Of a stretch of DNA of 64,000 nt, positions 1 to 64,000 are shown in pieces. The notes beneath the pieces are model-generated. The model made no database searches. It saw only the letters and a program-made list of their open reading frames with translations, and had not been told where the DNA came from. The position numbers were made by a program, and so were the translations under genes. Source of the stretch: Pseudomonas sp. EpS/L25 (GTDB lineage: Bacteria; Pseudomonadota; Gammaproteobacteria; Pseudomonadales; Pseudomonadaceae); contig NZ_LNUP01000013.1 in the NCBI RefSeq assembly GCF_001512295.1, forward strand, positions 2,735 to 66,734, given 5' to 3'. Positions within the stretch are counted from its first letter, which is position 1. Every line of letters begins with the position of its first letter.

Positions 1-70
1 GCCGCCCGGCGTCCAGCCGGTTGCCCCGGGCGCACAACCGCCGGCGCCCCCCGCCCCGCCGGCCGGCTGA
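1..70 (+). CDS. C-terminal tail of a Pro/Ala-rich protein (partial, uncertain)
   Basis: One plus-strand frame is open from the window edge to a TGA at 68-70 and reads as a Pro/Ala/Gly/Val/Gln tail with no charged residues. Such tails are common at the ends of exported proteins. The stop touches the stop codon of the convergent aminotransferase gene, which is typical packing here. Only about 22 codons are visible and low-complexity GC-rich DNA can stay open by chance, so no function can be given. Confidence 0.35.
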   Translation, partial: PPGVQPVAPGAQPPAPPAPPAG

Positions 71-1291
71 TCAGGCCAGCAGCCGCCGGGTCGCCTCGGC
101 GATCCGGCGGCAGGCTTCCTCCAGCACCTCGTAGGAGGTGGCGTAGGAAACCCGGAAGTAAGGCGCCAGGCCGAAGGCCGAGCCTGGCACCACCGCCACC
201 CCGCCCTCGTCCATGAGGTAGCGGGCAAAGGCCGTATCGCTATCGATCAGCTCCCCGCCCGGCGTCCGCCGACCCAATACCCCCGCGCAACTGGCGTAGA
301 CGTAGAAGGCCCCCTCGGGCCGCCGCGCCGACAGACCCGGCACCGCGTTCAGCGCGTCCACCACCAGATCCCGTCGCTCGCGGAACAGCTCGCAACGCTC
401 GCGCACGATGTCCTGCGGCCCATCCAGGGCGGCGATGGCCGCGGCCTGGCTGACCGAGCAGGGGCAGGAGGTCACCTGGCTCTGCACACTGGCCATGGCC
501 TGGATCAGCGCCTTAGGTCCACCGGCATAGCCCAGGCGCCAACCGGTCATGGCATAGGCCTTGGAGACGCCGTTGATGGTCAGGGTCCGCTCGCGCAGTC
601 GCGGCTCCAGCGCCGCCGGGGTAACGAAGCGAAAGCCGTCGTAGAGAATGTGTTCGTACATGTCGTCGACCATCAGCCAGACCTGCGGATGGCGCAGTAG
701 CACCTCCAGCAGCGGGCGATAGTGTTCCTCGCCATAGGCCGCCCCCGAGGGGTTGGACGGCGAGTTGAGCATCACCCAGCGGGTGCGCGGGGTGATGGCC
801 GCCTCCAGGGCCTCGGCGGTGAGGCGGAAGCCGTCTGCCTCACGGCACGGCAGTACCACCGGCGTGCCGCCGAGGATGGTGACGATGTCGGCATAGGTCA
901 CCCAGAAGGGCGCGGGAATGATCACCTCGTCACCCGCGTCCAGGGTCGCCATCATGGCGTTGAAGATCACCTGTTTGGCACCGGCCGAGGCGGTCACCTC
1001 GTCCTGGGCGAACACCAGGTCGTTCTCCCGGGCGAACTTGCGGCGGATGGCCTCCTTGAGCGCCGGGCTGCCGTCGAGCACCGTGTACTTGGTGTGGCCG
1101 GCGCGAATGGCCTGGATCGCCGCCTCCTTGATGTGCTCCGGGGTATCGAAGTCCGGCTCGCCCGCGCCCAGCACCAGCAGGTCGGCGCCCTGGCGGCGCA
1201 GGGCGTTGGCGCGCTCGGTGATCTTGAGGATCTCGGAGACGCCCACGGAGGCGAGGCATTGGGCGAGGTGCAGGGTGGAAGCGGCGGCCAT
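71..1291 (-). CDS. class I/II PLP-dependent aminotransferase (aspartate aminotransferase-like)
   Basis: A 406-residue fold-type I aminotransferase that moves an amino group between an amino acid and a 2-oxo acid in the cytoplasm. Visible family marks are the N-terminal GAGEPDFDTPEHI segment, the NSPSNPSG motif, the D/Y pair in VDDMYEHI, the PLP lysine Lys244 in NGVSKAYAMTGWR, and a C-terminal FRVSYATS arginine region that binds the substrate carboxylate. Length is usual for the AspC/AatA group. The ATG gives a complete N-terminus. It stands alone, divergent from the AFG1/ZapE gene with about 160 bp between them. The substrate cannot be fixed from sequence; aspartate, aromatic or prephenate specificity are all possible. 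Confidence 0.9.
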   Translation of the reverse strand: MAAASTLHLAQCLASVGVSEILKITERANALRRQGADLLVLGAGEPDFDTPEHIKEAAIQAIRAGHTKYTVLDGSPALKEAIRRKFARENDLVFAQDEVTASAGAKQVIFNAMMATLDAGDEVIIPAPFWVTYADIVTILGGTPVVLPCREADGFRLTAEALEAAITPRTRWVMLNSPSNPSGAAYGEEHYRPLLEVLLRHPQVWLMVDDMYEHILYDGFRFVTPAALEPRLRERTLTINGVSKAYAMTGWRLGYAGGPKALIQAMASVQSQVTSCPCSVSQAAAIAALDGPQDIVRERCELFRERRDLVVDALNAVPGLSARRPEGAFYVYASCAGVLGRRTPGGELIDSDTAFARYLMDEGGVAVVPGSAFGLAPYFRVSYATSYEVLEEACRRIAEATRRLLA

Positions 1292-1451
1292 GACGGGCTC
1301 CAGTCGGGATAGCGGAGGGCTGCCAGGCGCGTCCGGCAGCGATCGCTTCGTACTATCGAACCGTCGCGGCTGGCCTTCAAACGCTATAAAGGACTCACAT
1401 CATTCCGCCGAGGCATGGTCTGGCGTCGGGGTGGGCGCTAGAGTGGCGGCC

Positions 1452-2552
1452 ATGTCGACTGCCCTTTCCCCCCTCGCTGCCTATCACCAGGCCCTGGCCC
1501 GTGGCGACCGGTTGCCCGATGCAGCCCAGGAAGCCGCCGCCCTGCAGCTGGAAGCCTGCCACACGGCGCTGCTGGCGGGCCGTCCGGCACGCGGTCTCTA
1601 TCTCTGGGGGCCGGTCGGCCGTGGCAAGACCTGGCTGCTGGACCTGTTCCACGCCAGCCTGCCGGTGCCCGCCCGCCGCCAGCATTTCCATCACTTCATG
1701 CGCTGGGTGCACCAGCGCCAGTTCCAGCTCGCCGGCACCCGCGATCCCCTGCAGGTGCTGGCCCGGGAACTGGCCGCCGAGGTACGGGTGCTGTGCTTCG
1801 ACGAACTCTTCGTCAGCGACATCGGCGACGCCATCCTGGTGGGCGGCCTGCTGCGCGCCCTGCTGGACCAGGGCCTGGTGCTGGTGGTCACCTCCAACCA
1901 GCCGCCGGAGCAGCTCTATGCCGGCGGCTTCAACCGCGAGCGCCTGCTGCCGGCCATCGCCGCGCTCCAGGCGCAGCTGGACGTACTGGAAGTGGACGGC
2001 GGCCAGGATCACCGCCTGCACGAGGGCGAACCCGAACCCCGCTACTGGGTGAACGAGCCTGCTGCCCTGGCCACCACCTTCGAACGCCTCACCGCCGGGC
2101 AGGCGACCACCTGCGAGCCCCTGGCAATCGGCGGGCGCCTGTTGCCCGTGATAAAGCGGGCGCCAAGCGCCCTCTGGCTGGACTTCGCCACCCTCTGCCA
2201 GGGCACCTGGGCGACCTCCGACTACATCGACCTCTGCACGAGCTTTCCCACCCTGCTGCTGGACGGCGTGCCCTGCCTGTCGGGTGATCCCCGCGAAGGG
2301 CGCATCGCTCGCGGCACGGAAGACGGCGTGGAGCGCGTGGTCGCGGGCGACCGCGAATTGCCCCGCCTGGCGCCGCAGGATGACGCCGTGCGCCGCTTCA
2401 TCGCCCTGGTCGACGAAGCCTACGACCGCCGCCGCTCGCTCTACCTGAACGCCGCCGTGCCGCTGGAGCGGCTGTACACCCGTGGCTTTCTGGAATTCCC
2501 CTTCCGCCGCACCCTGAGTCGGCTCAGGGAGATGCAGCAGGCGCGGTATTAG
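1452..2552 (+). CDS. zapE: AFG1/ZapE family ATPase
   Basis: A 366-residue P-loop ATPase of the AFG1/LACE1/ZapE family; the E. coli member is linked to FtsZ-ring constriction and the mitochondrial member to protein quality control. The Walker A is GPVGRGKT at about residues 53-60, the Walker B is VLCFDELFV, and a sensor-like VVTSNQPP follows, as in the family. The ATG at 1452 was chosen because family members begin just before a short helical leader and upstream codons in frame read as non-coding. Its stop overlaps the stop of the convergent glycosyltransferase by four bases. P. aeruginosa-type genomes often carry two AFG1 paralogues and this one has a shortened C-terminal half, so it may be the second paralogue rather than ZapE itself. 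Confidence 0.82.
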
Positions 2553-3490
2553 CCGTCGCGCTTCGCCCCGCGCTTGAGCACATAGCGCGGCCGCCGCTTG
2601 GTTTCTATGTAGATGCGGCCGATGTATTCGCCCAGCACTCCGATGCCGATCAACTGTACGCCGCCGAAGAAGAGAATGGCGGTCATCAGCGAGGGATAGC
2701 CCGGCACCGGATTACCGAATACCAGCTTGCGGAACACCATGACCCCGGCATAGGCCAGCGACAGCAGGGCGACGCCGCCACCGAGATAGGTCCACAGCCG
2801 CAGCGGCACGGTGCTGAAGGAGGTGAAGCCTTCCAGCGCCAGGTTCCATAGCTTCCAGCCGTTGAACTTGCTGCTGCCGGCGCTGCGCGGGGCGCGCTCG
2901 TATTCCACCACGCGGGTGTCGAAGCCGACCCAGGAGAGGATGCCCTTCATGAACAGGTTGCGCTCCGGCAGGTCCTTGATGGCGTCCACCACCTCGCGAC
3001 TCATCAGCCGGAAATCGCCGACGTTCTCCTCGATGGGCGTCTGGGCGATACGGTTGTGCAGGCGATAGAACCCCTCGGCGGTCAGGCGCTTGAGCGGGCT
3101 GTCGCTGCTGCGATTGACGCGCTTGGCCAGCACCACGTCGGCGCCTTGCCGCCACTGTTCGAGCAATCGCGGGATGACGTCCAGCGGGTCCTGCAGATCC
3201 ACGTCCAGCGGCACCACCACGTCCCCCGTGGCGTGCTCGATGCCAGCGAACAGCGCCGCCTCCTTGCCGAAATTGCGCGACAGCTGCAGCAGCACCACTC
3301 GCGGGTCTTCTCGGTGCAGACGCTCCAGTACTCGGGCACTGCCGTCGCGGCTGCCATCGTCGACGAACAACAGCTCCAGATCGTGCCGCGACAGCTCGGG
3401 ATGGAGGCAGACCGCCTGGTAAAAAAGCCCGATGGCCAGCTCTTCGTTGAAGACCGGCACCACCAGGGAAAGCTTCACGGCATCGCTCAT
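2549..3490 (-). CDS. GtrB-like family 2 glycosyltransferase (polyprenyl-phosphate sugar transferase)
   Basis: A 313-residue GT2 enzyme expected to load a sugar from a nucleotide donor onto undecaprenyl phosphate at the inner membrane. The catalytic domain (about 1-230) has [11 protein letters not shown], the DDGSRDGS donor motif and the DVDLQDP DxD-type metal motif; two C-terminal membrane helices (about 235-290) and a basic tail follow, as in GtrB/DPM1-type proteins. The start is the ATG that overlaps the gtrA stop by ATGA, which points to translational coupling. Paired with GtrA it would glucosylate or otherwise decorate a cell-surface glycan or lipid A. The sugar is not readable from sequence; no serotype-specific gtr gene sits next to it. 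Confidence 0.85.
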
Positions 3491-3867
3491 CGGAACACCC
3501 ACAGGGATGACAGCAGATAGCTGAACACCGGCACCAGGGCGGTGGCGGCCAGGAGTGCATAGAGCGCCGGCAGGCCACAGGCGAGCAGCCCGGTCAGCAA
3601 CAGATTGTTGAGGCCGAAGCCGGCCAGCGCCACCAGCAGGAAGCGCCACGGCGAGCCGGTACGGGCGAAGGTCAGATAGCGGTGACCCAAATAGGAAACG
3701 CCGAAAGCGACCAGGAAGGCGCCCAGATTGGCAAGATAGGCTGGCCAGCTCCATATCCCCAACAGCAGGGCGGCGACGGCCATGTGGACTCCGGTGGCCA
3801 CAGCACCGACCAGGGCGAATCGCAGGGGCTGCGCCGCCGACTTGGCCAGGGAATCGGTTGTAGACAC
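3487..3867 (-). CDS. GtrA family membrane protein (putative lipid-linked sugar flippase)
   Basis: A 126-residue protein with four predicted membrane helices, beginning with the family-typical [21 protein letters not shown] and containing [13 protein letters not shown] between helices two and three. GtrA proteins are thought to flip the sugar-polyprenyl-phosphate made by GtrB to the periplasmic side. It is the first gene of a two-gene operon with the overlapping GT2 gene. About 200 bp upstream, up to the divergent metallo-hydrolase, hold no gene. Confidence 0.85.
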
Positions 3868-4066
3868 GCTTGACCTCGACGCAGCGGACTTGACCGGCGC
3901 ACGTTACCTCGGAGGTATCGAAACATCCTGTTGCATCCGTTGCAATTCCGTAGCGGGGCGACGAACGGTCTGCTGTAGTCCATACGGCCTGCGGCGACGA
4001 GGCACGCCGCGGAGCGGCGGAGCCCCGTGGTAAGGTGAACCATCCCTTCGCTCACGAGGCCCGGTC

Positions 4067-4930
4067 ATGACTCCGCGCATCGAACCCTTCTTCGACGCCA
4101 CCACGTCCACCTTCACCTATGTGATCTACGAGGCGCCCGGCAGCCGCTGCGCCATCGTCGACTCGGTGCTGGACTACGATCCACATTCGGGCCGCACCGC
4201 CACCCTGTCGGCGGATCGCGTCGCCCGCTTCGTGCGCGATCAGGGGCTGACCGTGGAGTGGCTGCTGGAGACCCATGCCCACGCCGACCACCTCTCCGCC
4301 GCGCCCTACCTGCGCCGGCAACTGGGCGGGCGCATCGCCATCGGCGAAGGCATCCGCCGCGTCCAGGGCGCCTTCAAGGACGTCTTCAACCTGGAGCCGG
4401 AATTTCGCCTCGACGGCTCCCAGTTCGACCACCTGTTCCAGCCCGACGAGGTCTTCCACATCGGCGCCCTCAGCGCCCGCGCCCTGCACGTACCCGGTCA
4501 TACGCCGGCGGACATGGCCTATCAGGTGGAGGAGGAGCACGTCTTCGTTGGCGACACCCTCTTCATGCCGGATGTCGGCTCGGCCCGTTGCGACTTCCCC
4601 GGTGGCAGCGCCCGCGACCTCTATCGCTCGATCCGCCGGCTGCTGGCGCTGCCGGAAGCCACGCGGCTCTATCTGTGCCACGACTATCCGCCCGCAGGGC
4701 GCGAACCGCGCTACGAAACCACGGTGGGCGAAGAGCGTGCCCTCAACGTACACGTCCGTGATGGCGTGGACGAAGACGCCTTCGTCGCCCTGCGGACTCG
4801 CCGCGACGCCACCCTGGCCATGCCGACGCTGATCCTGCCAGCCATCCAGGTGAACATCCGCGCCGGCACCCTGCCGCCAGCCGAGGCCAATGGCCGGCGC
4901 TACCTGAAGATTCCCATCGACGGCTTCTAG
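4067..4930 (+). CDS. MBL-fold metallo-hydrolase, persulfide dioxygenase / Blh-like
   Basis: A 287-residue metallo-beta-lactamase-fold protein. It has the metal motif THAHADH at residues 69-75, a second histidine in HVPGHTPADM, the bridging aspartate in VGDTLFMPDVGSAR, and the last histidine in YLCHDYPP. The GSARCDFPGG stretch after the bridging aspartate is typical of ETHE1-like persulfide dioxygenases and their Blh relatives, which oxidise glutathione persulfide to sulfite. A classical glyoxalase II is less likely for that reason. No rhodanese or sulfur regulator is adjacent, so the sulfur role rests on family resemblance only. A strong hairpin follows the stop codon. Confidence 0.75.
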   Translation: MTPRIEPFFDATTSTFTYVIYEAPGSRCAIVDSVLDYDPHSGRTATLSADRVARFVRDQGLTVEWLLETHAHADHLSAAPYLRRQLGGRIAIGEGIRRVQGAFKDVFNLEPEFRLDGSQFDHLFQPDEVFHIGALSARALHVPGHTPADMAYQVEEEHVFVGDTLFMPDVGSARCDFPGGSARDLYRSIRRLLALPEATRLYLCHDYPPAGREPRYETTVGEERALNVHVRDGVDEDAFVALRTRRDATLAMPTLILPAIQVNIRAGTLPPAEANGRRYLKIPIDGF

Positions 4931-4970
4931 CCAGGCGCCACCCGTCGTACAGGGTAAAAGCCACAGGAAT

Positions 4971-5001
4971 TGGACGCAGCGGCACCGCTGCGTCCAGGTT
5001 T
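4971..5001 (+). terminator. probable Rho-independent terminator after the metallo-hydrolase gene
   Basis: An 11-bp perfect GC-rich inverted repeat (GGACGCAGCGG against CCGCTGCGTCC) is followed by AGGTTTTG. It lies 40 bases after the stop at 4930, as expected for an intrinsic terminator with a short T-run. Confidence 0.65.
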
Positions 5002-5205
5002 TGTCGCCCCCGCCAGGCATCACGCGTCGTCCAGCCCAGCGGCCAGGTTGGACCGCCCTTCGGCCGAATCTAGATACAGCTCTGGTAGTGGCGGATGGCC
5101 AGCGACCACCCATCTCCTCGCCGGGAAACCTCGCCGCGCCCGCCCCTCAATACCCAGGCAGGCAATGAGTTCTGCACTACATTCCCACAAAGAGGTAGAG
5201 CGACC

Positions 5206-5364
5206 ATGACCACCAAGCATTCGAATTCCAATCCCGGCAACTTCGCCAATGACCGTGAAAAGGCCGCCGAGGCCGGGCGCAAGGGCGGCCAGAACAGTGG
5301 CGGCAATTTCGCCAATGATCGCGAAAAGGCTGCCGAAGCCGGACGCAAGGGCGGAAGCCGCTAG
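5206..5364 (+). CDS. small KGG-repeat stress protein (YciG-like), two repeats
   Basis: A 52-residue hydrophilic protein made of two near-identical units, each reading NPGNFANDREKAAEAGRKGG or a slight variant. This is the KGG/Con-10 domain seen in E. coli YciG and YmdF and in Neurospora con-10, families associated with general stress or conidiation; no biochemical activity is established. The ATG at 5206 follows a purine-rich AGAGGTAG with good spacing. A second, three-repeat paralogue starts 73 bases downstream in the same direction, so the pair is probably one transcript and arose by duplication. Confidence 0.8.
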   Translation: MTTKHSNSNPGNFANDREKAAEAGRKGGQNSGGNFANDREKAAEAGRKGGSR

Positions 5365-5437
5365 GCACCTCCCCCGGTAGCGGAGCCACGTCCGGGTGGG
5401 CCTGGCTCCTCCAGTCCACGAGCAAGAGGAATTCACG

Positions 5438-5674
5438 ATGAGTACCGACAACTCCAATCCCGGCAACTTCGCCAGCGACCGTGAAAAGGCTGCCGAAGCC
5501 GGCCGCAAGGGCGGTGAGAACAGCGGCGGCAATTTCGCCAACGATCCCGAGCGTGCCGCCGAGGCCGGCAGCAAGGGCGGTCAGAACAGCGGCGGCAACT
5601 TCGCCAACGACCGCGAGAAGGCCTCCGAGGCCGGTCGCAAGGGTGGCCAGAACAGCGGCGGCGGCCAGCGGTAA
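5438..5674 (+). CDS. small KGG-repeat stress protein (YciG-like), three repeats
   Basis: A 78-residue protein with three copies of the KGG unit (NFASDREKAAEAGRKGG, NFANDPERAAEAGSKGG, NFANDREKASEAGRKGG) joined by Q/ENSGG linkers. It is the closest match in this window to E. coli YciG and is almost free of hydrophobic residues, so it is likely disordered. The ATG at 5438 is preceded by AGAGGA at proper distance. One repeat has Pro in place of Arg and Ser in place of Arg, so the copies are diverging. It is the second gene of a tandem pair and is followed by a hairpin at 5697-5723. Confidence 0.82.
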   Translation: MSTDNSNPGNFASDREKAAEAGRKGGENSGGNFANDPERAAEAGSKGGQNSGGNFANDREKASEAGRKGGQNSGGGQR

Positions 5675-5696
5675 CACGGCTTCATCCAGACCATGA

Positions 5697-5723
5697 AGAA
5701 GGGCAGGATCAGCCTGCCCTTCT
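5697..5723. terminator. hairpin between convergent genes, possible bidirectional terminator
   Basis: An 11-bp inverted repeat AGAAGGGCAGG / CCTGCCCTTCT with a five-base loop lies between the KGG gene stop at 5674 and the DUF421 gene stop at 5741. The T-run is short on either strand, so termination strength is uncertain. Confidence 0.55.
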
Positions 5724-5740
5724 CGCGTCGCCCAGCCGGA

Positions 5741-6193
5741 TCATTTCGCATCCGGCTCGGGTATCACCGAAATTTGCCCATTCTTTTCCAGCACCGCGAA
5801 GCGGATCTGCTCCAGCCGCTCCAGCCCCTGACTCTGCCGCGCCGCTTCGAGGATGTCCTCCTCGGTCAGGCGAGCCTTGCGCAGCCGCTGCGTCAGCGGC
5901 TTGCCGTACTCCACCACGATCAGTGGCACCCCATCGAGAAAGCGCCCCACCTGGGGCGAGCGCCGCTTGAACAGCGAGAGCAGGATATCGATCAGCACCA
6001 GGGTGGCGATCACCACGAAGGCGTTGATCACCGAGAAGTCATCCCCCAGCAGGGCCTGCTGGGTGGCTTCGCCGATCACCAGCAGCAGGACGAAATCGAA
6101 GGTGGTGATCTCCGACAGGGCCCGACGGCCGGTGATGCGAAAGAGCACCAGCAGGAAGACGTAGATGGCCGCGGCGCGCGATACGGATTCCAT
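5741..6193 (-). CDS. DUF421 family membrane protein (YetF-like)
   Basis: A 150-residue protein of the YetF/YcaP DUF421 family: two or three N-terminal membrane helices (about 5-80) and a cytosolic C-terminal domain. The family signature RITGRRALSEITTFDFVLLLVIGE is present over residues 20-43, and the C-terminal domain holds the usual LIVVEYGKPL and LTEEDILEAARQSQGL segments. YetF proteins have been described in spore-germination and membrane contexts, but a function in Pseudomonas is not established. The gene starts 9 bases after the stop of the membrane protein at 6203-6694, so the two are likely co-transcribed. Confidence 0.8.
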   Translation of the reverse strand: MESVSRAAAIYVFLLVLFRITGRRALSEITTFDFVLLLVIGEATQQALLGDDFSVINAFVVIATLVLIDILLSLFKRRSPQVGRFLDGVPLIVVEYGKPLTQRLRKARLTEEDILEAARQSQGLERLEQIRFAVLEKNGQISVIPEPDAK

Positions 6194-6202
6194 GGCGAGT
6201 CC

Positions 6203-6694
6203 TCAGGGGTAGATGAAGGTCGACAGCGTAAGGGGCGCCTGGCCAGGTCTCAGGAGCCGCCAGTCGACCGCGCCCAGGGCATCCGGGCGCAGGGCCAGGT
6301 GCAGGCGACTCGGTCCCGTCCCCGACACCAGGTCGAGCCAGAGCACGCCATCACTGCTGGTCATGCGCTGGGGCTGCGGATAGAGGGCTTCCACCGTCCA
6401 GTCGGCCACCAGGCGTTCGTCCAGGCCGATGCGGGTGCTGCCGGGCGCCAGTTCCAGGGTAAGGGTCGCCGGGGCACCGCGGCGCTGGAAGGGTTCGTAG
6501 GTCACCTTGAGCTGGCCGTCCGGGCTGACGCGCGTCGCCTGGGCCCAGGGTCCGCCGCTGGCGAACAACCCGGCCAGGGCCAGCGCCACGAACAGGCCCA
6601 ACAGCACCCAGCCCAGGCGTTCACAACGCCAGATCCAGCGTTGCAACCCCAGGTCTTCATGAATCGGAAGAGATTCCTGCGTGGGTGGCGCCAT
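6203..6694 (-). CDS. uncharacterised single-pass membrane protein
   Basis: A 163-residue protein with one clear membrane helix at about residues 28-50 (WVLLGLFVALALAGLFASGG), a short cytoplasmic N-terminus, and a C-terminal beta-rich domain of about 110 residues. I do not recognise the domain with certainty; proteins of this layout are often encoded next to DUF421 genes in Pseudomonas. The ATG at 6694 was chosen because the longer upstream extension lacks a ribosome binding site and runs through the divergent promoter region. It is 9 bases from the DUF421 start and probably acts with it. Confidence 0.65.
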   Translation of the reverse strand: MAPPTQESLPIHEDLGLQRWIWRCERLGWVLLGLFVALALAGLFASGGPWAQATRVSPDGQLKVTYEPFQRRGAPATLTLELAPGSTRIGLDERLVADWTVEALYPQPQRMTSSDGVLWLDLVSGTGPSRLHLALRPDALGAVDWRLLRPGQAPLTLSTFIYP

Positions 6695-6809
6695 GGCGAT
6701 TTCTCCCCTGCTGACAGGGCTTGGAGCCCAACCGGGAGTCGCCGGTTCGACCGCTTCGCCCCACCCTGGGGCATACTGCGCGGCCTTTTTTCTGTCTGGA
6801 GTCCTGTCG

Positions 6810-7253
6810 ATGCCCGTCTGGTGGCTACTCGTCCTGCCCTTCGTCGCCGGTGCCTGCCTGCCGTTGCAAGCCGGCATCAACGGTCAACTCGCCCGGCACT
6901 TCTCCAGCGTTTTCGCCGCGGCCTCCATCTCCTTCATGGTGGGTTTGCTCGCCCTGCTCGGGCTGACCCTCTGGCAGCGCGGCGTGCCCACCCTGGGCGC
7001 CTTGCGCGAACTGCACTGGTGGCACTGGTGCGGCGGCCTGCTGGGCGCCTTCTTCATCGCCATGGCCGCGTTCGCCGGGCCACGCATCGGCGCCACCCTG
7101 TTCATGGCGCTGGTCATCGCCGGCCAACTGGCCATGTCCCTGAGCCTGGATCATTTCGGCTGGGCCGGCTTTCGCCAGGACCCGGTCACCCTGGGCAAGC
7201 TGGCCGGCGTGGTGCTGATCGGCATTGGCGTCTGGTGCATCGCCCGGGCCTAG
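6810..7253 (+). CDS. DMT-superfamily transporter, DUF606/YdcZ-type
   Basis: A 147-residue, almost wholly hydrophobic protein with five predicted helices, matching the DUF606 (YdcZ) half-size drug/metabolite transporter family. The opening WWLLVLPFVAGACLPLQAGIN with the polar QAGIN at the end of helix one is typical, as is the C-terminal KLAGVVLIGIGV. Such half-size transporters work as dimers. Its substrate is unknown. It is divergent from the membrane protein at 6203-6694 and ends two bases before the stop of the convergent PepSY/flavodoxin reductase gene. Confidence 0.78.
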   Translation: MPVWWLLVLPFVAGACLPLQAGINGQLARHFSSVFAAASISFMVGLLALLGLTLWQRGVPTLGALRELHWWHWCGGLLGAFFIAMAAFAGPRIGATLFMALVIAGQLAMSLSLDHFGWAGFRQDPVTLGKLAGVVLIGIGVWCIARA

Positions 7254-7255
7254 GT

Positions 7256-9760
7256 CTAGTACAGGTCGCGGCGGTAGCGATCCTCTTCCAGCAGCCGCTG
7301 GACTTCGTCTTCACCGAGCAGCGCCTGCAGGGTGGCGTGCACCCCACGACCGAGCCCCGGCAGACTGCCGCAGACCATGATCGTCGCCCCTTCTGCCAGC
7401 CAGTCGTGCAGCAGATTTGCCTGTCGAAGCAAGCGATCCTGCACGTAGCCCTCGCCCTCGCGGGAGAACACCCGGTCCAGCCGCGCCAGCGCGCCCTGGG
7501 CCTGCCAGGTGTCCAGCTCCGCGCCATAGAAATCGTCATACGCAACCGTGCGTTCGCCGAACAGTAGCCAATTGCGTCGGTAGCCCGCCGCGATGCGCGC
7601 CGCCAGCAGCGGCCGGACGCCGGCAAGCCCCGTACCGGCCGCGATCAGGATGAGTGGACGCCCATCCAGCGGCGGTCTGAAGCCGGGGTGTGCGCGCAAC
7701 TGCGCCAGTACCAGGTCGCCCGGTTGCAGAACCGTGGTCAGCCAACCGGAGGCGATGCCCAGGCGCCCGTCGGCCTTGCGCTCCTGGCGCACCAGCAGCC
7801 GCAGCGCGCCTTCCTCCGGCAGCGAAGCGATGGAGTACTGGCGCAGGGACAGGGGTAGGAGCGTCGCCAGCAGCGCCTGGGCGTCAAGACCGAGCAGAGG
7901 CGCCTGGTCATCCGGCAGCCAACGCCTTTCCAGGGCGGCGGCTAGGGGCATGGCGGTCCCGTCGACCGCAACGGGCGTCGTGGCGTCCAGCCCAAGCGAT
8001 TGCAACCAGGCAGCGACCCCCGCAGCGCTCTGCCGAGGGGCGACTTCCAGGATGTCACCCGGCGCCCAGTGGCTGCCTGGCGGCGGCCTGAGCCGTAACT
8101 CGAACGCCGGCCCGCCAGGACTGCCGGCATTGAGGCACTGCCGGTCTTCCAGCTGCCAGGCCAGCAGGGCGCATTCGACCGGAGCCTCGGCCACCACGCC
8201 ACTCAGGGCCTGCAATTGCCCGCGCCAGAGCCCCAAAGCCCGCTGGTCACCGTTGTCCACCTCCACCCTGGCGAACAACGACCGGGCGTCTTGCGCGTCC
8301 AACCAGGCGTCCAGCCGCTGGGCGAAGGCGCAGTAACGCTCATAGCGCCGGTCGCCCAGGGCCAGCACCCCATAGCCGAGCGTCGACAGCGACGTCGTGG
8401 CGGTCAGCACTCGCCGCTCGAAACCACGTGCCGCATCCGGTGCCTCGCCATCGCCGTGGGTGGCGACGATGAACAGGGCGCGCGCAGCACTCTGCAAACG
8501 TTCGATATCCAGGCGGCCGAGCGGAACGACCTCGGTGGCCAACCCCGCCGCCTGCAACTGGCCAGCCGCCTGCCAGGCCAAGGCCTCACCCTGGCCACTC
8601 TGGCTGGCGTAGCCGATCAGCCAGTCGGCGGCACCGTCCGTAGCAGGAGCCAGAGCAGCCCGCACCTGGCGTGCCTGGCGACGTTTGCGCCGCCGATCCA
8701 GATAGAGCCAGAGCCCGGTCACCAGGAACAACGGCATGGCCAGGCTGGCGAGCGCCATGGCTACCCGCCCCATCGAGCCGAAGTATTCACCCGAGTGCAG
8801 GGCATAGACGCTGAGCAGCAACCGGGCGCCGAGCGGCTGCTCGCGGTAGCGGCGATGATCGAGCACCCGCCCCTGGCCGTCGAAGACGAGGCGATTGAGG
8901 GCACGGACATGCTCGGCATCGTCGGGCAGGTACCAGAGGGTCGGATGGCTGACCTTGCGTCCCGGATTGGGCAGCAACAGGCCGTAGCCCTCGACCCGTC
9001 CGCCGGTCTCCTGCCGAAAACTCTGCCAGAGCGCATCCAGGTCCACGTCCTGGCGCGCCACCACGCCCGAGGTCCGGGGCTCCGGCGCCGCGCCCAGCAG
9101 TCGCTCACTGGCCTCGCGGTACCAGCCGTAGGACCAGTAGAGGCCGGTAAGCGCCGCCAGCAGATAGAACAGCAGGCACCAGGTGCCGACCACGGCGTGC
9201 AGGTCCCAGTGAAAACTGCGCCCGCGCCGCCCCCAATCCAACGCCAGCCAGGCACGCCAGCGGCGCACCTGGCGTGGCCAACGCAAATAGAGGCCGGACA
9301 GGCAGAGCACCAGCAGGATCAGGGTGGCGGCTCCGGTCAAGGCCTTGCCTACCGGTCCCAGGGCCAGGGAGCGGTGCAGGTCCAGGACCAGACGAAAGAA
9401 CGTCTGGCCGCGGGGCGCCATCAGCACCTCGCCCGTGTAGCGATCGAACAGCAGCACCTCGCCACGGCCCTGGCCACTCGTCGGCGCCAGGCCGAGCAGT
9501 CCGTAGCCTTCCCCGGCCATGCTGGAGACGAAACTCAATTCCTGACCCGGAGCGAGCAGGCGCTGCCGCACCTCCGGCAGCGTCAGGGGGCGCCGGTCCG
9601 GCGTCGCGGCGGTCGGCGGCGGATTGAGCAGCTCCAGCAACTCCAGCTGGAAGCTGTAGAGCGCTCCCGTCACCCCCAGCACCATCAGCACCAGGCCCGC
9701 CGCCAGCCCGAGCAAGCTGTGCAGCTGGAACAGACTCCCGCGGATCAGGGCTGGGCCCAC
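7256..9760 (-). CDS. piuB: PepSY membrane protein fused to flavodoxin/FNR-type reductase (PiuB-like)
   Basis: An 834-residue fusion. Residues 1 to about 375 form a PepSY_TM domain with membrane helices near 10-35, 150-170, 195-215 and 340-360. A flavodoxin-like FMN domain begins at about 395 ([15 protein letters not shown], then [12 protein letters not shown]). A ferredoxin-NADP reductase module follows with RQYSIAS for FAD and [13 protein letters not shown] plus LLFGERT for NAD(P)H. Such fusions are expected to pass electrons across the inner membrane to reduce ferric siderophores; this role is inferred. The GTG start at 9760 overlaps the piuC end by 16 bases; no good Shine-Dalgarno is visible, so translational coupling is likely. 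PAO1 has an equivalent gene beside piuA and piuC. Confidence 0.82.
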
Positions 9761-10428
9761 AGCCGCAGGAGGTTGTGATAGACGCCGGTCAGCTGCAGGC
9801 AGGCCTCGTGGCCCTGCCCCAGCTCGGCCGCCGCCCGCTGGATACCCTGGTCCAGTTCGAACAGCTGGCCGCGCTGACCGGCATCGCGCACCAGGCTCTG
9901 GATCCAGAAGAAGGAACACAGCCGGGTACCGCGGGTGACCGGCAGCACCCGGTGCAGGCTGCTGGCCGGATAGAGGATCAGATCGCCTGCCGCCAGCTTG
10001 ACGCTGTGGGCGCCATAGGTGTCTTCCACCACCAGCTCGCCACCGTCGTATTCGTCCGGCTCGCAGAAGAACAGCGTGGCGGAGAGGTCGGTGCGCAGGT
10101 AGCCGCTGCCATCCGGCAGCGCACGCAGGGCATTGTCCACATGCAGGCCGAAGGACTGGCCACCGCGGTAGAGGTTGAACAGCGGCGGAAACACCCGTGC
10201 CGGCAGCGCCGCCGCGACGAACAGCGGATGCCGCGCCAGGGCCTGCTGGAGCAGCTCGCCTACCGCGCGCGCCGCCGGCTCGTCCGCCGGCAACTGCAGA
10301 TTGTCCTTGGCCATGGCCGACTGGAAGCCGGCGGTATGCTTGCCATCGGCCCAGGCGGCAGCCTCCAGCCGCTCCCGGCAATCCCTTACCTGCTCGGGCG
10401 TCAGCACGCCTGGAACGCTGATCATCAT
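9745..10428 (-). CDS. piuC: Fe(II)/2-oxoglutarate PKHD-type hydroxylase PiuC
   Basis: A 227-residue cytosolic 2-oxoglutarate-dependent dioxygenase of the PiuC/YbiX family, usually found with TonB-dependent siderophore receptors. The iron ligands appear as HVD in [10 protein letters not shown] and the distal histidine in [14 protein letters not shown], whose arginine binds 2-oxoglutarate. Length matches the family (about 226). Two ATGs lie in tandem; the first was chosen because family proteins begin with a hydrophobic residue after Met and then an I-x-x-P-x-V-L segment. The gene sits between piuA and the PepSY/reductase gene and is probably iron-repressed with them. The true substrate is unknown. 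Confidence 0.9.
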
Positions 10429-10492
10429 CGGTGGTTTTCTCCTCAAAGCCGAAAGCCCCGCGGCGGCAGGGCTTCGGTTGCTTCAGGCGACC

Positions 10493-12709
10493 TCAGAAGC
10501 TGTAGGTCGCGGTCAGGATGGCGGAACGCGCATCGCCATACTCGATGGCCGACGAGCGCGTGGTCGCGCCGAGTTGCGAGCGCACCCGCTCCACGTAGTC
10601 CTTGTCGAAGACATTGTTGACGTTGAGCTGCAGGTCGACATTGCGGTTCACCCGATAGCCGACCATGGCATTGTGCAGCCAGTAGGCATCGAGCTTGGCG
10701 CCGTCGTTGCTCGAGGTCACGTTGCGCTCGCTGACGTAGCGCGCACCATAGCCCACTCGCCAGCCGGCCGGCAGCTCGTAAGTGGTCCAGAGATTGAGCG
10801 ACCGCGGCGGCGTGTTGGCCAGGGCCTGGCCTTCGCGATTGCGCCCGTCCGGGGTATCGGCGGCCTTGAGCGTCTCGCTGTCGAGAAAGGTGAAGTTGGC
10901 GTAGACGTTCCACTGTTGGGTGATGCGTCCGGTGGCGCCCAGCTCGATGCCCTGCACGCGCTGCTCGCCGGCCAGCGCGGTGCTGCCGTCGACCAGGGTT
11001 TCCCGGGCGTTGGTTTTCTCGACGCGGAACAGGGCACCATCCAGCTCCAGGCGCTTGTCGAGGAATTCCCACTTGGTGCCCAGTTCCCAGGTCTTGTTCT
11101 TCTCCGGGCCCAGATCCTGGTTGGCTGCGTTCAGACCGGCACCGGTGGAGGTCAGGCTCTCCGCCGAGGGGTTGAAGGACGTGCCATAGGCCACGTAGAC
11201 ACGGCCATTGGGCGCGGGCTTGAATACCAGGCCAGCCCGGCCGCTCAGCTTGGCGTCATCGGAACTCAGGTGGGTCTTGGCACCACGCACGCCGTTGCTG
11301 ACCGCCGTGGTGTCGCTGTCGCCGTCGAACCAGTCATAGCGCAGGCCCAGGTTCAGATCCCAGTACTGATTCAGCGCGATGGTGTCGAAGGCATAGACGG
11401 CCTTGTCGGTCAGCACGTTGTTGGCGATGGCCGAGGTCTGCTTGTCGGTCGCGCCGTCATAGCGCTCCGGCGGCGCAGCCAGGGAATAGCCGGCGGCCGG
11501 GAAGGTGAGGCCGTAGCTGTAGGTGTCGCGGTCGTAGTCCTCGCGGGAGAACTCGGCGCCCAGCACGAAGGAATGGCCCAGGCCGAAGGTGTCGAAGGTG
11601 CCGGTCAGGTTGGTCTGGTTGATCCACATCTCCGCGGTCACGTCGCGGCCATAGCCTTGCGGCCCGGCCGGGCGATAGCGGCCCGGCGCCACGCCCGCCA
11701 GGTTGACGTGGGAGGCCGAGATCACCACGTCGCGCTCGATACGGCTGTAGCGGGTCAGGTTCTGCAGGTTCAGGTTGTCGTTGAAGCTGTGTTCCAGCTC
11801 CACGGTGAAGACATTGTTGTTGATGTCTTCCTTGTCGATGTTGTTGAAGCCGAAATAGGCGTCGCGATCCACCCCGGCCAGGCGTTTGCCGTTGAGGGCC
11901 GGCACGCCGTAGTCGGGCTGGTTGTTGTCGGTCTGGTGGAAATAGCTCAGGGTCAGGCGGGTATCGTCCGACAGGCCCAGGGCCAGCGACGGCGCGATAC
12001 CCCAGCGCTCGCGGTCGATCTGGTCGCGACCGGGCACGTCGTTCTCGTGGGCCATCAGGTTCAGGCGGAAGGCGCTATCGCTCCCCACGCCCTGCAGCGG
12101 CTGGTTGCTGTCCAGGGTCAGCCGGCGATAGCTGTCGGTGCCCAGACCCGCACCGATGCGGGTGAACTGGCGCTCCTGGGGCTTCTTGCTGATCAGGTTG
12201 ATGGAGCCGCCGGTGGTGCCAGCGCCGCCGAACACCGAGTTGGGCCCCTTGATGACCTCCACCGACTCCAGGTTGAAGGTGTCGGTGCGATTGGTCTGGG
12301 TGCTGTCGCGCAGGCCGTCGATCTGGATGTTCGAGTTGGCGCTGAAACCCCGGATGTTGATGCTGTCGCCGGAACCACCGCCGCCCTCACCGGCGTTGAA
12401 GGTGATGCCGGAGACGTTGGACAGTACCGATCTCAGGCTCAGCGCCTGCTGGTCCTGGATGACCTGCGCCGGCACCGTGGTGACGGTCTGCGGGGTGTCC
12501 AGCAGCGGCGCCGTGTACTTGCGCGAGGCGGACTGCTCGGTCTTGAAGCCCTCCTCCTGCGTCCGACCCTCGATGGTCAGGCTCTCCAGCTTGGTCACCG
12601 GCTCCCGGGCTTCCTGGGCGACAACGCCGGTGGACAGGGACGCGACCGCGACACTGAAGGTGGAAAGCAGCAAACGGCGCTGGGACAGCGAGGAAAGTTC
12701 CTTGGACAT
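10493..12709 (-). CDS. piuA: TonB-dependent siderophore receptor PiuA
   Basis: A 738-residue outer-membrane receptor. A signal peptide of about 35 residues ends near VVAQE. The plug domain (about 65-175) has the typical VTTVPAQVIQDQQALSLRS and NIRGFSANSNIQIDGLRD segments, and the 22-strand barrel ends with the C-terminal aromatic ILTATYSF, the BAM signal. It is a Fiu/PiuA-class receptor for catechol-type ferric siderophores, a class also used by siderophore-conjugated antibiotics. The ATG at 12709 follows AGGAGG 12 bases upstream; a Fur-box-like site covers the predicted promoter at 12745-12770. piuC and the PepSY/reductase gene follow. Substrate preference within the class is not readable. 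Confidence 0.92.
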   Translation of the reverse strand: MSKELSSLSQRRLLLSTFSVAVASLSTGVVAQEAREPVTKLESLTIEGRTQEEGFKTEQSASRKYTAPLLDTPQTVTTVPAQVIQDQQALSLRSVLSNVSGITFNAGEGGGGSGDSINIRGFSANSNIQIDGLRDSTQTNRTDTFNLESVEVIKGPNSVFGGAGTTGGSINLISKKPQERQFTRIGAGLGTDSYRRLTLDSNQPLQGVGSDSAFRLNLMAHENDVPGRDQIDRERWGIAPSLALGLSDDTRLTLSYFHQTDNNQPDYGVPALNGKRLAGVDRDAYFGFNNIDKEDINNNVFTVELEHSFNDNLNLQNLTRYSRIERDVVISASHVNLAGVAPGRYRPAGPQGYGRDVTAEMWINQTNLTGTFDTFGLGHSFVLGAEFSREDYDRDTYSYGLTFPAAGYSLAAPPERYDGATDKQTSAIANNVLTDKAVYAFDTIALNQYWDLNLGLRYDWFDGDSDTTAVSNGVRGAKTHLSSDDAKLSGRAGLVFKPAPNGRVYVAYGTSFNPSAESLTSTGAGLNAANQDLGPEKNKTWELGTKWEFLDKRLELDGALFRVEKTNARETLVDGSTALAGEQRVQGIELGATGRITQQWNVYANFTFLDSETLKAADTPDGRNREGQALANTPPRSLNLWTTYELPAGWRVGYGARYVSERNVTSSNDGAKLDAYWLHNAMVGYRVNRNVDLQLNVNNVFDKDYVERVRSQLGATTRSSAIEYGDARSAILTATYSF

Positions 12710-12744
12710 GATGGCGAGCCGCCTCCTTTTGTGAATGCGGCGCG

Positions 12745-12770
12745 ATTCTATTTGCAAACGATTATCAAAT
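12745..12770 (-). promoter_or_regulatory. putative Fur box overlapping the piuA promoter
   Basis: On the minus strand the stretch TTTGATAATCGTTTGCAAAT matches the GATAAT-x-ATTATC-like Fur consensus in its left half and loosely in its right half. A good -10 hexamer, TAGAAT (12750-12745), directly follows it, so a bound repressor would block RNA polymerase. The assignment rests on motif likeness and on the iron-uptake genes downstream. Confidence 0.6.
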
Positions 12771-12837
12771 CCATAGCGAATGTAAATTATTCGTGACAAC
12801 TCCTGACACAGTGGATACGCCTCGTTTCGCGGGCATG

Positions 12838-12870
12838 AAAAAGCCCGCCTTCCTTGCGGGAGACGGGCTT
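12838..12870 (-). terminator. Rho-independent terminator of speC
   Basis: On the minus strand AAGCCCG...CGGGCTT forms a hairpin followed directly by TTTTTC, 18 bases after the speC stop. This is a textbook intrinsic terminator. Confidence 0.8.
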
Positions 12871-12887
12871 GGGTACGACGCTCGGGC

Positions 12888-14051
12888 TTAGAGGTAGAAG
12901 GACTTCAGCGGCGGGAAGCCGTTGAATTCCACCGCGCTGTAGCTGGTGGTGTAGGCACCGGTGGACAGCCAGTAGAGGCGATCACCGCTGGCCAGGTTCA
13001 GCGGCAGGCCGTACTTGTACTGCTCGTACATGATGTCGGCGCTGTCGCAGGTGGGGCCGGCGATCACCACCTCTTCCATCTCGCCCTTCTTCTCGGTCCA
13101 GATGGGGAACTTGATGGACTCGTCCATGGTTTCGATCAGGCCGGAGAACTTGCCCACGTCGGTGTAGACCCAGCGCTCCACGGAGGTACGCGACTTGCGC
13201 GCCACCAGCACCACCTCGCTGACCAGGATGCCGGCGTTGGCGATCAGCGAACGGCCCGGCTCCAGGATGATTTCCGGCAGCTCGTCACCGAAGTCCTCCT
13301 TGAGGAAGCGGATGATCTCCTCGGCGTAGGTCTCCAGGCTGTTGGTGCGCTGGATGTAGTTGGCCGGGAAGCCGCCGCCCATGTTGATCATCTTCAGGGT
13401 GATGCCGTCTTCTTCCTTGAGACGCTGGAAGATCACCTTGACCTTGGCGATAGCGGCGTCCCAGACGTCGATGTCACGCTGCTGGCTGCCCACGTGGAAG
13501 GAGATGCCATAGGGATCCAGGCCCAGCTGCTTGGCCAGGATCAACAGGTCCAGGGCCATGTCCGGGTTGCAACCGAACTTGCGCGACAGCGGCCAGTCGG
13601 CGGAATCGGAACCCTCGGTGAGGATACGCACATAGACCTTGGCGCCCGGGGCGGCCTTGGCGATGTTGCGCAGATCGGCCTCGGAGTCGGTGGCGAACAG
13701 GCGGATGCCCTTCTCGTAGAAGTAGCGGACGTCACGTGCCTTCTTGATGGTGTTACCGTAGCTGATGCGCTCCGGACCGACCCCGGCGGAAATCACCTTG
13801 TCCAGCTCGTAACGGGAGGCGATGTCGAAGTTCGAGCCCTTGTCGCGCAGCAACTCGGTGATCTCGATGGCCGGGTTGGCCTTGACCGCGTAGTAGATCT
13901 TGGCGAAGGGGAAGTTGTTCACCAGGTCGTCATAGGCCCGCGAAATGGTGGCGGTATCGATGACGACGAAGGGGGTTTCCTGCTGGTCGGCGAAGGCCTT
14001 CATCTTCTGGAAGGTTTCGCGAGAATAGTAATCTTCGACCTTGATGGACAT
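12888..14051 (-). CDS. speC: ornithine decarboxylase (fold-type III, biosynthetic)
   Basis: A 387-residue PLP enzyme of the eukaryotic-like ornithine/lysine decarboxylase family that makes putrescine from ornithine. Lys57 in YYAVKANP binds PLP, the glycine-rich GGGFPA loop holds the phosphate, and the active-site cysteine is in GPTCDSADI. Size equals the Pseudomonas SpeC family. The ATG at 14051 was chosen by family alignment over an upstream in-frame GTG; SpeC proteins begin MxIKVEDYY. Upstream lies a perfect terminator hairpin (14160-14188) in what should be the leader, suggesting attenuation. Lysine activity is possible in some relatives. Confidence 0.93.
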   Translation of the reverse strand: MSIKVEDYYSRETFQKMKAFADQQETPFVVIDTATISRAYDDLVNNFPFAKIYYAVKANPAIEITELLRDKGSNFDIASRYELDKVISAGVGPERISYGNTIKKARDVRYFYEKGIRLFATDSEADLRNIAKAAPGAKVYVRILTEGSDSADWPLSRKFGCNPDMALDLLILAKQLGLDPYGISFHVGSQQRDIDVWDAAIAKVKVIFQRLKEEDGITLKMINMGGGFPANYIQRTNSLETYAEEIIRFLKEDFGDELPEIILEPGRSLIANAGILVSEVVLVARKSRTSVERWVYTDVGKFSGLIETMDESIKFPIWTEKKGEMEEVVIAGPTCDSADIMYEQYKYGLPLNLASGDRLYWLSTGAYTTSYSAVEFNGFPPLKSFYL

Positions 14052-14131
14052 GCGTCGGACTCCCGATGGGCAGAACAAATTGAATGAGGGGGTGTTCTGA
14101 ACGCCTAATCCGTTTCCCCACTTTGGTTCGC

Positions 14132-14236
14132 CTACTTCCCAAGGCACATCGCCGAAAGCAAAAAGGTCAACGCGTACTGGCGTTGACCTCGCTGTCTCGT
14201 CGTCGGTACTTGAGCCGGATGGATCGTTTCCAGCAT
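14132..14236 (-). other. possible leader ORF (34 codons) across the speC leader terminator
   Basis: An ATG at 14236 opens a 34-codon frame that runs through the terminator hairpin and stops at 14134-14132, about 80 bases before speC and in another frame. It contains AGA, CGA and CGC arginine codons just before and inside the hairpin, and many glutamines. There is no Shine-Dalgarno, and third-position GC (about 65 percent) is lower than in neighbouring genes, so it may not be translated. It is recorded because E. coli controls its ornithine decarboxylase speF with a leader ORF of similar size. Confidence 0.25.
14157..14190 (-). terminator. strong intrinsic terminator in the speC leader
   Basis: On the minus strand GGTCAACGC and GCGTTGACC (14188-14180 and 14173-14165) form a perfect 9-bp stem, extended by an A-T pair, with a six-base loop and a following run of five T (14164-14160). 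It lies about 105 bases upstream of the speC ATG in the direction of speC transcription. No minus-strand gene ends nearby (the next one upstream begins at 16350), so it either ends a short RNA or attenuates speC. Confidence 0.75.
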
Positions 14237-14253
14237 GGACGTTCGGGCGCGAA

Positions 14254-14282
14254 CTTTAGGGCCAGACGCCCTGAAGATCAAT
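14254..14282 (-). promoter_or_regulatory. possible sigma-70 promoter for the speC leader
   Basis: On the minus strand TTGATC and TAAAGT are separated by 17 bases. Transcription from here would begin near 14246 and meet the terminator hairpin after about 60-90 nucleotides. Both boxes match the consensus at four of six positions, so this is a weak prediction. Confidence 0.4.
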
Positions 14283-14450
14283 GTTAAATCCATGATCTTT
14301 ACCGAACGGTGACACCTGCGGACTCACCCCCTCCTGCAACCGACCGAAGCAGGCGACGAGATGTTCCGATGGAGCGATGACAGGGGGTTTCCAAGCGGAG
14401 AATCAAGATGCCGGACAACGCCATCGGTGGGTCTTGACGGTGGAGTTGTG

Positions 14451-14519
14451 CTATCGCGGCCATGGGCCGCTCCTACAAAAGCATCACCCCCTGTAGGAGC
14501 GGCGCATGGCCGCGATCAA
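14451..14519. repeat. REP pair (BIME-like), copy 1
   Basis: Two inverted copies of a unit containing TGTAGGAGCGGC and GGCCGCGAT face each other across 14 bases. The same pair architecture recurs at 28439-28524 and 41566-41633. It matches the GTAGGAGCGG-type REP sequences common in Pseudomonas, which are spread by single-copy RAYT (TnpA-REP) transposases; none is in this window. Confidence 0.75.
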
Positions 14520-14586
14520 CAAAGTCCCCGGGAGTACTGTGGGAGCGGCCGCACCGGCGGACCGCCATGGCCGCGATCAGCCCCTT

Positions 14587-14723
14587 AGCACCGTAGCATG
14601 GAAAACGGCGCAGTTTTTCCATGGAAGCATGGCTGCAAGGACGACCTTACCCCAGGGCCATCCGAGCGACGCTCGGCCTCCATATAGCACCGTAGCGTGG
14701 AAAACGGCGCAGCCTTTTCCACC
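14587..14723 (+). repeat. direct repeat pair of a 37-38 bp palindromic element
   Basis: Units at 14587-14623 and 14686-14723 share AGCACCGTAGC followed by GTGGAAAACGGCGCAG and end in a TTTTCCA-type arm that pairs with the GTGGAAAA arm. The two copies lie about 100 bases apart in the same direction. Similar GGTGGA...TCCACC elements are widespread in Pseudomonas intergenic DNA. Confidence 0.65.
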
Positions 14724-14877
14724 GGACATTCATTGCCGGGGGCACCCTCACCCCCAGCCTTCTCCCAGAGGGAGAGAGGGTCATCCCAGCGACTATCGGC
14801 TTCCGTCGGTCCTGAATCATCGCTGTCCGTACGTTGGGTTGGGCACAGCGAAGCCCGACACACCCACTATCGACGCC

Positions 14878-16350
14878 CTACCGGAACGGCGGCTCGTCGA
14901 AGCTGCGCAGCTTGCGCGAGTGCAGGGAGTCGAGCTGGGTGCGCAGCTGGTCCAGGGCGGCGATGCCGATGGCCAGGTGCTGGCTCACCGCGCGGGCATA
15001 GAAGGCGTTGGCCGAGCCCGGCAGCTTGATCTCGCTGTGCAGGGGCTTGTCGGACACGCACAGCAAGGTGCCATAGGGTACCCGCAGGCGATAGCCCTGG
15101 GCGGCGATGGTACCGCTTTCCATGTCCACCGCCACCGCGCGCGCCAGGTTGATCAACGGGCGTTCCTGGGCCCAGCGCAGCTCCCAGTTACGGTCGTCGT
15201 AGGTCAGCACGGTGCCGGTGCGCAGGCGGCGCTTGAGCGCCTCGCCGCGTTCGCCGGTGACGCTGGCGGCGGCTTCCTGCAGCGCCACCTGCACCTCGGC
15301 CAGCGCCGGGATGGGGATGTGCGGTGGCACCACGCGGTCGAGGATGCCGTCGCGTCTCATGTAGGCGTGGGCCAGCACGTAGTCGCCGATGGTCTGCGAC
15401 TGTCGCAGACCGCCACAGTGGCCGATCATCAGCCAGCAGTGCGGACGCAGCACCGCCAGGTGATCGGTGATGTTCTTGGCGTTGGACGGGCCGACGCCGA
15501 TGTTGACCAGGGTGACACCATGGCCGTCACCGGCGATCAGGTGGTAGGCCGGCATCTGGAAGCGGTGCCAGGCGATGGCGGCGATGACCGCCTGGGCCTC
15601 GGTGGGGTCCATGTCGCGTTCGATGATGACGTTGCCCGGCAGCACCAGGCGCTCGAAGCGCGGATCGCTGCGCAGCTGTTCCAGACCGTGCTGGATGAAC
15701 TGGTCAACGTAGCGATGGTAGTTGGTCAGCAGGATCCAGGGCTGCACGTGGCGCCAGTCGCTGCCGGTGTAGTGGACGATGCGTCTCAGCGAGAAGTCGG
15801 TGCGGGCGGCGTCGAACAGCGCCAACGGCAGCGGATCGATGCGCTCCCAGTCGTAGTGGCCGTCGGCGATGTCGTCGTGGGCGGCGGAAAGATCGGTGCT
15901 GGGGAAGACCCGTGCCAGCTCGGCGGCGGTCACGCCACTGCCGGCCAATTCGTCGCCCTGCTCCACCACGTAGGGATAGGGGATGTCCTGCCGACTGCGA
16001 CCAATCTCGACCTGGAGGTCGTAGTCGCGCATCAACGGCTCGAGCTGCTCCAGCAGATAGCCGCGAAAGGCCGCCGGATGGGTCACGGTGGCCACGTAGG
16101 TGCCCGGCAGCTGGATCTTGGCATAGGCGCGGGTGGTGGCTGGCGGCACGCCGGGCGCGCGATAGCGAATGCGGATCTCGGGGTAGCGGAACAGCTCGCG
16201 CTCGGCCGCGCTCGGCTCGACGCGATCCTTGAGATAGCGCTTGAGGGCAGCACCCAGGGCCTGGGTAGCCTCGTCGTGCAGTGCCGCGAGACGGTCGACC
16301 GCCTCGCTGGCGGTGGCGACGGCGGTGAAATCCTCGGGTACGGAGGTCAT
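14878..16350 (-). CDS. amn: AMP nucleosidase
   Basis: A 490-residue enzyme that splits AMP into adenine and ribose 5-phosphate, controlling the adenylate pool. An N-terminal AMP-nucleosidase-specific domain (about 1-180) is followed by a nucleoside-phosphorylase-like catalytic domain (about 200-480). Visible there are GHCGGL, VAVDMESGTIAAQGYRLRVPYGTLLCVSDKPLHSEIKLPGSA-type features: the DMES motif that binds ribose and SDKP. Length matches E. coli Amn (484). It is separated from speC by a repeat cluster and from the ABC exporter pair by 71 bp. Confidence 0.93.
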   Translation of the reverse strand: MTSVPEDFTAVATASEAVDRLAALHDEATQALGAALKRYLKDRVEPSAAERELFRYPEIRIRYRAPGVPPATTRAYAKIQLPGTYVATVTHPAAFRGYLLEQLEPLMRDYDLQVEIGRSRQDIPYPYVVEQGDELAGSGVTAAELARVFPSTDLSAAHDDIADGHYDWERIDPLPLALFDAARTDFSLRRIVHYTGSDWRHVQPWILLTNYHRYVDQFIQHGLEQLRSDPRFERLVLPGNVIIERDMDPTEAQAVIAAIAWHRFQMPAYHLIAGDGHGVTLVNIGVGPSNAKNITDHLAVLRPHCWLMIGHCGGLRQSQTIGDYVLAHAYMRRDGILDRVVPPHIPIPALAEVQVALQEAAASVTGERGEALKRRLRTGTVLTYDDRNWELRWAQERPLINLARAVAVDMESGTIAAQGYRLRVPYGTLLCVSDKPLHSEIKLPGSANAFYARAVSQHLAIGIAALDQLRTQLDSLHSRKLRSFDEPPFR

Positions 16351-16421
16351 GCGGGTTTCCTTGTTGGGACGCAGGCTATAGCTGACACCCTAACACCCCC
16401 ACGTGACAACGGCTTCCACCG

Positions 16422-18167
16422 CTAAAGCGTCTTTTCCCCCTGGGCATGCTGCTCCCACAGGCGCCGGTAGTGCCCGTCGGGCCGCTGCAGCAAGGCCTCG
16501 TGACTGCCCTCCTCCACCTTGCGGCCATCACGCAGCACCAGGATGCGGTCGGCATGGCGGATGGTGGACAACCGGTGCGCCACCACGATCAGGGTGACCT
16601 GGCCACGCAACTCGTCCAGCGCCCCCTGCAGCCGCGCCTCGGTGGCGCTGTCGATGCTGGCGGTGGCCTCGTCCAGCAGCAATACCTTGGGCTCGCGCAG
16701 CAGCGCCCGGGCCAGCGCCAGCAGTTGCCGCTCGCCAGTGGACAGGGTGAAGCCGCGCTCGCCCAGCAGGGTGTCCAGGCCCTCGGGCAGGCGCGCTACC
16801 AGGTCATCCAGGTGGGCGGCGGCCAGGGCTTCGCCCAGGCGCGCATCCGGCACCTGGCTACCGAGCAGCAGGTTGTCCCTCAGGCTGCTGGAGCGGATGA
16901 AGGGCTCCTGGGGCACACTGGCCAGGGCCGCGCCCAGCACTTCCGGAGTCAGGCTGCCCAGTTCGCGGCCGTCCAGGCAGAGGTGGCCGCCGGTGACCGG
17001 CTGCAGTCCGGCGAGCAGGTCGAGCAGCGTCGACTTGCCGCTGCCGGTGGGGCCGACGATGCCGAGAAAGGTGCCCGGAGGGATGTCCAGGTCGATGCCG
17101 TGCAGGGTGTCGTGCCCGGCGCCGGCATGGCGGAAGCGCACGGCGTCGAGGTGGAAGTGCGCGGTCGCGATGGGGCGGTCATCTTCGCCGCTCAGTGCCG
17201 GCTTCTCTTCCAGCAGGTGCAGCAACCGGGTGCCGGCCACCGAGGCCTGCTGGAACAGGTTGAATCTCTGGGTGATGTCCATCAGCGGCTCGGTGACCCG
17301 GCCCAGGTAGGTGACGAAGGCATAGAGCACGCCGATCTGGGCACCGCCCTCCAGGTGCCCCAGGCCATAGACCAGCAGCAGTACCGCCAGCACCGCCACG
17401 CTCACCAGGTCCAGTGCCGAGCGCAGCAGCAGCCCGGACACGCGGATGGTGCGCATGCGCGCGCCGTATTGCGCCTGGTTGAGCCGCTGGAAATCCTGGC
17501 GGAAGCGTTCGGTCTGGTTGAAGGCCTGCAGCAGGCCCATGCCACCGATGGCCTCGCCCAGCCGCGCGCTCTGCTCGGCGCGCAGCATCCGTACCTCCAT
17601 GGCCGCCGCACCACTGTATCTCTGGTAGGCCCAGACGATCAGCATGGCCGCCGGGATCAGCAGCACGGCAATGGCCATCAGCCGCACGTCGAGCAGCGCC
17701 ATGGCCACCAGGATGCCGATCAGCAGCACGATATTGCCGACCATGTTGCCGAGAAAGGCCACATAGAGTTCGCGCAGGGCATCGGTGTCGTTGGTGACCC
17801 GCGCCACCAGTTCGCCGGTGGCGGTACGGTCATGGAAGCTCTGTGGCAGGCTGAGCACGTGACGGAACAGGCGGCGCCGCTGCAAGAGCACCACGTCCAT
17901 GGCGATCTCGGCGAATCTCAGCGATTGCAGGTAGCGACCGTAGGCGGCCAGGCCCTGGGAGACCACATAGGCCGCCACCAGGCCCACCAGTGGCCAGAGG
18001 CGCAGGTCGTGGGGCACCAGGTAGTTGTCCAGGTAGTACTTGGTCAACCAGGGTCCCAGCACATCGAACAGCGTGGCCACCACCAGGATCGCCAGGGTAC
18101 CGGCCAGCTTGCGCGGGTTGGCCAGCACCGGCTTGAGCAGCAGCGAGAGGACGCGCGTCCTGGTCAT
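16422..18167 (-). CDS. mdlB: ABC exporter subunit MdlB/SmdB-like (fused TMD-NBD)
   Basis: A 581-residue half-transporter. Six membrane helices lie in residues 20-310 and an ATPase domain in about 335-575. Walker A is GPTGSGKST, the signature is LSTGERQLLALARALL (Thr-Gly-Glu in place of the usual Gly-Gly-Gln), and Walker B is VLLLDEATASID with the catalytic glutamate intact. It overlaps the upstream subunit by ATGA, so the two subunits are made together as a heterodimer. Related E. coli MdlAB and SmdAB are multidrug-type exporters; the substrate here is unknown. Confidence 0.85.
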   Translation of the reverse strand: MTRTRVLSLLLKPVLANPRKLAGTLAILVVATLFDVLGPWLTKYYLDNYLVPHDLRLWPLVGLVAAYVVSQGLAAYGRYLQSLRFAEIAMDVVLLQRRRLFRHVLSLPQSFHDRTATGELVARVTNDTDALRELYVAFLGNMVGNIVLLIGILVAMALLDVRLMAIAVLLIPAAMLIVWAYQRYSGAAAMEVRMLRAEQSARLGEAIGGMGLLQAFNQTERFRQDFQRLNQAQYGARMRTIRVSGLLLRSALDLVSVAVLAVLLLVYGLGHLEGGAQIGVLYAFVTYLGRVTEPLMDITQRFNLFQQASVAGTRLLHLLEEKPALSGEDDRPIATAHFHLDAVRFRHAGAGHDTLHGIDLDIPPGTFLGIVGPTGSGKSTLLDLLAGLQPVTGGHLCLDGRELGSLTPEVLGAALASVPQEPFIRSSSLRDNLLLGSQVPDARLGEALAAAHLDDLVARLPEGLDTLLGERGFTLSTGERQLLALARALLREPKVLLLDEATASIDSATEARLQGALDELRGQVTLIVVAHRLSTIRHADRILVLRDGRKVEEGSHEALLQRPDGHYRRLWEQHAQGEKTL

Positions 18168-19897
18168 TGGCTGGCCTCCTCCGCCTGCTGCAGATTCCAG
18201 AGGCGAGCATAGAGCCCACCCGCGGCGAGCAGCTCGGCATGGCGCCCCCGCTCCACCAGGCTGCCCTGGTCGAGGACGATGATCTCATCGGCCTGCTGCA
18301 CCGCCGAGAGGCGGTGGCTGACGATCAGGGTGGTCCGTCCCTGCAACTGCGCCAGGGTACGCAGCAGCCGCGCCTCGGTAGCGGTATCCACCGCCGAGAG
18401 GGTGTCATCCAGCAGCAGGATGGGCGCCGGCGACAGCAGCGCCCGGGCCAGGGCCACCCGCTGGCGCTGGCCACCCGAAAGGGTCAGGCCGCGCTCCCCC
18501 ACCGGCGTATCCAACCCTTTCGGCAGGGCCGCCAGATCGGTGCCGAAGGCGGCGGCATCCAGGGCTTCGCGGATCTCCCCGGCGGTGGCGTCCGGGCGAC
18601 TGAGGGCGACGTTCTCGCCCAGGGTGCGGGCGAACAGGAAGGGATCCTGGGGCACATAGGCGAACTGGGCACGCAGGTCGCCCAGCCGATAGTCCTCCAA
18701 CGGCACCCCGCCCAGGCGGATGCAGCCCTGCTCCAGCGGAAACTGGCGCAACAGCAGGCGCAGCAGGGTGCTCTTGCCGCTGCCGGTGGCGCCGACGATG
18801 CCCAGGGTATCGCCCGCCGGCAGGTCGATGACCACGTCCTGCAAGGCCGGCTGGCGCGCCTGGGGATAGGTGAAGGCCGGGATGTAGACCGACAGATCGG
18901 CCTGGTCCGGCGGCGTCTGGGTGCCCTCGTCGCGAATGCGCTCGGTGACGGCGAACACCTCTTCCAGCCGGCGTGCCCCGGCCTCGCCGCGCTGCAGCAG
19001 ATTGAAGCACCAGCCGATGGCGAACATCGGCCAGATCAGCTGCACCAGATAGAGGCTGAAGCTGGTCAACTGACCCAGGGTGATGTGGCCGTCGAGATAG
19101 CGCCAGCTGCCCATGACCAGGGTCAGCAGGGTGGCGAGACTCAGGGCGACGAAGATGATCGGCTCATAGCGCGCCTCGGTGCGCTGCACCTGGTAGTCGG
19201 CCTTGGCCACGCTGCGGGCGCGGGCGTCGAAGTCGTCCAGCTCGGCTTCGATCAGGGCATGCTGGCGCAACATGCGCAAGCCGCTCAAGGCTTCCTGGGT
19301 GCGGTCGTTGAGGGCGGAAAAGCCGGCGAGCGCCAAGCCGAAGCGCTGCTGCACCCGCCGCGCCACGCGATAGAAACCCCAGGCCATGAAGGGAAAGGGC
19401 AACAGCGCCAGGGCGGCCAGGGGCGCGTCGATGCCGATGAACATGGCCAGCAGCACCAGCAACAGGGTCAGCATGCCGTCGAAACTGGCCAGCACCCCTT
19501 CGCCGGCGGCGGTCTCCACGGCGTCGATGTCCTGGGTGGCGCGGGCCAGCAGGTCACCGGTGCGACTGGACTGGAAGAAACCGGGGTCCAGCCGCGCCAG
19601 CTTGGCGAAGAAGGCATCGCGCAGCTCCACACCGACCTGGTAGGAGGTGCCGAACAGGCGCACCCGCCATTGATAGCGGAGTACATAGAGGCCGCAGCCG
19701 ACCGCCACGATCAGGGCGACGCGCCAGAGCAGGCCGGTCTGATCCAGCTCGCCGGCGCGCAGGGCGTCGATGGCCTTGCCGATCCACCAGGGCAGCGTCA
19801 GGTTGAGCAGGCCGACACCCAACAGACAGAGGATGGCGGTCCCGTAGGCACGCCGTTGGCGGAGGAAGAAATCACGCAACAACCGCCACAACGCCAT
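18164..19897 (-). CDS. mdlA: ABC exporter subunit MdlA/SmdA-like (fused TMD-NBD)
   Basis: A 577-residue half-transporter starting MALWRLLRDFFLRQRR, with six membrane helices (about 15-300) and an ATPase domain (about 325-570). Walker A is GATGSGKST and the signature is a canonical LSGGQRQRVALARALL, but Walker B is ILLLDDTLSAVD: aspartate replaces the catalytic glutamate. With the odd signature of its partner this makes one complete and one degenerate ATP site, the usual pattern of heterodimeric exporters. The ATG at 19897 was chosen because earlier codons lack a ribosome site and family members begin at this position. Confidence 0.85.
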   Translation of the reverse strand: MALWRLLRDFFLRQRRAYGTAILCLLGVGLLNLTLPWWIGKAIDALRAGELDQTGLLWRVALIVAVGCGLYVLRYQWRVRLFGTSYQVGVELRDAFFAKLARLDPGFFQSSRTGDLLARATQDIDAVETAAGEGVLASFDGMLTLLLVLLAMFIGIDAPLAALALLPFPFMAWGFYRVARRVQQRFGLALAGFSALNDRTQEALSGLRMLRQHALIEAELDDFDARARSVAKADYQVQRTEARYEPIIFVALSLATLLTLVMGSWRYLDGHITLGQLTSFSLYLVQLIWPMFAIGWCFNLLQRGEAGARRLEEVFAVTERIRDEGTQTPPDQADLSVYIPAFTYPQARQPALQDVVIDLPAGDTLGIVGATGSGKSTLLRLLLRQFPLEQGCIRLGGVPLEDYRLGDLRAQFAYVPQDPFLFARTLGENVALSRPDATAGEIREALDAAAFGTDLAALPKGLDTPVGERGLTLSGGQRQRVALARALLSPAPILLLDDTLSAVDTATEARLLRTLAQLQGRTTLIVSHRLSAVQQADEIIVLDQGSLVERGRHAELLAAGGLYARLWNLQQAEEASQ

Positions 19898-20076
19898 AGA
19901 ACCGCCTTTCCCGAGCAAAGCTGCAGTATATCGGCTACCCAACCGGCCGCGGAGTTCCTTCGTCCCGCGCCGGGTCCCATGTCAACGGGTGGCGCGGGGC
20001 GCAAGGTCGTTGTAGGGTGCCACTCCCTGCGCCGCCCGGCCGCTGCGCCTCCTTTCCTTTTGCTAGGCTGACGTCC

Positions 20077-20874
20077 ATGACCCTCGAACCCCAACGTCCC
20101 GTCGTCCTCTGCCTGTCCGGCCACGATCCGAGTGGCGGTGCCGGCCTGCAGGCCGACATCGAAGCCCTGCTCGCCCAGGGCTGCCACGCGGCCCCGGCGG
20201 TCACTGCCCTGACCGTGCAGGACACCGTCGACGTCCAGGATTTCCGGGTGCTGGATCGCGAATGGGTACTGGCCCAGGCCCGGGCGATCATCGCCGACCT
20301 GCCGGTGGCGGCGGTCAAGCTGGGCATGCTCGGTTCGGTGGAGATGGTCGAGACGGTGCTGGAAATCATGGAAGCCCTGCCTGGCGTACCCCTGGTCTGC
20401 GACCCGGTGCTGCGTGCCGGCGGCGGTGGCACCCTGGGCAAAGACGAGGTCGGCTACGCCATCCGCGAGCGGCTGCTGCCGCGCGCCACCATCGCCACCC
20501 CCAATCTGCCGGAGGCACGCATCCTCGCCGAGCTGCCCGACGGTACCCCGGAGCAATGCGCCGAGCGCCTGCTGCCGTTGTGCGCCCATCTGCTGATCAC
20601 CGGCGGCCATGGCGAAGAACACGAGGTGCACAACCGTCTCTACGACCGCGACGGGCGTTGCGAGACCCACGTCTGCCAACGCCTGCCCGGCAGCTACCAC
20701 GGCTCCGGCTGTACCCTGGCCAGCACCCTGGCCGGCCGCCTGGCCCTGGGCGAAGCCCTGCCCAGCGCCGTGCGCAGCGCCCTGGACTACACCTGGCGTA
20801 CCCTGAGGGACGCCGAGCGTCCCGGGCGTGGCCAGTACGTGCCGCGTCGCCTGCCGCTGGATTTCTGCTCATGA
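20077..20874 (+). CDS. thiD: hydroxymethylpyrimidine/phosphomethylpyrimidine kinase
   Basis: A 265-residue ribokinase-fold kinase that phosphorylates HMP and HMP-P in thiamine biosynthesis. It shows [20 protein letters not shown] at residues 11-30, the [11 protein letters not shown] phosphate loop, and the catalytic [12 protein letters not shown] with GSGC. The ATG at 20077 lies where the family starts; the codons before it belong to the intergenic region. Its stop overlaps the thiE start (ATGA), so ThiD and ThiE are translationally coupled. No TPP riboswitch is visible upstream in the 180 bp gap. Confidence 0.92.
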
Positions 20875-21500
20875 GTTCATTGCGCGGCCTCTACGCCATC
20901 ACCGACAGCGCCCTGCTCGCCGAGGGTCGCCTGCTGCCCTACGTCGAAGCCGCCCTGCAAGGCGGCGCCCGGCTGGTGCAATACCGCGACAAGTCGCAGG
21001 ACGCCAGTCGCCGTCATGACGATGCCGCGGCGCTTGCCGAACTCTGCCGGCAGCACCATGCCCACCTGATCATCAATGACGACCTCGCCCTGGCCCGCCA
21101 GCTGGGCGTCGGCCTGCACCTCGGCCAGGAAGACGGCTCCCTGGCCGCGGCCCGCGCCGACCTGGGTGTGGACGCCATCATCGGCGGCACCTGTCACGCC
21201 AGCCTGGAACTGGCCGAGGCCGCGGCCCAGGCTGGCGTCAGCTACCTGGCCTTCGGCCGCTTCTTCGCCTCCAGCACCAAGCCGAATGCCCCACCGGCGC
21301 CCCGGGAATTGCTCGACCAGGCGCGTAGCCGCTTCGCCCTGCCCGTCTGCGCCATCGGCGGCGTCACCCTGGACAACGCTCCGCGCCTGCTCGACCACGG
21401 CGTCGACCTGCTCGCCGTCGTCCACAGTCTGTTTTCCGCCGCCAGCGCGGGCGAGGTGGAGCGCCGTGCGCGCGCCTTCGCCCGGTTGTTCGCGGCCTGA
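20871..21500 (+). CDS. thiE: thiamine-phosphate synthase
   Basis: A 209-residue TIM-barrel enzyme that joins HMP-PP and thiazole phosphate into thiamine monophosphate. Motifs seen are LVQYRDKS for the pyrophosphate site, LIINDD with the metal aspartates, [10 protein letters not shown], and the C-terminal CAIGGVT and HGVDLLAVV phosphate-binding strands. It overlaps thiD by four bases and is followed after 20 bases by hemL with a strong AAGGAG site, so the three genes probably form one transcript. Confidence 0.92.
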
Positions 21501-21520
21501 TCCCGCTCAAGGAGACCCCT

Positions 21521-22807
21521 ATGTCCCGCTCCGCGCAACTCTTCGACCAAGCCCAGCGCCACATCCCCGGTGGCGTCAACTCACCGGTTCGTGCCTTCAA
21601 GAGCGTCGGCGGCACGCCGCTGTTCTTCAAGCACGCCCAGGGCGCCTACATCGTCGACGAGGATGACAGGCGCTACGTCGACTACGTCGGCTCCTGGGGG
21701 CCGATGATCCTCGGCCACAGCCACCCCGACGTGCTCGACGCCGTGCGTCGCCAGCTGGAGCACGGCCTTTCCTACGGCGCCCCCACCGCCCTGGAAACCA
21801 CCATGGCCGACCTCATCTGCGAGATCGTGCCGTCCATGGAAATGGTGCGCATGGTCAGCTCCGGCACCGAGGCCACCATGAGCGCCATCCGCCTGGCGCG
21901 TGGCTACACCGGGCGCGACACCATCATCAAGTTCGAGGGCTGCTACCACGGCCACTCCGACAGCCTGCTGGTCAAGGCCGGCTCCGGCGCCCTGACCCTG
22001 GGCGTGCCCAGCTCCCCGGGCGTCCCGGCGGCCTTCGCCCAGCACACCCTGACCCTGGCCTACAACGACCTGGCCGAGGTGGAAGAGACCCTGGCCAAGG
22101 TCGGCGACCGGATCGCCTGCATCATCGTCGAGCCGGTGGCCGGCAACATGAATTGCGTACCGCCTGCGCCGGGCTTCCTGGAAGGCTTGCGCCGCCTCTG
22201 CGACCAGTACGGCGCCGTATTGATCTTCGACGAGGTCATGACCGGCTTCCGCGTCGCCCTGGGCGGTGCCCAGGCGCACTACGGCATCCGCCCGGATCTC
22301 ACCACCTTCGGCAAGATCGTCGGCGGCGGCATGCCGGTGGGCTGCTTCGGTGGCAAGCGCGAGATCATGGAAAAGATCGCCCCGCTCGGCCCGGTCTACC
22401 AGGCCGGTACCCTCTCGGGCAATCCGCTGGCCATGGCCGCCGGCCTGACCACCCTGCAGCTGATCCGCCGCCCGGGCTTCCACGCCGAGCTGACCGACTA
22501 CACCACGCGAATGCTGCAGGGCCTGCAGGATCGCGCCGATGCCGCCGGCGTGCCCTTCGTCACCACCCAGGCGGGCGGCATGTTCGGTCTCTACTTCAGC
22601 GGCGCCGAAGACATCGTCACCTTCAGCGACGTCATGGCCAGCGACAGCGACAGGTTCAAGCGCTTTTTCCACCTGATGCTGGATGGCGGCGTGTACCTGG
22701 CACCCAGTGCCTTCGAGGCCGGCTTCACCTCCATTGCCCATGGCGACGAAGAGCTGCGCATCACCCTGGATGCGGCCGAGCGTGCCTTCGCCACCTTCAA
22801 GGACTAG
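21521..22807 (+). CDS. hemL: glutamate-1-semialdehyde 2,1-aminomutase
   Basis: A 428-residue PLP enzyme that makes 5-aminolevulinate in the C5 haem pathway. It has the [14 protein letters not shown] segment, the gating loop region [25 protein letters not shown] with the PLP-binding aspartate, and Lys265 in [10 protein letters not shown] as the Schiff-base lysine. The ATG follows an AAGGAG nine bases upstream. Its stop codon TAG (22805-22807) abuts the left end of an inverted-repeat element, so the native 3' flank seems to have been replaced or displaced. Confidence 0.95.
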
Positions 22808-22981
22808 TGTGGTGTTTCAGACGTTCGCGCAAGAATTGGCGAGTGATTTTTGGGCGGTTCGGCGTTCCGACTGGGCTAGGCGCCGCGACGAGTCATAGCA
22901 GGGCCATGGCGAGGAGTGGCAACAACGCCCGGGGGAAAAAGCGCCGCCAAAATTGTGCAGGTAATTTCTGAAACACCACAC
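22807..22981. mobile_element. MITE-like inverted-repeat element, copy 1 (175 bp)
   Basis: Perfect 15-bp terminal inverted repeats, GTGTGGTGTTTCAGA and its complement, bound a 175-bp non-coding segment. Weaker complementarity continues inward for about 35 bases (AAGAATTGGCG...TTTTT against CAATTTTGGCG...TTTTT), so the whole unit could fold back. It begins at the last base of the hemL stop codon. A second copy lies at 23881-24006. No transposase is encoded, and none with matching ends is in the window. Confidence 0.7.
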
Positions 22982-23181
22982 CAGGTACCATCCGTCTCGG
23001 TTGCGGAACCTCTGTGCCCCGCCGGCCTCCCAGTTAGTTGAGAGGTCGGCGTCACAGATGAAAAAGTTCCACCGCAACGCGTAAAGGTTTTGAAAGCGTG
23101 CGGCGGCTTGACCCATAATGAGACGTCGGCGCGTTTCGCCGGCCGGGTTCCTAGAACCTGCCTCGATTGTGGAGGCGCTTC

Positions 23182-23727
23182 ATGCACCGCGCTGGTCGTA
23201 TCCTCTGCGCAGCCTTGTTCTTGCTGCCCCTGGCCTCCTGGGCCGGTGGCAACTCCCTGCTCGTCCCCAGCACCAGCCGGTGCAACCTGAATCTGGCCAA
23301 CGAAGCCTTGGCGCAGGCGATCGCCCGTTGCCAACAGATCGCCCATGACGGAGACGCCCAGGCGCAGTATGAGCTCGGTGACTTCTACTACGAAGGCAAG
23401 CAAACGCCCAAGGATCTCAACCAGGCCCGCCAGTGGTTCGAACAGGCGTCGCTCAAGGGCAACGCCGATGCGCAGAATCGACTCGGCAACATGTTCTTCC
23501 GTGGCGAAGGCGTGCCGCCCAACAACATCCAGGCCTACATCGTGCTGAAGATGGCCGCCATCAATGGCAACGACGAAGCCATGGACACCGCCGATCTGGT
23601 CAGCGCCCAGATGCGTCGCGACGAACTGGAGATGGCCACCCAGGTGCTCGGCCAGATCTTCCGCGACTACCTGCAGGACATGCAGACCGCCGGCAACCTG
23701 AATCCCTTCCAGCCGCCGCAGAACTGA
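23182..23727 (+). CDS. periplasmic Sel1-like repeat protein
   Basis: A 181-residue protein with a signal peptide (residues 1-21, cut after LASWA) and two Sel1-type repeats at about 57-130 with the usual A-x-x-x-LG-x-x-Y/F pattern (QAQYELGDFYYEGKQ and DAQNRLGNMFFRGEG). A conserved C-terminal helical part follows. Sel1 proteins are protein-binding adaptors; the function of this Pseudomonas member is not known. The ATG at 23182 has GGAGG seven bases upstream. Its neighbours are the two inverted-repeat elements, one on each side. Confidence 0.82.
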   Translation: MHRAGRILCAALFLLPLASWAGGNSLLVPSTSRCNLNLANEALAQAIARCQQIAHDGDAQAQYELGDFYYEGKQTPKDLNQARQWFEQASLKGNADAQNRLGNMFFRGEGVPPNNIQAYIVLKMAAINGNDEAMDTADLVSAQMRRDELEMATQVLGQIFRDYLQDMQTAGNLNPFQPPQN

Positions 23728-23829
23728 TCCGGCGGACGGACAGAACCTCTTCAACGTCTCGCGAGCTAGAGACGAACCAGGCGCAACGACCAACGGGAGT
23801 AGCAGCCAACGGCTGGCCCACAGCCCGGC

Positions 23830-24072
23830 CCCGCGCTCGGGTTTACCAAAAGTAAATGAGCATTGCGACGGGGCCGCCTAGCGTGGTGTTTCGGAAGTTC
23901 GCGCAAGAATTGGCGAGTGATTTTTGGCAACGCCGCCCAGACGGTCCGCCGCTATGGCCGAACAAGCACCGCCAAAATCGTGTAGTTAACTTCTGAAACA
24001 CCACACGAGGTAGGGCTGGCGACCCAGGCCATTCAACGCCGTTTGGCCGACGCGCAGCAGACTCTGGACAGG
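23830..24072 (-). repeat. 3'-flank repeat B, copy 1 (interrupted)
   Basis: The right part (24007-24072) matches 30314-30375 closely, including GCCGTTTGGCCGACGCGCAG. The left part (23830-23880) matches 30259-30310 with a few changes and holds the near-palindrome TTTACCAAAAGTAAA. Between them is the 126-bp MITE-like element. Read on the minus strand the repeat starts three bases after the DUF1820 stop codon. Confidence 0.65.
23881..24006. mobile_element. MITE-like inverted-repeat element, copy 2 (126 bp)
   Basis: The ends are GCGTGGTGTTTCGGA on the left, with two changes from copy 1, and TCTGAAACACCACAC on the right, identical to copy 1. The first 30 bases inside the left end and the last 25 inside the right end match copy 1, while the middle differs and is about 50 bp shorter. 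It splits repeat B, and comparison with the intact B copy at 30259-30375 suggests it inserted there with about two bases (AG) on both sides. Confidence 0.68.
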
Positions 24073-24075
24073 TTC

Positions 24076-24411
24076 TCAGGGCTTGTCGGGCATCGGCATG
24101 GGAAACGGCATGACGTTGGTGCCGCCCTTGGCCTCGCTGATCTTGGGCTGGCCCAGGCGCTCCACCTCGTCGATGCGGATGATCGAATGCATCGGCACGA
24201 AGCTGCGCACCACTCCTTCGAATTGCGCCTTCAGCTTCTCTTCGCTCGGGTCCACCACCACCTGGGTACGCTCGCCGAACACCAGCTCCTCGATCTCCAG
24301 GAAGCCCCAGAGATCGCTCTGGAAGATTTGCTTGGCATAGATCTCGAAGACCTGCCCCTGGTTGACGAAGATGACCTTGTAGATGGCCGGCTTGCTGGTG
24401 GATGAGCTCAT
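24076..24411 (-). CDS. DUF1820 family protein
   Basis: A 111-residue soluble protein matching DUF1820, a small family conserved next to miaB in Pseudomonas. It begins [20 protein letters not shown], has the conserved [23 protein letters not shown] stretch over about residues 25-50, and ends in a proline/methionine-rich tail. No catalytic motif is visible and no function is established. The ATG at 24411 was preferred to one four codons earlier because family members start with the short Ser/Thr leader. It is divergent from miaB. Confidence 0.75.
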
Positions 24412-24574
24412 GGACGGGTGCAAGATTCACTGATGAAAAGGGCGGCGAGCATAGCATGGGCCTGCCCGGACGACAGCTGGGGCGACCCGCTGTCGCGTCC
24501 CTCCCCCAGAGCCAGGCCGGCCGGTGCGGCGGCAAGCCCTCCCGGCGGCTCTTCCCCGCTCGGAAGGCCATCAC

Positions 24575-24580
24575 TATAAT
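24575..24580 (+). promoter_or_regulatory. -10 hexamer of a probable miaB promoter
   Basis: A perfect TATAAT lies 35 bases before the miaB ATG. The region 17 bases upstream is GC-rich with no clear -35 box, so the promoter may need an activator or be weak. Confidence 0.4.
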
Positions 24581-24614
24581 GCGCGGTCCACTCGCTACCG
24601 ACTCCTCGCCGCGC

Positions 24615-25988
24615 ATGTCCAAGAAGCTCTATATCGAAACCCATGGCTGCCAGATGAACGAATACGATTCGTCGCGCATGGTCGACCTGCTCGGCGAGCG
24701 CGAGCCCCTGGAAGTCACCCAGAATCCGGCCGAGGCCGACGTCATCCTGCTCAACACCTGCTCGATCCGCGAGAAGGCGCAGGAGAAGGTGTTCTCCCAA
24801 CTCGGTCGCTGGCGCGAACTCAAGCTGGAGAATCCCGACCTGGTGATCGGCGTCGGCGGTTGCGTGGCGAGCCAGGAAGGCGCCGCCATCCGTGACCGCG
24901 CGCCCTATGTCGACGTGGTCTTCGGGCCCCAGACCCTGCATCGGCTGCCGGAGATGATCGACGCTGCGCGTACCACTCGCGCGCCCCAGGTGGACATCTC
25001 CTTCCCCGAGATCGAGAAGTTCGACCGCCTGCCCGAGCCGCGCATCGACGGCCCCAGCGCCTTCGTCTCCATCATGGAAGGCTGCAGCAAGTACTGCACC
25101 TTCTGCGTAGTCCCCTACACCCGCGGCGAGGAAGTCAGCCGGCCACTGGACGACGTCCTGGCCGAGATCATCCACCTCGCCGAGCATGGCGTGCGCGAGG
25201 TGACCCTGCTGGGCCAGAACGTGAATGGCTATCGCGGAACCACCGGCGACGGCCGCATCGCCGACTTCGCCGAGCTGCTCTACGTGGTGGCAGCGGTGGA
25301 CGGCATCGACCGCATCCGCTACACCACTTCGCACCCGCTGGAATTCTCCGACGCCCTGATCCAGGCCCACGCCGAGATCCCGGAGCTGGTTAAGTTCGTC
25401 CACCTGCCGGTACAGGCCGGTTCGGATCGCATCCTGGCGGCCATGAAGCGCAACCACACGGCGCTGGAATACAAGTCGCGCATTCGCAAGCTCAAGGCGG
25501 CGGTGCCCGACATCTGCATCAGCTCGGACTTCATCGTCGGCTTCCCGGGCGAGACCGAGAAGGACTTCGAACAGACCATGAAGCTGATCGAAGACGTCGG
25601 TTTCGACTTCTCCTTCTCCTTCATCTACAGCGCCCGTCCCGGCACCCCGGCGGCGGACCTGGTCGACGACACCCCTGATGAGATCAAGAAGCAGCGCCTG
25701 CAGATCCTGCAGACGCGCATCCACCAGCAGGGCTTCGAGATCAGCCGGCGCATGGCCGGCAGCGTCCAGGCCATCCTGGTCAGCGACTTCTCCAAACGCG
25801 ACCCGGGCATGCTGCAGGGCCGTACCGAGAACAACCGCATCGTCAACTTCCGTTGCAGCGATGCCAGTCTGATCGGCCAGTTCGTCCAGGTGCACATCGA
25901 CGAGGCCCTGCCGCACTCCCTGCGCGGCACCCTGCTGGCCCCCGTCGCCAGCGGTGCGCGTTCGCCGGTCGCCGCCGCGCTGGCCTGA
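24615..25988 (+). CDS. miaB: tRNA-2-methylthio-N6-dimethylallyladenosine synthase
   Basis: A 457-residue radical-SAM methylthiotransferase that adds the 2-methylthio group to i6A37 of tRNAs reading U-starting codons. The UPF0004 domain (about 1-125) carries three cysteines (HGCQMN, NTCSIR, GGCVAS) for one cluster, the radical-SAM domain has CSKYCTFC for the other, and a C-terminal TRAM domain starts near 385. The ATG at 24615 starts [15 protein letters not shown] as in relatives; an earlier in-frame ATG at 24579 would add a non-conserved leader. It begins the miaB-phoH-ybeY-ybeX-lnt series. Confidence 0.95.
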
Positions 25989-26000
25989 TGGATGGTCACA

Positions 26001-26022
26001 CGCGCCCTTTGCCAAGGGCGCG
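26001..26022. other. perfect hairpin between miaB and phoH
   Basis: CGCGCCCTT and AAGGGCGCG form a 9-bp perfect stem around TGCC. There is no T-run, so it is not a classic terminator; it could shape mRNA processing or stability between miaB and phoH. Confidence 0.5.
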
Positions 26023-26088
26023 ACGCGGGTTACTCTCAATCCACGTCAAGTTTTCGTAAAGTCACTCCAAAGGGTCCCCCAGCTCACC

Positions 26089-27102
26089 TTGAATACCCCC
26101 CAGACGCTCCAGCACTTCACCCTCGACCCCTTCGATGCCGACCGCTTCGCCAACCTCTGCGGTCAGCTCGACGAGAATCTGCGGCAGATCGAACGCCGTC
26201 TCGGCATCGAGATCCGCAACCGCGGCAACCAGTTCGAACTGGTCGGCGACCCCGAGCGCACCCGCGCGGCCCAGAACCTCCTGCAGCGCCTCTATCGCGA
26301 GACCGCCAGCGGCACGGGCGTGGCCCCGGAACTGGTGCACCTCTACCTGCAGGAATCCGGCCTGGAAGCCCTGCAGGAAGAGCACCGCGGTGGCGACACC
26401 AGCGTGGCCCTGCGCACCAAGAAGGGCATGATCCGCCCCCGTGGCGCCAACCAGCAGCGCTACGTCAAGTCGATCCTCGACCACGACATCAACTTCGGCA
26501 TCGGCCCGGCCGGTACCGGCAAGACCTATCTGGCCGTGGCCTGCGCCGTGGATGCCCTGGAGCGCGAGCAGATCCGCCGCATCCTGCTGGTGCGTCCGGC
26601 GGTGGAAGCCGGCGAGAAGCTTGGCTTCCTGCCCGGCGACCTGGCGCAGAAGATCGACCCCTACCTGCGCCCGCTGTACGACGCCCTCTACGAGATGCTC
26701 GGCTTCGAGCAGGTGGCCAAGCTCATCGAGCGCCAGGTCATCGAGGTCGCACCGCTGGCCTACATGCGCGGCCGCACCCTCAACAATAGCTTCATCATTC
26801 TCGACGAAAGTCAGAACACCACCCTCGAGCAGATGAAGATGTTCCTCACCCGTATCGGTTTCGGCTCCACCGCGGTGATCACCGGTGACGTCACCCAAGT
26901 CGACCTGCCGCGCGGCACCAAGTCGGGCCTCAAGCACGTCATCGAGGTCCTGCGCGACGTGCCCGGCATCGGCTTCACCCACTTCGAGTCCAAGGACGTG
27001 GTGCGCCACCCGCTGGTGCAGCGCATCGTCGAAGCCTACGACCGCTTCGAGGCGCTGCAGGCCCAGCCGCGTGGCAACGGAGAGGATCGCCATGGCGATT
27101 GA
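26089..27102 (+). CDS. ybeZ: PhoH-like ATPase (YbeZ)
   Basis: A 337-residue cytosolic P-loop ATPase of the PhoH family, thought to act in RNA metabolism with its partner YbeY. An N-terminal RNA-binding-like region (about 20-100) precedes the ATPase, with Walker [12 protein letters not shown] and Walker [11 protein letters not shown], and [11 protein letters not shown] before it. No ATG is available at the right place: the frame upstream offers only the TTG at 26089, which gives [16 protein letters not shown] at the position where homologues begin. An AAAGGG lies about 14 bases upstream, so initiation may be weak. The gene overlaps ybeY by 11 bases. Confidence 0.9.
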
Positions 27103-27547
27103 ACTGGACGTCCAGGTCGCCAGCGAGGCGGCCGACCTCCCCGAGGAGCCGGACTTACGCCGCTGGTGCGAACGGGCCCTGCGCGCCCGCCAGGGTGACT
27201 CGGAACTCACCATCCGCCTGGTGGACGAAGACGAAGGTCGCGAGCTGAACCGCACCTGGCGGCACAAGGACTACGCCACCAACGTGCTGTCCTTCCCGGC
27301 CGACGTGCCGGACGAATTTCTCGACATCCCCCTGCTCGGCGATCTGGTGATCTGCGCCCCCGTGGTGGCCCGCGAGGCCGCCGAGCAAGGCAAGCCTGCC
27401 GACGCGCACTGGGCGCACCTGGTCATCCATGGCTGCCTGCACCTGCTCGGCTACGATCATCTGGACGATGACGAAGCCGAGGAGATGGAAGACTTGGAAC
27501 GCCAATTGCTCGCTGAACTGGGCTACCCCGATCCCTACGGTGAATGA
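27092..27547 (+). CDS. ybeY: endoribonuclease YbeY
   Basis: A 151-residue zinc metalloprotein needed for 16S rRNA 3'-end maturation and 70S ribosome quality control. The signature [11 protein letters not shown] near residue 113 supplies the three histidine ligands. The conserved arginine region is [16 protein letters not shown]. The ATG at 27092 has GGAGAGG upstream and lies inside the 3' end of phoH (11-base overlap), so the two proteins are coupled, matching their known physical partnership. Confidence 0.94.
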
Positions 27548-27554
27548 CACGCAC

Positions 27555-28391
27555 ATGAACGAAGATCGATCAGGCACTGGGCATCGTTCCTGGCTGGAAC
27601 GCATCGTCCAGGCCTTTGCCCATGAACCCAAGAGTCGCCAGGAACTGCTGGAGCTGCTGCGCGAGGCGCACGAGAACAAGGTACTCGACAGCGAGGTGCT
27701 GTCCATCGTCGAGGGCGCCATCTCGGTGGCCGACCTGCAGGTGCGCGACATCATGGTGCCGCGCTCCCAGATCATCAGCATCCGCGCCCAGCAGACCCCG
27801 GCGGAATTCCTGCCGGCGGTGATCGAGGCGGCGCACTCTCGCTATCCGGTGATCGGCGACGGCCCCGACGACGTGCTCGGCCTGCTGCTGGCCAAGGACC
27901 TGCTGCCGCTGCTGCTGGACCATGCGCGGGTCTTCGACTTCAAGACGGCCTTGCGCCCTGCCACCTTCGTGCCCGAGTCCAAGCGCCTCAACGTACTGCT
28001 GCGTGAATTTCGTTCGACCCACAGCCACATGGCCATCGTGGTGGACGAATACGGCGGCGTTGCCGGCCTGGTGACCATCGAGGACGTGCTGGAACAGATC
28101 GTCGGCGAGATCGAGGACGAGCACGACGTGGAGGAAGAGAGCTTCATCAAGTCGTTGCCCAATGGCGACTTCGTGGTCAAGGCGCTCACCCCCATAGAGA
28201 CGCTCAACGAGACCCTGGAGACCCGTTTCGCCGATGCCGAGGCCGACACGGCCGGTGGCCTGGTGATGAATCGGCTGGGCCATCTGCCCAAGCGCAACGA
28301 GGAAACGGTGATCGACGACTTCCGCTTCCGCGTGCTGAACGCCGACGGCCGCCGCATCCACCTGCTGCGGGTCACCCCGGTCAACCGCTAG
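27555..28391 (+). CDS. ybeX: CorC/HlyC-family CBS-pair protein (YbeX)
   Basis: A 278-residue cytosolic protein with two CBS domains (about 65-185, starting DIMVPRSQIISI and DEYGGVAGLVTIEDVLEQIVGEIEDE) and a C-terminal CorC_HlyC FAD-like fold domain. In enterobacteria it has been linked to magnesium/cobalt efflux (CorC) and, more recently, to ribosome metabolism; the position after ybeZ-ybeY favours the latter. It starts seven bases after ybeY. A non-coding stretch with a REP pair separates it from lnt. Confidence 0.9.
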   Translation: MNEDRSGTGHRSWLERIVQAFAHEPKSRQELLELLREAHENKVLDSEVLSIVEGAISVADLQVRDIMVPRSQIISIRAQQTPAEFLPAVIEAAHSRYPVIGDGPDDVLGLLLAKDLLPLLLDHARVFDFKTALRPATFVPESKRLNVLLREFRSTHSHMAIVVDEYGGVAGLVTIEDVLEQIVGEIEDEHDVEEESFIKSLPNGDFVVKALTPIETLNETLETRFADAEADTAGGLVMNRLGHLPKRNEETVIDDFRFRVLNADGRRIHLLRVTPVNR

Positions 28392-28639
28392 CACGGCTCC
28401 TACCCCCTCTCCCCTGGGGCGAGGGCAACACGCTATTGATCGCATCGCGGCCATGGGCCGCTCCTACAGGCACGGACACTCCTGTAGGAGCGGCCGCATC
28501 GGCGGACCGCCATGGCCGTGATCGCTTTTCTCCCCCTCCCCCAACTGCGACCTGCCTCGCTCTCTCCCTCACACGCCTTTGGCACTCCCTCGCGGCGACG
28601 AGTAAGCTTGCGCAGCCTCGATCGGACCAAGGATTTTCG
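28392..28639. repeat. non-coding gap with REP pair, between ybeX and lnt
   Basis: A CCCCTCTCCCCTGGGGCGAGGG palindrome-like piece (28404-28425) is followed by a face-to-face REP pair at 28439-28469 and 28482-28524. The right half carries an extra CGCATCGGCGGACCGC insert also seen in the third half-unit at 14538-14580. The remainder is without recognisable features. Confidence 0.7.
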
Positions 28640-30187
28640 ATGCGCTGGATCTCTCAACCTGGCTGGAAGGGCAACCTTCTGGCGCTGTTCGCCGGTGCCC
28701 TCACGCCCCTGGCGCTGGCCCCCTTCAATATCTGGCCGCTGGCGCTGCTCTCCGCCGGTCTCTTCTACCTCGGCCTCAAGGGCCTCAGCGCCTGGCGCGC
28801 CTTCCTGCGGGGCTGGTGCTACGGCTTCGGCGCCTTCCTTGCCGGTACCAGCTGGATCTACGTCAGCATCCACACCTACGGCGCCGCCTCGACGCCCCTG
28901 GCGCTGTTTCTCACCCTGGGCTTCAGCGCCGGCATCGCGCTGTTCTTCGCCCTGCCGGCCTGGCTCTGGGCCCTGTGCCTGAGACGCAACCAGGCGCCGC
29001 TGGGCGATGCGCTGACCTTCGCCGGTCTCTGGTTCGCCCTGGAACTGTTCCGCAGTTGGGCACTGACCGGCTTCCCCTGGCTGTTCCTCGGCTACAGCCA
29101 GCTGACCGGTCCACTGCAGGGCCTGGCGCCCCTGGGCGGCGTCTGGCTGATCTCCGCGGTGCTGGCCTTCACCGCAGCGCTGCTGGTCAACGCTCCACGA
29201 CTGATCCTGCGCCCATTGGCCTTGATCGCGGCCCTGGTACTGGTCGCCCTGCCCTGGGTGGCCGGCGATGTCTTCAAGGGTCAGGTCTGGACGCACCCGG
29301 CCGGTACCCCGCTCAAGGTCGCCGGGGTCCAGGGCAACATCGCCCAGGAACTCAAGTGGAATCCCGACCACGCCCGCGCCACCCTGGCACTCTATCGCGA
29401 CCACACCGCCGAGCAGACCGATGCCGACCTGGTGGTCTGGCCGGAAAACGCCATCCCCGTGCTACGTGAATACGTCGGCGACTTCCTCGCCGCCGAAGGT
29501 GCCCAGGTGGCCGCCCATGGTGGGGCCCTGGTGACCGGCCTGCCCGACCGCGAACGCGATGCCAACGGTGAGTCGCGCTACTTCAACAGCATCACCGCGG
29601 TCGGCAACGGCTCGGGCACCTACTACAAGCAGAAGCTGGTGCCCTTCGGCGAGTACGTGCCGCTGCAGGAGTACCTGCGCGGCCTGATCGGCTTCTTCGA
29701 CCTGCCCATGTCCGACTTCGTCCGCGGCCCCGAGCACCAGCAGCCGCTACTGGTGAAGGGCTACCGCGTGGCGCCGTACATCTGCTACGAGGTGGTCTAT
29801 CCGGAATTCGTCGCCGACCTGGCGGCCCAGAGTCAGCTGCTGCTCACCATCAGCAACGACACCTGGTTCGGCAAGTCCATCGGTCCCAAGCAGCACCTGC
29901 AGATGGCGCAGATGCGTGCCCTGGAAAGCGGTCGCTGGCTGGTAAGGGTCACCAACGACGGCATCACCGCCCTGGTCGACCCCTTCGGTCGGATCAGCCG
30001 GCAGATCCCGGCCTACCAGGTCGGCGTACTGCAGGGCACCGTGGTACCCATGGACGGCCTGACCCCCTACCTGCACTACCGCCTCTGGCCGCTGGCGATC
30101 TTCTCCGCCCTGGTACTGCTCTGGGGTCTGCTGCTGCGTCGGCAGGATCGTCCCGAAGACGCGCCGCTGGTGGTCACTCAGAGCTAG
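28640..30187 (+). CDS. lnt: apolipoprotein N-acyltransferase
   Basis: A 515-residue inner-membrane enzyme that adds the third acyl chain to outer-membrane lipoproteins. Eight hydrophobic segments are seen, most in residues 10-215 and the last at about 485-505. The periplasmic nitrilase-like domain has the catalytic triad: Glu in VVWPENAIP, Lys in YYKQKLVPFGEYVP and Cys in APYICYEVVYPE. The start at 28640 gives the usual short basic leader before the first helix. In many gammaproteobacteria lnt follows corC directly; here the REP pair has slipped in between. Confidence 0.94.
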   Translation: MRWISQPGWKGNLLALFAGALTPLALAPFNIWPLALLSAGLFYLGLKGLSAWRAFLRGWCYGFGAFLAGTSWIYVSIHTYGAASTPLALFLTLGFSAGIALFFALPAWLWALCLRRNQAPLGDALTFAGLWFALELFRSWALTGFPWLFLGYSQLTGPLQGLAPLGGVWLISAVLAFTAALLVNAPRLILRPLALIAALVLVALPWVAGDVFKGQVWTHPAGTPLKVAGVQGNIAQELKWNPDHARATLALYRDHTAEQTDADLVVWPENAIPVLREYVGDFLAAEGAQVAAHGGALVTGLPDRERDANGESRYFNSITAVGNGSGTYYKQKLVPFGEYVPLQEYLRGLIGFFDLPMSDFVRGPEHQQPLLVKGYRVAPYICYEVVYPEFVADLAAQSQLLLTISNDTWFGKSIGPKQHLQMAQMRALESGRWLVRVTNDGITALVDPFGRISRQIPAYQVGVLQGTVVPMDGLTPYLHYRLWPLAIFSALVLLWGLLLRRQDRPEDAPLVVTQS

Positions 30188-30258
30188 CAAAGCCTGGCGA
30201 GCGAGGGTCAGACCAGGCCTGGGCGGCCCCGCGAGAATGGCTGAGGAAGCGGATCGGA

Positions 30259-30375
30259 CCCGCGCTCGAATTTACCAAAGGTAAACGGGCATCGCGACAG
30301 GGCCGCCCAGGCGGGGCTGGCCTTCCAGGCCATTTTCAACGCCGTTTGGCCGACGCGCAGCAGACTTTGAACAGG
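30259..30375 (-). repeat. 3'-flank repeat B, copy 2 (uninterrupted)
   Basis: A 117-bp unit containing the perfect palindrome TTTACCAAAGGTAAA, the GGGCCGCCCAGGCGGGGCTGG hairpin region and GCCGTTTGGCCGACGCGCAG. It matches the split copy at 23830-24072. On the minus strand it begins three bases after the stop of the DUF218 gene, the same spacing as at the DUF1820 gene. Confidence 0.7.
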
Positions 30376-30378
30376 CGC

Positions 30379-31140
30379 TCAACGATAGGCGAGCGGATAG
30401 AGCAACAGTCCGGCGGCCTCGTTGAGCAACTGGGCGGTCTGTTCGATCGCCCCCGCCTCTGGCAACCAGCCGCCGAAGGGGCGGGCATTGGGCACGCCGA
30501 TGAAGCCAATGGGCGCGGCGATCACCTCGAAGCCCTGACGCTCGAAGCACCAGCGGGCCCGCGCCATGTGGTAGGCCTGGGTCACCAGCACCACCCGCTT
30601 CACCCCGGCGTCGCGCAGCAGCGGCGCGCTGAGGGTGGCATTCTCCCAGGTGGTGCGGCTGGCACCTTCCTGCCAGCGCACCGGCACGCCCAGGTCACGC
30701 TCCATCACCTCGGTCATCAGCGTCGCCTCGCTCAGCGGTCGGCCATAGGGCGAACCGCCGGTGATCAAGACCGGCAGTTGCGTCGCCTTGGCCAGGCGGG
30801 CGGCATAGCGCAAGCGCTCCACGGCCATCCTGCTCGCGGCGTCGCCCTCCCAACCCGGATCGTCCACCGCCCGTCCAGCACCGAGCACGACGATGGCGTC
30901 CGCCCGCTGCGCCAGGCCCGGCCAGCTCGCCTGGGGCAAGGCGGCATCGCGCTCGAGCAGGCGCCCGCCGAACTCCACCGCCACCGGCAGGGTGCTGATC
31001 CAGAGTCCCAGCAGACCAAGACCGAAACAGGCCAGTCCCAGGCGCGGATGCCGACGGCGCAGCCACCAGCCACAGAGCAGGAGCAAGAGCAAGCCGCCCG
31101 GGGGCAGCAGCAGTTGCTTGAAGAAGTAGCGCAGGCCCAT
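30379..31140 (-). CDS. YdcF/ElyC family protein (DUF218)
   Basis: A 253-residue protein with two N-terminal membrane helices (about 10-55) and a periplasmic or cytosolic DUF218 domain (about 80-230). The family marks are DAIVVLGAGR, ITGGSPYGRPLSEA, the ASRTTWENA motif, and VLVTQAYHMARA. E. coli ElyC of this family is involved in envelope integrity and lipid carrier metabolism. The ATG at 31140 follows GGAGGG at good distance. Repeat B starts right after its stop codon. It lies convergent to lnt. Confidence 0.82.
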   Translation of the reverse strand: MGLRYFFKQLLLPPGGLLLLLLCGWWLRRRHPRLGLACFGLGLLGLWISTLPVAVEFGGRLLERDAALPQASWPGLAQRADAIVVLGAGRAVDDPGWEGDAASRMAVERLRYAARLAKATQLPVLITGGSPYGRPLSEATLMTEVMERDLGVPVRWQEGASRTTWENATLSAPLLRDAGVKRVVLVTQAYHMARARWCFERQGFEVIAAPIGFIGVPNARPFGGWLPEAGAIEQTAQLLNEAAGLLLYPLAYR

Positions 31141-31180
31141 GGTCCCTCCGGTCGGAGCGACCCCCGGGTCGCGTCGGCGC

Positions 31181-31504
31181 TCAGTGTAGGGGAGCGCCGG
31201 TCCGCACAGAAGGCTTCTCGAGCGGGGCACGCCCACCCTGGCACTGGGCGCAGTAGGCCCCGGCCGGCCGCACTCGGCCGCAACCCAGGCAACAGGCCGG
31301 GGCCGCCTCCGTCGCCTGGTGGCGCGCCAGCCAGCGCTTGACCAGGGCGTACTCGGCCGTACTCAGTCCCTGGAGCTCGATTTCCCCATTGGCAGTGTCA
31401 TAGAGACGCTCCTGGGTCGCGGCCTCATCCAGGGCCAGGGCCAGCCGTCGCTGCAGGCGTACGTCGACGGGCAGCTTTTCGGACTCGCGTCGAAACTTTC
31501 CCAT
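31181..31504 (-). CDS. small zinc-ribbon protein of unknown function
   Basis: A 107-residue protein with a basic N-terminus, a helical middle, and a C-terminal C-x2-C-x9-C-x2-C motif (CLGC and CAQC) that should bind zinc. I do not recognise the family, though a protein of this size precedes leuS in P. aeruginosa. Two in-frame ATGs exist; the GGGAGG ribosome site touches the first and lies 12 bases from the second, so the second (31504) was chosen. It sits 40 bases upstream of the DUF218 gene in the same direction and is divergent from leuS. Confidence 0.65.
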   Translation of the reverse strand: MGKFRRESEKLPVDVRLQRRLALALDEAATQERLYDTANGEIELQGLSTAEYALVKRWLARHQATEAAPACCLGCGRVRPAGAYCAQCQGGRAPLEKPSVRTGAPLH

Positions 31505-31651
31505 GATGGCGATCATCCTCCCGGATAATTGAACGGACGTTTGATCAGCCTAGTACGGCCCTTCCAACCCTGCCTCCCCCGGAGTGCGAAGCAAGCGGCG
31601 GACTAGGACATTTCCCCGCGCTCGGGGGGTCATGTATGCTTGGCGGCTTGA

Positions 31652-34345
<2,694 letters not shown>

Positions 34346-34370
34346 GACACGCGAACGGAGCAGACAACAG

Positions 34371-34985
34371 ATGAAGAAACGGATTCTCCCCGGCCTTGCG
34401 GTCATCGGCCTGGCGACCCTGCTGACCGCCTGCGGCTTCCAGCTGCGCGGCACCGGCGAAACGCGCCTGAGCCTCAGCGAGCTGAACCTCACGGCGCGCG
34501 ACGCCTATGGCCAGACCGTCAAGGAAGTACGCGACATGCTCGAGGATGCCCACGTACGGGTCTCCTCCGGTGCGCCCTACACCCTGGACCTGGGCGGCGA
34601 AGCCCAGAGCGAGCGCACCGCCAGCTACACCAGCGGCGCGCGCAGCGCCGAGGTCGAGCTGACCACCCGCCAGCCCTACACCATCGTCGGCAAGAACCAG
34701 GCCGTGCTGGTCAGCGACTACCTGGAAACCCAGCGCTACTACGTGACCGACCAGAACAACATCGTCGGTTCCGAACAGCAGAAGGACCAGTTGCGCCGCG
34801 AGATGCGTCGCGAACTGGTACAGCAGTTGGCCGCGCGCCTGCAGGCCCTGACGCCGGAGCGCCTGGACAAGCTGCAACGCGACGCCGACGCCCGCGCGGC
34901 CGCCCAGGCCGAAGCCGAGCGCCGCGCCCGCGAATCCACGCCGCCGCAGCAGTCGCCCATCGACATCCCCACCCCCGCGCGCTAA
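34371..34985 (+). CDS. lptE: LPS-assembly lipoprotein LptE
   Basis: A 204-residue outer-membrane lipoprotein that plugs LptD and guides lipopolysaccharide to the surface. A short basic signal peptide ends in the lipobox LLTAC with the lipid-bearing Cys at about residue 21, followed by GFQLRG, conserved in this family. The C-terminal 40 residues form an Ala/Arg/Glu helix and a proline tail. It starts 25 bases after leuS and is followed by holA, the same order as in many gammaproteobacteria. Confidence 0.92.
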   Translation: MKKRILPGLAVIGLATLLTACGFQLRGTGETRLSLSELNLTARDAYGQTVKEVRDMLEDAHVRVSSGAPYTLDLGGEAQSERTASYTSGARSAEVELTTRQPYTIVGKNQAVLVSDYLETQRYYVTDQNNIVGSEQQKDQLRREMRRELVQQLAARLQALTPERLDKLQRDADARAAAQAEAERRARESTPPQQSPIDIPTPAR

Positions 34986-35033
34986 GCGCCGCGCCCGGAG
35001 CCGCCAGGCTCCGGGCTGCCGTCACGGCTTATC

Positions 35034-36077
35034 ATGAAACTCAACGCCAACCAGCTGGGCAAGCAGCTCCAGGGTTCCCTGGCCGCCGTCTATGCCGTCA
35101 GCGGTGACGACCCCCTGCTCTGCCAGGAAGCCAGCGACGCCATCCGCGGTGCCGCCCGTGCCCAGGGCTTCGACGAACGCGAGGTCTTCGACGTCGACGC
35201 CAGTTTCGACTGGGGTCGCCTCTACGAGGCCGGCGCCAGCCTGTCGCTGTTCGCCCAGAAACGCATCCTCGAACTGCGCCTGCCCACCGGCAAGCCGGGC
35301 GACAAGGGTTCCGCCGCCCTGCTCGACTACCTGGCCCGTCCCGCCGAGGACACCCTGCTGCTCATCAGCCTGCCGCGCCTCGATGCAGCCGCCCAGAAGA
35401 CCAAATGGGCCAAGGCCCTGCTGGAGCATGGCCAGGCGCAATTCGTGCAGATCTGGCCGGTGGAACTGGCGCAGTTGCCCCAGTGGATCAACCAGCGCCT
35501 GTCGCGCCTGGGCCTGGCCGCCACCCCCGAAGCGGTCGAACTCATCGCCGAACGGGTGGAGGGCAACCTGCTGGCCGCCGCCCAGGAGATCGAGAAGCTG
35601 CGTCTGCTCACCGAAGGCTCCCAGGTGGATGCCGAGACCGTGCGCGCCTCGGTAGCCGACAGCGCCCGCTACGACGTCTTCGGCCTGCTGGACGCCGCCC
35701 TCGCCGGTGACGCGGCCCACGCCCTGCGCATCCTCGAAGGGCTGCGCGGCGAAGGCGTGGAAGCGGCCGTGGTGCTCTGGGCCCTGGCACGGGAGCTACG
35801 GCTGCTGGCCAACCTCGCCCATCTGCAGGAAAGCGGCACGCCACTGGAGCGCGCCTTCACCCAGGTCAAACCCCCGGTGTGGGACAAGCGGCGTCCCTTG
35901 ATGACCCGCGCCCTGCAGCGCCACGGCGCCCGCCGCCTGGAAACCCTGCTGCGCGACGCCCAGGTCGCCGACGAACAGATCAAGGGCCAGGCGCCAGGGG
36001 ATGTCTGGCTGACCCTGGCCAGTCTCGCCCTGCAGCTCGCCGGCAAACGCCTGGCGCTGGGCAAGCCCTCGCCCTAG
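35034..36077 (+). CDS. holA: DNA polymerase III subunit delta
   Basis: A 347-residue clamp-loader subunit that opens the beta clamp. N-terminal residues about 15-150 form the AAA+-like domain with the VYAVSGDDPLLCQEA start, the beta-interacting SLSLFAQKRILELRLP segment (about 69-84), and the C-terminal collar domain covers about 215-340. The length matches E. coli HolA (343). It starts 48 bases after lptE. Confidence 0.94.
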   Translation: MKLNANQLGKQLQGSLAAVYAVSGDDPLLCQEASDAIRGAARAQGFDEREVFDVDASFDWGRLYEAGASLSLFAQKRILELRLPTGKPGDKGSAALLDYLARPAEDTLLLISLPRLDAAAQKTKWAKALLEHGQAQFVQIWPVELAQLPQWINQRLSRLGLAATPEAVELIAERVEGNLLAAAQEIEKLRLLTEGSQVDAETVRASVADSARYDVFGLLDAALAGDAAHALRILEGLRGEGVEAAVVLWALARELRLLANLAHLQESGTPLERAFTQVKPPVWDKRRPLMTRALQRHGARRLETLLRDAQVADEQIKGQAPGDVWLTLASLALQLAGKRLALGKPSP

Positions 36078-36160
36078 TGCCTCTTGCATTGGTCAGCCCT
36101 TGCACTAGACTGGCTAGCCCCTATCTAGGGGTAGTACCCATCCCACCGGAGCACGCACGC

Positions 36161-36322
36161 ATGGCCAAGAAATACAGCCGCGGCCCCAACAAGGCCAAGG
36201 TCCTCGTCAGCGATCCCCGCTATCGCTCACGCCAGGAAAAGCCCGCCAAGGGCAAAGGCAGCTACCGCCGCGAAGCCTTCTCGTTGCACGACGAGAAGGC
36301 TTCGGTCTTTCTGGCGGCCTGA
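36161..36322 (+). CDS. arfA: alternative ribosome-rescue factor ArfA
   Basis: A 53-residue basic protein. The N-terminal half MAKKYSRGPNKAKVLVSDPR and the following YRSRQEKPAKGKGSYRR match the ArfA family, which recruits release factor RF2 to ribosomes stalled at the end of broken mRNAs. A CCGGAG ribosome site lies nine bases before the ATG at 36161. The last 17 codons hold a 13-bp perfect hairpin followed by a short T-rich stretch, the expected control device: the mRNA is cut or ended in the hairpin, so the full-length protein is made only from stop-less mRNA by tmRNA failure. It lies between holA and the lytic transglycosylase gene. Confidence 0.88.
   Translation: MAKKYSRGPNKAKVLVSDPRYRSRQEKPAKGKGSYRREAFSLHDEKASVFLAA
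36271..36310 (+). promoter_or_regulatory. hairpin inside the arfA coding end (RNase III or terminator element)
   Basis: CGAAGCCTTCTCG (36271-36283) and CGAGAAGGCTTCG (36292-36304) pair perfectly around an eight-base loop, and GTCTTTCT follows. The hairpin is wholly inside the reading frame, 18 bases before the stop codon. In E. coli the arfA hairpin is an RNase III site, and in other genera an intrinsic terminator sits here; both create a stop-less message. Confidence 0.8.
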
Positions 36323-36396
36323 AAGGCGGTTACCAGACGCGAGGACGTGGAGCGTGCTAAGGTGACGGCTCCTGCCTAGACGTCCGGTGGAGATAG

Positions 36397-37719
36397 ATGC
36401 AACTCGGGAAATCCCGCGGATTCAAGACTGGCGGCCTGCTCGCCGGTACCCTGGTCACCCTGCTGACCGCCGCCCTGGCCGCCTGCGCCCAGAACCAGTC
36501 CACGCCGACTGCGGCGCCCTCCTCTCCCGCTTCGCCTGCCCCTGCATCCGCCACGACGGCGCCGGCCACGGCCGCCGAAGCCATGCCGCAGCCGGACGAA
36601 AGCTTCGAGCAATGGCGCAGCCGCTTCCGCGCCCTGGCCCTCGGCCGGGGCATCTCGGCGAGCACCTTCGACCAGGCCTTCCTCGGCGTCGAGCCCGATC
36701 CGGCGGTGATCGCCGCCGATCGCAGCCAGCCGGAATTCACCAAGCCGGTCTGGGAATACCTGAACACCGCCGTCTCACCGCTGCGGGTGCGCAATGGCAA
36801 GAACCTGATCATCCAGCAGGCCGGCCTGCTCGCCGCCCTGGAGGCCCGCTACGGCATCGAACCCGCCCGGCTGGTGGCCTTCTGGGGCATGGAAAGCAAC
36901 TACGGCAACAACATGGGCAACAAGGGGGTGATCCGCTCCCTGGCCACCCTGGCCTATGAAGGCCGCCGCCCGGACTTCGCCCAGGACCAGCTCATCGCTG
37001 CGCTCGGCATCCTGCAGCACGGCGACGTCACCGCCGATCGCATGATCGGCTCCTGGGCCGGCGCCATGGGCCAGACCCAGTTCATTCCTACCACCTACGA
37101 CCAGTACGCGGTGGACTTCGACGGCGATGGTCGCCGCGACATCTGGGGCTCCACCGCCGACGCCCTGGCCTCCACGGCCAACTACCTCAAGGCCTCCGGC
37201 TGGCAGGACGGCAAGCCCTGGGGCTACGAGGTGCGGGTGCCGGCCAATTTCGACTACAGCCTGGCCGACATGAGCGTACGCAAGACCCTGGCCGAATGGA
37301 CCGCCCTCGGCATCCAGGGGCTCGACCTGCCGCAGCCGGCAGCCCAACCGAGCGACAGCGCCTCGCTGCTGCTTCCTGCCGGGCATCGCGGCCCGGCCTT
37401 CCTGGTCTTCAACAACTTCCGCACCATCCTCAAGTACAACAACTCGACGTCCTACGCCCTGGGCGTGGCGCTGCTCTCGGAGCGCTATCGCGACGCCGGG
37501 CAGATCGCCGCCAGTTGGCCCACCGACGACCTGCCGCTGAGTCGCAGCGAGCGAGTCGAACTGCAACAACGCCTGGCTGCCCTCGGGCTGGATCCGGGCA
37601 GTGCCGACGGCATCATCGGCGCCAACACCCGCAAGGCCATCCGCGCCTACCAGCAAGCCCAGGGCTGGCCTGCCGACGGCTATCCCAATCATCAGCTGCT
37701 GGAAAAATTGCGCGGCTGA
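36397..37719 (+). CDS. sltB3: lytic murein transglycosylase, MltB/SltB3 type, lipoprotein with PG-binding domain
   Basis: A 440-residue outer-membrane lipoprotein (lipobox LAAC with Cys at about 29) that cleaves peptidoglycan glycan strands to 1,6-anhydro ends. A Thr/Ala/Pro linker (about 35-70) precedes the catalytic Slt35-like domain with the catalytic glutamate in FWGMESNYG, WAGAMGQTQFIPTTY and VDFDGDGRRDIWGS. A PG_binding_1 domain closes the protein (about 375-435; RLAALGLDPGSADGIIGANTRKAI). PAO1 has the similar SltB3 in the same place. Confidence 0.9.
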   Translation: MQLGKSRGFKTGGLLAGTLVTLLTAALAACAQNQSTPTAAPSSPASPAPASATTAPATAAEAMPQPDESFEQWRSRFRALALGRGISASTFDQAFLGVEPDPAVIAADRSQPEFTKPVWEYLNTAVSPLRVRNGKNLIIQQAGLLAALEARYGIEPARLVAFWGMESNYGNNMGNKGVIRSLATLAYEGRRPDFAQDQLIAALGILQHGDVTADRMIGSWAGAMGQTQFIPTTYDQYAVDFDGDGRRDIWGSTADALASTANYLKASGWQDGKPWGYEVRVPANFDYSLADMSVRKTLAEWTALGIQGLDLPQPAAQPSDSASLLLPAGHRGPAFLVFNNFRTILKYNNSTSYALGVALLSERYRDAGQIAASWPTDDLPLSRSERVELQQRLAALGLDPGSADGIIGANTRKAIRAYQQAQGWPADGYPNHQLLEKLRG

Positions 37720-37746
37720 GGCCGGGTCGTCGCTCAGCCGTATCGC

Positions 37747-38637
37747 TCAGCCTCCCCCCACCAGTACCTCCAGCAGAGCTGTCGCCGCCGGCGATAGCTC
37801 GGCGAAATCCCGACAGCCCACCACCAGTTCGCGCCGGGCCCAGGCATCGCTCAGCGGATGACTGGCCAACGCCAACCCCCGCCCTGCCCGGGCCAGGCTC
37901 GCAGCCGGCAGGATGGCGATGCCCAGCCCGCGGGCGACCAGGGCACAGGCCTGGACCGGACTCGGCACCCGAATGCGGATCGCCAGCTCCCGGCCCCACT
38001 GCGCCGCCTGGGCTTCCACATGCAGCTGCAAGGCATTGCCACGGGACAGGCCGACAAAGGGCTGCTCGAGCAGTCCGGCGAAGTCGACCGCCTCGCCGTC
38101 CCTGAACGGCAAGCTGCCCGGTGCCGCGACCAGCACCAGAGGATCAGCCCGGAAGGGCCGGACCTGCAACCCCTCCGCACCCGGCGCCGCAACGAAGATC
38201 CCCAGATCGGCACGCCCCTCACGTAGCGCCCGCACGATGCGCGGGCTGGGTAATTCCTCGACATCCACGTCCACCCTGGGCTGCGCCTGGAGAAAGTCAG
38301 CCAACGGCTCGTCGAGGTGCTCCATGACCGCGGCGCCATTTGCCAACAGCCGCACCCGCGTACGACTGTCCGCCACCGCGCCGGCAAGATCCTGGGTCAG
38401 GATCTCCAACCGCTGCAGGATCGCCCGGGCATGACGCTCCAGGATCAGGCCGGTCGGCGTAGGGCGCACGCCCCGGGCATGGCGGATCAGCAGGGACGTG
38501 CCCAGGCGGTCTTCCAAAGCCTTGATGCGGGCGCTGGCCGAGGGCAGTGCCAGGTGGGTCCGCTCGGCGCCCAGGGTGATGCTGCGCGCCTCCACGACAT
38601 GGAGAAACAGACGCAGGTCGAGCAGGTCGTAGCGCAT
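37747..38637 (-). CDS. LysR-family transcriptional regulator
   Basis: A 296-residue regulator with an N-terminal winged helix-turn-helix (about 1-60; LRLFLHVVEARSITLGAERTHLALPSASARIKALED) and a C-terminal effector domain (about 90-290). The permease gene starts 104 bases away on the opposite strand, the usual layout for a LysR regulator and its target. Its effector is unknown; the TSUP partner hints at a sulfur-containing or carboxylic compound. Absent from the conserved gene order around it, so it may be part of a variable slot. Confidence 0.85.
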   Translation of the reverse strand: MRYDLLDLRLFLHVVEARSITLGAERTHLALPSASARIKALEDRLGTSLLIRHARGVRPTPTGLILERHARAILQRLEILTQDLAGAVADSRTRVRLLANGAAVMEHLDEPLADFLQAQPRVDVDVEELPSPRIVRALREGRADLGIFVAAPGAEGLQVRPFRADPLVLVAAPGSLPFRDGEAVDFAGLLEQPFVGLSRGNALQLHVEAQAAQWGRELAIRIRVPSPVQACALVARGLGIAILPAASLARAGRGLALASHPLSDAWARRELVVGCRDFAELSPAATALLEVLVGGG

Positions 38638-38740
38638 CGCCAGAGAGCCTCCGTGTCAACCTCAGGCAGCCTTCGCCAATCCCGGCTTCTCACCTGCGGT
38701 CCCGGGCCGCATGGTAACCCCTCCAGCGAAGGAGAGGCCC

Positions 38741-39490
38741 ATGACGCTGCTGCTCTGTATTCTGATCTTCATGCTCGCGGGGCTGACCAAGGGGGTGCTC
38801 GGCCTGGGCTTGCCCACCGTCGCCATGAGTCTGCTGGCGCTGCTGATGACGCCGGCCGAAGCCGCCGCCCTGCTGCTGATTCCCTCGCTGCTCACCAACG
38901 TCTGGCAATTCTGCGCCGGTCCCTCACCCTGGCAGACGCTCAAGCGCCTGCTGCCGCTGCAACTGGCCCTGGTGCCGGGCACCCTGCTCAGTATCCCGCT
39001 GCTGACCCGGGGCGATGGCGCCGGACTCGCCGCCGGGCTGGGCGCGGTGCTGGTCGCCTACGGCCTGATCGGCTGGACGGGCTGGCGGCTGCCCGCACCG
39101 GGCCGTCATGCAGGCAAAGCAGCTCCCTTGGTGGGCTTGGTCACCGGCCTGATCACCGGCATGACCGGGGTCTTCGTGCTGCCGGCGGTGCCCTATCTGC
39201 AGAGTCTGGCGCTGGACAAGGAACAGCTGATCGAGGCCCTGGGGCTGACTTTCACCGTCGCCACCCTGGCCCTGCTGGTGGGCCTCTGGTGGCAGGACGC
39301 GCTGGCAGTCGAGCGACTGGGCGCCTCCAGCCTGCTGCTGCTACCGTCCCTCGCAGGGATGTGGCTGGGCCAGCGCGTGCGCCAGCGCCTCGACGAGAAC
39401 CGGTTCCGCCAGCTGTTCTTTGGCGGATTGCTGCTGTTGGGCGCCTACGCCGTCCTGCACTATCTGCTGCGCTTGGGCTATCTTGGCTGA
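38741..39490 (+). CDS. sulfite exporter TauE/SafE (TSUP) family permease
   Basis: A 249-residue membrane protein with about eight helices arranged in two repeats. The family marks are AGLTKGVLGLGLPTVAMSLL after helix one and GLVTGLITGMTGVFVLPAVPYLQSL at the start of the second half. TSUP proteins move sulfur- or carboxylate-containing organic anions. The ATG at 38741 has AAGGAG nine bases before it. The divergent LysR gene probably controls it. Confidence 0.88.
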   Translation: MTLLLCILIFMLAGLTKGVLGLGLPTVAMSLLALLMTPAEAAALLLIPSLLTNVWQFCAGPSPWQTLKRLLPLQLALVPGTLLSIPLLTRGDGAGLAAGLGAVLVAYGLIGWTGWRLPAPGRHAGKAAPLVGLVTGLITGMTGVFVLPAVPYLQSLALDKEQLIEALGLTFTVATLALLVGLWWQDALAVERLGASSLLLLPSLAGMWLGQRVRQRLDENRFRQLFFGGLLLLGAYAVLHYLLRLGYLG

Positions 39491-39652
39491 GCCCGTCATC
39501 ACAGTGCGACCTGGCCCAGCCGGTGTAGGCTGCACCTTCGGCGGGCGCCACGGTCTATGGGCGTGGCTGACACCTTCACCGCGCCGCGGTGATCGCTCAG
39601 ATTCGGCCCGTGCCCGACCGCTGCCTCTTTCCGACGTATACAGGACGCTTTC

Positions 39653-41317
<1,665 letters not shown>

Positions 41318-41489
41318 AGAGGGCCCTCACCCCAACCCTCTCCCTCAGGGAGAGGGAGCTGAAAGCAGATCGGTGGGGGGCTTGCCGGCTTTGGAGCCAC
41401 CAAGGAAAAAGGCAGCCATTGGGCTAATGCCAGTCAGGTTAAGCCTTGGTCGCAGTCCACACTGAGCTTCGCGCTACCCTGATGACCAC

Positions 41490-41527
41490 AAAAACGCCGT
41501 GTCTCTGCGCAAGAACACGGCGTTTTT
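41490..41527. terminator. bidirectional intrinsic terminator between pgm and lipA
   Basis: AAAAACGCCGTGT and ACACGGCGTTTTT form a 12-13 bp stem with A-run before and T-run after, so it can end transcripts from pgm on the plus strand and lipA on the minus strand. Confidence 0.8.
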
Positions 41528-41565
41528 GTAACTGATCGACATTGAGCCCATGCCAAGGAGCCTAC

Positions 41566-41633
41566 CTATCGCGGCCATGGGCCGCTCCTGCAGGGTATCC
41601 GGCTGCTGTAGGAGCGGCCCATGGCCGCGATAG
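41566..41633. repeat. REP pair (BIME-like), copy 3
   Basis: CTATCGCGGCCATGGGCCGC and its inverted partner TGTAGGAGCGGCCCATGGCC face each other across 13 bases. Same unit as at 14451-14519 and 28439-28524. Confidence 0.75.
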
Positions 41634-41761
41634 AAGGCCTAAAGCCCGGATCCAAACTTCACGGTTGCACACAACCGTCAATGTCTTTCCAACCCGCTAA
41701 ACAAAGGCTTAACTGACTGGCATTAGCCACCAGGCTGCCCTTCTTCATGACGACGGGAGGA

Positions 41762-42763
41762 TCAGCCGATCTTCTTCGCGCCGTGCGCCTGCTGGTCGGC
41801 GTGGTAGGACGAACGCACCAGCGGACCCGAGGCGACGTTCTTGAAGCCCATCCTGGCACCTTCCTCGGCGAACCAGGCGAAGGTATCCGGGTGGACGAAG
41901 CGCTGCACCGGCAGGTGGTTGCGCGAGGGCTGCAGGTACTGGCCAAGGGTCAGCATGTCGATCTCGTGCTCGCGCATGCGCTGCATGACCTCGATGACTT
42001 CCTCGTCGGTCTCGCCCAGGCCCAGCATCAGGCCGGACTTGGTCGGCACGTGGGGCACGCGCTTCTTGAAGTTCTGCAGCAGGTCCAGCGACCACTCGAA
42101 GTCCGAACCCGGGCGCGCGGCCTTGTACAGGCGCGGGACGGTCTCCAGGTTATGGTTGAAGACATCCGGCGGCTCCTGCTCGGTGATGGCCAGGGCCACG
42201 TCCATACGCCCGCGGTAGTCCGGCACCAGGGTCTCCAGCTGGATGCCGGGGGTCAGCTTGCGGATCTCGCGCAGGCAGTCGACGAAGTGCTGGGCACCGC
42301 CGTCGCGCAGGTCGTCGCGGTCCACCGAGGTGATCACCACGTACTTCAGACCCAGGTCGGCGATGGCCACTGCCAGGTTCTTCGGCTCGTCCACGTCCAG
42401 CGGCTTCGGCCGGCCGTGGCCGACGTCGCAGAAGGGGCAGCGGCGGGTGCAGATGTCACCCATGATCATGAAGGTGGCGGTGCCACCGGAGAAGCACTCG
42501 CCCAGGTTCGGGCAGGAGGCCTCTTCGCAGACACTGTGCAGCTTGTGCTTGCGCAGCAGTTGCTTGATGCGCTCGACCTCGGGGGTGACCGGGATGCGCA
42601 CGCGGATCCAGTCCGGCTTGCGCGGCAGCTCCTCGGTGGGAATGATCTTCACCGGGATGCGTGCGACCTTCTCGGCGCCACGCAACTTGACGCCGGCTTC
42701 CACCTTGTTCGGGCGGGCGGGCGGGGTGAGGGTCTGGACGCTGTCTTGTACTGTCGTGGTCAT
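41762..42763 (-). CDS. lipA: lipoyl synthase
   Basis: A 333-residue radical-SAM enzyme that inserts two sulfurs into protein-bound octanoyl chains. The auxiliary cluster motif is [12 protein letters not shown] (C-x4-C-x5-C), the radical-SAM cluster is CTRRCPFC, and the conserved C-terminal serine is in [11 protein letters not shown]. It starts one base after lipB's stop region and follows lipB in the same operon, acting on the octanoyl groups LipB attaches. Confidence 0.96.
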
Positions 42764-42764
42764 G

Positions 42765-43421
42765 TCAATCCGATTCCAGGGTGATCGGTTCGGGGTAGCC
42801 CAGGCGGACGCTCAGGTGACGCACCAGAGCCTCGCGGACTTCGTCGAAAGCTAATGGCCCGGTCACCAGATCGCGTAGCTGGGTCATGGCCAGGCCGGCA
42901 TGACCGCAGGGGTTGATCCGGCGGAACGGCGCCAGATCCATGTCAACGTTGAGCGCCAGGCCGTGGAAGGACCGGCCATTGCGAATGCGCAGCCCGAGGG
43001 AGGCGATCTTGGCGCCGTCCACGTAGACGCCCGGCGCATCGGCCCGGGCCTCCGCGCGCACGCCCCAGTCGGCGAGCAGGGCGATCAGGCTGTCTTCCAT
43101 GGCGCTGACCAATTCTCGCACGCCCAGGCCCTTGCGGCGAACGTCCAGCAGCACATAGGCGATGAGCTGACCCGGACCATGGTAGGTGACCTGGCCGCCG
43201 CGATCGACCTGCACCACCGGGATATCACCCACGGCGAGCAGGTGCTCGGGCTTGCCAGCCTGGCCCTGGGTGAAGACCGCCGGGTGCTGTAGCAACCAGA
43301 GTTCGTCGGGCGTCTGAGCACCGCGCTCGTCGGTGAAGCGCCGCATGGCGTCCAGGGTCGCTTCGTAGGGGCGCAAGCCCCAGCGGCGCACGCCCAGGCT
43401 CACCGGGGCGGGAGTCGTCAT
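42765..43421 (-). CDS. lipB: octanoyl-[ACP]:protein N-octanoyltransferase
   Basis: A 218-residue enzyme moving octanoate from acyl carrier protein to lipoyl domains. Family motifs are [20 protein letters not shown], the catalytic lysine in [11 protein letters not shown] and the cysteine in [14 protein letters not shown]. The ATG overlaps the ybeD stop by one base (TGATG), showing translational coupling. Confidence 0.95.
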
Positions 43422-43696
43422 CAGATCACCATGTGCACGCGGCCGGTGGCGCGCAGATCCTGGTGAATGGCCTGCAGCTGGTCCACGCCCGTGGCGGTGA
43501 TGAGCACCTGCACGGACAGAAAGCGGCCATTGCGGCTGTCACGGGTTACCAGGGTGCCGCGGTCGAGATCCGGCGCATGGCGCTGCACTGTGTCGAGCAC
43601 CAGCTCGGCGAAATCGGCACCGGCATCGCCGATCACCTTGATCGGATAGCGCGGGCAGGGAAATTCGATCTTGGGGGGTTGTACGTCTTCGGTCAT
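43421..43696 (-). CDS. ybeD: YbeD/DUF493 family protein
   Basis: A 91-residue ACT-like regulatory fold of the DUF493 family. The family marks are [15 protein letters not shown] near the start and [30 protein letters not shown] in the middle. In E. coli it sits with dacA-lipB as here. Its role is not established. The ATG at 43696 was chosen because family proteins start [14 protein letters not shown]; upstream codons belong to the dacC spacer. Confidence 0.85.
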
Positions 43697-43731
43697 GCGG
43701 ACTTCCAGGCCGACCGCTGTCGGCAGGGGCT

Positions 43732-43757
43732 GAAAGGCCCGCGAGTGCGGGCCTTTC
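43732..43757. terminator. hairpin between dacC and ybeD
   Basis: GAAAGGCCCGC and GCGGGCCTTTC pair over 11 bases with a short loop, followed by TTTC on the minus strand. The T-run is weak, so it may only partly stop readthrough from dacC. Confidence 0.5.
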
Positions 43758-43769
43758 CAGGACGACGGA

Positions 43770-44930
43770 TCAGTTGAACAATCCGTAGAAGAACAGGCGA
43801 ATGCTATCCCACAGGCGACGGAAGAGGCCACCCTCCTCGACCGGCTGCAGGGCGACCAGGTCGGCGGTGTGCACCACCTTGTCATCCAGCTTCACCTCGA
43901 CCTTGCCGATCACCTGGCCCTGGGCGATGGGCGCGATCAGCTGCGGATTGAGCACCATCTCGGCATGCAGCTTCTTGGCCTGGCCGCGCGGCAGGGTCAT
44001 GGTCAGGTCGTTGGCCAGACCGGCCTGGACTTCCCGGGCGTCGCCCTTCCACACCGGCGCCTTGGCCAGTTCGGTGCCCTTCTTGTAGAAGGACTGGGTT
44101 TCGAAGAAGCGGAAGCCGTAGGTCAGCAGCTTCTGGGTCTCGGCGGCGCGCGCCTGCTCGCTGTTGGTGCCGAACACCACGGCGACCAGGCGCATGCCGT
44201 CGCGCACGGCCGAGGCCACCAGGCAGTAGCCGGCTTCGTCGGTGTGACCGGTCTTCAGGCCGTCCACGGTCTTGTCGCGCCACAGCAGCAGGTTGCGGTT
44301 GGGCTGCTTGATGTTGTTCCAGAAGAATTCCTTCTGGGAGTAGATGGCGTAGTGCTGGGCATCGGCGTTGATGATGGCGCGCGCCAGGATGGCCATGTCA
44401 TGGGCCGAGGAATAGTGATTCGGGTCCGGCAGGCCGGTGGCGTCCATGAAGTGGGTGTTCTGCATGCCCAGCTTCTGCGCGGTGGTGTTCATCATGTCGG
44501 CGAAGGCGTCTTCGCTGCCGGCGATGTGCTCGGCCAGGGCGACGCTGGCATCGTTGCCGGACTGGATGATGATGCCGTGCAGCAGATCACCGACCGACAC
44601 CTGGGTGCCGACCTTGATGAACATCCGCGAACCGCCAGTACGCCAGGCGTGCTCGCTGACGGTGACCATGTCGGATTCCTTGATGCGACCCCGGTTGATT
44701 TCCAGGGTGGCGATGTAGGCGGTCATCAGCTTGGTCAGGCTGGCCGGCGGCAGGCGCTGGTCGGAGTTGGATTCGGTGAGCACGGCGCCGCTGTTGGCGT
44801 CCATGAGAATCCAGGCCTTGGCTGCCAGCTGGGGCGCCGCCGGAATCATTGTCTCGGCCGCCCAGACGGCCGGGACACAGGCGATCGTTACGAGGAAGAG
44901 CAGGCGTCGAGCGAGTTTTGCGATTGTCAT
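43770..44930 (-). CDS. dacC: D-alanyl-D-alanine carboxypeptidase (PBP5/6)
   Basis: A 386-residue periplasmic enzyme that trims the terminal D-Ala from peptidoglycan pentapeptides. After a signal peptide of about 24 residues (cut after VWA) the peptidase has the serine motif SLTK, SGN in [15 protein letters not shown], and KTG in [16 protein letters not shown] beta-sandwich C-terminal domain and a terminal amphipathic helix ([17 protein letters not shown]) anchor it to the inner membrane. It starts at ATG 44930 and lies in the elongasome operon. Confidence 0.95.
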
Positions 44931-45056
44931 CCGAATCTCTGAAAGGTTGGGGTATGGCAGGAGCAGCGGACCCAGACCGCCCGACCCACGGCGATTCGCG
45001 CGAGGCGGATCACGATGGCAGGGGCCGGCGACTGGGCGTCATGAAGCATCCTTGCT

Positions 45057-46046
45057 TCAATCCGGTTGCACGACAGACGCCTGGCCGAGGCGGGCCACGC
45101 GTACGCTGTTCTGGAGCTGGGCGACCTCAGCCGGCTGGACCGGTCCGAGACGGACCCGATGCAAGGTCTGCTGGTTGCGCACCGTCGAGCTGATGAACAC
45201 CGGGGCACCGGTCAGGTCGCTGAGCTTGTCCTTGAGCAATTCCGCAGCGTCCGGATTGGCGAAGGCCGCCACCTGCAGATAGAGCCCAGCGGCTGGGGCA
45301 GAAACGTTTTTTTTTGCGTCGACGGCGGCCGGCGTCACCGGTTCGGCGTGCTGGTTGACCGGTGGGGTGTAGGTCTCGATGGCACCGAAGGTCTGCACCT
45401 CGGTGGTCTTCTGCGCCACCGGCGCCTGGCGCGGCTGCGCCAGCACCATGGGCACCGCCTGGCCGCGCTGGGCCCAGTACTGTTGCGGATCTATGCTCTC
45501 GACGCTGACCCGCGCAGTGCCGATCTCGGCGTAGCCGAGCTTCTTGGCGGCGGCGAAGGACAGGTCGATGACCCGGTCGGAATAGAAGGGACCGCGGTCG
45601 TTGACGCGCAGGATCACGCTGCGGCCGTTGTCCAGGTTGGTGACCCGCACGTAGCTGGGCAGCGGCAGGGTCTTGTGCGCCGCGGTCATGCCATAGAGGT
45701 CGTAGGTCTCGCCGTTGGCGGTGGCCTGGCCGTGGAACTTGGTGCCATACCAGGACGCGGTACCGGTCACGCGATAGTTGCGCGCATCGGTCAGCGGGAA
45801 ATAGGTCTTGCCCAGCACGGTGTAGGGATTGTTCTTCAACGGCCCGTTGTACGGCATGGGCACGGCGTCGGGAATCTTGCTGACGTCCACGTCCCACCAG
45901 GGCGCGCCGTCACGATGGGGACGCAGGTAGCCACCCGGCCCGGCGACGCCCTTGCTGGTTGGCTTGGGGGCCTGGCTGGAGCAGCTTACCAGCAGCAGGC
46001 CGAGCCCCAGGCAGCCGGCCAGGCGTGCCAGGGCGGTCAGGCGCAT
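45057..46046 (-). CDS. rlpA: septal-ring lytic transglycosylase RlpA
   Basis: A 329-residue outer-membrane lipoprotein with lipobox LVSC (Cys at about 22). A double-psi beta-barrel domain (about 95-190) has GTASWYGTKFHG and RVNDRGPFYSDRVIDLS, with the catalytic Glu/Asp region, and a C-terminal SPOR domain (about 250-325) binds denuded glycan. In P. aeruginosa RlpA cleaves such naked strands. The ATG overlaps the mltB stop (TGATG); a GTG one codon earlier is less likely. A run of nine A lies in the linker before SPOR and reads Ala-Lys-Lys-Asn. Confidence 0.93.
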   Translation of the reverse strand: MRLTALARLAGCLGLGLLLVSCSSQAPKPTSKGVAGPGGYLRPHRDGAPWWDVDVSKIPDAVPMPYNGPLKNNPYTVLGKTYFPLTDARNYRVTGTASWYGTKFHGQATANGETYDLYGMTAAHKTLPLPSYVRVTNLDNGRSVILRVNDRGPFYSDRVIDLSFAAAKKLGYAEIGTARVSVESIDPQQYWAQRGQAVPMVLAQPRQAPVAQKTTEVQTFGAIETYTPPVNQHAEPVTPAAVDAKKNVSAPAAGLYLQVAAFANPDAAELLKDKLSDLTGAPVFISSTVRNQQTLHRVRLGPVQPAEVAQLQNSVRVARLGQASVVQPD

Positions 46047-47068
46047 CACGGCTTGGCACCCTCGGCGGCATGCCGCTCGGCGATGGCATTGGCCAGATCG
46101 GTCACCGCCATGGCGTACATGACGCTGCGGTTGTAACGGGTAATGGCGTAGAAATTGGGCAGGCCCATCCAGTACTCCGGTCCCTTGTCTCCGTCGAGGC
46201 GGAACGAGGTTACACGCAAATCGTCGCGCAGGGCAGGGTCCTGGGCGTTCCAGCCCAGGGCGCGCAGCTCGGCGACGCTCTTGATCGGCTCGATCCCGGG
46301 TACCACACCCTCCTCCACCCGGCTGCCGCTGACCTGGGCGCGGATCGCGGTGGGACCGCCGCCGGACCAGCCGTGGCGCTTGAAGTAGTTGGCCACGCTG
46401 CCGATGGCGTCGGTGGGATCGGACCAGATATTAATGTGGCCGTCGCCGTCGAAGTCCACCGCATAGGCGCGGAAGCTGCCGGGCATGAATTGCGGCAACC
46501 CCATGGCCCCGGCGTAGGAGCCGGTCAGGCTGAGCGGATCGACCTGCTGCTCCCGGGCCAGCAGCAGGAATTCGCGCAACTGGCTGCGAAAGAAGGGCGC
46601 ACGGGGCGGATAGTCGAAGGCCAGGGTGGAGAGCGCATCCAGCACCCGGTAGTTACCGGTGTTGCGACCGTAGAAGGTTTCCACGCCGATGATGGCGACG
46701 ATGAACTGGGCCGGCACGCCGAATTCGCGCTCGGCGCGCGCCAGGGCTTCCTCGTGGGCCTTCCAGAACTCCACACCCTGGGCGATGCGGCGATCGGTAA
46801 TGAAGATGGGACGGTATTCGCTCCACGGCTTGACCCGCTCGGCCGGACGCGAGATGGCGTCGAGGATGGCCTGCTTGCGCTCGACCTCGCCAAACAGCGC
46901 CTGCAGCTGTTCCGGGGCGAAACCATAGCTCTGACTCATCTCGGCGATGAAGTCGCGCGCCAGCGGTGCCGTGTCGTAGTCTCCCGCGACGACGCCGGTC
47001 GTCACGCCCATCGCACCCACCAGGCCGAAGCCCTGCAGGCAGCGACGCATCCATCCCATTATCGGCAT
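46046..47068 (-). CDS. mltB: membrane-bound lytic murein transglycosylase B
   Basis: A 340-residue Slt35/MltB-type enzyme with the catalytic Glu in IIGVETFYGRNTG, the calcium-site-like VDFDGDGHINIWSDPTDAIGS and GAMGLPQFMPGSFR. The N-terminus has a hydrophobic stretch (about 10-30) with no lipobox, so it is a soluble or anchored periplasmic protein like PAO1 SltB1. It couples to rlpA by a one-base overlap and lies 21 bases after rodA. Confidence 0.92.
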   Translation of the reverse strand: MPIMGWMRRCLQGFGLVGAMGVTTGVVAGDYDTAPLARDFIAEMSQSYGFAPEQLQALFGEVERKQAILDAISRPAERVKPWSEYRPIFITDRRIAQGVEFWKAHEEALARAEREFGVPAQFIVAIIGVETFYGRNTGNYRVLDALSTLAFDYPPRAPFFRSQLREFLLLAREQQVDPLSLTGSYAGAMGLPQFMPGSFRAYAVDFDGDGHINIWSDPTDAIGSVANYFKRHGWSGGGPTAIRAQVSGSRVEEGVVPGIEPIKSVAELRALGWNAQDPALRDDLRVTSFRLDGDKGPEYWMGLPNFYAITRYNRSVMYAMAVTDLANAIAERHAAEGAKP

Positions 47069-47089
47069 CTAACCCTTCTTCATTACCTG

Positions 47090-48241
47090 TTAAACCTGGG
47101 CGATCCACTTGCGGTGCGTGTGGATCGACATCAAAACTCCGAACCCGGTGAGCAAGGTGACCACCGAGGTACCACCATAGCTGATGAACGGCAGCGGCAC
47201 GCCCACGACCGGCAAGAGCCCGCTGACCATGCCGATGTTGACGAAGACATAGACGAAGAAGGTCATCGTCACGCCGCCGGCGAGCAACTTGCCGAACAAC
47301 GTCTGGGCCTGCACCGTGATGGTGAGGCCGCGACCGATGAGCAGCAGATAGAGCACCAGCAGCAGGCAGACGCCGACCATGCCGAACTCTTCGCCGAGGA
47401 CGGCAATGATAAAGTCCGTGTGACTTTCCGGCAAAAAATCCAGATGAGACTGGGTACCCAGCAGCCAACCCTTGCCGAACACCCCGCCCGAGCCGATGGC
47501 CGCCTTGGACTGGATGATGTTCCAACCGGCGCCCAGCGGGTCCATCTCCGGATCGAGGAAGGTCAGCACCCGGCGCTTCTGGTAGTCGTGCAGCACGAAG
47601 AACCACATGGCCACCGCCATGGGCACCGCGGCGCTCACCGCACCGATCAGCCAGCGCCACTGCAGGCCGCCGACGAACAGCACGAAGCCGCCCGAGGCCA
47701 GTACCAGCATGGCGGTACCGAGGTCGGGCTGGTCGAGGATCAGCACGAAGGGCACCACCACCAGCGACAGGCTGATCAGGCTGTGTTTGAAGTTCGGCGG
47801 CAGGCTGCGCTTGGATAGGTACCAGGCCATCATCATGGGCATCAGGAGCTTCATGAACTCCGACGGCTGGAAGCGGATCACCCCGGGGATGTTGATCCAG
47901 CGGGTGGCGCCCATGGCGTTGTGGCCCATGACGTCCACCACCACCAGCAGGGCCACGCCGATCACGTAGCCCAGCGGCACCCAGCGGGCCATGAAGCGGG
48001 GTTCGAGCTGGGCGACGATGGCCATGGCTACCAGGCCGAGACCGAAGGAACTGGCCTGCTTGAACAGCAGGTCGAGATTGCGGCCGCCCGCCGAATAGAG
48101 CACGAACAGTCCGGTCGCCCCCAGCATCAGCAGCAGGATCAGCAAGGGGCCGTCGATGTGCAGGCGTTGCAGCAGCGTGGCACGCCGCTTCATCACGTCC
48201 CCTTCGGGGATGGTGCGATCGAAGTTGGGAGCGAGACTCAT
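47090..48241 (-). CDS. rodA: rod-shape peptidoglycan glycosyltransferase RodA
   Basis: A 383-residue SEDS-family polymerase with ten membrane helices that builds glycan strands with PBP2 in the elongasome. SEDS marks are GATRWINIPGVIRFQPSEFMKLLM, ILDQPDLGTAMLVLASG with the key aspartate, and PLPFISYGGTSVV near the end. Its start overlaps the mrdA stop by four bases, so RodA and PBP2 are produced together. Confidence 0.95.
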   Translation of the reverse strand: MSLAPNFDRTIPEGDVMKRRATLLQRLHIDGPLLILLLMLGATGLFVLYSAGGRNLDLLFKQASSFGLGLVAMAIVAQLEPRFMARWVPLGYVIGVALLVVVDVMGHNAMGATRWINIPGVIRFQPSEFMKLLMPMMMAWYLSKRSLPPNFKHSLISLSLVVVPFVLILDQPDLGTAMLVLASGGFVLFVGGLQWRWLIGAVSAAVPMAVAMWFFVLHDYQKRRVLTFLDPEMDPLGAGWNIIQSKAAIGSGGVFGKGWLLGTQSHLDFLPESHTDFIIAVLGEEFGMVGVCLLLVLYLLLIGRGLTITVQAQTLFGKLLAGGVTMTFFVYVFVNIGMVSGLLPVVGVPLPFISYGGTSVVTLLTGFGVLMSIHTHRKWIAQV

Positions 48242-50145
48242 GGCTGCACCTTGGTCGCTGAGGCGGTGGCACCGGCGGTGCCGGGCTTGGCGTACTCGGC
48301 CTTGAGGTGGCCCTGCTCGTCCAGCAACCAGGCGTCGAGCACCTGGCGCGCGACCGGGCCGGCCACGGCGCCACCCGATTCACCGTTCTCCACCATGACC
48401 GCCACGGCGATCTGCGGATTGTCCACCGGGGCGAAGGCGACGAACAGGGCGTGGTCGCGGTGGCGTTCCTTGAGCGCGGCCGAGTTGTACTTCTCGTTCT
48501 GGCGAATGGCGACCACCTGGGCGGTACCGCTCTTGCCGGCGATGCGGTACTGGGCGCCGACGTTGAGCTTGTGGGCGGTGCCGCGGGGATTCTGCACCAC
48601 CATTTCCATGCCGTGGATGGCTCTATCCCAGTAGCTCGGGTCCTTGAGGTCGATGTCGGGCATGGGATTGCTGTCCACCGGCGGCTGGCCGTCCAGGGTC
48701 TTGGCCAGGTGCGGACGGATCCATTGGCCATGGTTGGCGATCAGCGAGGTGACCTGGGCCAGTTGCAGCGGAGTCACCTGCATGTAGCCCTGACCGATAC
48801 CGAGGATCAGCGTCTCGCCGGGGAACCAGGCCTGGCGGCGGGTGGCGCGCTTCCACTGCCGGGAAGGCATGAGGCCCGGTGCCTCTTCGAACATGTCCAG
48901 GGCGACCTTCTGCCCGAGGCCGAACTTGCCCATGTACTCCGAGAGCCGGTCGATGCCGATCTTGTGGGCGAGATCGTAGAAGTAGGTGTCGTTGGACCTC
49001 ATCAAGGCCATGTCCATGTCCACGTAGCCGTCGCCACCGTGGTTCCAGTTGCGGTACTTGTGGTCGTAGTTGGGCAGTTCGTAGTAGCCCGGGTCGAAGA
49101 CCTTCGCCTGGGGCGTGGTGGCGCCGCTGTCCAGGCCGGCGATGGCCACCGCCGGCTTGATGGTCGAGCCGGGCGGATAGAGACCGCGCAGTACCCGGTT
49201 GTAGAGCGGGCGATCGATGGAGTCGCGCAGCTCGGAGTATTCCTTGAAGCTGATCCCGGTGACGAAGGGATTGGGGTCGTAGCTCGGCTGGCTGACCATG
49301 GCCAGCACCTCGCCGGTCTTGGGCTGGATGGCGACGATGGCGCCCCGACGGCCGCCCAGGGCCGCTTCGGCGGCGGCCTGCAGCCGCGAGTCGATGGTCA
49401 GGACGATGTCCTTGCCCGGCTTGGGATCGGTGCGGTTGAGCACCCGCAGCACCCGGCCGCGGGCGTTGGTTTCCACCTCTTCGTAGCCCACCTCGCCATG
49501 CAGCTCGGGCTCGTAGAAGCGCTCCACGCCGGTCTTGCCGATGTGGTGGGTACCGCTGTAGTTCACCGGATCCAGGCGCTTGAGTTCCTGTTCGTTGATC
49601 CGTCCGACATAGCCCACCGAATGGGCGAAGTGCTCGCCCATGGGATAGTGCCGCACCAGCTGCGCCGTCACCTCGACGCCGGGCAGGCGGAACTGGTTGA
49701 CGGCGATCTTGGCGATCTGCTCCTCGGTCAGCTCGAACAGCACCGGTACCGGCTCGAAGGGACGCCGGCCCTGCTTCATGCGCTTCTCGAACAGCTCCCG
49801 GTCTTCCTCGGTCAACCCCAGCACCTGCACCAGGGTGTCCAGGGTCTGGCGCCAGTCGTCGGCGCGCTCGCGGGTGATGGTCAGGCTGAAGCTGGGCCGG
49901 TTGTCGGCGATGATGATGCCGTTGCGGTCGTAGATCAGCCCGCGGGTGGGCGGGATCGGCTGGACGTGGACGCGGTTGTTTTCCGACAGGGTCGAATGGT
50001 AGTCGTGCTGGATGACCTGCAGGTAGTACATGCGCGCCACCAGTACGCAGGCGAGCACGAAAAACACCGCCGCACTGACCGTCACGCGGGCGCGGACGAG
50101 CTGGGCGTCTTTCTCGTGGTCCTTGAGGCGTATGGGTTGCGACAT
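48238..50145 (-). CDS. mrdA: penicillin-binding protein 2 (transpeptidase)
   Basis: A 635-residue inner-membrane transpeptidase (pbpA in Pseudomonas) that cross-links side-wall peptidoglycan and activates RodA. One membrane helix lies at about 22-42, a pedestal domain with PTRGLIYDRNGIIIADN follows, and the transpeptidase has the serine motif STIKP, SND in LMRSNDTYFYDLA and KSG in GKSGTAQVV. A proline/alanine/threonine tail ends the protein. It is the target of mecillinam in relatives. Confidence 0.96.
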   Translation of the reverse strand: MSQPIRLKDHEKDAQLVRARVTVSAAVFFVLACVLVARMYYLQVIQHDYHSTLSENNRVHVQPIPPTRGLIYDRNGIIIADNRPSFSLTITRERADDWRQTLDTLVQVLGLTEEDRELFEKRMKQGRRPFEPVPVLFELTEEQIAKIAVNQFRLPGVEVTAQLVRHYPMGEHFAHSVGYVGRINEQELKRLDPVNYSGTHHIGKTGVERFYEPELHGEVGYEEVETNARGRVLRVLNRTDPKPGKDIVLTIDSRLQAAAEAALGGRRGAIVAIQPKTGEVLAMVSQPSYDPNPFVTGISFKEYSELRDSIDRPLYNRVLRGLYPPGSTIKPAVAIAGLDSGATTPQAKVFDPGYYELPNYDHKYRNWNHGGDGYVDMDMALMRSNDTYFYDLAHKIGIDRLSEYMGKFGLGQKVALDMFEEAPGLMPSRQWKRATRRQAWFPGETLILGIGQGYMQVTPLQLAQVTSLIANHGQWIRPHLAKTLDGQPPVDSNPMPDIDLKDPSYWDRAIHGMEMVVQNPRGTAHKLNVGAQYRIAGKSGTAQVVAIRQNEKYNSAALKERHRDHALFVAFAPVDNPQIAVAVMVENGESGGAVAGPVARQVLDAWLLDEQGHLKAEYAKPGTAGATASATKVQP

Positions 50146-50157
50146 CGCAGGTATGGA

Positions 50158-50625
50158 CTACTTGTGATACGGATGGCCGGCCAGCACGGTCCAGGCGCGA
50201 TAGAGCTGCTCGCCGACGAGAATGCGCACCAGGGGATGCGGCAGCGTCAACGGCGACAGCGACCAGCGCTGCTCACTGCGCGCCTGCACCTCGGGTGCGA
50301 GGCCCTCGGGGCCGCCGACCATGAGGTTGACGGTGCGGGCTTCCAGGCGCCACTGCTGGAGTGTTTCAGCCAGTTGCTCGGTGCTCCAGGGCTTGCCGGT
50401 GACCTCCAGGGTCACCACGCGCTCGCCCGGCTGCACCTTGGCCAGCATGGCCTCACCCTCCTGGCGGATCAGCCGGGCGACGTCGGCGTTCTTGCCGCGG
50501 GTCTGCAGCGGGATCTCGACGAGTTCCAGCGGCAGCTCCGGCGGCAGGCGCTTGACGTACTCGTGCCAGCCCTCCTCGACCCAGCGCGGCATGCGCGAGC
50601 CGACGGCGATGAGACGCAGGCGCAC
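50158..50625 (-). CDS. rlmH: 23S rRNA (pseudouridine1915-N3)-methyltransferase
   Basis: A 155-residue SPOUT methyltransferase that modifies pseudouridine 1915 of helix 69 in 70S ribosomes. It has the trefoil-knot SAM loop [14 protein letters not shown] and the C-terminal [20 protein letters not shown]. It lies five bases after rsfS and 12 before mrdA, in one operon. Confidence 0.95.
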
Positions 50626-50630
50626 GGGCG

Positions 50631-50981
50631 TTATTCGCCGTGGGCGGCGCGACTCTGCTCGGCACCGCGCCAGAGGCGCTCGAGGTCATAGAACTCGCGG
50701 GTGGTCGGCAGCATGACATGGACGACCACGTCGCCCAGGTCCAGCAGGGCCCATTCGCCGCCTTCCAGGCCTTCGCTGCCCAGCGGGCGTACGCCCTGCT
50801 GCTTGACCTTCTCCAGCACGTTGTCGGCCAGCGACTTGACGTGGCGGCTGGAAGTGCCGCTGGCGATGACCATGATGTCGGTCACGCTGGTCTTCTCGCG
50901 CACGTCCAGGGAAATGATGTCCTGGGCCTTCATGTCTTCCAGGGCGGCGATGGCCACCTGGACGAGTTGTTCGCTTTGCAT
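50631..50981 (-). CDS. rsfS: ribosome silencing factor RsfS
   Basis: A 116-residue RsfS/Iojap protein that binds uL14 and prevents 50S-30S joining during starvation. The family core is [38 protein letters not shown] and the [16 protein letters not shown] strand. The ATG at 50981 matches the usual N-terminus MQSEQL; longer upstream frames are shadows of nadD. Confidence 0.95.
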
Positions 50982-50991
50982 GGTGTAGCTC

Positions 50992-51654
50992 TTACCTCGG
51001 TTCGGAGGACGCCGGATAAAGTCCGTGCGTCCGGATGTAGTCAAGCACGGCATCGGGCACCAGGAAGCGGATGGACTTCCCGGTGGCCAGGAGGCCGCGG
51101 ATCTGGGTAGCGGACACCGCGAGCGGGTTCTGCCAGATGAAGGTGATCTGCCCGCCCGGCCCCTTGAGGGCCTGGGGATCGGGCTGACTGCGCGCCGCCA
51201 GGAAATCTCGCAGTTCCTGACAGGGCTCGCTGTCGGCATCGGGCCGTTGCAGGACCAGGATGTGACACAGCTCCAGCAACTCACGCCAGCGATGCCAGGT
51301 CGGCAAGCCGCAAAAGGCGTCCCAACCGAGCATGAGCAGGAGCTGCACCTCATCGCCGAGTTCGGCGCGCAGGCTTTCCAGGGTCTCTATGGTATAGGAG
51401 TGGCGCGTCCGGCGCAGTTCCCGGTCATCGACCACCAGCGGCGCGCTGTCCGCCACCGCCAGCCGGACCATCGCCAGTCGGTCCTCGGCCGCGACGCTGG
51501 GCGCCTCGCGGTGCGGCGGCCGGGCGCTGGGGATTAGCCGCAGTTCGTCCAGTGCCAGGGCCTCGGCCACCTCCAGCGCAGCGCGCAGGTGGCCGATGTG
51601 CACGGGATCAAAGGTACCGCCGAACAGACCGATGCGGGTGGGCAGGCTGCTCAT
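50992..51654 (-). CDS. nadD: nicotinate-mononucleotide adenylyltransferase
   Basis: A 220-residue nucleotidyltransferase that makes deamido-NAD. The N-terminal [15 protein letters not shown] holds the HxGH motif, [16 protein letters not shown] shapes the substrate site and [16 protein letters not shown] is the ISSTxxR-like motif. Its ATG overlaps the proA stop (TGATG). Ten bases separate it from rsfS. Confidence 0.95.
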
Positions 51655-52919
51655 CAGCTACGGACGTGACCGTCGCCGAAGACCACGTATTTCTCGCTGG
51701 TCAGCCCTTCCAGGCCTACCGGCCCACGGGCGTGCAGCTTGTCGGTGGAGATGCCGATCTCGGCGCCGAGGCCGTATTCGAAGCCGTCGGCGAAGCGGGT
51801 CGAGGCATTGACCATCACCGACGCCGAGTCGACCTCGGTGAGGAAGCGCCGGGCATCGCTGAAGTTCTCGGTGACGATGGCGTCGGTGTGCTGCGAGCCA
51901 TAGGCATTGATGTGCTCGATGGCAGCCTCGAGGCCATCCACCACCCGGATGGACAGGATCGGCGCGTTGTACTCGGTGCGCCAATCCTCCTCGGTGGCGA
52001 GCAGGACGTCAGCACCGAGCAGCGCCCGGGTCCGTTCGCAACCGCGCAGTTCCACCTGCTTGTCGCGGTAGATGGCGGCCAGGGGCGGCAGCACCCGCTC
52101 GGCGATGGCGGCATGCACCAGCAACGTCTCCATGGTGTTGCAGGGTGCGTAGCGCTGGGTCTTGGCGTTGTCGGCGATGCGGATGGCCTTGTCGACGTCG
52201 GCGGCGCGGTCGATATAGACGTGGCAGATACCGTCCAGGTGCTTGATCACCGGGACGCGGGCATCGCGGCTGATGCGTTCGATCAGGCTCTTGCCACCGC
52301 GCGGCACGATGACGTCCACGTATTCCGGCATGGTGATCAGCGCACCGACAGCGGCCCGGTCGGTGGTCTCCACCACCTGGACCAGTTCGGCCGGCAGCTC
52401 GGCTTCGGCCAGGCCAGCCTGGATGCAGGCCGCGATGGCCTGGTTGGAATGGATGGCCTCGGAGCCGCCGCGCAGGATGGTGGCGTTGCCGGATTTCAGG
52501 CAGAGGCTGGCGGCATCGATGGTCACGTTGGGCCGCGACTCGTAGATGATGCCGATGACGCCCAGCGGTACGCGCATCTTGCCCAGCTGGATGCCCGAGG
52601 GCACGTATCTCATGTCGCGGATCTCGCCGATGGGATCGGGCAGCGTCGCGACCTGGCGCAGGCCCTCGATCATGTCGTCGATACGCTTGGGCGTCAGCGC
52701 CAGGCGATCGAGCATGGCCGGCTCCAGGCCATTGGCCCGGGCGGCATTCAGATCCTGCTCGTTGGCGGCGCTCAATTCGGCGCGGCGGGCGTCCAGGGCA
52801 GCGGCGGCGGCCAGCAGGGCACGGTTCTTCTGGGCGGTGCTGGCCCGGGCGGCAACCCGCGACGCGGCACGCGCTGCCTGGCCAAGACGGGTCATGTAGG
52901 CGGAGACGGACTCGGTCAT
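51654..52919 (-). CDS. proA: gamma-glutamyl phosphate reductase
   Basis: A 421-residue aldehyde-dehydrogenase-fold enzyme of proline synthesis that reduces glutamyl phosphate to the semialdehyde. The NADPH-binding part has [16 protein letters not shown] and [11 protein letters not shown], and the catalytic cysteine lies in [14 protein letters not shown]. The ATG at 52919 matches family N-termini (MTESV..YM..LG). It is the first gene of the long minus-strand operon that runs to lipA, divergent from the BcsC-like gene with about 255 bp between. Confidence 0.95.
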
Positions 52920-53174
52920 GGTCGGCAGCCTGCGAAAGACGATGGGAAAGCTGTGCAGTATAGCGTCGCCACGCCCCGGGCGACCAGCGCCGAGGGCCCT
53001 GGGATATGGTATTGCGATTTCGATTCGGTTGACTCGCCACGGCCTGTCGGGAATCATCCGCGGCTAGATTTGCCGTTCAGCTTGCGTTCAGCTATTCCCA
53101 AGTAGCCGGAACCGTTCCAGCCCTGCGTCGACCGGGTGCTGCAGCGACGCCTAACAGCCTTCACGGAAAGAACC

Positions 53175-56100
53175 ATGCCCAAGCACCTCACCCTGTCCCT
53201 CGGCTTGCTCGCCCTGCTGATCCATGCCGAAGCCACCTGGGCGGCCGCTGCCGATGCGCCGCCGACCGCCGCTGCCGTGCAGGCCCTGGAAGCCCAGCTG
53301 AAGAAGACGCCCCAAGACCCAGACGCCCTGGGCAAGTTGGGCACCGCCCGCCTGGCGCAGAAACGCTATGCCGATGCCGAGCGCCTGCTCACCCAGGCCG
53401 TCCAGAAAGGCGGCAAGACCTGGCAGCCGGCCCTGGACGAGGCTCGCTACCACCACCTGCTGGAGCGCGCCCATGCCGCCGAGGCCAAGCGCAACCTGGA
53501 CGAGGCGCGCGACTTCAGCGTCGAGGCCATTCGCCTCAAGCCCGAGGCGGTCGAGGCGCAGCTGTTCCTCGCCGGTATCCAGAGCCAGAAGCGCCAGTGG
53601 GACCTGGCCGAGGCCACCTATCGCCAGGTGCTGATGCGCGAACCGGCCAACGTCGACGCCTACTACGGCCGCATCGCCGCGCTCAACGAGCTGGGTCGCA
53701 CCGAAGAAGCCATGCAACTGACCAAGAACCTGCAGCCGAGCGCCCAGACCCAGGTCAAGGGCCTGGATCGCCTGCGCGCCGGCCAGGCCATGCAGGAAGC
53801 CGAGGCCGCCGAGGCCCGCGGCGATCTGCAGGGCGCCTCGCGCCTGCTGGAGCAGGCGCGCAAGGAATCGCCGGACGACCCCTGGCTGCGCCTCGCCCAG
53901 GCCCGCCTGGAAGTTCGCCAGGGCCGTCCGCGCGCTGCGCGCGACCTGGTGGACAGCCTGGTCAAGGATGGTGCCCAGCGCCCCGAGGTACTCTACGCCA
54001 GCGCCCTGCTGTCCAACGAGCTGGGTGAATACCAGCGGGCCATGCAGACCCTGATGCGCATCCCCCAGGCGCAGCGTTCGCCCGACATGAACGCCCTGGC
54101 CGCGCGCATCACCTTCAACGAACAGCTGGCCGAAACCGTGGCCCTGGCCAGGCAGGGTCGGCGCGAAGAGGCCCGCAGCCTGATGCAGCGTCTGGAAGCC
54201 CGCGCCGGTCGCAACCCCGACCTGATCGGCGACCTGGCCGAGGCCTTCGCCAGCGCTGGCGATCCCGAACACGGCCTGGAACTGCTCAAGCCGCTGATCA
54301 GCGGCGATACCCGTCCGGCTCCGGCCATGCAGCTGCACTACGCCAGCATCCAGCTGCAGATGAATCAGGACCAGACCGTGGGCAACGTGCTGCGCGATCT
54401 CCAGGGCGTGGTCCTCGACAGCGGCGAGAAGCAGCAGTACGACGACCTGCTCGCCCGCTACCGCATCCGCCAGGCCGACCGCCTCACCGATCAGGGCAAG
54501 CTGGCCGCCGCCTACGACACCCTGGCCCCGGCACTCAAGGCACGGCCCGACGACAAGGCCGCCCAGGCGGCCCTGGCGCGCATGTACCTGGCCAGCGGCG
54601 ACACCCAGAAAGCCCGCCAGCTCTATCGTGACGTCCTGAGCGACAACCCCAAGGACGCCGAGCTCTATCTGGGCGCCGCCGAGATCGCCGCCAAGTCGCA
54701 GGACAGCGTCACCGCGCGCCAGTACCTGGACCGGGCGGTCAAGCTCGGCCAGAGCGATCCGCAGGTGCTGCGCCGCGCCGCCCTGCTCTATCGCGACATC
54801 GGCATGGCCGGCACCGCGACCGGCCTGCTGGAGCAGGTGGTCCAGGTGGAGCGCAAGGATCGTGAGTCCGCCGCCCGTGCCGCCGGCGCCAGCGACAACC
54901 CCTTTGCCGCCCTGCCCGGCCAGACACGCAGCGATGACGCCCTGACCGCCGTCCCGGCCGCCGTTGGTGGCAATACGGGTAGCGCCGACTACGCCTGGAG
55001 CGATCCGCTGCAGGCCCAGAAGGCCGCCGACAACCCCTTCAGCGATCTGTCCGTGGTGCCCACCAGCAGCCTGTCGAGCAGCCTGGCCACCGAGCAGATC
55101 CTCGGCCAGCTGCAGCGCGAGCGCAGCATCCGCATCACCCAGGGCCTGAACGTGCGCAGCTACGACCCCAGTGGCAGCTCGCGCCAGACCACCGTCAGCG
55201 CGCCCCTGGAAATTTCCTTCCCGGCCGGCGACCAGCGCCTGGCCGTGCGCGTCACCCCGACCCGCATCAACGACAGCAGCAGCGACGGCAGCCAGAAGGA
55301 AAACGGCGTGGCGGCGTCCATCGCCGTGGAAGACGCCGGTCGCGGCCTGAAGGGCGACATCGGCGTCTCGCCGGTGGGCCTGAGATACAGCACCGTGGTT
55401 GGCGGCGCGACCCTGGAACGCCCGCTGAGCAGCCTCAGCGAGAACCTGCTCTACGCCCTGAGCGTATCGCGTCGCTCGGTGACGGATTCGCTGGCCTCCT
55501 ACGGCGGCATCCGCGATCCGCGCACCGGCCAGGAATGGGGTGGCGTCACCGCCAATGGCGGCCTGGCCCGCCTGCGTTATGACGACGGCCGCTATGGCTC
55601 CTACATCTACGGCGCGGCCCATCGCCTGACCGGCCACGACGTCAAGGACAACGACCGCTTCGAGATCGGCACCGGGGTCTACTACTACCTGCGTAACGGT
55701 CCGGACAGCCTGTTCACCGTGGGCCTGTCGGCCACGGCGATCGGCTACGACAACAACCAGAACCACCTGACCTACGGCCACGGCGGCTACTTCAGCCCGC
55801 AGCGCTACTTCGCCATCGGCGTACCCCTGGTGTGGGCGCAGCGCGGCGATCTCTGGGCCTACCAGGTGCAGGGCATGCTGGGCGTGCAGACCATTCGCCA
55901 GGACGCCGCCGATCGCTACCCCGACGATGCGGCCCTGCAGGCCGCGGCGGAAGCCGCGGGCGAAGGCCAGTACGGCAGCAAGAGCAAGACCGGTGTGGCC
56001 TACAGCCTTTCGGCCAATGGCGAGTACCGCCTCAGCGGGCAGTTCGCCCTGGGCGGACGCCTGGGCATGGACAACGCCCAGGACGAGCGCGACGTCAACG

Positions 56101-56192
56101 GCAACCTCTACCTGCGCTACTTCTTCGAAGAGCAGGAGGGTCGACCGCAACTCTCGCGGCCGCAGCCCTACCGGTCGCGCAACGAAGAGTAA
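53175..56192 (+). CDS. BcsC/WssE-like cellulose-export outer-membrane protein
   Basis: A 1005-residue exported protein. After a signal peptide (about 1-24, ending TWA) come some fifteen TPR-type repeats to about residue 580, with typical A-x-x-G and A-x-A patterns, then a low-complexity part and a BCSC_C outer-membrane barrel (about 690-1000). The barrel is recognised by RSVTDSLASYGGIRDPRTGQ and WGGVTANGG. BcsC carries cellulose from the periplasm out of the cell. It is shorter than the usual 1150-1300 residues, mainly by fewer TPRs. No bcsA, bcsB or bcsZ is in the window; a terminator follows directly, and a broken AlgX/AlgJ-like gene comes next. An orphan or relocated bcs gene, or another polymer's porin, is possible. 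Confidence 0.82.
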   Translation: MPKHLTLSLGLLALLIHAEATWAAAADAPPTAAAVQALEAQLKKTPQDPDALGKLGTARLAQKRYADAERLLTQAVQKGGKTWQPALDEARYHHLLERAHAAEAKRNLDEARDFSVEAIRLKPEAVEAQLFLAGIQSQKRQWDLAEATYRQVLMREPANVDAYYGRIAALNELGRTEEAMQLTKNLQPSAQTQVKGLDRLRAGQAMQEAEAAEARGDLQGASRLLEQARKESPDDPWLRLAQARLEVRQGRPRAARDLVDSLVKDGAQRPEVLYASALLSNELGEYQRAMQTLMRIPQAQRSPDMNALAARITFNEQLAETVALARQGRREEARSLMQRLEARAGRNPDLIGDLAEAFASAGDPEHGLELLKPLISGDTRPAPAMQLHYASIQLQMNQDQTVGNVLRDLQGVVLDSGEKQQYDDLLARYRIRQADRLTDQGKLAAAYDTLAPALKARPDDKAAQAALARMYLASGDTQKARQLYRDVLSDNPKDAELYLGAAEIAAKSQDSVTARQYLDRAVKLGQSDPQVLRRAALLYRDIGMAGTATGLLEQVVQVERKDRESAARAAGASDNPFAALPGQTRSDDALTAVPAAVGGNTGSADYAWSDPLQAQKAADNPFSDLSVVPTSSLSSSLATEQILGQLQRERSIRITQGLNVRSYDPSGSSRQTTVSAPLEISFPAGDQRLAVRVTPTRINDSSSDGSQKENGVAASIAVEDAGRGLKGDIGVSPVGLRYSTVVGGATLERPLSSLSENLLYALSVSRRSVTDSLASYGGIRDPRTGQEWGGVTANGGLARLRYDDGRYGSYIYGAAHRLTGHDVKDNDRFEIGTGVYYYLRNGPDSLFTVGLSATAIGYDNNQNHLTYGHGGYFSPQRYFAIGVPLVWAQRGDLWAYQVQGMLGVQTIRQDAADRYPDDAALQAAAEAAGEGQYGSKSKTGVAYSLSANGEYRLSGQFALGGRLGMDNAQDERDVNGNLYLRYFFEEQEGRPQLSRPQPYRSRNEE

Positions 56193-56197
56193 GGACG

Positions 56198-56223
56198 GAG
56201 GCCCGCGCAAGCGGGCCTTTTTC
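56198..56223 (+). terminator. Rho-independent terminator after the BcsC-like gene
   Basis: GGCCCGC GCAA GCGGGCC is a 7-bp perfect GC stem followed by five T, starting eight bases after the stop codon. Confidence 0.85.
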
Positions 56224-56264
56224 TTGGCGTCAGCAAACAACCTCGCACGCCGGTTCAGCCGTGA

Positions 56265-56921
56265 GCCGCGCTCGTCCAGCGCAGCCGTCCGGCCGCCTTT
56301 GCCAGCCGTATCGCCGACTGGACCCGACTGCTCAGCGCCGCCGGCGTGCCGGTGCTCGATCTCACTCCGGTACTCGCGCCGCTGAGCAGCCTTCCTGCGC
56401 ACCGATACCCACTGGAACGAGACCGGCGCCGAGGCCGCGGCCAGCGCCCTGGGGGCGCGTATCCAGGCGCTGCCCTTCCAGGCCACCCCGGCGCGGGCCT
56501 TCGCTCGTACGCCCCTGGCGCCGGCGCCGCGACTCGGTGATCTGGTCCGCCTGGCCGGCCTGGACTGGCTGCCGCCACGGCTGCAACCTGCACCCGAGGT
56601 GCTGCGCCTGACCCGGGTCGACAGCCGCGCCACGGCCGATGCCAGTGATGATCTGTTCGGTGATGGCGACCTGCCCAACGTCGCGCTGATCGGCACCTCC
56701 TTCTCGCGCAATTCCAACTTCCTGCCCTTCCTCGAACAGGCCCTGGGTGCCAGCGTCGGGCGCTTCGCCAAGGACGGCGGGCACTTCGCCGGCGCGGCGC
56801 GCGACTACTTCCCCAGCCCGCGTTTCGACAAACCCCGCCACAGTTATTGGTCTGGGAAATTCCCGAGCGCGATTTACAATCCCCCGGCCCCGAGGCGCTA
56901 CGTCTCGATCCGCGTCCTTGA
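56265..56921 (+). pseudogene. broken AlgX/AlgJ-like (WssF/WssI-type) O-acetylation protein
   Basis: Three frame segments read in order as one SGNH-like acetylase: frame 1 (about 56265-56390) SRIADWTRLLSAAGVPVLDL; frame 2 (about 56390-56832) TDTHWNETGAEAAA, carrying the DTHW motif, then VALIGTSFSRNSNFLPFLEQ, carrying the GTS serine region; frame 1 again (about 56835-56921) QLLVWEIPERDLQSP, then TGA. There is no start codon after the TGA at 56262-56264, and two frame shifts are needed. Relatives add acetyl groups to alginate or, in wss operons, to cellulose. The total length of about 215 codons fits WssF-like proteins. Assembly error could explain a shift but not the missing start. Confidence 0.7.
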
Positions 56922-56984
56922 GGCAACCAAAGGCAATTCCTGCCGGTCTGAGGACGCGACCCCCGGACCCCAGGAAGCCTTTCG

Positions 56985-58313
56985 ATGACGGAACTGCTCG
57001 CCGGCCTGACCCAGTGGATCAACCAGCATCATCAATGGTTGGGCACGGCCATCTTCATCATCTCCTTTCTCGAATGCCTGGCCCTGGCCGGCCTGGTGGT
57101 GCCCGGCACGGTGGTGCTCTTCGCCGTGGCCATCGCCGCCGGTAACGGTGCGCTGGGGCTGTTCGACACCCTGCTGCTGGGCTTTCTCGGCGGTATCCTC
57201 GGCGATGCGGTGTCCTATTTCATCGGCCGTCGCTTCCACCAGGGCATCCGCGCCCTGCCCGGCCTGCGCACCCATCCGGAGTGGATCGGCTCGGCCGAAG
57301 GCTTCATCCACAGGTACGGCGTGGCCAGCCTGCTGGTCGGCCGCTTCATCGGGCCGCTGCGCCCGCTGCTGCCCCTGATCGCCGGCATGCTCGACATGCC
57401 GCTGGTGAAGTTCGTCAGCGTCAGCCTGGTGGCCGCTGCCGGCTGGTCCATCGCCTACCTCGGCCCGGGCTGGGTGACCGGCGCCGCCTTCCGCCTGCCC
57501 CTGCCGGAAGGCTTCTGGCAGCAGGCCGGCGTCATCCTCGGCGGCGTCGCGGTACTGGTGGCGGTCATCGCCCATGGCGCCTGGCGCGAGCGCGCCGGCA
57601 CCACCCTGCTCAGCGGCGCCCTCTGCCTGGCCGGCCTGTTGGCGCTGCTGTTCGGCTGGCACCAGTTGCGCGCCTTCGACGAAGGCCTGATGGCGCTGGT
57701 CCAGGAGCACCGCGAGAGCTGGCTCAACGGGGTCGCCGTGGTCATCACCCGGCTGGGCGACTTCCGTACCCAGCTGATCGCCGCCGCACTGCTGATCCTG
57801 GTGCTCGCCGCCTTCCGCCAGTGGCGCCCGCTGCTGTTCGCCCTGGGCACCACCCTGGGCACCGCGCTGGCCAACGGTCAGTTGAAGAACCTGCTGGCGC
57901 GCGCCCGACCGGACGTGCTCGCCGAGCCCCTGACCACCTACAGCCTGCCCAGCGGCCACAGCTCGGCTTCCTTCGCCTTCTTCCTCACCCTGGGCATCCT
58001 CGTCGGCCGTCGCTACGGACCGCGCGGGCGCCTGGCCTGGCTGGTGATCGCCGCCCTGCCGGCGGTGCTCATCGCCCTGAGCCGCGTCTACCTGGGCGTG
58101 CACTGGCCCACCGACATCCTCGCCGGCGCCCTGCTCGCCGGTGGTTTCTGCGGCCTGAGCCTGGCATTGCTGCAGAAGACCGGCGGCAATCGCCTGGAGC
58201 CCGTGCCCACCCGTTTCTGGCTGGTGCTGCTGCCGCTGGTCCTGCTGCTCTTCGTGTTCGCTGCCGGCTGGGCGCTGCCGGACGCCATCGAGCGCTACGC
58301 TCCGAGAGCCTGA
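56985..58313 (+). CDS. DedA-family domain fused to a PAP2 phosphatase
   Basis: A 442-residue membrane protein. The first half (about 1-200) is a DedA/SNARE-associated domain (FLECLALAGLVVPGTVVLF, GRFIGPLRPLLPLIAGM with the FxGR-x-xRP-like motif), a family with lipid-flipping members. The second half (about 225-400) is a PAP2 phosphatase with KNLLARARP, SGHS in SLPSGHSSASFAFF and SRVYLGVHWPTD for catalysis. Such fusions probably recycle polyprenyl- or phosphatidyl phosphates across the inner membrane. The ATG lies just after the pseudogene. A similar DedA-PAP2 fusion is known in Pseudomonas. Confidence 0.88.
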   Translation: MTELLAGLTQWINQHHQWLGTAIFIISFLECLALAGLVVPGTVVLFAVAIAAGNGALGLFDTLLLGFLGGILGDAVSYFIGRRFHQGIRALPGLRTHPEWIGSAEGFIHRYGVASLLVGRFIGPLRPLLPLIAGMLDMPLVKFVSVSLVAAAGWSIAYLGPGWVTGAAFRLPLPEGFWQQAGVILGGVAVLVAVIAHGAWRERAGTTLLSGALCLAGLLALLFGWHQLRAFDEGLMALVQEHRESWLNGVAVVITRLGDFRTQLIAAALLILVLAAFRQWRPLLFALGTTLGTALANGQLKNLLARARPDVLAEPLTTYSLPSGHSSASFAFFLTLGILVGRRYGPRGRLAWLVIAALPAVLIALSRVYLGVHWPTDILAGALLAGGFCGLSLALLQKTGGNRLEPVPTRFWLVLLPLVLLLFVFAAGWALPDAIERYAPRA

Positions 58314-58414
58314 ACACGCCCGGGCCGCTAAAAAAATGCGGACCGCTGCTGCAGTTGCGCTGCGCCCGTGGTCAGAACGCCAGGAACGAGGGCCGTATCA
58401 GGGGAGTGGGAGAG

Positions 58415-60973
58415 ATGGCAACGCAGCTTGCCGACTGGAACGAGGTGGACTTTCTCGCCGGAGGCGGCGAGATGGGCGCACGACTGCGCACCTACGACTG
58501 GTCCGAATCGCCCCTGGGACCGCCGTCCCTGTGGCCGCAATCCCTCAGGTCCGCGCTGAGCATCTGCCTCAACTCGAGCTTTCCCACGGCCATCTACTGG
58601 GGCCCCGACCTCCTGCTGCTGTACAACGATGCCTGGGCGCCCGTCCCCGCCGAGCGCCACCCCTGGGCGCTCGGTCGTCCGGCGCGAGAGGTCTGGCAGG
58701 ATATCTGGCCAGTGGTCGGGCCGCAGTTCGCCCAGGTGATGACCACAGGCCAAGGCTTTTCCGTCTTCGACCAGATGTTGCCGATGGCGCGCCAAGGTGT
58801 GGTCAGCGAGACCTACTGGAACTATAGCTTCACCGCGATCCGTGGCGAAGGGGGCGAGATCGCCGGCATCTTCAACCAGGGTCACGAGACCACCCAACGA
58901 ATCCTCGAAGAGCGTCGCCGTGCCGCCGATGCCGCCCGCCAGCGCCGCATGTTCGAGCAGGCACCCGGCTTCGTCGCCATCGTCCGCGGTCCGGAACATG
59001 TCTTCGACTTCGTCAACGTCGCCTATCGCCGGCTGTTCGGCGAACGTACCTTCGAAGGGCATGCGGTCCGCCAGGTCTTTCCCGAACTGCAGGACCAGGG
59101 TTACTTCGAGTGGCTCGATCAGGTCTACCGTAGCGGTCGACGCTTCGTCGCCGAGCGCACCCCGCTGCGGCTGGAGCGCGCAGGCGAACCGGCGCGGACC
59201 CTCTACCTGGATTTCATCTACGAGCCCCTGACCGACGAGGCCGGCCAGGTGATCGGTATCTTCTGCCAGGGGCAGGACGTCACCGAGGCCCACCTGGCCA
59301 AGGCCGCGCTGGAGGCCAGCGAGCGGCGGTTCCGCACCGCCCTGGAGATCGAGACGGTGGGCGCCCTCTGCTTCGATCCCGCCGGCCGCCTGATCGATGC
59401 CAACGACGCCTTCCTGCGCATGAGCGGTCACGACCACGATGACCTTCACGCCGGCCGCATCGCCTGGCCGCCCCCCTACCTGCGCCGCGATGGTGACCAG
59501 CTGCCACCCGCGGAGCGTAGTTACCAGCGACGCGACGGCACCACCGGCTGGGCGCTGGTCGCGGCCAAGCGCCTGCCCGATGGCAGTGCTTTCGAATTCA
59601 TCGTCGACATCAGTGATCGCAAGCACGCCGAGGCGGAACTGCGCGAAGAGACCCGCACCCTGGAAGCGCTCAAGCGCATCGATACGGAACTGGCCGCGCA
59701 ACTCGATCTCGCCCACCTGGTGCAGACGGTGACCGACGCGGGCGTCGAACTCACCGGGGCGGGTGTCGGCGCCTATTTCAACCACCAGGCCGATGAGAAC
59801 AACAGCGGCCTGCAACGTCTCACCCTGTCGGGTGCCGGACGCGCGTCTTTCGAACGTCTCGATCAGTCCCATGCCAGGGCACTGTTCGCACCTACGGTGC
59901 GTGACGAGGGCGTGGTGCGCTGCGACGACCTCGCCAGCGACTCCTACCGTGCAGCATCGGCACCCCCGCCCGGCTTGCCGCCCGTGCGCAGCTACCTCGC
60001 GGTCGCCGTGGTGGCACGCAACGGCAACGTGCTCGGCGGACTGTTCTTCGGCCATCCCGAACCGGCGTGCTTCACGCCGCGCCATGAACGCCTGATGGCG
60101 GCGCTCGCCGCCCGCGCGGCCATCGCCATCGAGCAGGCGCAACTGTTCCAGGCGGTGCGCACCGCCAACGAGACCCTCGAACAGCGGGTCGCCGAGCGCA
60201 CCGCCGAGTTGACCCAGGCGCAGCAGGCATTGCATCAGGCGCAGAAGATGGAGGCCATCGGCCAACTGACCGGCGGCATCGCCCATGACTTCAACAACCT
60301 GCTGGCGGGCATCATCGGCAGCCTGGAGTTGATCGAACGCCGCCTGCAGCAGCAGCAGCGCACCGACCAGCTCGACCGCCTGCTCGGCGGAGCCCAGGCC
60401 TATGCCGAGCGCGCCGCCTCCCTGACCCAGCGGCTGCTGGCATTCTCCCGGCGGCAGACCCTGGAAGCCAAGTCCACCGACGTCAACGAGCTGGTGCTGG
60501 CCATGGAGGAGCTGATCCGCCGTAGCGTCGGCCCGGCCATCGACGTCCAGGCCCGTCTGGCGCCCGAGTTGTGGCCGTCGGTGATCGATGCGGTGCAGTT
60601 GGAAAGCGCCCTGCTCAACCTGGCGATCAACTCCCGCGATGCCATGCCCCAGGGCGGCCAACTGCTGCTGTCCACGGCCAATCTCCCGCAGACCGCTCCG
60701 GACCGTCCGGAGCGCCTGCCCATAGGCGACTATGTGCGGGTACAGGTGAGCGACACCGGCACAGGCATTGCGCCGGATATCCGCGAGCGGATCTTCGATC
60801 CCTTCTTCACCACCAAGCCGCCAGGGCAAGGGACGGGGCTGGGGTTGTCGATGGTGCATGGCTTCGTGCACCAATCCGGTGGCCAGATCCAGGTCGACAC
60901 CACACCCGGCGTCGGCACCTCCATCTCGCTCTATCTGCCGCGGGCGCCGGACGACGACGCCCGCGACGCCTGA
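58415..60973 (+). CDS. PAS/GAF sensor histidine kinase, HWE-free HisKA type, orphan
   Basis: An 852-residue soluble sensor kinase with no signal peptide or membrane helix. Order: a PAS-like domain at about 15-160 (SPLGPPSLWPQSLRSAL, FPTAIYWGPDLLLLYND), a PAS at 165-290, a PAS at 300-405, a GAF domain at 425-590, a coiled coil, HisKA with the phospho-acceptor His624 in GGIAHDFNNLL, and an ATPase with NSRDAM, GTGIAPDI and GTGLGLSMV. It ends without a receiver domain, and no response regulator gene is in reach, so its partner is unknown. The ATG at 58415 follows GGGAGTGGGAG. It does not look co-transcribed with the DedA-PAP2 gene (101 bp gap). Confidence 0.87.
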   Translation: MATQLADWNEVDFLAGGGEMGARLRTYDWSESPLGPPSLWPQSLRSALSICLNSSFPTAIYWGPDLLLLYNDAWAPVPAERHPWALGRPAREVWQDIWPVVGPQFAQVMTTGQGFSVFDQMLPMARQGVVSETYWNYSFTAIRGEGGEIAGIFNQGHETTQRILEERRRAADAARQRRMFEQAPGFVAIVRGPEHVFDFVNVAYRRLFGERTFEGHAVRQVFPELQDQGYFEWLDQVYRSGRRFVAERTPLRLERAGEPARTLYLDFIYEPLTDEAGQVIGIFCQGQDVTEAHLAKAALEASERRFRTALEIETVGALCFDPAGRLIDANDAFLRMSGHDHDDLHAGRIAWPPPYLRRDGDQLPPAERSYQRRDGTTGWALVAAKRLPDGSAFEFIVDISDRKHAEAELREETRTLEALKRIDTELAAQLDLAHLVQTVTDAGVELTGAGVGAYFNHQADENNSGLQRLTLSGAGRASFERLDQSHARALFAPTVRDEGVVRCDDLASDSYRAASAPPPGLPPVRSYLAVAVVARNGNVLGGLFFGHPEPACFTPRHERLMAALAARAAIAIEQAQLFQAVRTANETLEQRVAERTAELTQAQQALHQAQKMEAIGQLTGGIAHDFNNLLAGIIGSLELIERRLQQQQRTDQLDRLLGGAQAYAERAASLTQRLLAFSRRQTLEAKSTDVNELVLAMEELIRRSVGPAIDVQARLAPELWPSVIDAVQLESALLNLAINSRDAMPQGGQLLLSTANLPQTAPDRPERLPIGDYVRVQVSDTGTGIAPDIRERIFDPFFTTKPPGQGTGLGLSMVHGFVHQSGGQIQVDTTPGVGTSISLYLPRAPDDDARDA

Positions 60974-61003
60974 GCGGCGCCTGCCGGCGCCGCTGGATGG
61001 TCG

Positions 61004-61501
61004 CTACAGGCCGGTGCCGTGGGGCGTGGAGCCGCCCTTCATCTGCGACTGCAGGTAGTTCTGCAGACCGATCTTGTCGATCAGGCCGAGTTGCTGTTCC
61101 AGCCAGTAGGCGTGGTCTTCCTCGGTGTCTTCCAGCTGGACGACCAGGATCTCGCGGGTCACGAAGTCCTTGTGCTGATTGCACAGCGCCACGCCCTGGG
61201 CCAGGGCCTCGCGCACCTCGTACTCCAGGGCCAGGTCCGCGCGCAGCATGTCGGGCACGGTCTGGCCGACGGTGATGGCGTTGGGCCGCATGTCCGGGGT
61301 GCCCTCGAGGAAGAGGATACGGCGCAGCAGGGCATCGGCGTGCTGCGTTTCCTCCTCCATCTCGTGGCCGATCCGTTCGTACAGCCGCATCAGGCCCCAG
61401 TCCTCGTACATCCGCGAGTGGATGAAGTACTGGTCACGCGCTGCCAGCTCGCCGCGCAGCAGCTGGTTGAGGTAGTTGATGACGTCCGGATGGCCTTGCA
61501 T
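61004..61501 (-). CDS. ftnA: bacterial ferritin (FtnA/BfrA type) lacking the haem methionine
   Basis: A 165-residue four-helix iron-storage protein. Ferroxidase ligands Glu18, Glu51 and His54 are present ([22 protein letters not shown]), as is a later E-x-x-x-x-H pair. In bacterioferritins residue 52 is the haem-ligand Met; here it is Thr, as in P. aeruginosa FtnA, once called BfrA. The protein should therefore store iron without haem at that site. The ATG at 61501 starts [14 protein letters not shown]-terminal Gly/Ser/Pro tail exceeds the usual length by about 10 residues. Confidence 0.9.
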
Positions 61502-61621
61502 GAAAAGAGTCCTGTGCTGTTCAGTCGCCAGTTTAGCGCGCCAGTCCCACACAGGCGCCGTTCATCGCCCGACCACTGGGGCCGTTCGTCTCATCGCAGC
61601 GCTAATCGTTCTGCTTAACGC

Positions 61622-62512
61622 TCAGCTTAACCAAGGTGGTGGCGGCTCCTCGCGCCCGCTCGGTTCGTCCTGCTCGCGGCGCGCAGCCTGACGGCGTTCC
61701 TCGTCACGCCGGGCGGCCTCGATCTCGCGCATCACCGCGCGGACGTCGGCCTGGCCTTCGCGCTCGGCGAATTCACCGGTCAGCTGCGAATGAACGAACA
61801 ACTCGCCCTTCTCGTAGAGCGCCCACATCTCCGGCGCATAACGGGTCTGGCGCAACTCCGGGGCGAAGCGGCCGAAGTACTGCGCCATGTTCTCCACGTC
61901 CCGGGCCAGCAGGCGAAAGGCGTGGTTGTTGCCGGCCGCATCCACCGCCTGGGGCAGGTCGATGATCACCGGACCGTCCTCGGCCAGCAGCACGTTGAAT
62001 TCGGAAAGGTCGCCGTGGACCAGGCCGGCGCAGAGCATACGCACGATCTGGCCGATCATGAGGTCATGGTAGCGACGGGCCTCCTCGGCGCTCAGGGTCA
62101 CGTCGTTGAGCCGCGGCGCGGCTTCGCCATTGCCGTCGGTGACCAGGTCCATCAGCAGCACGCCGTCGAGGAAATCGTGGGGCTTGGGCACCCGGACCCC
62201 GGCATCGGCCAGCCGATAGAGCGCCGTCACCTCGGCGTTCTGCCAATTGTCCTCGCGCTCGCGGCGACCGAACTTGGTGCCCTTGGCCATGGCGCGGTTT
62301 TCCCGACTGCCACGGACCTTGCGTCCCTCCTGGTATTGCGCGGCCTGGCGGAAGCTGCGCTTGTCGGCTTCCTTGTAGACCTTGGCACACCGTACCTGAC
62401 TACCGCAGCGCACCACGTAGACCGCTGCCTCCTTGCCACTCATCAGGGGCCGTACCACCTCGTCGACCAAGCCGTCCTCGATCAGCGGCTCGATGCGTTT
62501 GGGAGTTTTCAT
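61622..62512 (-). CDS. RIO1-type serine protein kinase
   Basis: A 296-residue atypical kinase of the bacterial RIO family. The start MKTPKRIEPLIEDGLVDEV, the nucleotide-binding MSGKEAAVYVV, the catalytic HGDLSEFNVLL and the metal site VIIDLPQAVD are as in the family. The C-terminal 40 residues are Glu/Arg-rich and end in a proline run. The ATG at 62512 was chosen because an AAGGAG lies 12 bases upstream; a GTG start 11 codons earlier has none. Substrates in bacteria are unknown. Confidence 0.83.
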   Translation of the reverse strand: MKTPKRIEPLIEDGLVDEVVRPLMSGKEAAVYVVRCGSQVRCAKVYKEADKRSFRQAAQYQEGRKVRGSRENRAMAKGTKFGRREREDNWQNAEVTALYRLADAGVRVPKPHDFLDGVLLMDLVTDGNGEAAPRLNDVTLSAEEARRYHDLMIGQIVRMLCAGLVHGDLSEFNVLLAEDGPVIIDLPQAVDAAGNNHAFRLLARDVENMAQYFGRFAPELRQTRYAPEMWALYEKGELFVHSQLTGEFAEREGQADVRAVMREIEAARRDEERRQAARREQDEPSGREEPPPPWLS

Positions 62513-62662
62513 CGCCGGTTCCAGCTCCTTCTTGTCGGTCGTCACAACGGGACGGGCGAGGCAAGTTTCAAGCCAGCCGCCGAGAAAGGGAAGTCGGCAT
62601 CGCCTCTGAGCGTGCGACTCATCGAAGCGGACAAGATTCCTCCTGCAAGACCGACTGCGCGT

Positions 62663-63595
62663 TCACCCACCGAAGAAGGCCAGGAAACGACGCCAGTCGG
62701 CCTGGGCCTCGGTCAGCTCCACCGGGGCGAAGCGCACCTCGTGGTGGGCCGGACACTGCGCCAGGCGCCCGAGGTCCAACGGATGGACGAAACCCAGCAA
62801 CGGATAACCGCCCATGGTCTGCCGATCGGCCATGAGCACGATGGGCTGGCCGTCGGGTGGCACCTGGATGGCGCCGGTCACCACTCCCAGTGACCATTGC
62901 CGGCGCGGTGGCACCAGGGGCGTGGCACCGCCCAGGCGGATGCCCATGCGGTCGGATTGTGGGCTGAGCCGCCAGGGTTGTGCGCAGAACGCCTCCTGCT
63001 GCGCCATGCCGAAGGCCTCGGCATCGCCGCCGAAGATCACCCGCAGCGTCGGGCTCTGCCGGTAGTCCGGCACGAAGCGCCAGGCCGGCCCGCAGCGGCG
63101 CTCGTGCAGGCCGCGCACCTTGGCGCACGCCAGAACCTGTCCAGCCACCAAGGGCCCGCCCCGACCATCCGCGCCGCCCAGACCCTCACGCCTGTTGCTC
63201 GCTACGCTGCCCAGGGTCGGTGACGCCTGGAAGCCGCCGCCCGCGGCGGCCAGGTAGGCCCGTTGGCCGGCTTGGGCGAAGCCCAGGCGCAGGCGCGCGC
63301 CAGCGTGGACCGGAAAGCACGACCAGGGCGGCAGGGATTCGCCGTCCAGCCGGGCGTCCAGGGGCGCGCCGGTGAGGGCCAGCCAGGTGTCCGCCTGGAT
63401 CTCGAACTCCGCACCGCCCAGGGCGATCTCCAGCAGCGGCGCGGTGACGGGATTGCCCACCAGCCGGTTGGCCCAGCGCGCGGCCTGGCCGTCCATGGGC
63501 CCCGCGGGTGACACGCCCAGGTGCTGCCAGCCCTGGCGCCCCAGGTCCTGCAGCAGGGTCAGGGGACCGGGCTTGATGACCTGCATGCCGCTCAT
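62663..63595 (-). CDS. pxpC: 5-oxoprolinase subunit C (biotin-dependent carboxyltransferase-like, KipA/PxpC)
   Basis: A 310-residue protein of the PxpC family, which with PxpA and PxpB opens 5-oxoproline to glutamate using ATP. Family marks are GPLTLLQDLGRQGWQHLGVSPAGPMD at the start, GGRGGPLV-type segment, SDRMGIRL and VLMADRQTMGGYP. It overlaps pxpB by ATGA. pxpA is not within the window and may lie beyond the right edge. Confidence 0.9.
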   Translation of the reverse strand: MSGMQVIKPGPLTLLQDLGRQGWQHLGVSPAGPMDGQAARWANRLVGNPVTAPLLEIALGGAEFEIQADTWLALTGAPLDARLDGESLPPWSCFPVHAGARLRLGFAQAGQRAYLAAAGGGFQASPTLGSVASNRREGLGGADGRGGPLVAGQVLACAKVRGLHERRCGPAWRFVPDYRQSPTLRVIFGGDAEAFGMAQQEAFCAQPWRLSPQSDRMGIRLGGATPLVPPRRQWSLGVVTGAIQVPPDGQPIVLMADRQTMGGYPLLGFVHPLDLGRLAQCPAHHEVRFAPVELTEAQADWRRFLAFFGG

Positions 63596-64000
63596 GGACG
63601 GCCTCCCTGGGCACGAAAGGTCGCTTCATCGACCGGCACGAAACGCACCCGGTCACCGGGAGCCAGCAGACAGGGCGGCTCGGCCTGGGCATCGAAGACG
63701 GTCCACAGGCAGCGGCCGATGAGATTCCAGCCGCCCGGCGAGGCCTGGGGATAGACGGCGGTCTGGCGCTCGGCGATGGCCAGACTGCCGGCGGGCACGG
63801 CGGTACGCGGCGTGCTCCGCCGGGGCAGCGCCAGGCGTTCATCCAGCTCCCCGAGAAAGGCGAAGCCCGGCATGAAGCCGATAGCACCCACCTGATAATC
63901 ACGACCACAGTGCAGGGCGATGACCTCGGCCTGGCTCAGGCCACAGCGCTCGGCCACCTCGGCCAGATCGGGCCCGGCATAGAGCGTAGGCACCTGGTGC
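63592..64000 (-). CDS. pxpB: 5-oxoprolinase subunit B (KipI/PxpB), 5' end outside window
   Basis: The C-terminal 136 codons of a KipI-like protein. GRDYQVGAIGFMPGFAFLGELDERLALPRR is the conserved core and ASPGGWNLIGRC is the C-terminal motif. The frame stays open to the window edge, so the gene starts beyond 64000; a GTG at 63993 is internal. It is coupled to pxpC by four overlapping bases. Confidence 0.88.
   Translation of the reverse strand, partial: HQVPTLYAGPDLAEVAERCGLSQAEVIALHCGRDYQVGAIGFMPGFAFLGELDERLALPRRSTPRTAVPAGSLAIAERQTAVYPQASPGGWNLIGRCLWTVFDAQAEPPCLLAPGDRVRFVPVDEATFRAQGGRP

Follow-up and report, generated by a model that had tools for sequence, protein, structure and literature searches.

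Repeat B of Pseudomonas sp. EpS/L25, very probably a gene-sparing MITE of the IS5 type

Repeat B in the window

The window, by which we mean the whole 64,000-nucleotide stretch that was analysed, contains two copies of a repeat, here called repeat B (Table 1). The gene upstream of copy 1 encodes a DUF1820 protein (PF08850) and the gene upstream of copy 2 is ydcF, which encodes a DUF218 protein (PF02698). The initial annotation had located both copies correctly on the minus strand behind the stop codons of these unrelated genes, but with a spacer of three bases between the stop and a conserved start at CCTGT. This offset is only apparent, because the first three bases of the element vary (GAA and GCG in the window copies, GAG in many others). 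The true start lies directly behind the stop, and the stop is itself the duplicated target. The palindrome described for both copies is indeed there, as TTTAC-N5-GTAAA in each, and represents the tip of a long hairpin. Genes were called with our own codon-usage script, not taken from curated annotation, and 90% of the window is coding by these calls.

Table 1. Coordinates of repeat B and associated features in the window.
Feature	Position	Strand	Remark
Repeat B copy 1 (MITE)	23743..24075	-	333 bp including an inserted second MITE; both ends placed
TGA stop of the DUF1820 gene, left copy of the target duplication	24076..24078	-	
Position of the right duplication copy, repeat B copy 1	23740..23742	-	Decayed, reads TGT
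Second MITE (tips GTGTGGTGTTTC) within repeat B copy 1	23881..24007	.	Approximate limits
Hairpin tip of copy 1, TTTACCAAAAGTAAA	23842..23856	.	
Repeat B copy 2 (MITE)	30181..30378	-	198 bp; degenerate right end; limits from empty sites
TGA stop of ydcF (DUF218), left copy of the target duplication	30379..30381	-	
Right copy of the target duplication, TGA, repeat B copy 2	30178..30180	-	
Hairpin tip of copy 2, TTTACCAAAGGTAAA	30271..30285	.	
TAG stop of lnt, now within the right end of repeat B copy 2	30185..30187	+	Read from DNA

Other repeats were observed in the window. The second MITE-like family has two copies, one inside repeat B copy 1 and one at 22807-22981, which starts at the TAG stop (within CTAG) of the gene at 21521-22807. 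Its tips occur 23 times in the 0.53 Mb of L031-L130, and in L212 a transposase-like frame (345-1442), putatively of the IS630 family, lies between ends of similar sequence. REP-like palindromes (CTGTAGGAGCGGCC...ATGGCCGCGAT) are present as inverted pairs at 14451-14516, 28444-28495 and 41566-41633.

Element ends, target duplications and empty sites

A 24-base core of repeat B matched the 5.44 Mb genome that contains the window (the home genome, G000) at 163 places with up to 3 mismatches, 84 in forward and 79 in reverse orientation, while the same core read backwards gave no matches. For the analysis of the ends, we extracted 100 stretches of this genome, taken from the best 100 of the 163 places plus one further match list. 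These contained 119 cores at up to 4 mismatches, and both ends could be placed in 107. The other 12 were dropped with an unrecognised end; they include window copy 2, which was instead assessed through its empty site. All 47 pattern matches in another genome of the genus (G006) were extracted, giving 48 cores, of which 43 had both ends and 5 were dropped for an unrecognised end. A genome of another genus in the same family (G021) yielded 28 cores, 25 with both ends and 3 dropped for the same reason; here the right ends were located by similarity to the left end of each copy, using no consensus.

The left end of repeat B reads C-TNA-GARCCTGTTCAAARTCTGCTGCG and the right end CGCGAGATTTTGAACAGGYTC-TNA-G. 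The element thus carries terminal repeats near GAGCCTGTTCAAARTCT of roughly 17 bp and is bordered by a 3-bp TNA target duplication inside C-TNA-G. The two 3-bp flanks were identical in 50 of the 107 home copies, 47 times as TNA (mean 16.0 and maximum 27 in shuffles), and in 23 of the 43 copies in G006 (mean 8.8, maximum 17). For G021, the plain count was 19 of 25. Within copies, 1584 of 1819 letters match between the first 17 bases of the inverted terminal repeats versus 1387 in shuffles; for columns 11-15 the values are 437 of 535 versus 302 (sd 11).

Most home copies (103 of 107) are 87-243 bp long and the remaining four are 333-389 bp, and they are therefore too short to encode a transposase. 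The longer forms vary by modules at three places. A query with copy 2 matched 16 of 37 genomes, including 10 of 13 from the genus (home included) and 6 of 11 others from the family; the 13 genomes belonging to other families in the order gave no match.

The site behind ydcF is empty in P. oryzihabitans YY7 (L134) and P. rhizoryzae (L133), where it reads CTATCGC-TGA-GT, compared to CGT-TGA-element-TGA-GT in the window. L132 also lacks repeat B at this position, and L131, L135 and L136 have a short stretch resembling its right end just after the ydcF stop, which is perhaps the scar of a deleted element. The reading frame of lnt runs to a stop within ydcF in the empty relatives, and in the window to the TAG within the element. 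The named loci nearest to the window YdcF are 87-90% identical and belong to the Pseudomonas oryzihabitans/rhizoryzae group, in which the YdcF identity would place the host.

Among the 13 genomes of the genus, the DUF1820 stop is followed by the element in five (home, G003, G004, G007 and G009) and by none in eight. The empty site in G006 and G010 is AGC-TGA-GC, which is an intact CTNAG target, CTGAG. That the same stops occur in relatives lacking the element speaks against the earlier suggestion of a module that moved together with gene 3' ends. This single insertion site (L271-L273, L275 and L276) was found to have differing interior modules in the five genomes: G003 and G009 have a short form, the forms of G004 and G007 are longer, and the home genome has a long form with the second MITE. 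The differences suggest that interiors may have been exchanged between repeat B copies, the alternative being repeated insertion at one stop, and the site may permit a study of recombination among MITE copies. In a comparison of flanks, 5 of the 43 G006 copies paired with a home copy, 3 of these on both flanks.

Repeat B is thus short and devoid of a transposase gene, has terminal inverted repeats, duplicates its target and leaves relatives with empty sites, and shares its ends with autonomous elements of sister genomes (L239 and L233; none was found at home), as is characteristic of MITEs. With REP/BIME elements, which a REP-associated transposase would move, repeat B has in common that it is extragenic, palindromic, high in copy number and often located at gene 3' ends. 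The REP/BIME unit is, however, described in PMC3733652 as a palindrome of 20-40 bp, a length far from that of the 103 copies above, and the terminal repeats, TNA duplications and IS5-type relatives of repeat B also speak against such an origin, which we regard as exceedingly improbable. The unit length, the target duplications and the empty sites all disfavour REP/BIME identity.

Stop codons, orientation and the hairpin

An end of the element lies within 1 base of a stop codon in 52 of the 107 home copies (left end 40, right end 14, both 2), in 22 of the 43 copies in G006 (left 20, right 2) and in 7 of the 25 copies in G021, in which some gene distances above 1 kb suggest missed genes. Of the 40 home copies with their left end at a stop, 39 have kept TNA at the left end and 24 at the right end. 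The coincidence with stops arises because TAA and TGA are themselves TNA and CTTAG contains TAG, so that the duplication restores the stop.

We estimated how often stops are offered as targets from unoccupied CTNAG sites outside gene interiors, of which 42 of 145 in G000 and 23 of 68 in G006 are stops. These frequencies are approximate since they were measured near occupied sites only; an earlier count that used the whole window gave 61 of 184. For the two genomes pooled, 74 of 150 copies adjoin a stop versus 65 of 213 unoccupied sites (odds ratio 2.2, p=0.0004); taken singly, the excess is significant in G000 (p=0.0016) but not in G006 (p=0.08), and G021 has no excess. Much of the stop effect is so accounted for by target availability and the loss of insertions within genes, with about a twofold extra. 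Alternatively, the availability of CTNAG sites outside gene interiors could alone set how often stops are hit, the rest being due to sampling or gene-calling errors. The share of stops among the available sites, the G021 count and the G006 value taken alone agree with this, but the excess in G000 and in the pooled data and the orientation bias described below make it rather unlikely.

The initial annotation had named random distances and orientations across the genome as the outcome that would count against it. Copies are nonrandom at stops in G000 and G006, and near target availability in G021. Among the three explanations it offered, a target preference at stop codons comes nearest, in that TNA often is a stop, although the actual target is CTNAG.

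Orientation at stops is one-sided in G000 and G006: 58 copies have only their left end towards the gene, and 14 have only their right end there (p=1.6e-7). The ratio is 17:21 when the gene ends 2-40 bp from the element (Fisher p=0.0002 against 58:14). No such bias was seen at stops in G021 (left 4, right 3), where copies are few. The bias could stem from insertion itself, if the transposition complex responds to some asymmetry in its target, such as a purine as N on the element strand, so that TAA and TGA are entered left-first. The left TNA of non-stop copies does lean to a purine (33:22, p=0.18), but a preference of 60% does not yield 58:14 (p=0.0003), and the few copies in G021 are unbiased. 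Orientation-biased insertion is accordingly possible but somewhat improbable, and a purine preference as the full cause is rejected as too weak. For the two genomes of the P. oryzihabitans group that show it, the left-end bias at stops remains unexplained.

The 140-bp form of repeat B is predicted to fold into one long hairpin. Among the 150 copies of G000 and G006, 42 are 140 bp long and 40 of these have the TTCG motif; one of the 40, of another module class, was excluded. In the alignment of the remaining 39 copies, 94.7% of the cells pair and 20 of the 56 pairs have changed on both sides, versus 9.7 (sd 1.5) in shuffles, a signal that vanishes when the partners are slid. Further pair types give a less distinct excess (41 versus 37.9, reached in 37 of 500 shuffles). 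A few pairs in alignment A1, columns 47-50 with 92-95, vary strongly and stay complementary, also from C-G to G-C, and their neighbours are nearly constant. A long hairpin with covarying arms might reflect movement as a unit, correction of the arms by each other, or both.

The predicted folding energies are alike on the two strands (-72.1 sense, -77.5 antisense). At mostly Watson-Crick pairs, 13 sense G-U variants were counted versus 33 A-C. Over all pairs the counts are 220 versus 33; the excess comes from six mostly G-U pairs, and it was the sense strand on which this structure was folded. The strand energies and the 13 versus 33 variants thus lend no support to a clear constraint on one strand at the RNA level. 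A search of the whole window with Rfam at the gathering score gave no matches and hence no support for a described structured RNA family there, and no terminator-like sites were found inside either window copy. As to position, the initial proposal of a 3'-UTR element is borne out by about half the copies of two species; in favour of an RNA function, neither an Rfam match nor a clear strand preference of the hairpin was obtained.

These data also bear on the idea that a left end at a stop supplies a useful mRNA 3' hairpin, for stability or termination, and that such copies are kept for that. The left-end excess at stops, which disappears at gene ends a short distance away, the excess of copies at stops and the six mostly G-U pairs, with the reservation just given, would fit selection of this kind. 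Near-stop copies, however, have the same hairpin with no bias, the energies and the A-C excess give the sense strand no advantage, neither window copy has a terminator-like site, and the ends are balanced in G021. We consider selection for a 3' hairpin unlikely. We give a similarly low probability to a wider view for the P. oryzihabitans group, namely that repeat B acts as an oriented 3'-end part whose left-end-at-stop copies are preferentially inserted or kept, so that dozens of unrelated genes would have the duplicated target for a stop and the hairpin for an mRNA tail. The one-sided placement at stops lends itself to a direct test.

Candidate parents, proposed mechanism and known systems

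Candidate parents were sought by a PF13340 search over the 13 genomes of the genus. Two insertion sequences had ends matching those of repeat B: L239 in G001, of 833 bp (TGA-GAGCCTGTTCACGATCTTTT...CGAAAGATCGTGAACAGGCTC-TGA), and L233 in G006, of 846 bp (TTA-GAGCATGTTCAAAATCTTTT...AAAAGATTTTGAACAGGCTC-TTA). Two types of repeat B ends, CACGATCT and CAAAATCT, have their counterparts in them; both insertion sequences share the ends and the TNA duplication with repeat B and differ from it by their transposase frames and length. L239 scored 78.5 bits for PF13340 (cut-off 34.3) and 62.7 for PF01609 (cut-off 23), and the first frame of L233 exceeded the PF13340 cut-off with 67.2 bits. With the curated full-length model NF033580, the candidates reached 95.6, 69.3 and 82.6 bits versus a cut-off of 110, frames being scored singly. 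Members of the IS1031 subgroup of the IS5 family typically produce TNA duplications.

A query with an L239 fragment found close relatives (71-100%) in G001, G005 (two copies with internal stops) and G006, and a 21-residue piece in G012; at home it recovered distant relatives only (30-34% identity). None of the 10 home PF13340 loci inspected, out of 22, had repeat B ends, and the DUF4096 insertion sequences of this genome were rejected as parents on the loci inspected. Five home loci checked for inverted repeats of their own had ends such as TAGGCTCTGTACGAAAAAT or GGGTTTGTCTGAAAAG. Repeat B may thus have no transposase partner at home. PF13340 insertion sequences with identical scores lie at or near the ends of G000 contigs C1, C4, C5, C8, C10 and C11, and are a likely cause of the breaks in that assembly.

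We conclude with high confidence that repeat B is an IS5-type MITE, presumably moved in trans and inserting at C-TNA-G with duplication of TNA, and that insertions at stops spare the protein. The ends, the duplications and the empty sites are observed; a transposase supplied in trans would recognise the terminal repeats of about 17 bp and insert the element at its target. The protein would be unchanged by insertion at a stop codon; at CTTAG, the first base of the element, G, would restore the TAG. Insertions within genes would presumably be lost by selection, and this loss together with the harmlessness of stop insertions would explain why about half of the surviving copies lie directly behind a gene in two species. 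Some observations run against this model: the home genome yielded only distant relatives and, among the loci inspected, no insertion sequence with such ends; stop use above CTNAG availability and the orientation bias, neither of which was seen in G021, are unpredicted by its plain form; and the right duplication of window copy 1 has decayed, movement being deduced from sequence comparison.

Repeat B thus belongs to a known kind of element, and the way it spares genes is instructive. A target that overlaps the stop and a duplication that restores it would offer a transposon a simple way to live in a compact genome, since insertion at a gene end is then harmless to the protein. It also cautions against reading every repeat that begins immediately behind a stop codon as a 3'-UTR regulator.

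In the literature covered, comprising titles and the openings of abstracts with few subscription journals, we found no description of repeat B or of a MITE with a stop-restoring duplication, and the term stop codon is absent from the main text of the review PMC10969869. By their descriptions, the nearest Pseudomonas elements are MITEPsy1 and the R0/R2 repeats. MITEPsy1 of Pseudomonas syringae is likewise a small MITE, listed as 'IS5?', with 18-nt terminal repeats, and is reported to transpose; it differs in its 4-nt duplication (CTAG or YTAA), its length of 100 nt, its copy number (6 in strain 1448A) and its ends (PMC3189936). The R0 and R2 repeats of P. fluorescens SBW25 are also hairpin repeats with hundreds of copies and ends matching a resident insertion sequence, and their flanking gene pairs are biased toward tail-repeat-tail. 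Unlike repeat B, they measure 89 and 110 bp with inverted repeats of 24 and 43 bp, and the passages on them mention neither a TNA duplication nor a stop-codon target, the words stop codon occurring once in the paper (PMC2718517). Beyond bacteria, the PHIS superfamily of transposons has been compared with bacterial IS5. Its NuwaII group, though eukaryotic and likened here by description rather than by sequence, is described as having the same C-TNA-G target as repeat B and a probable 3-bp duplication (PMC4482050).
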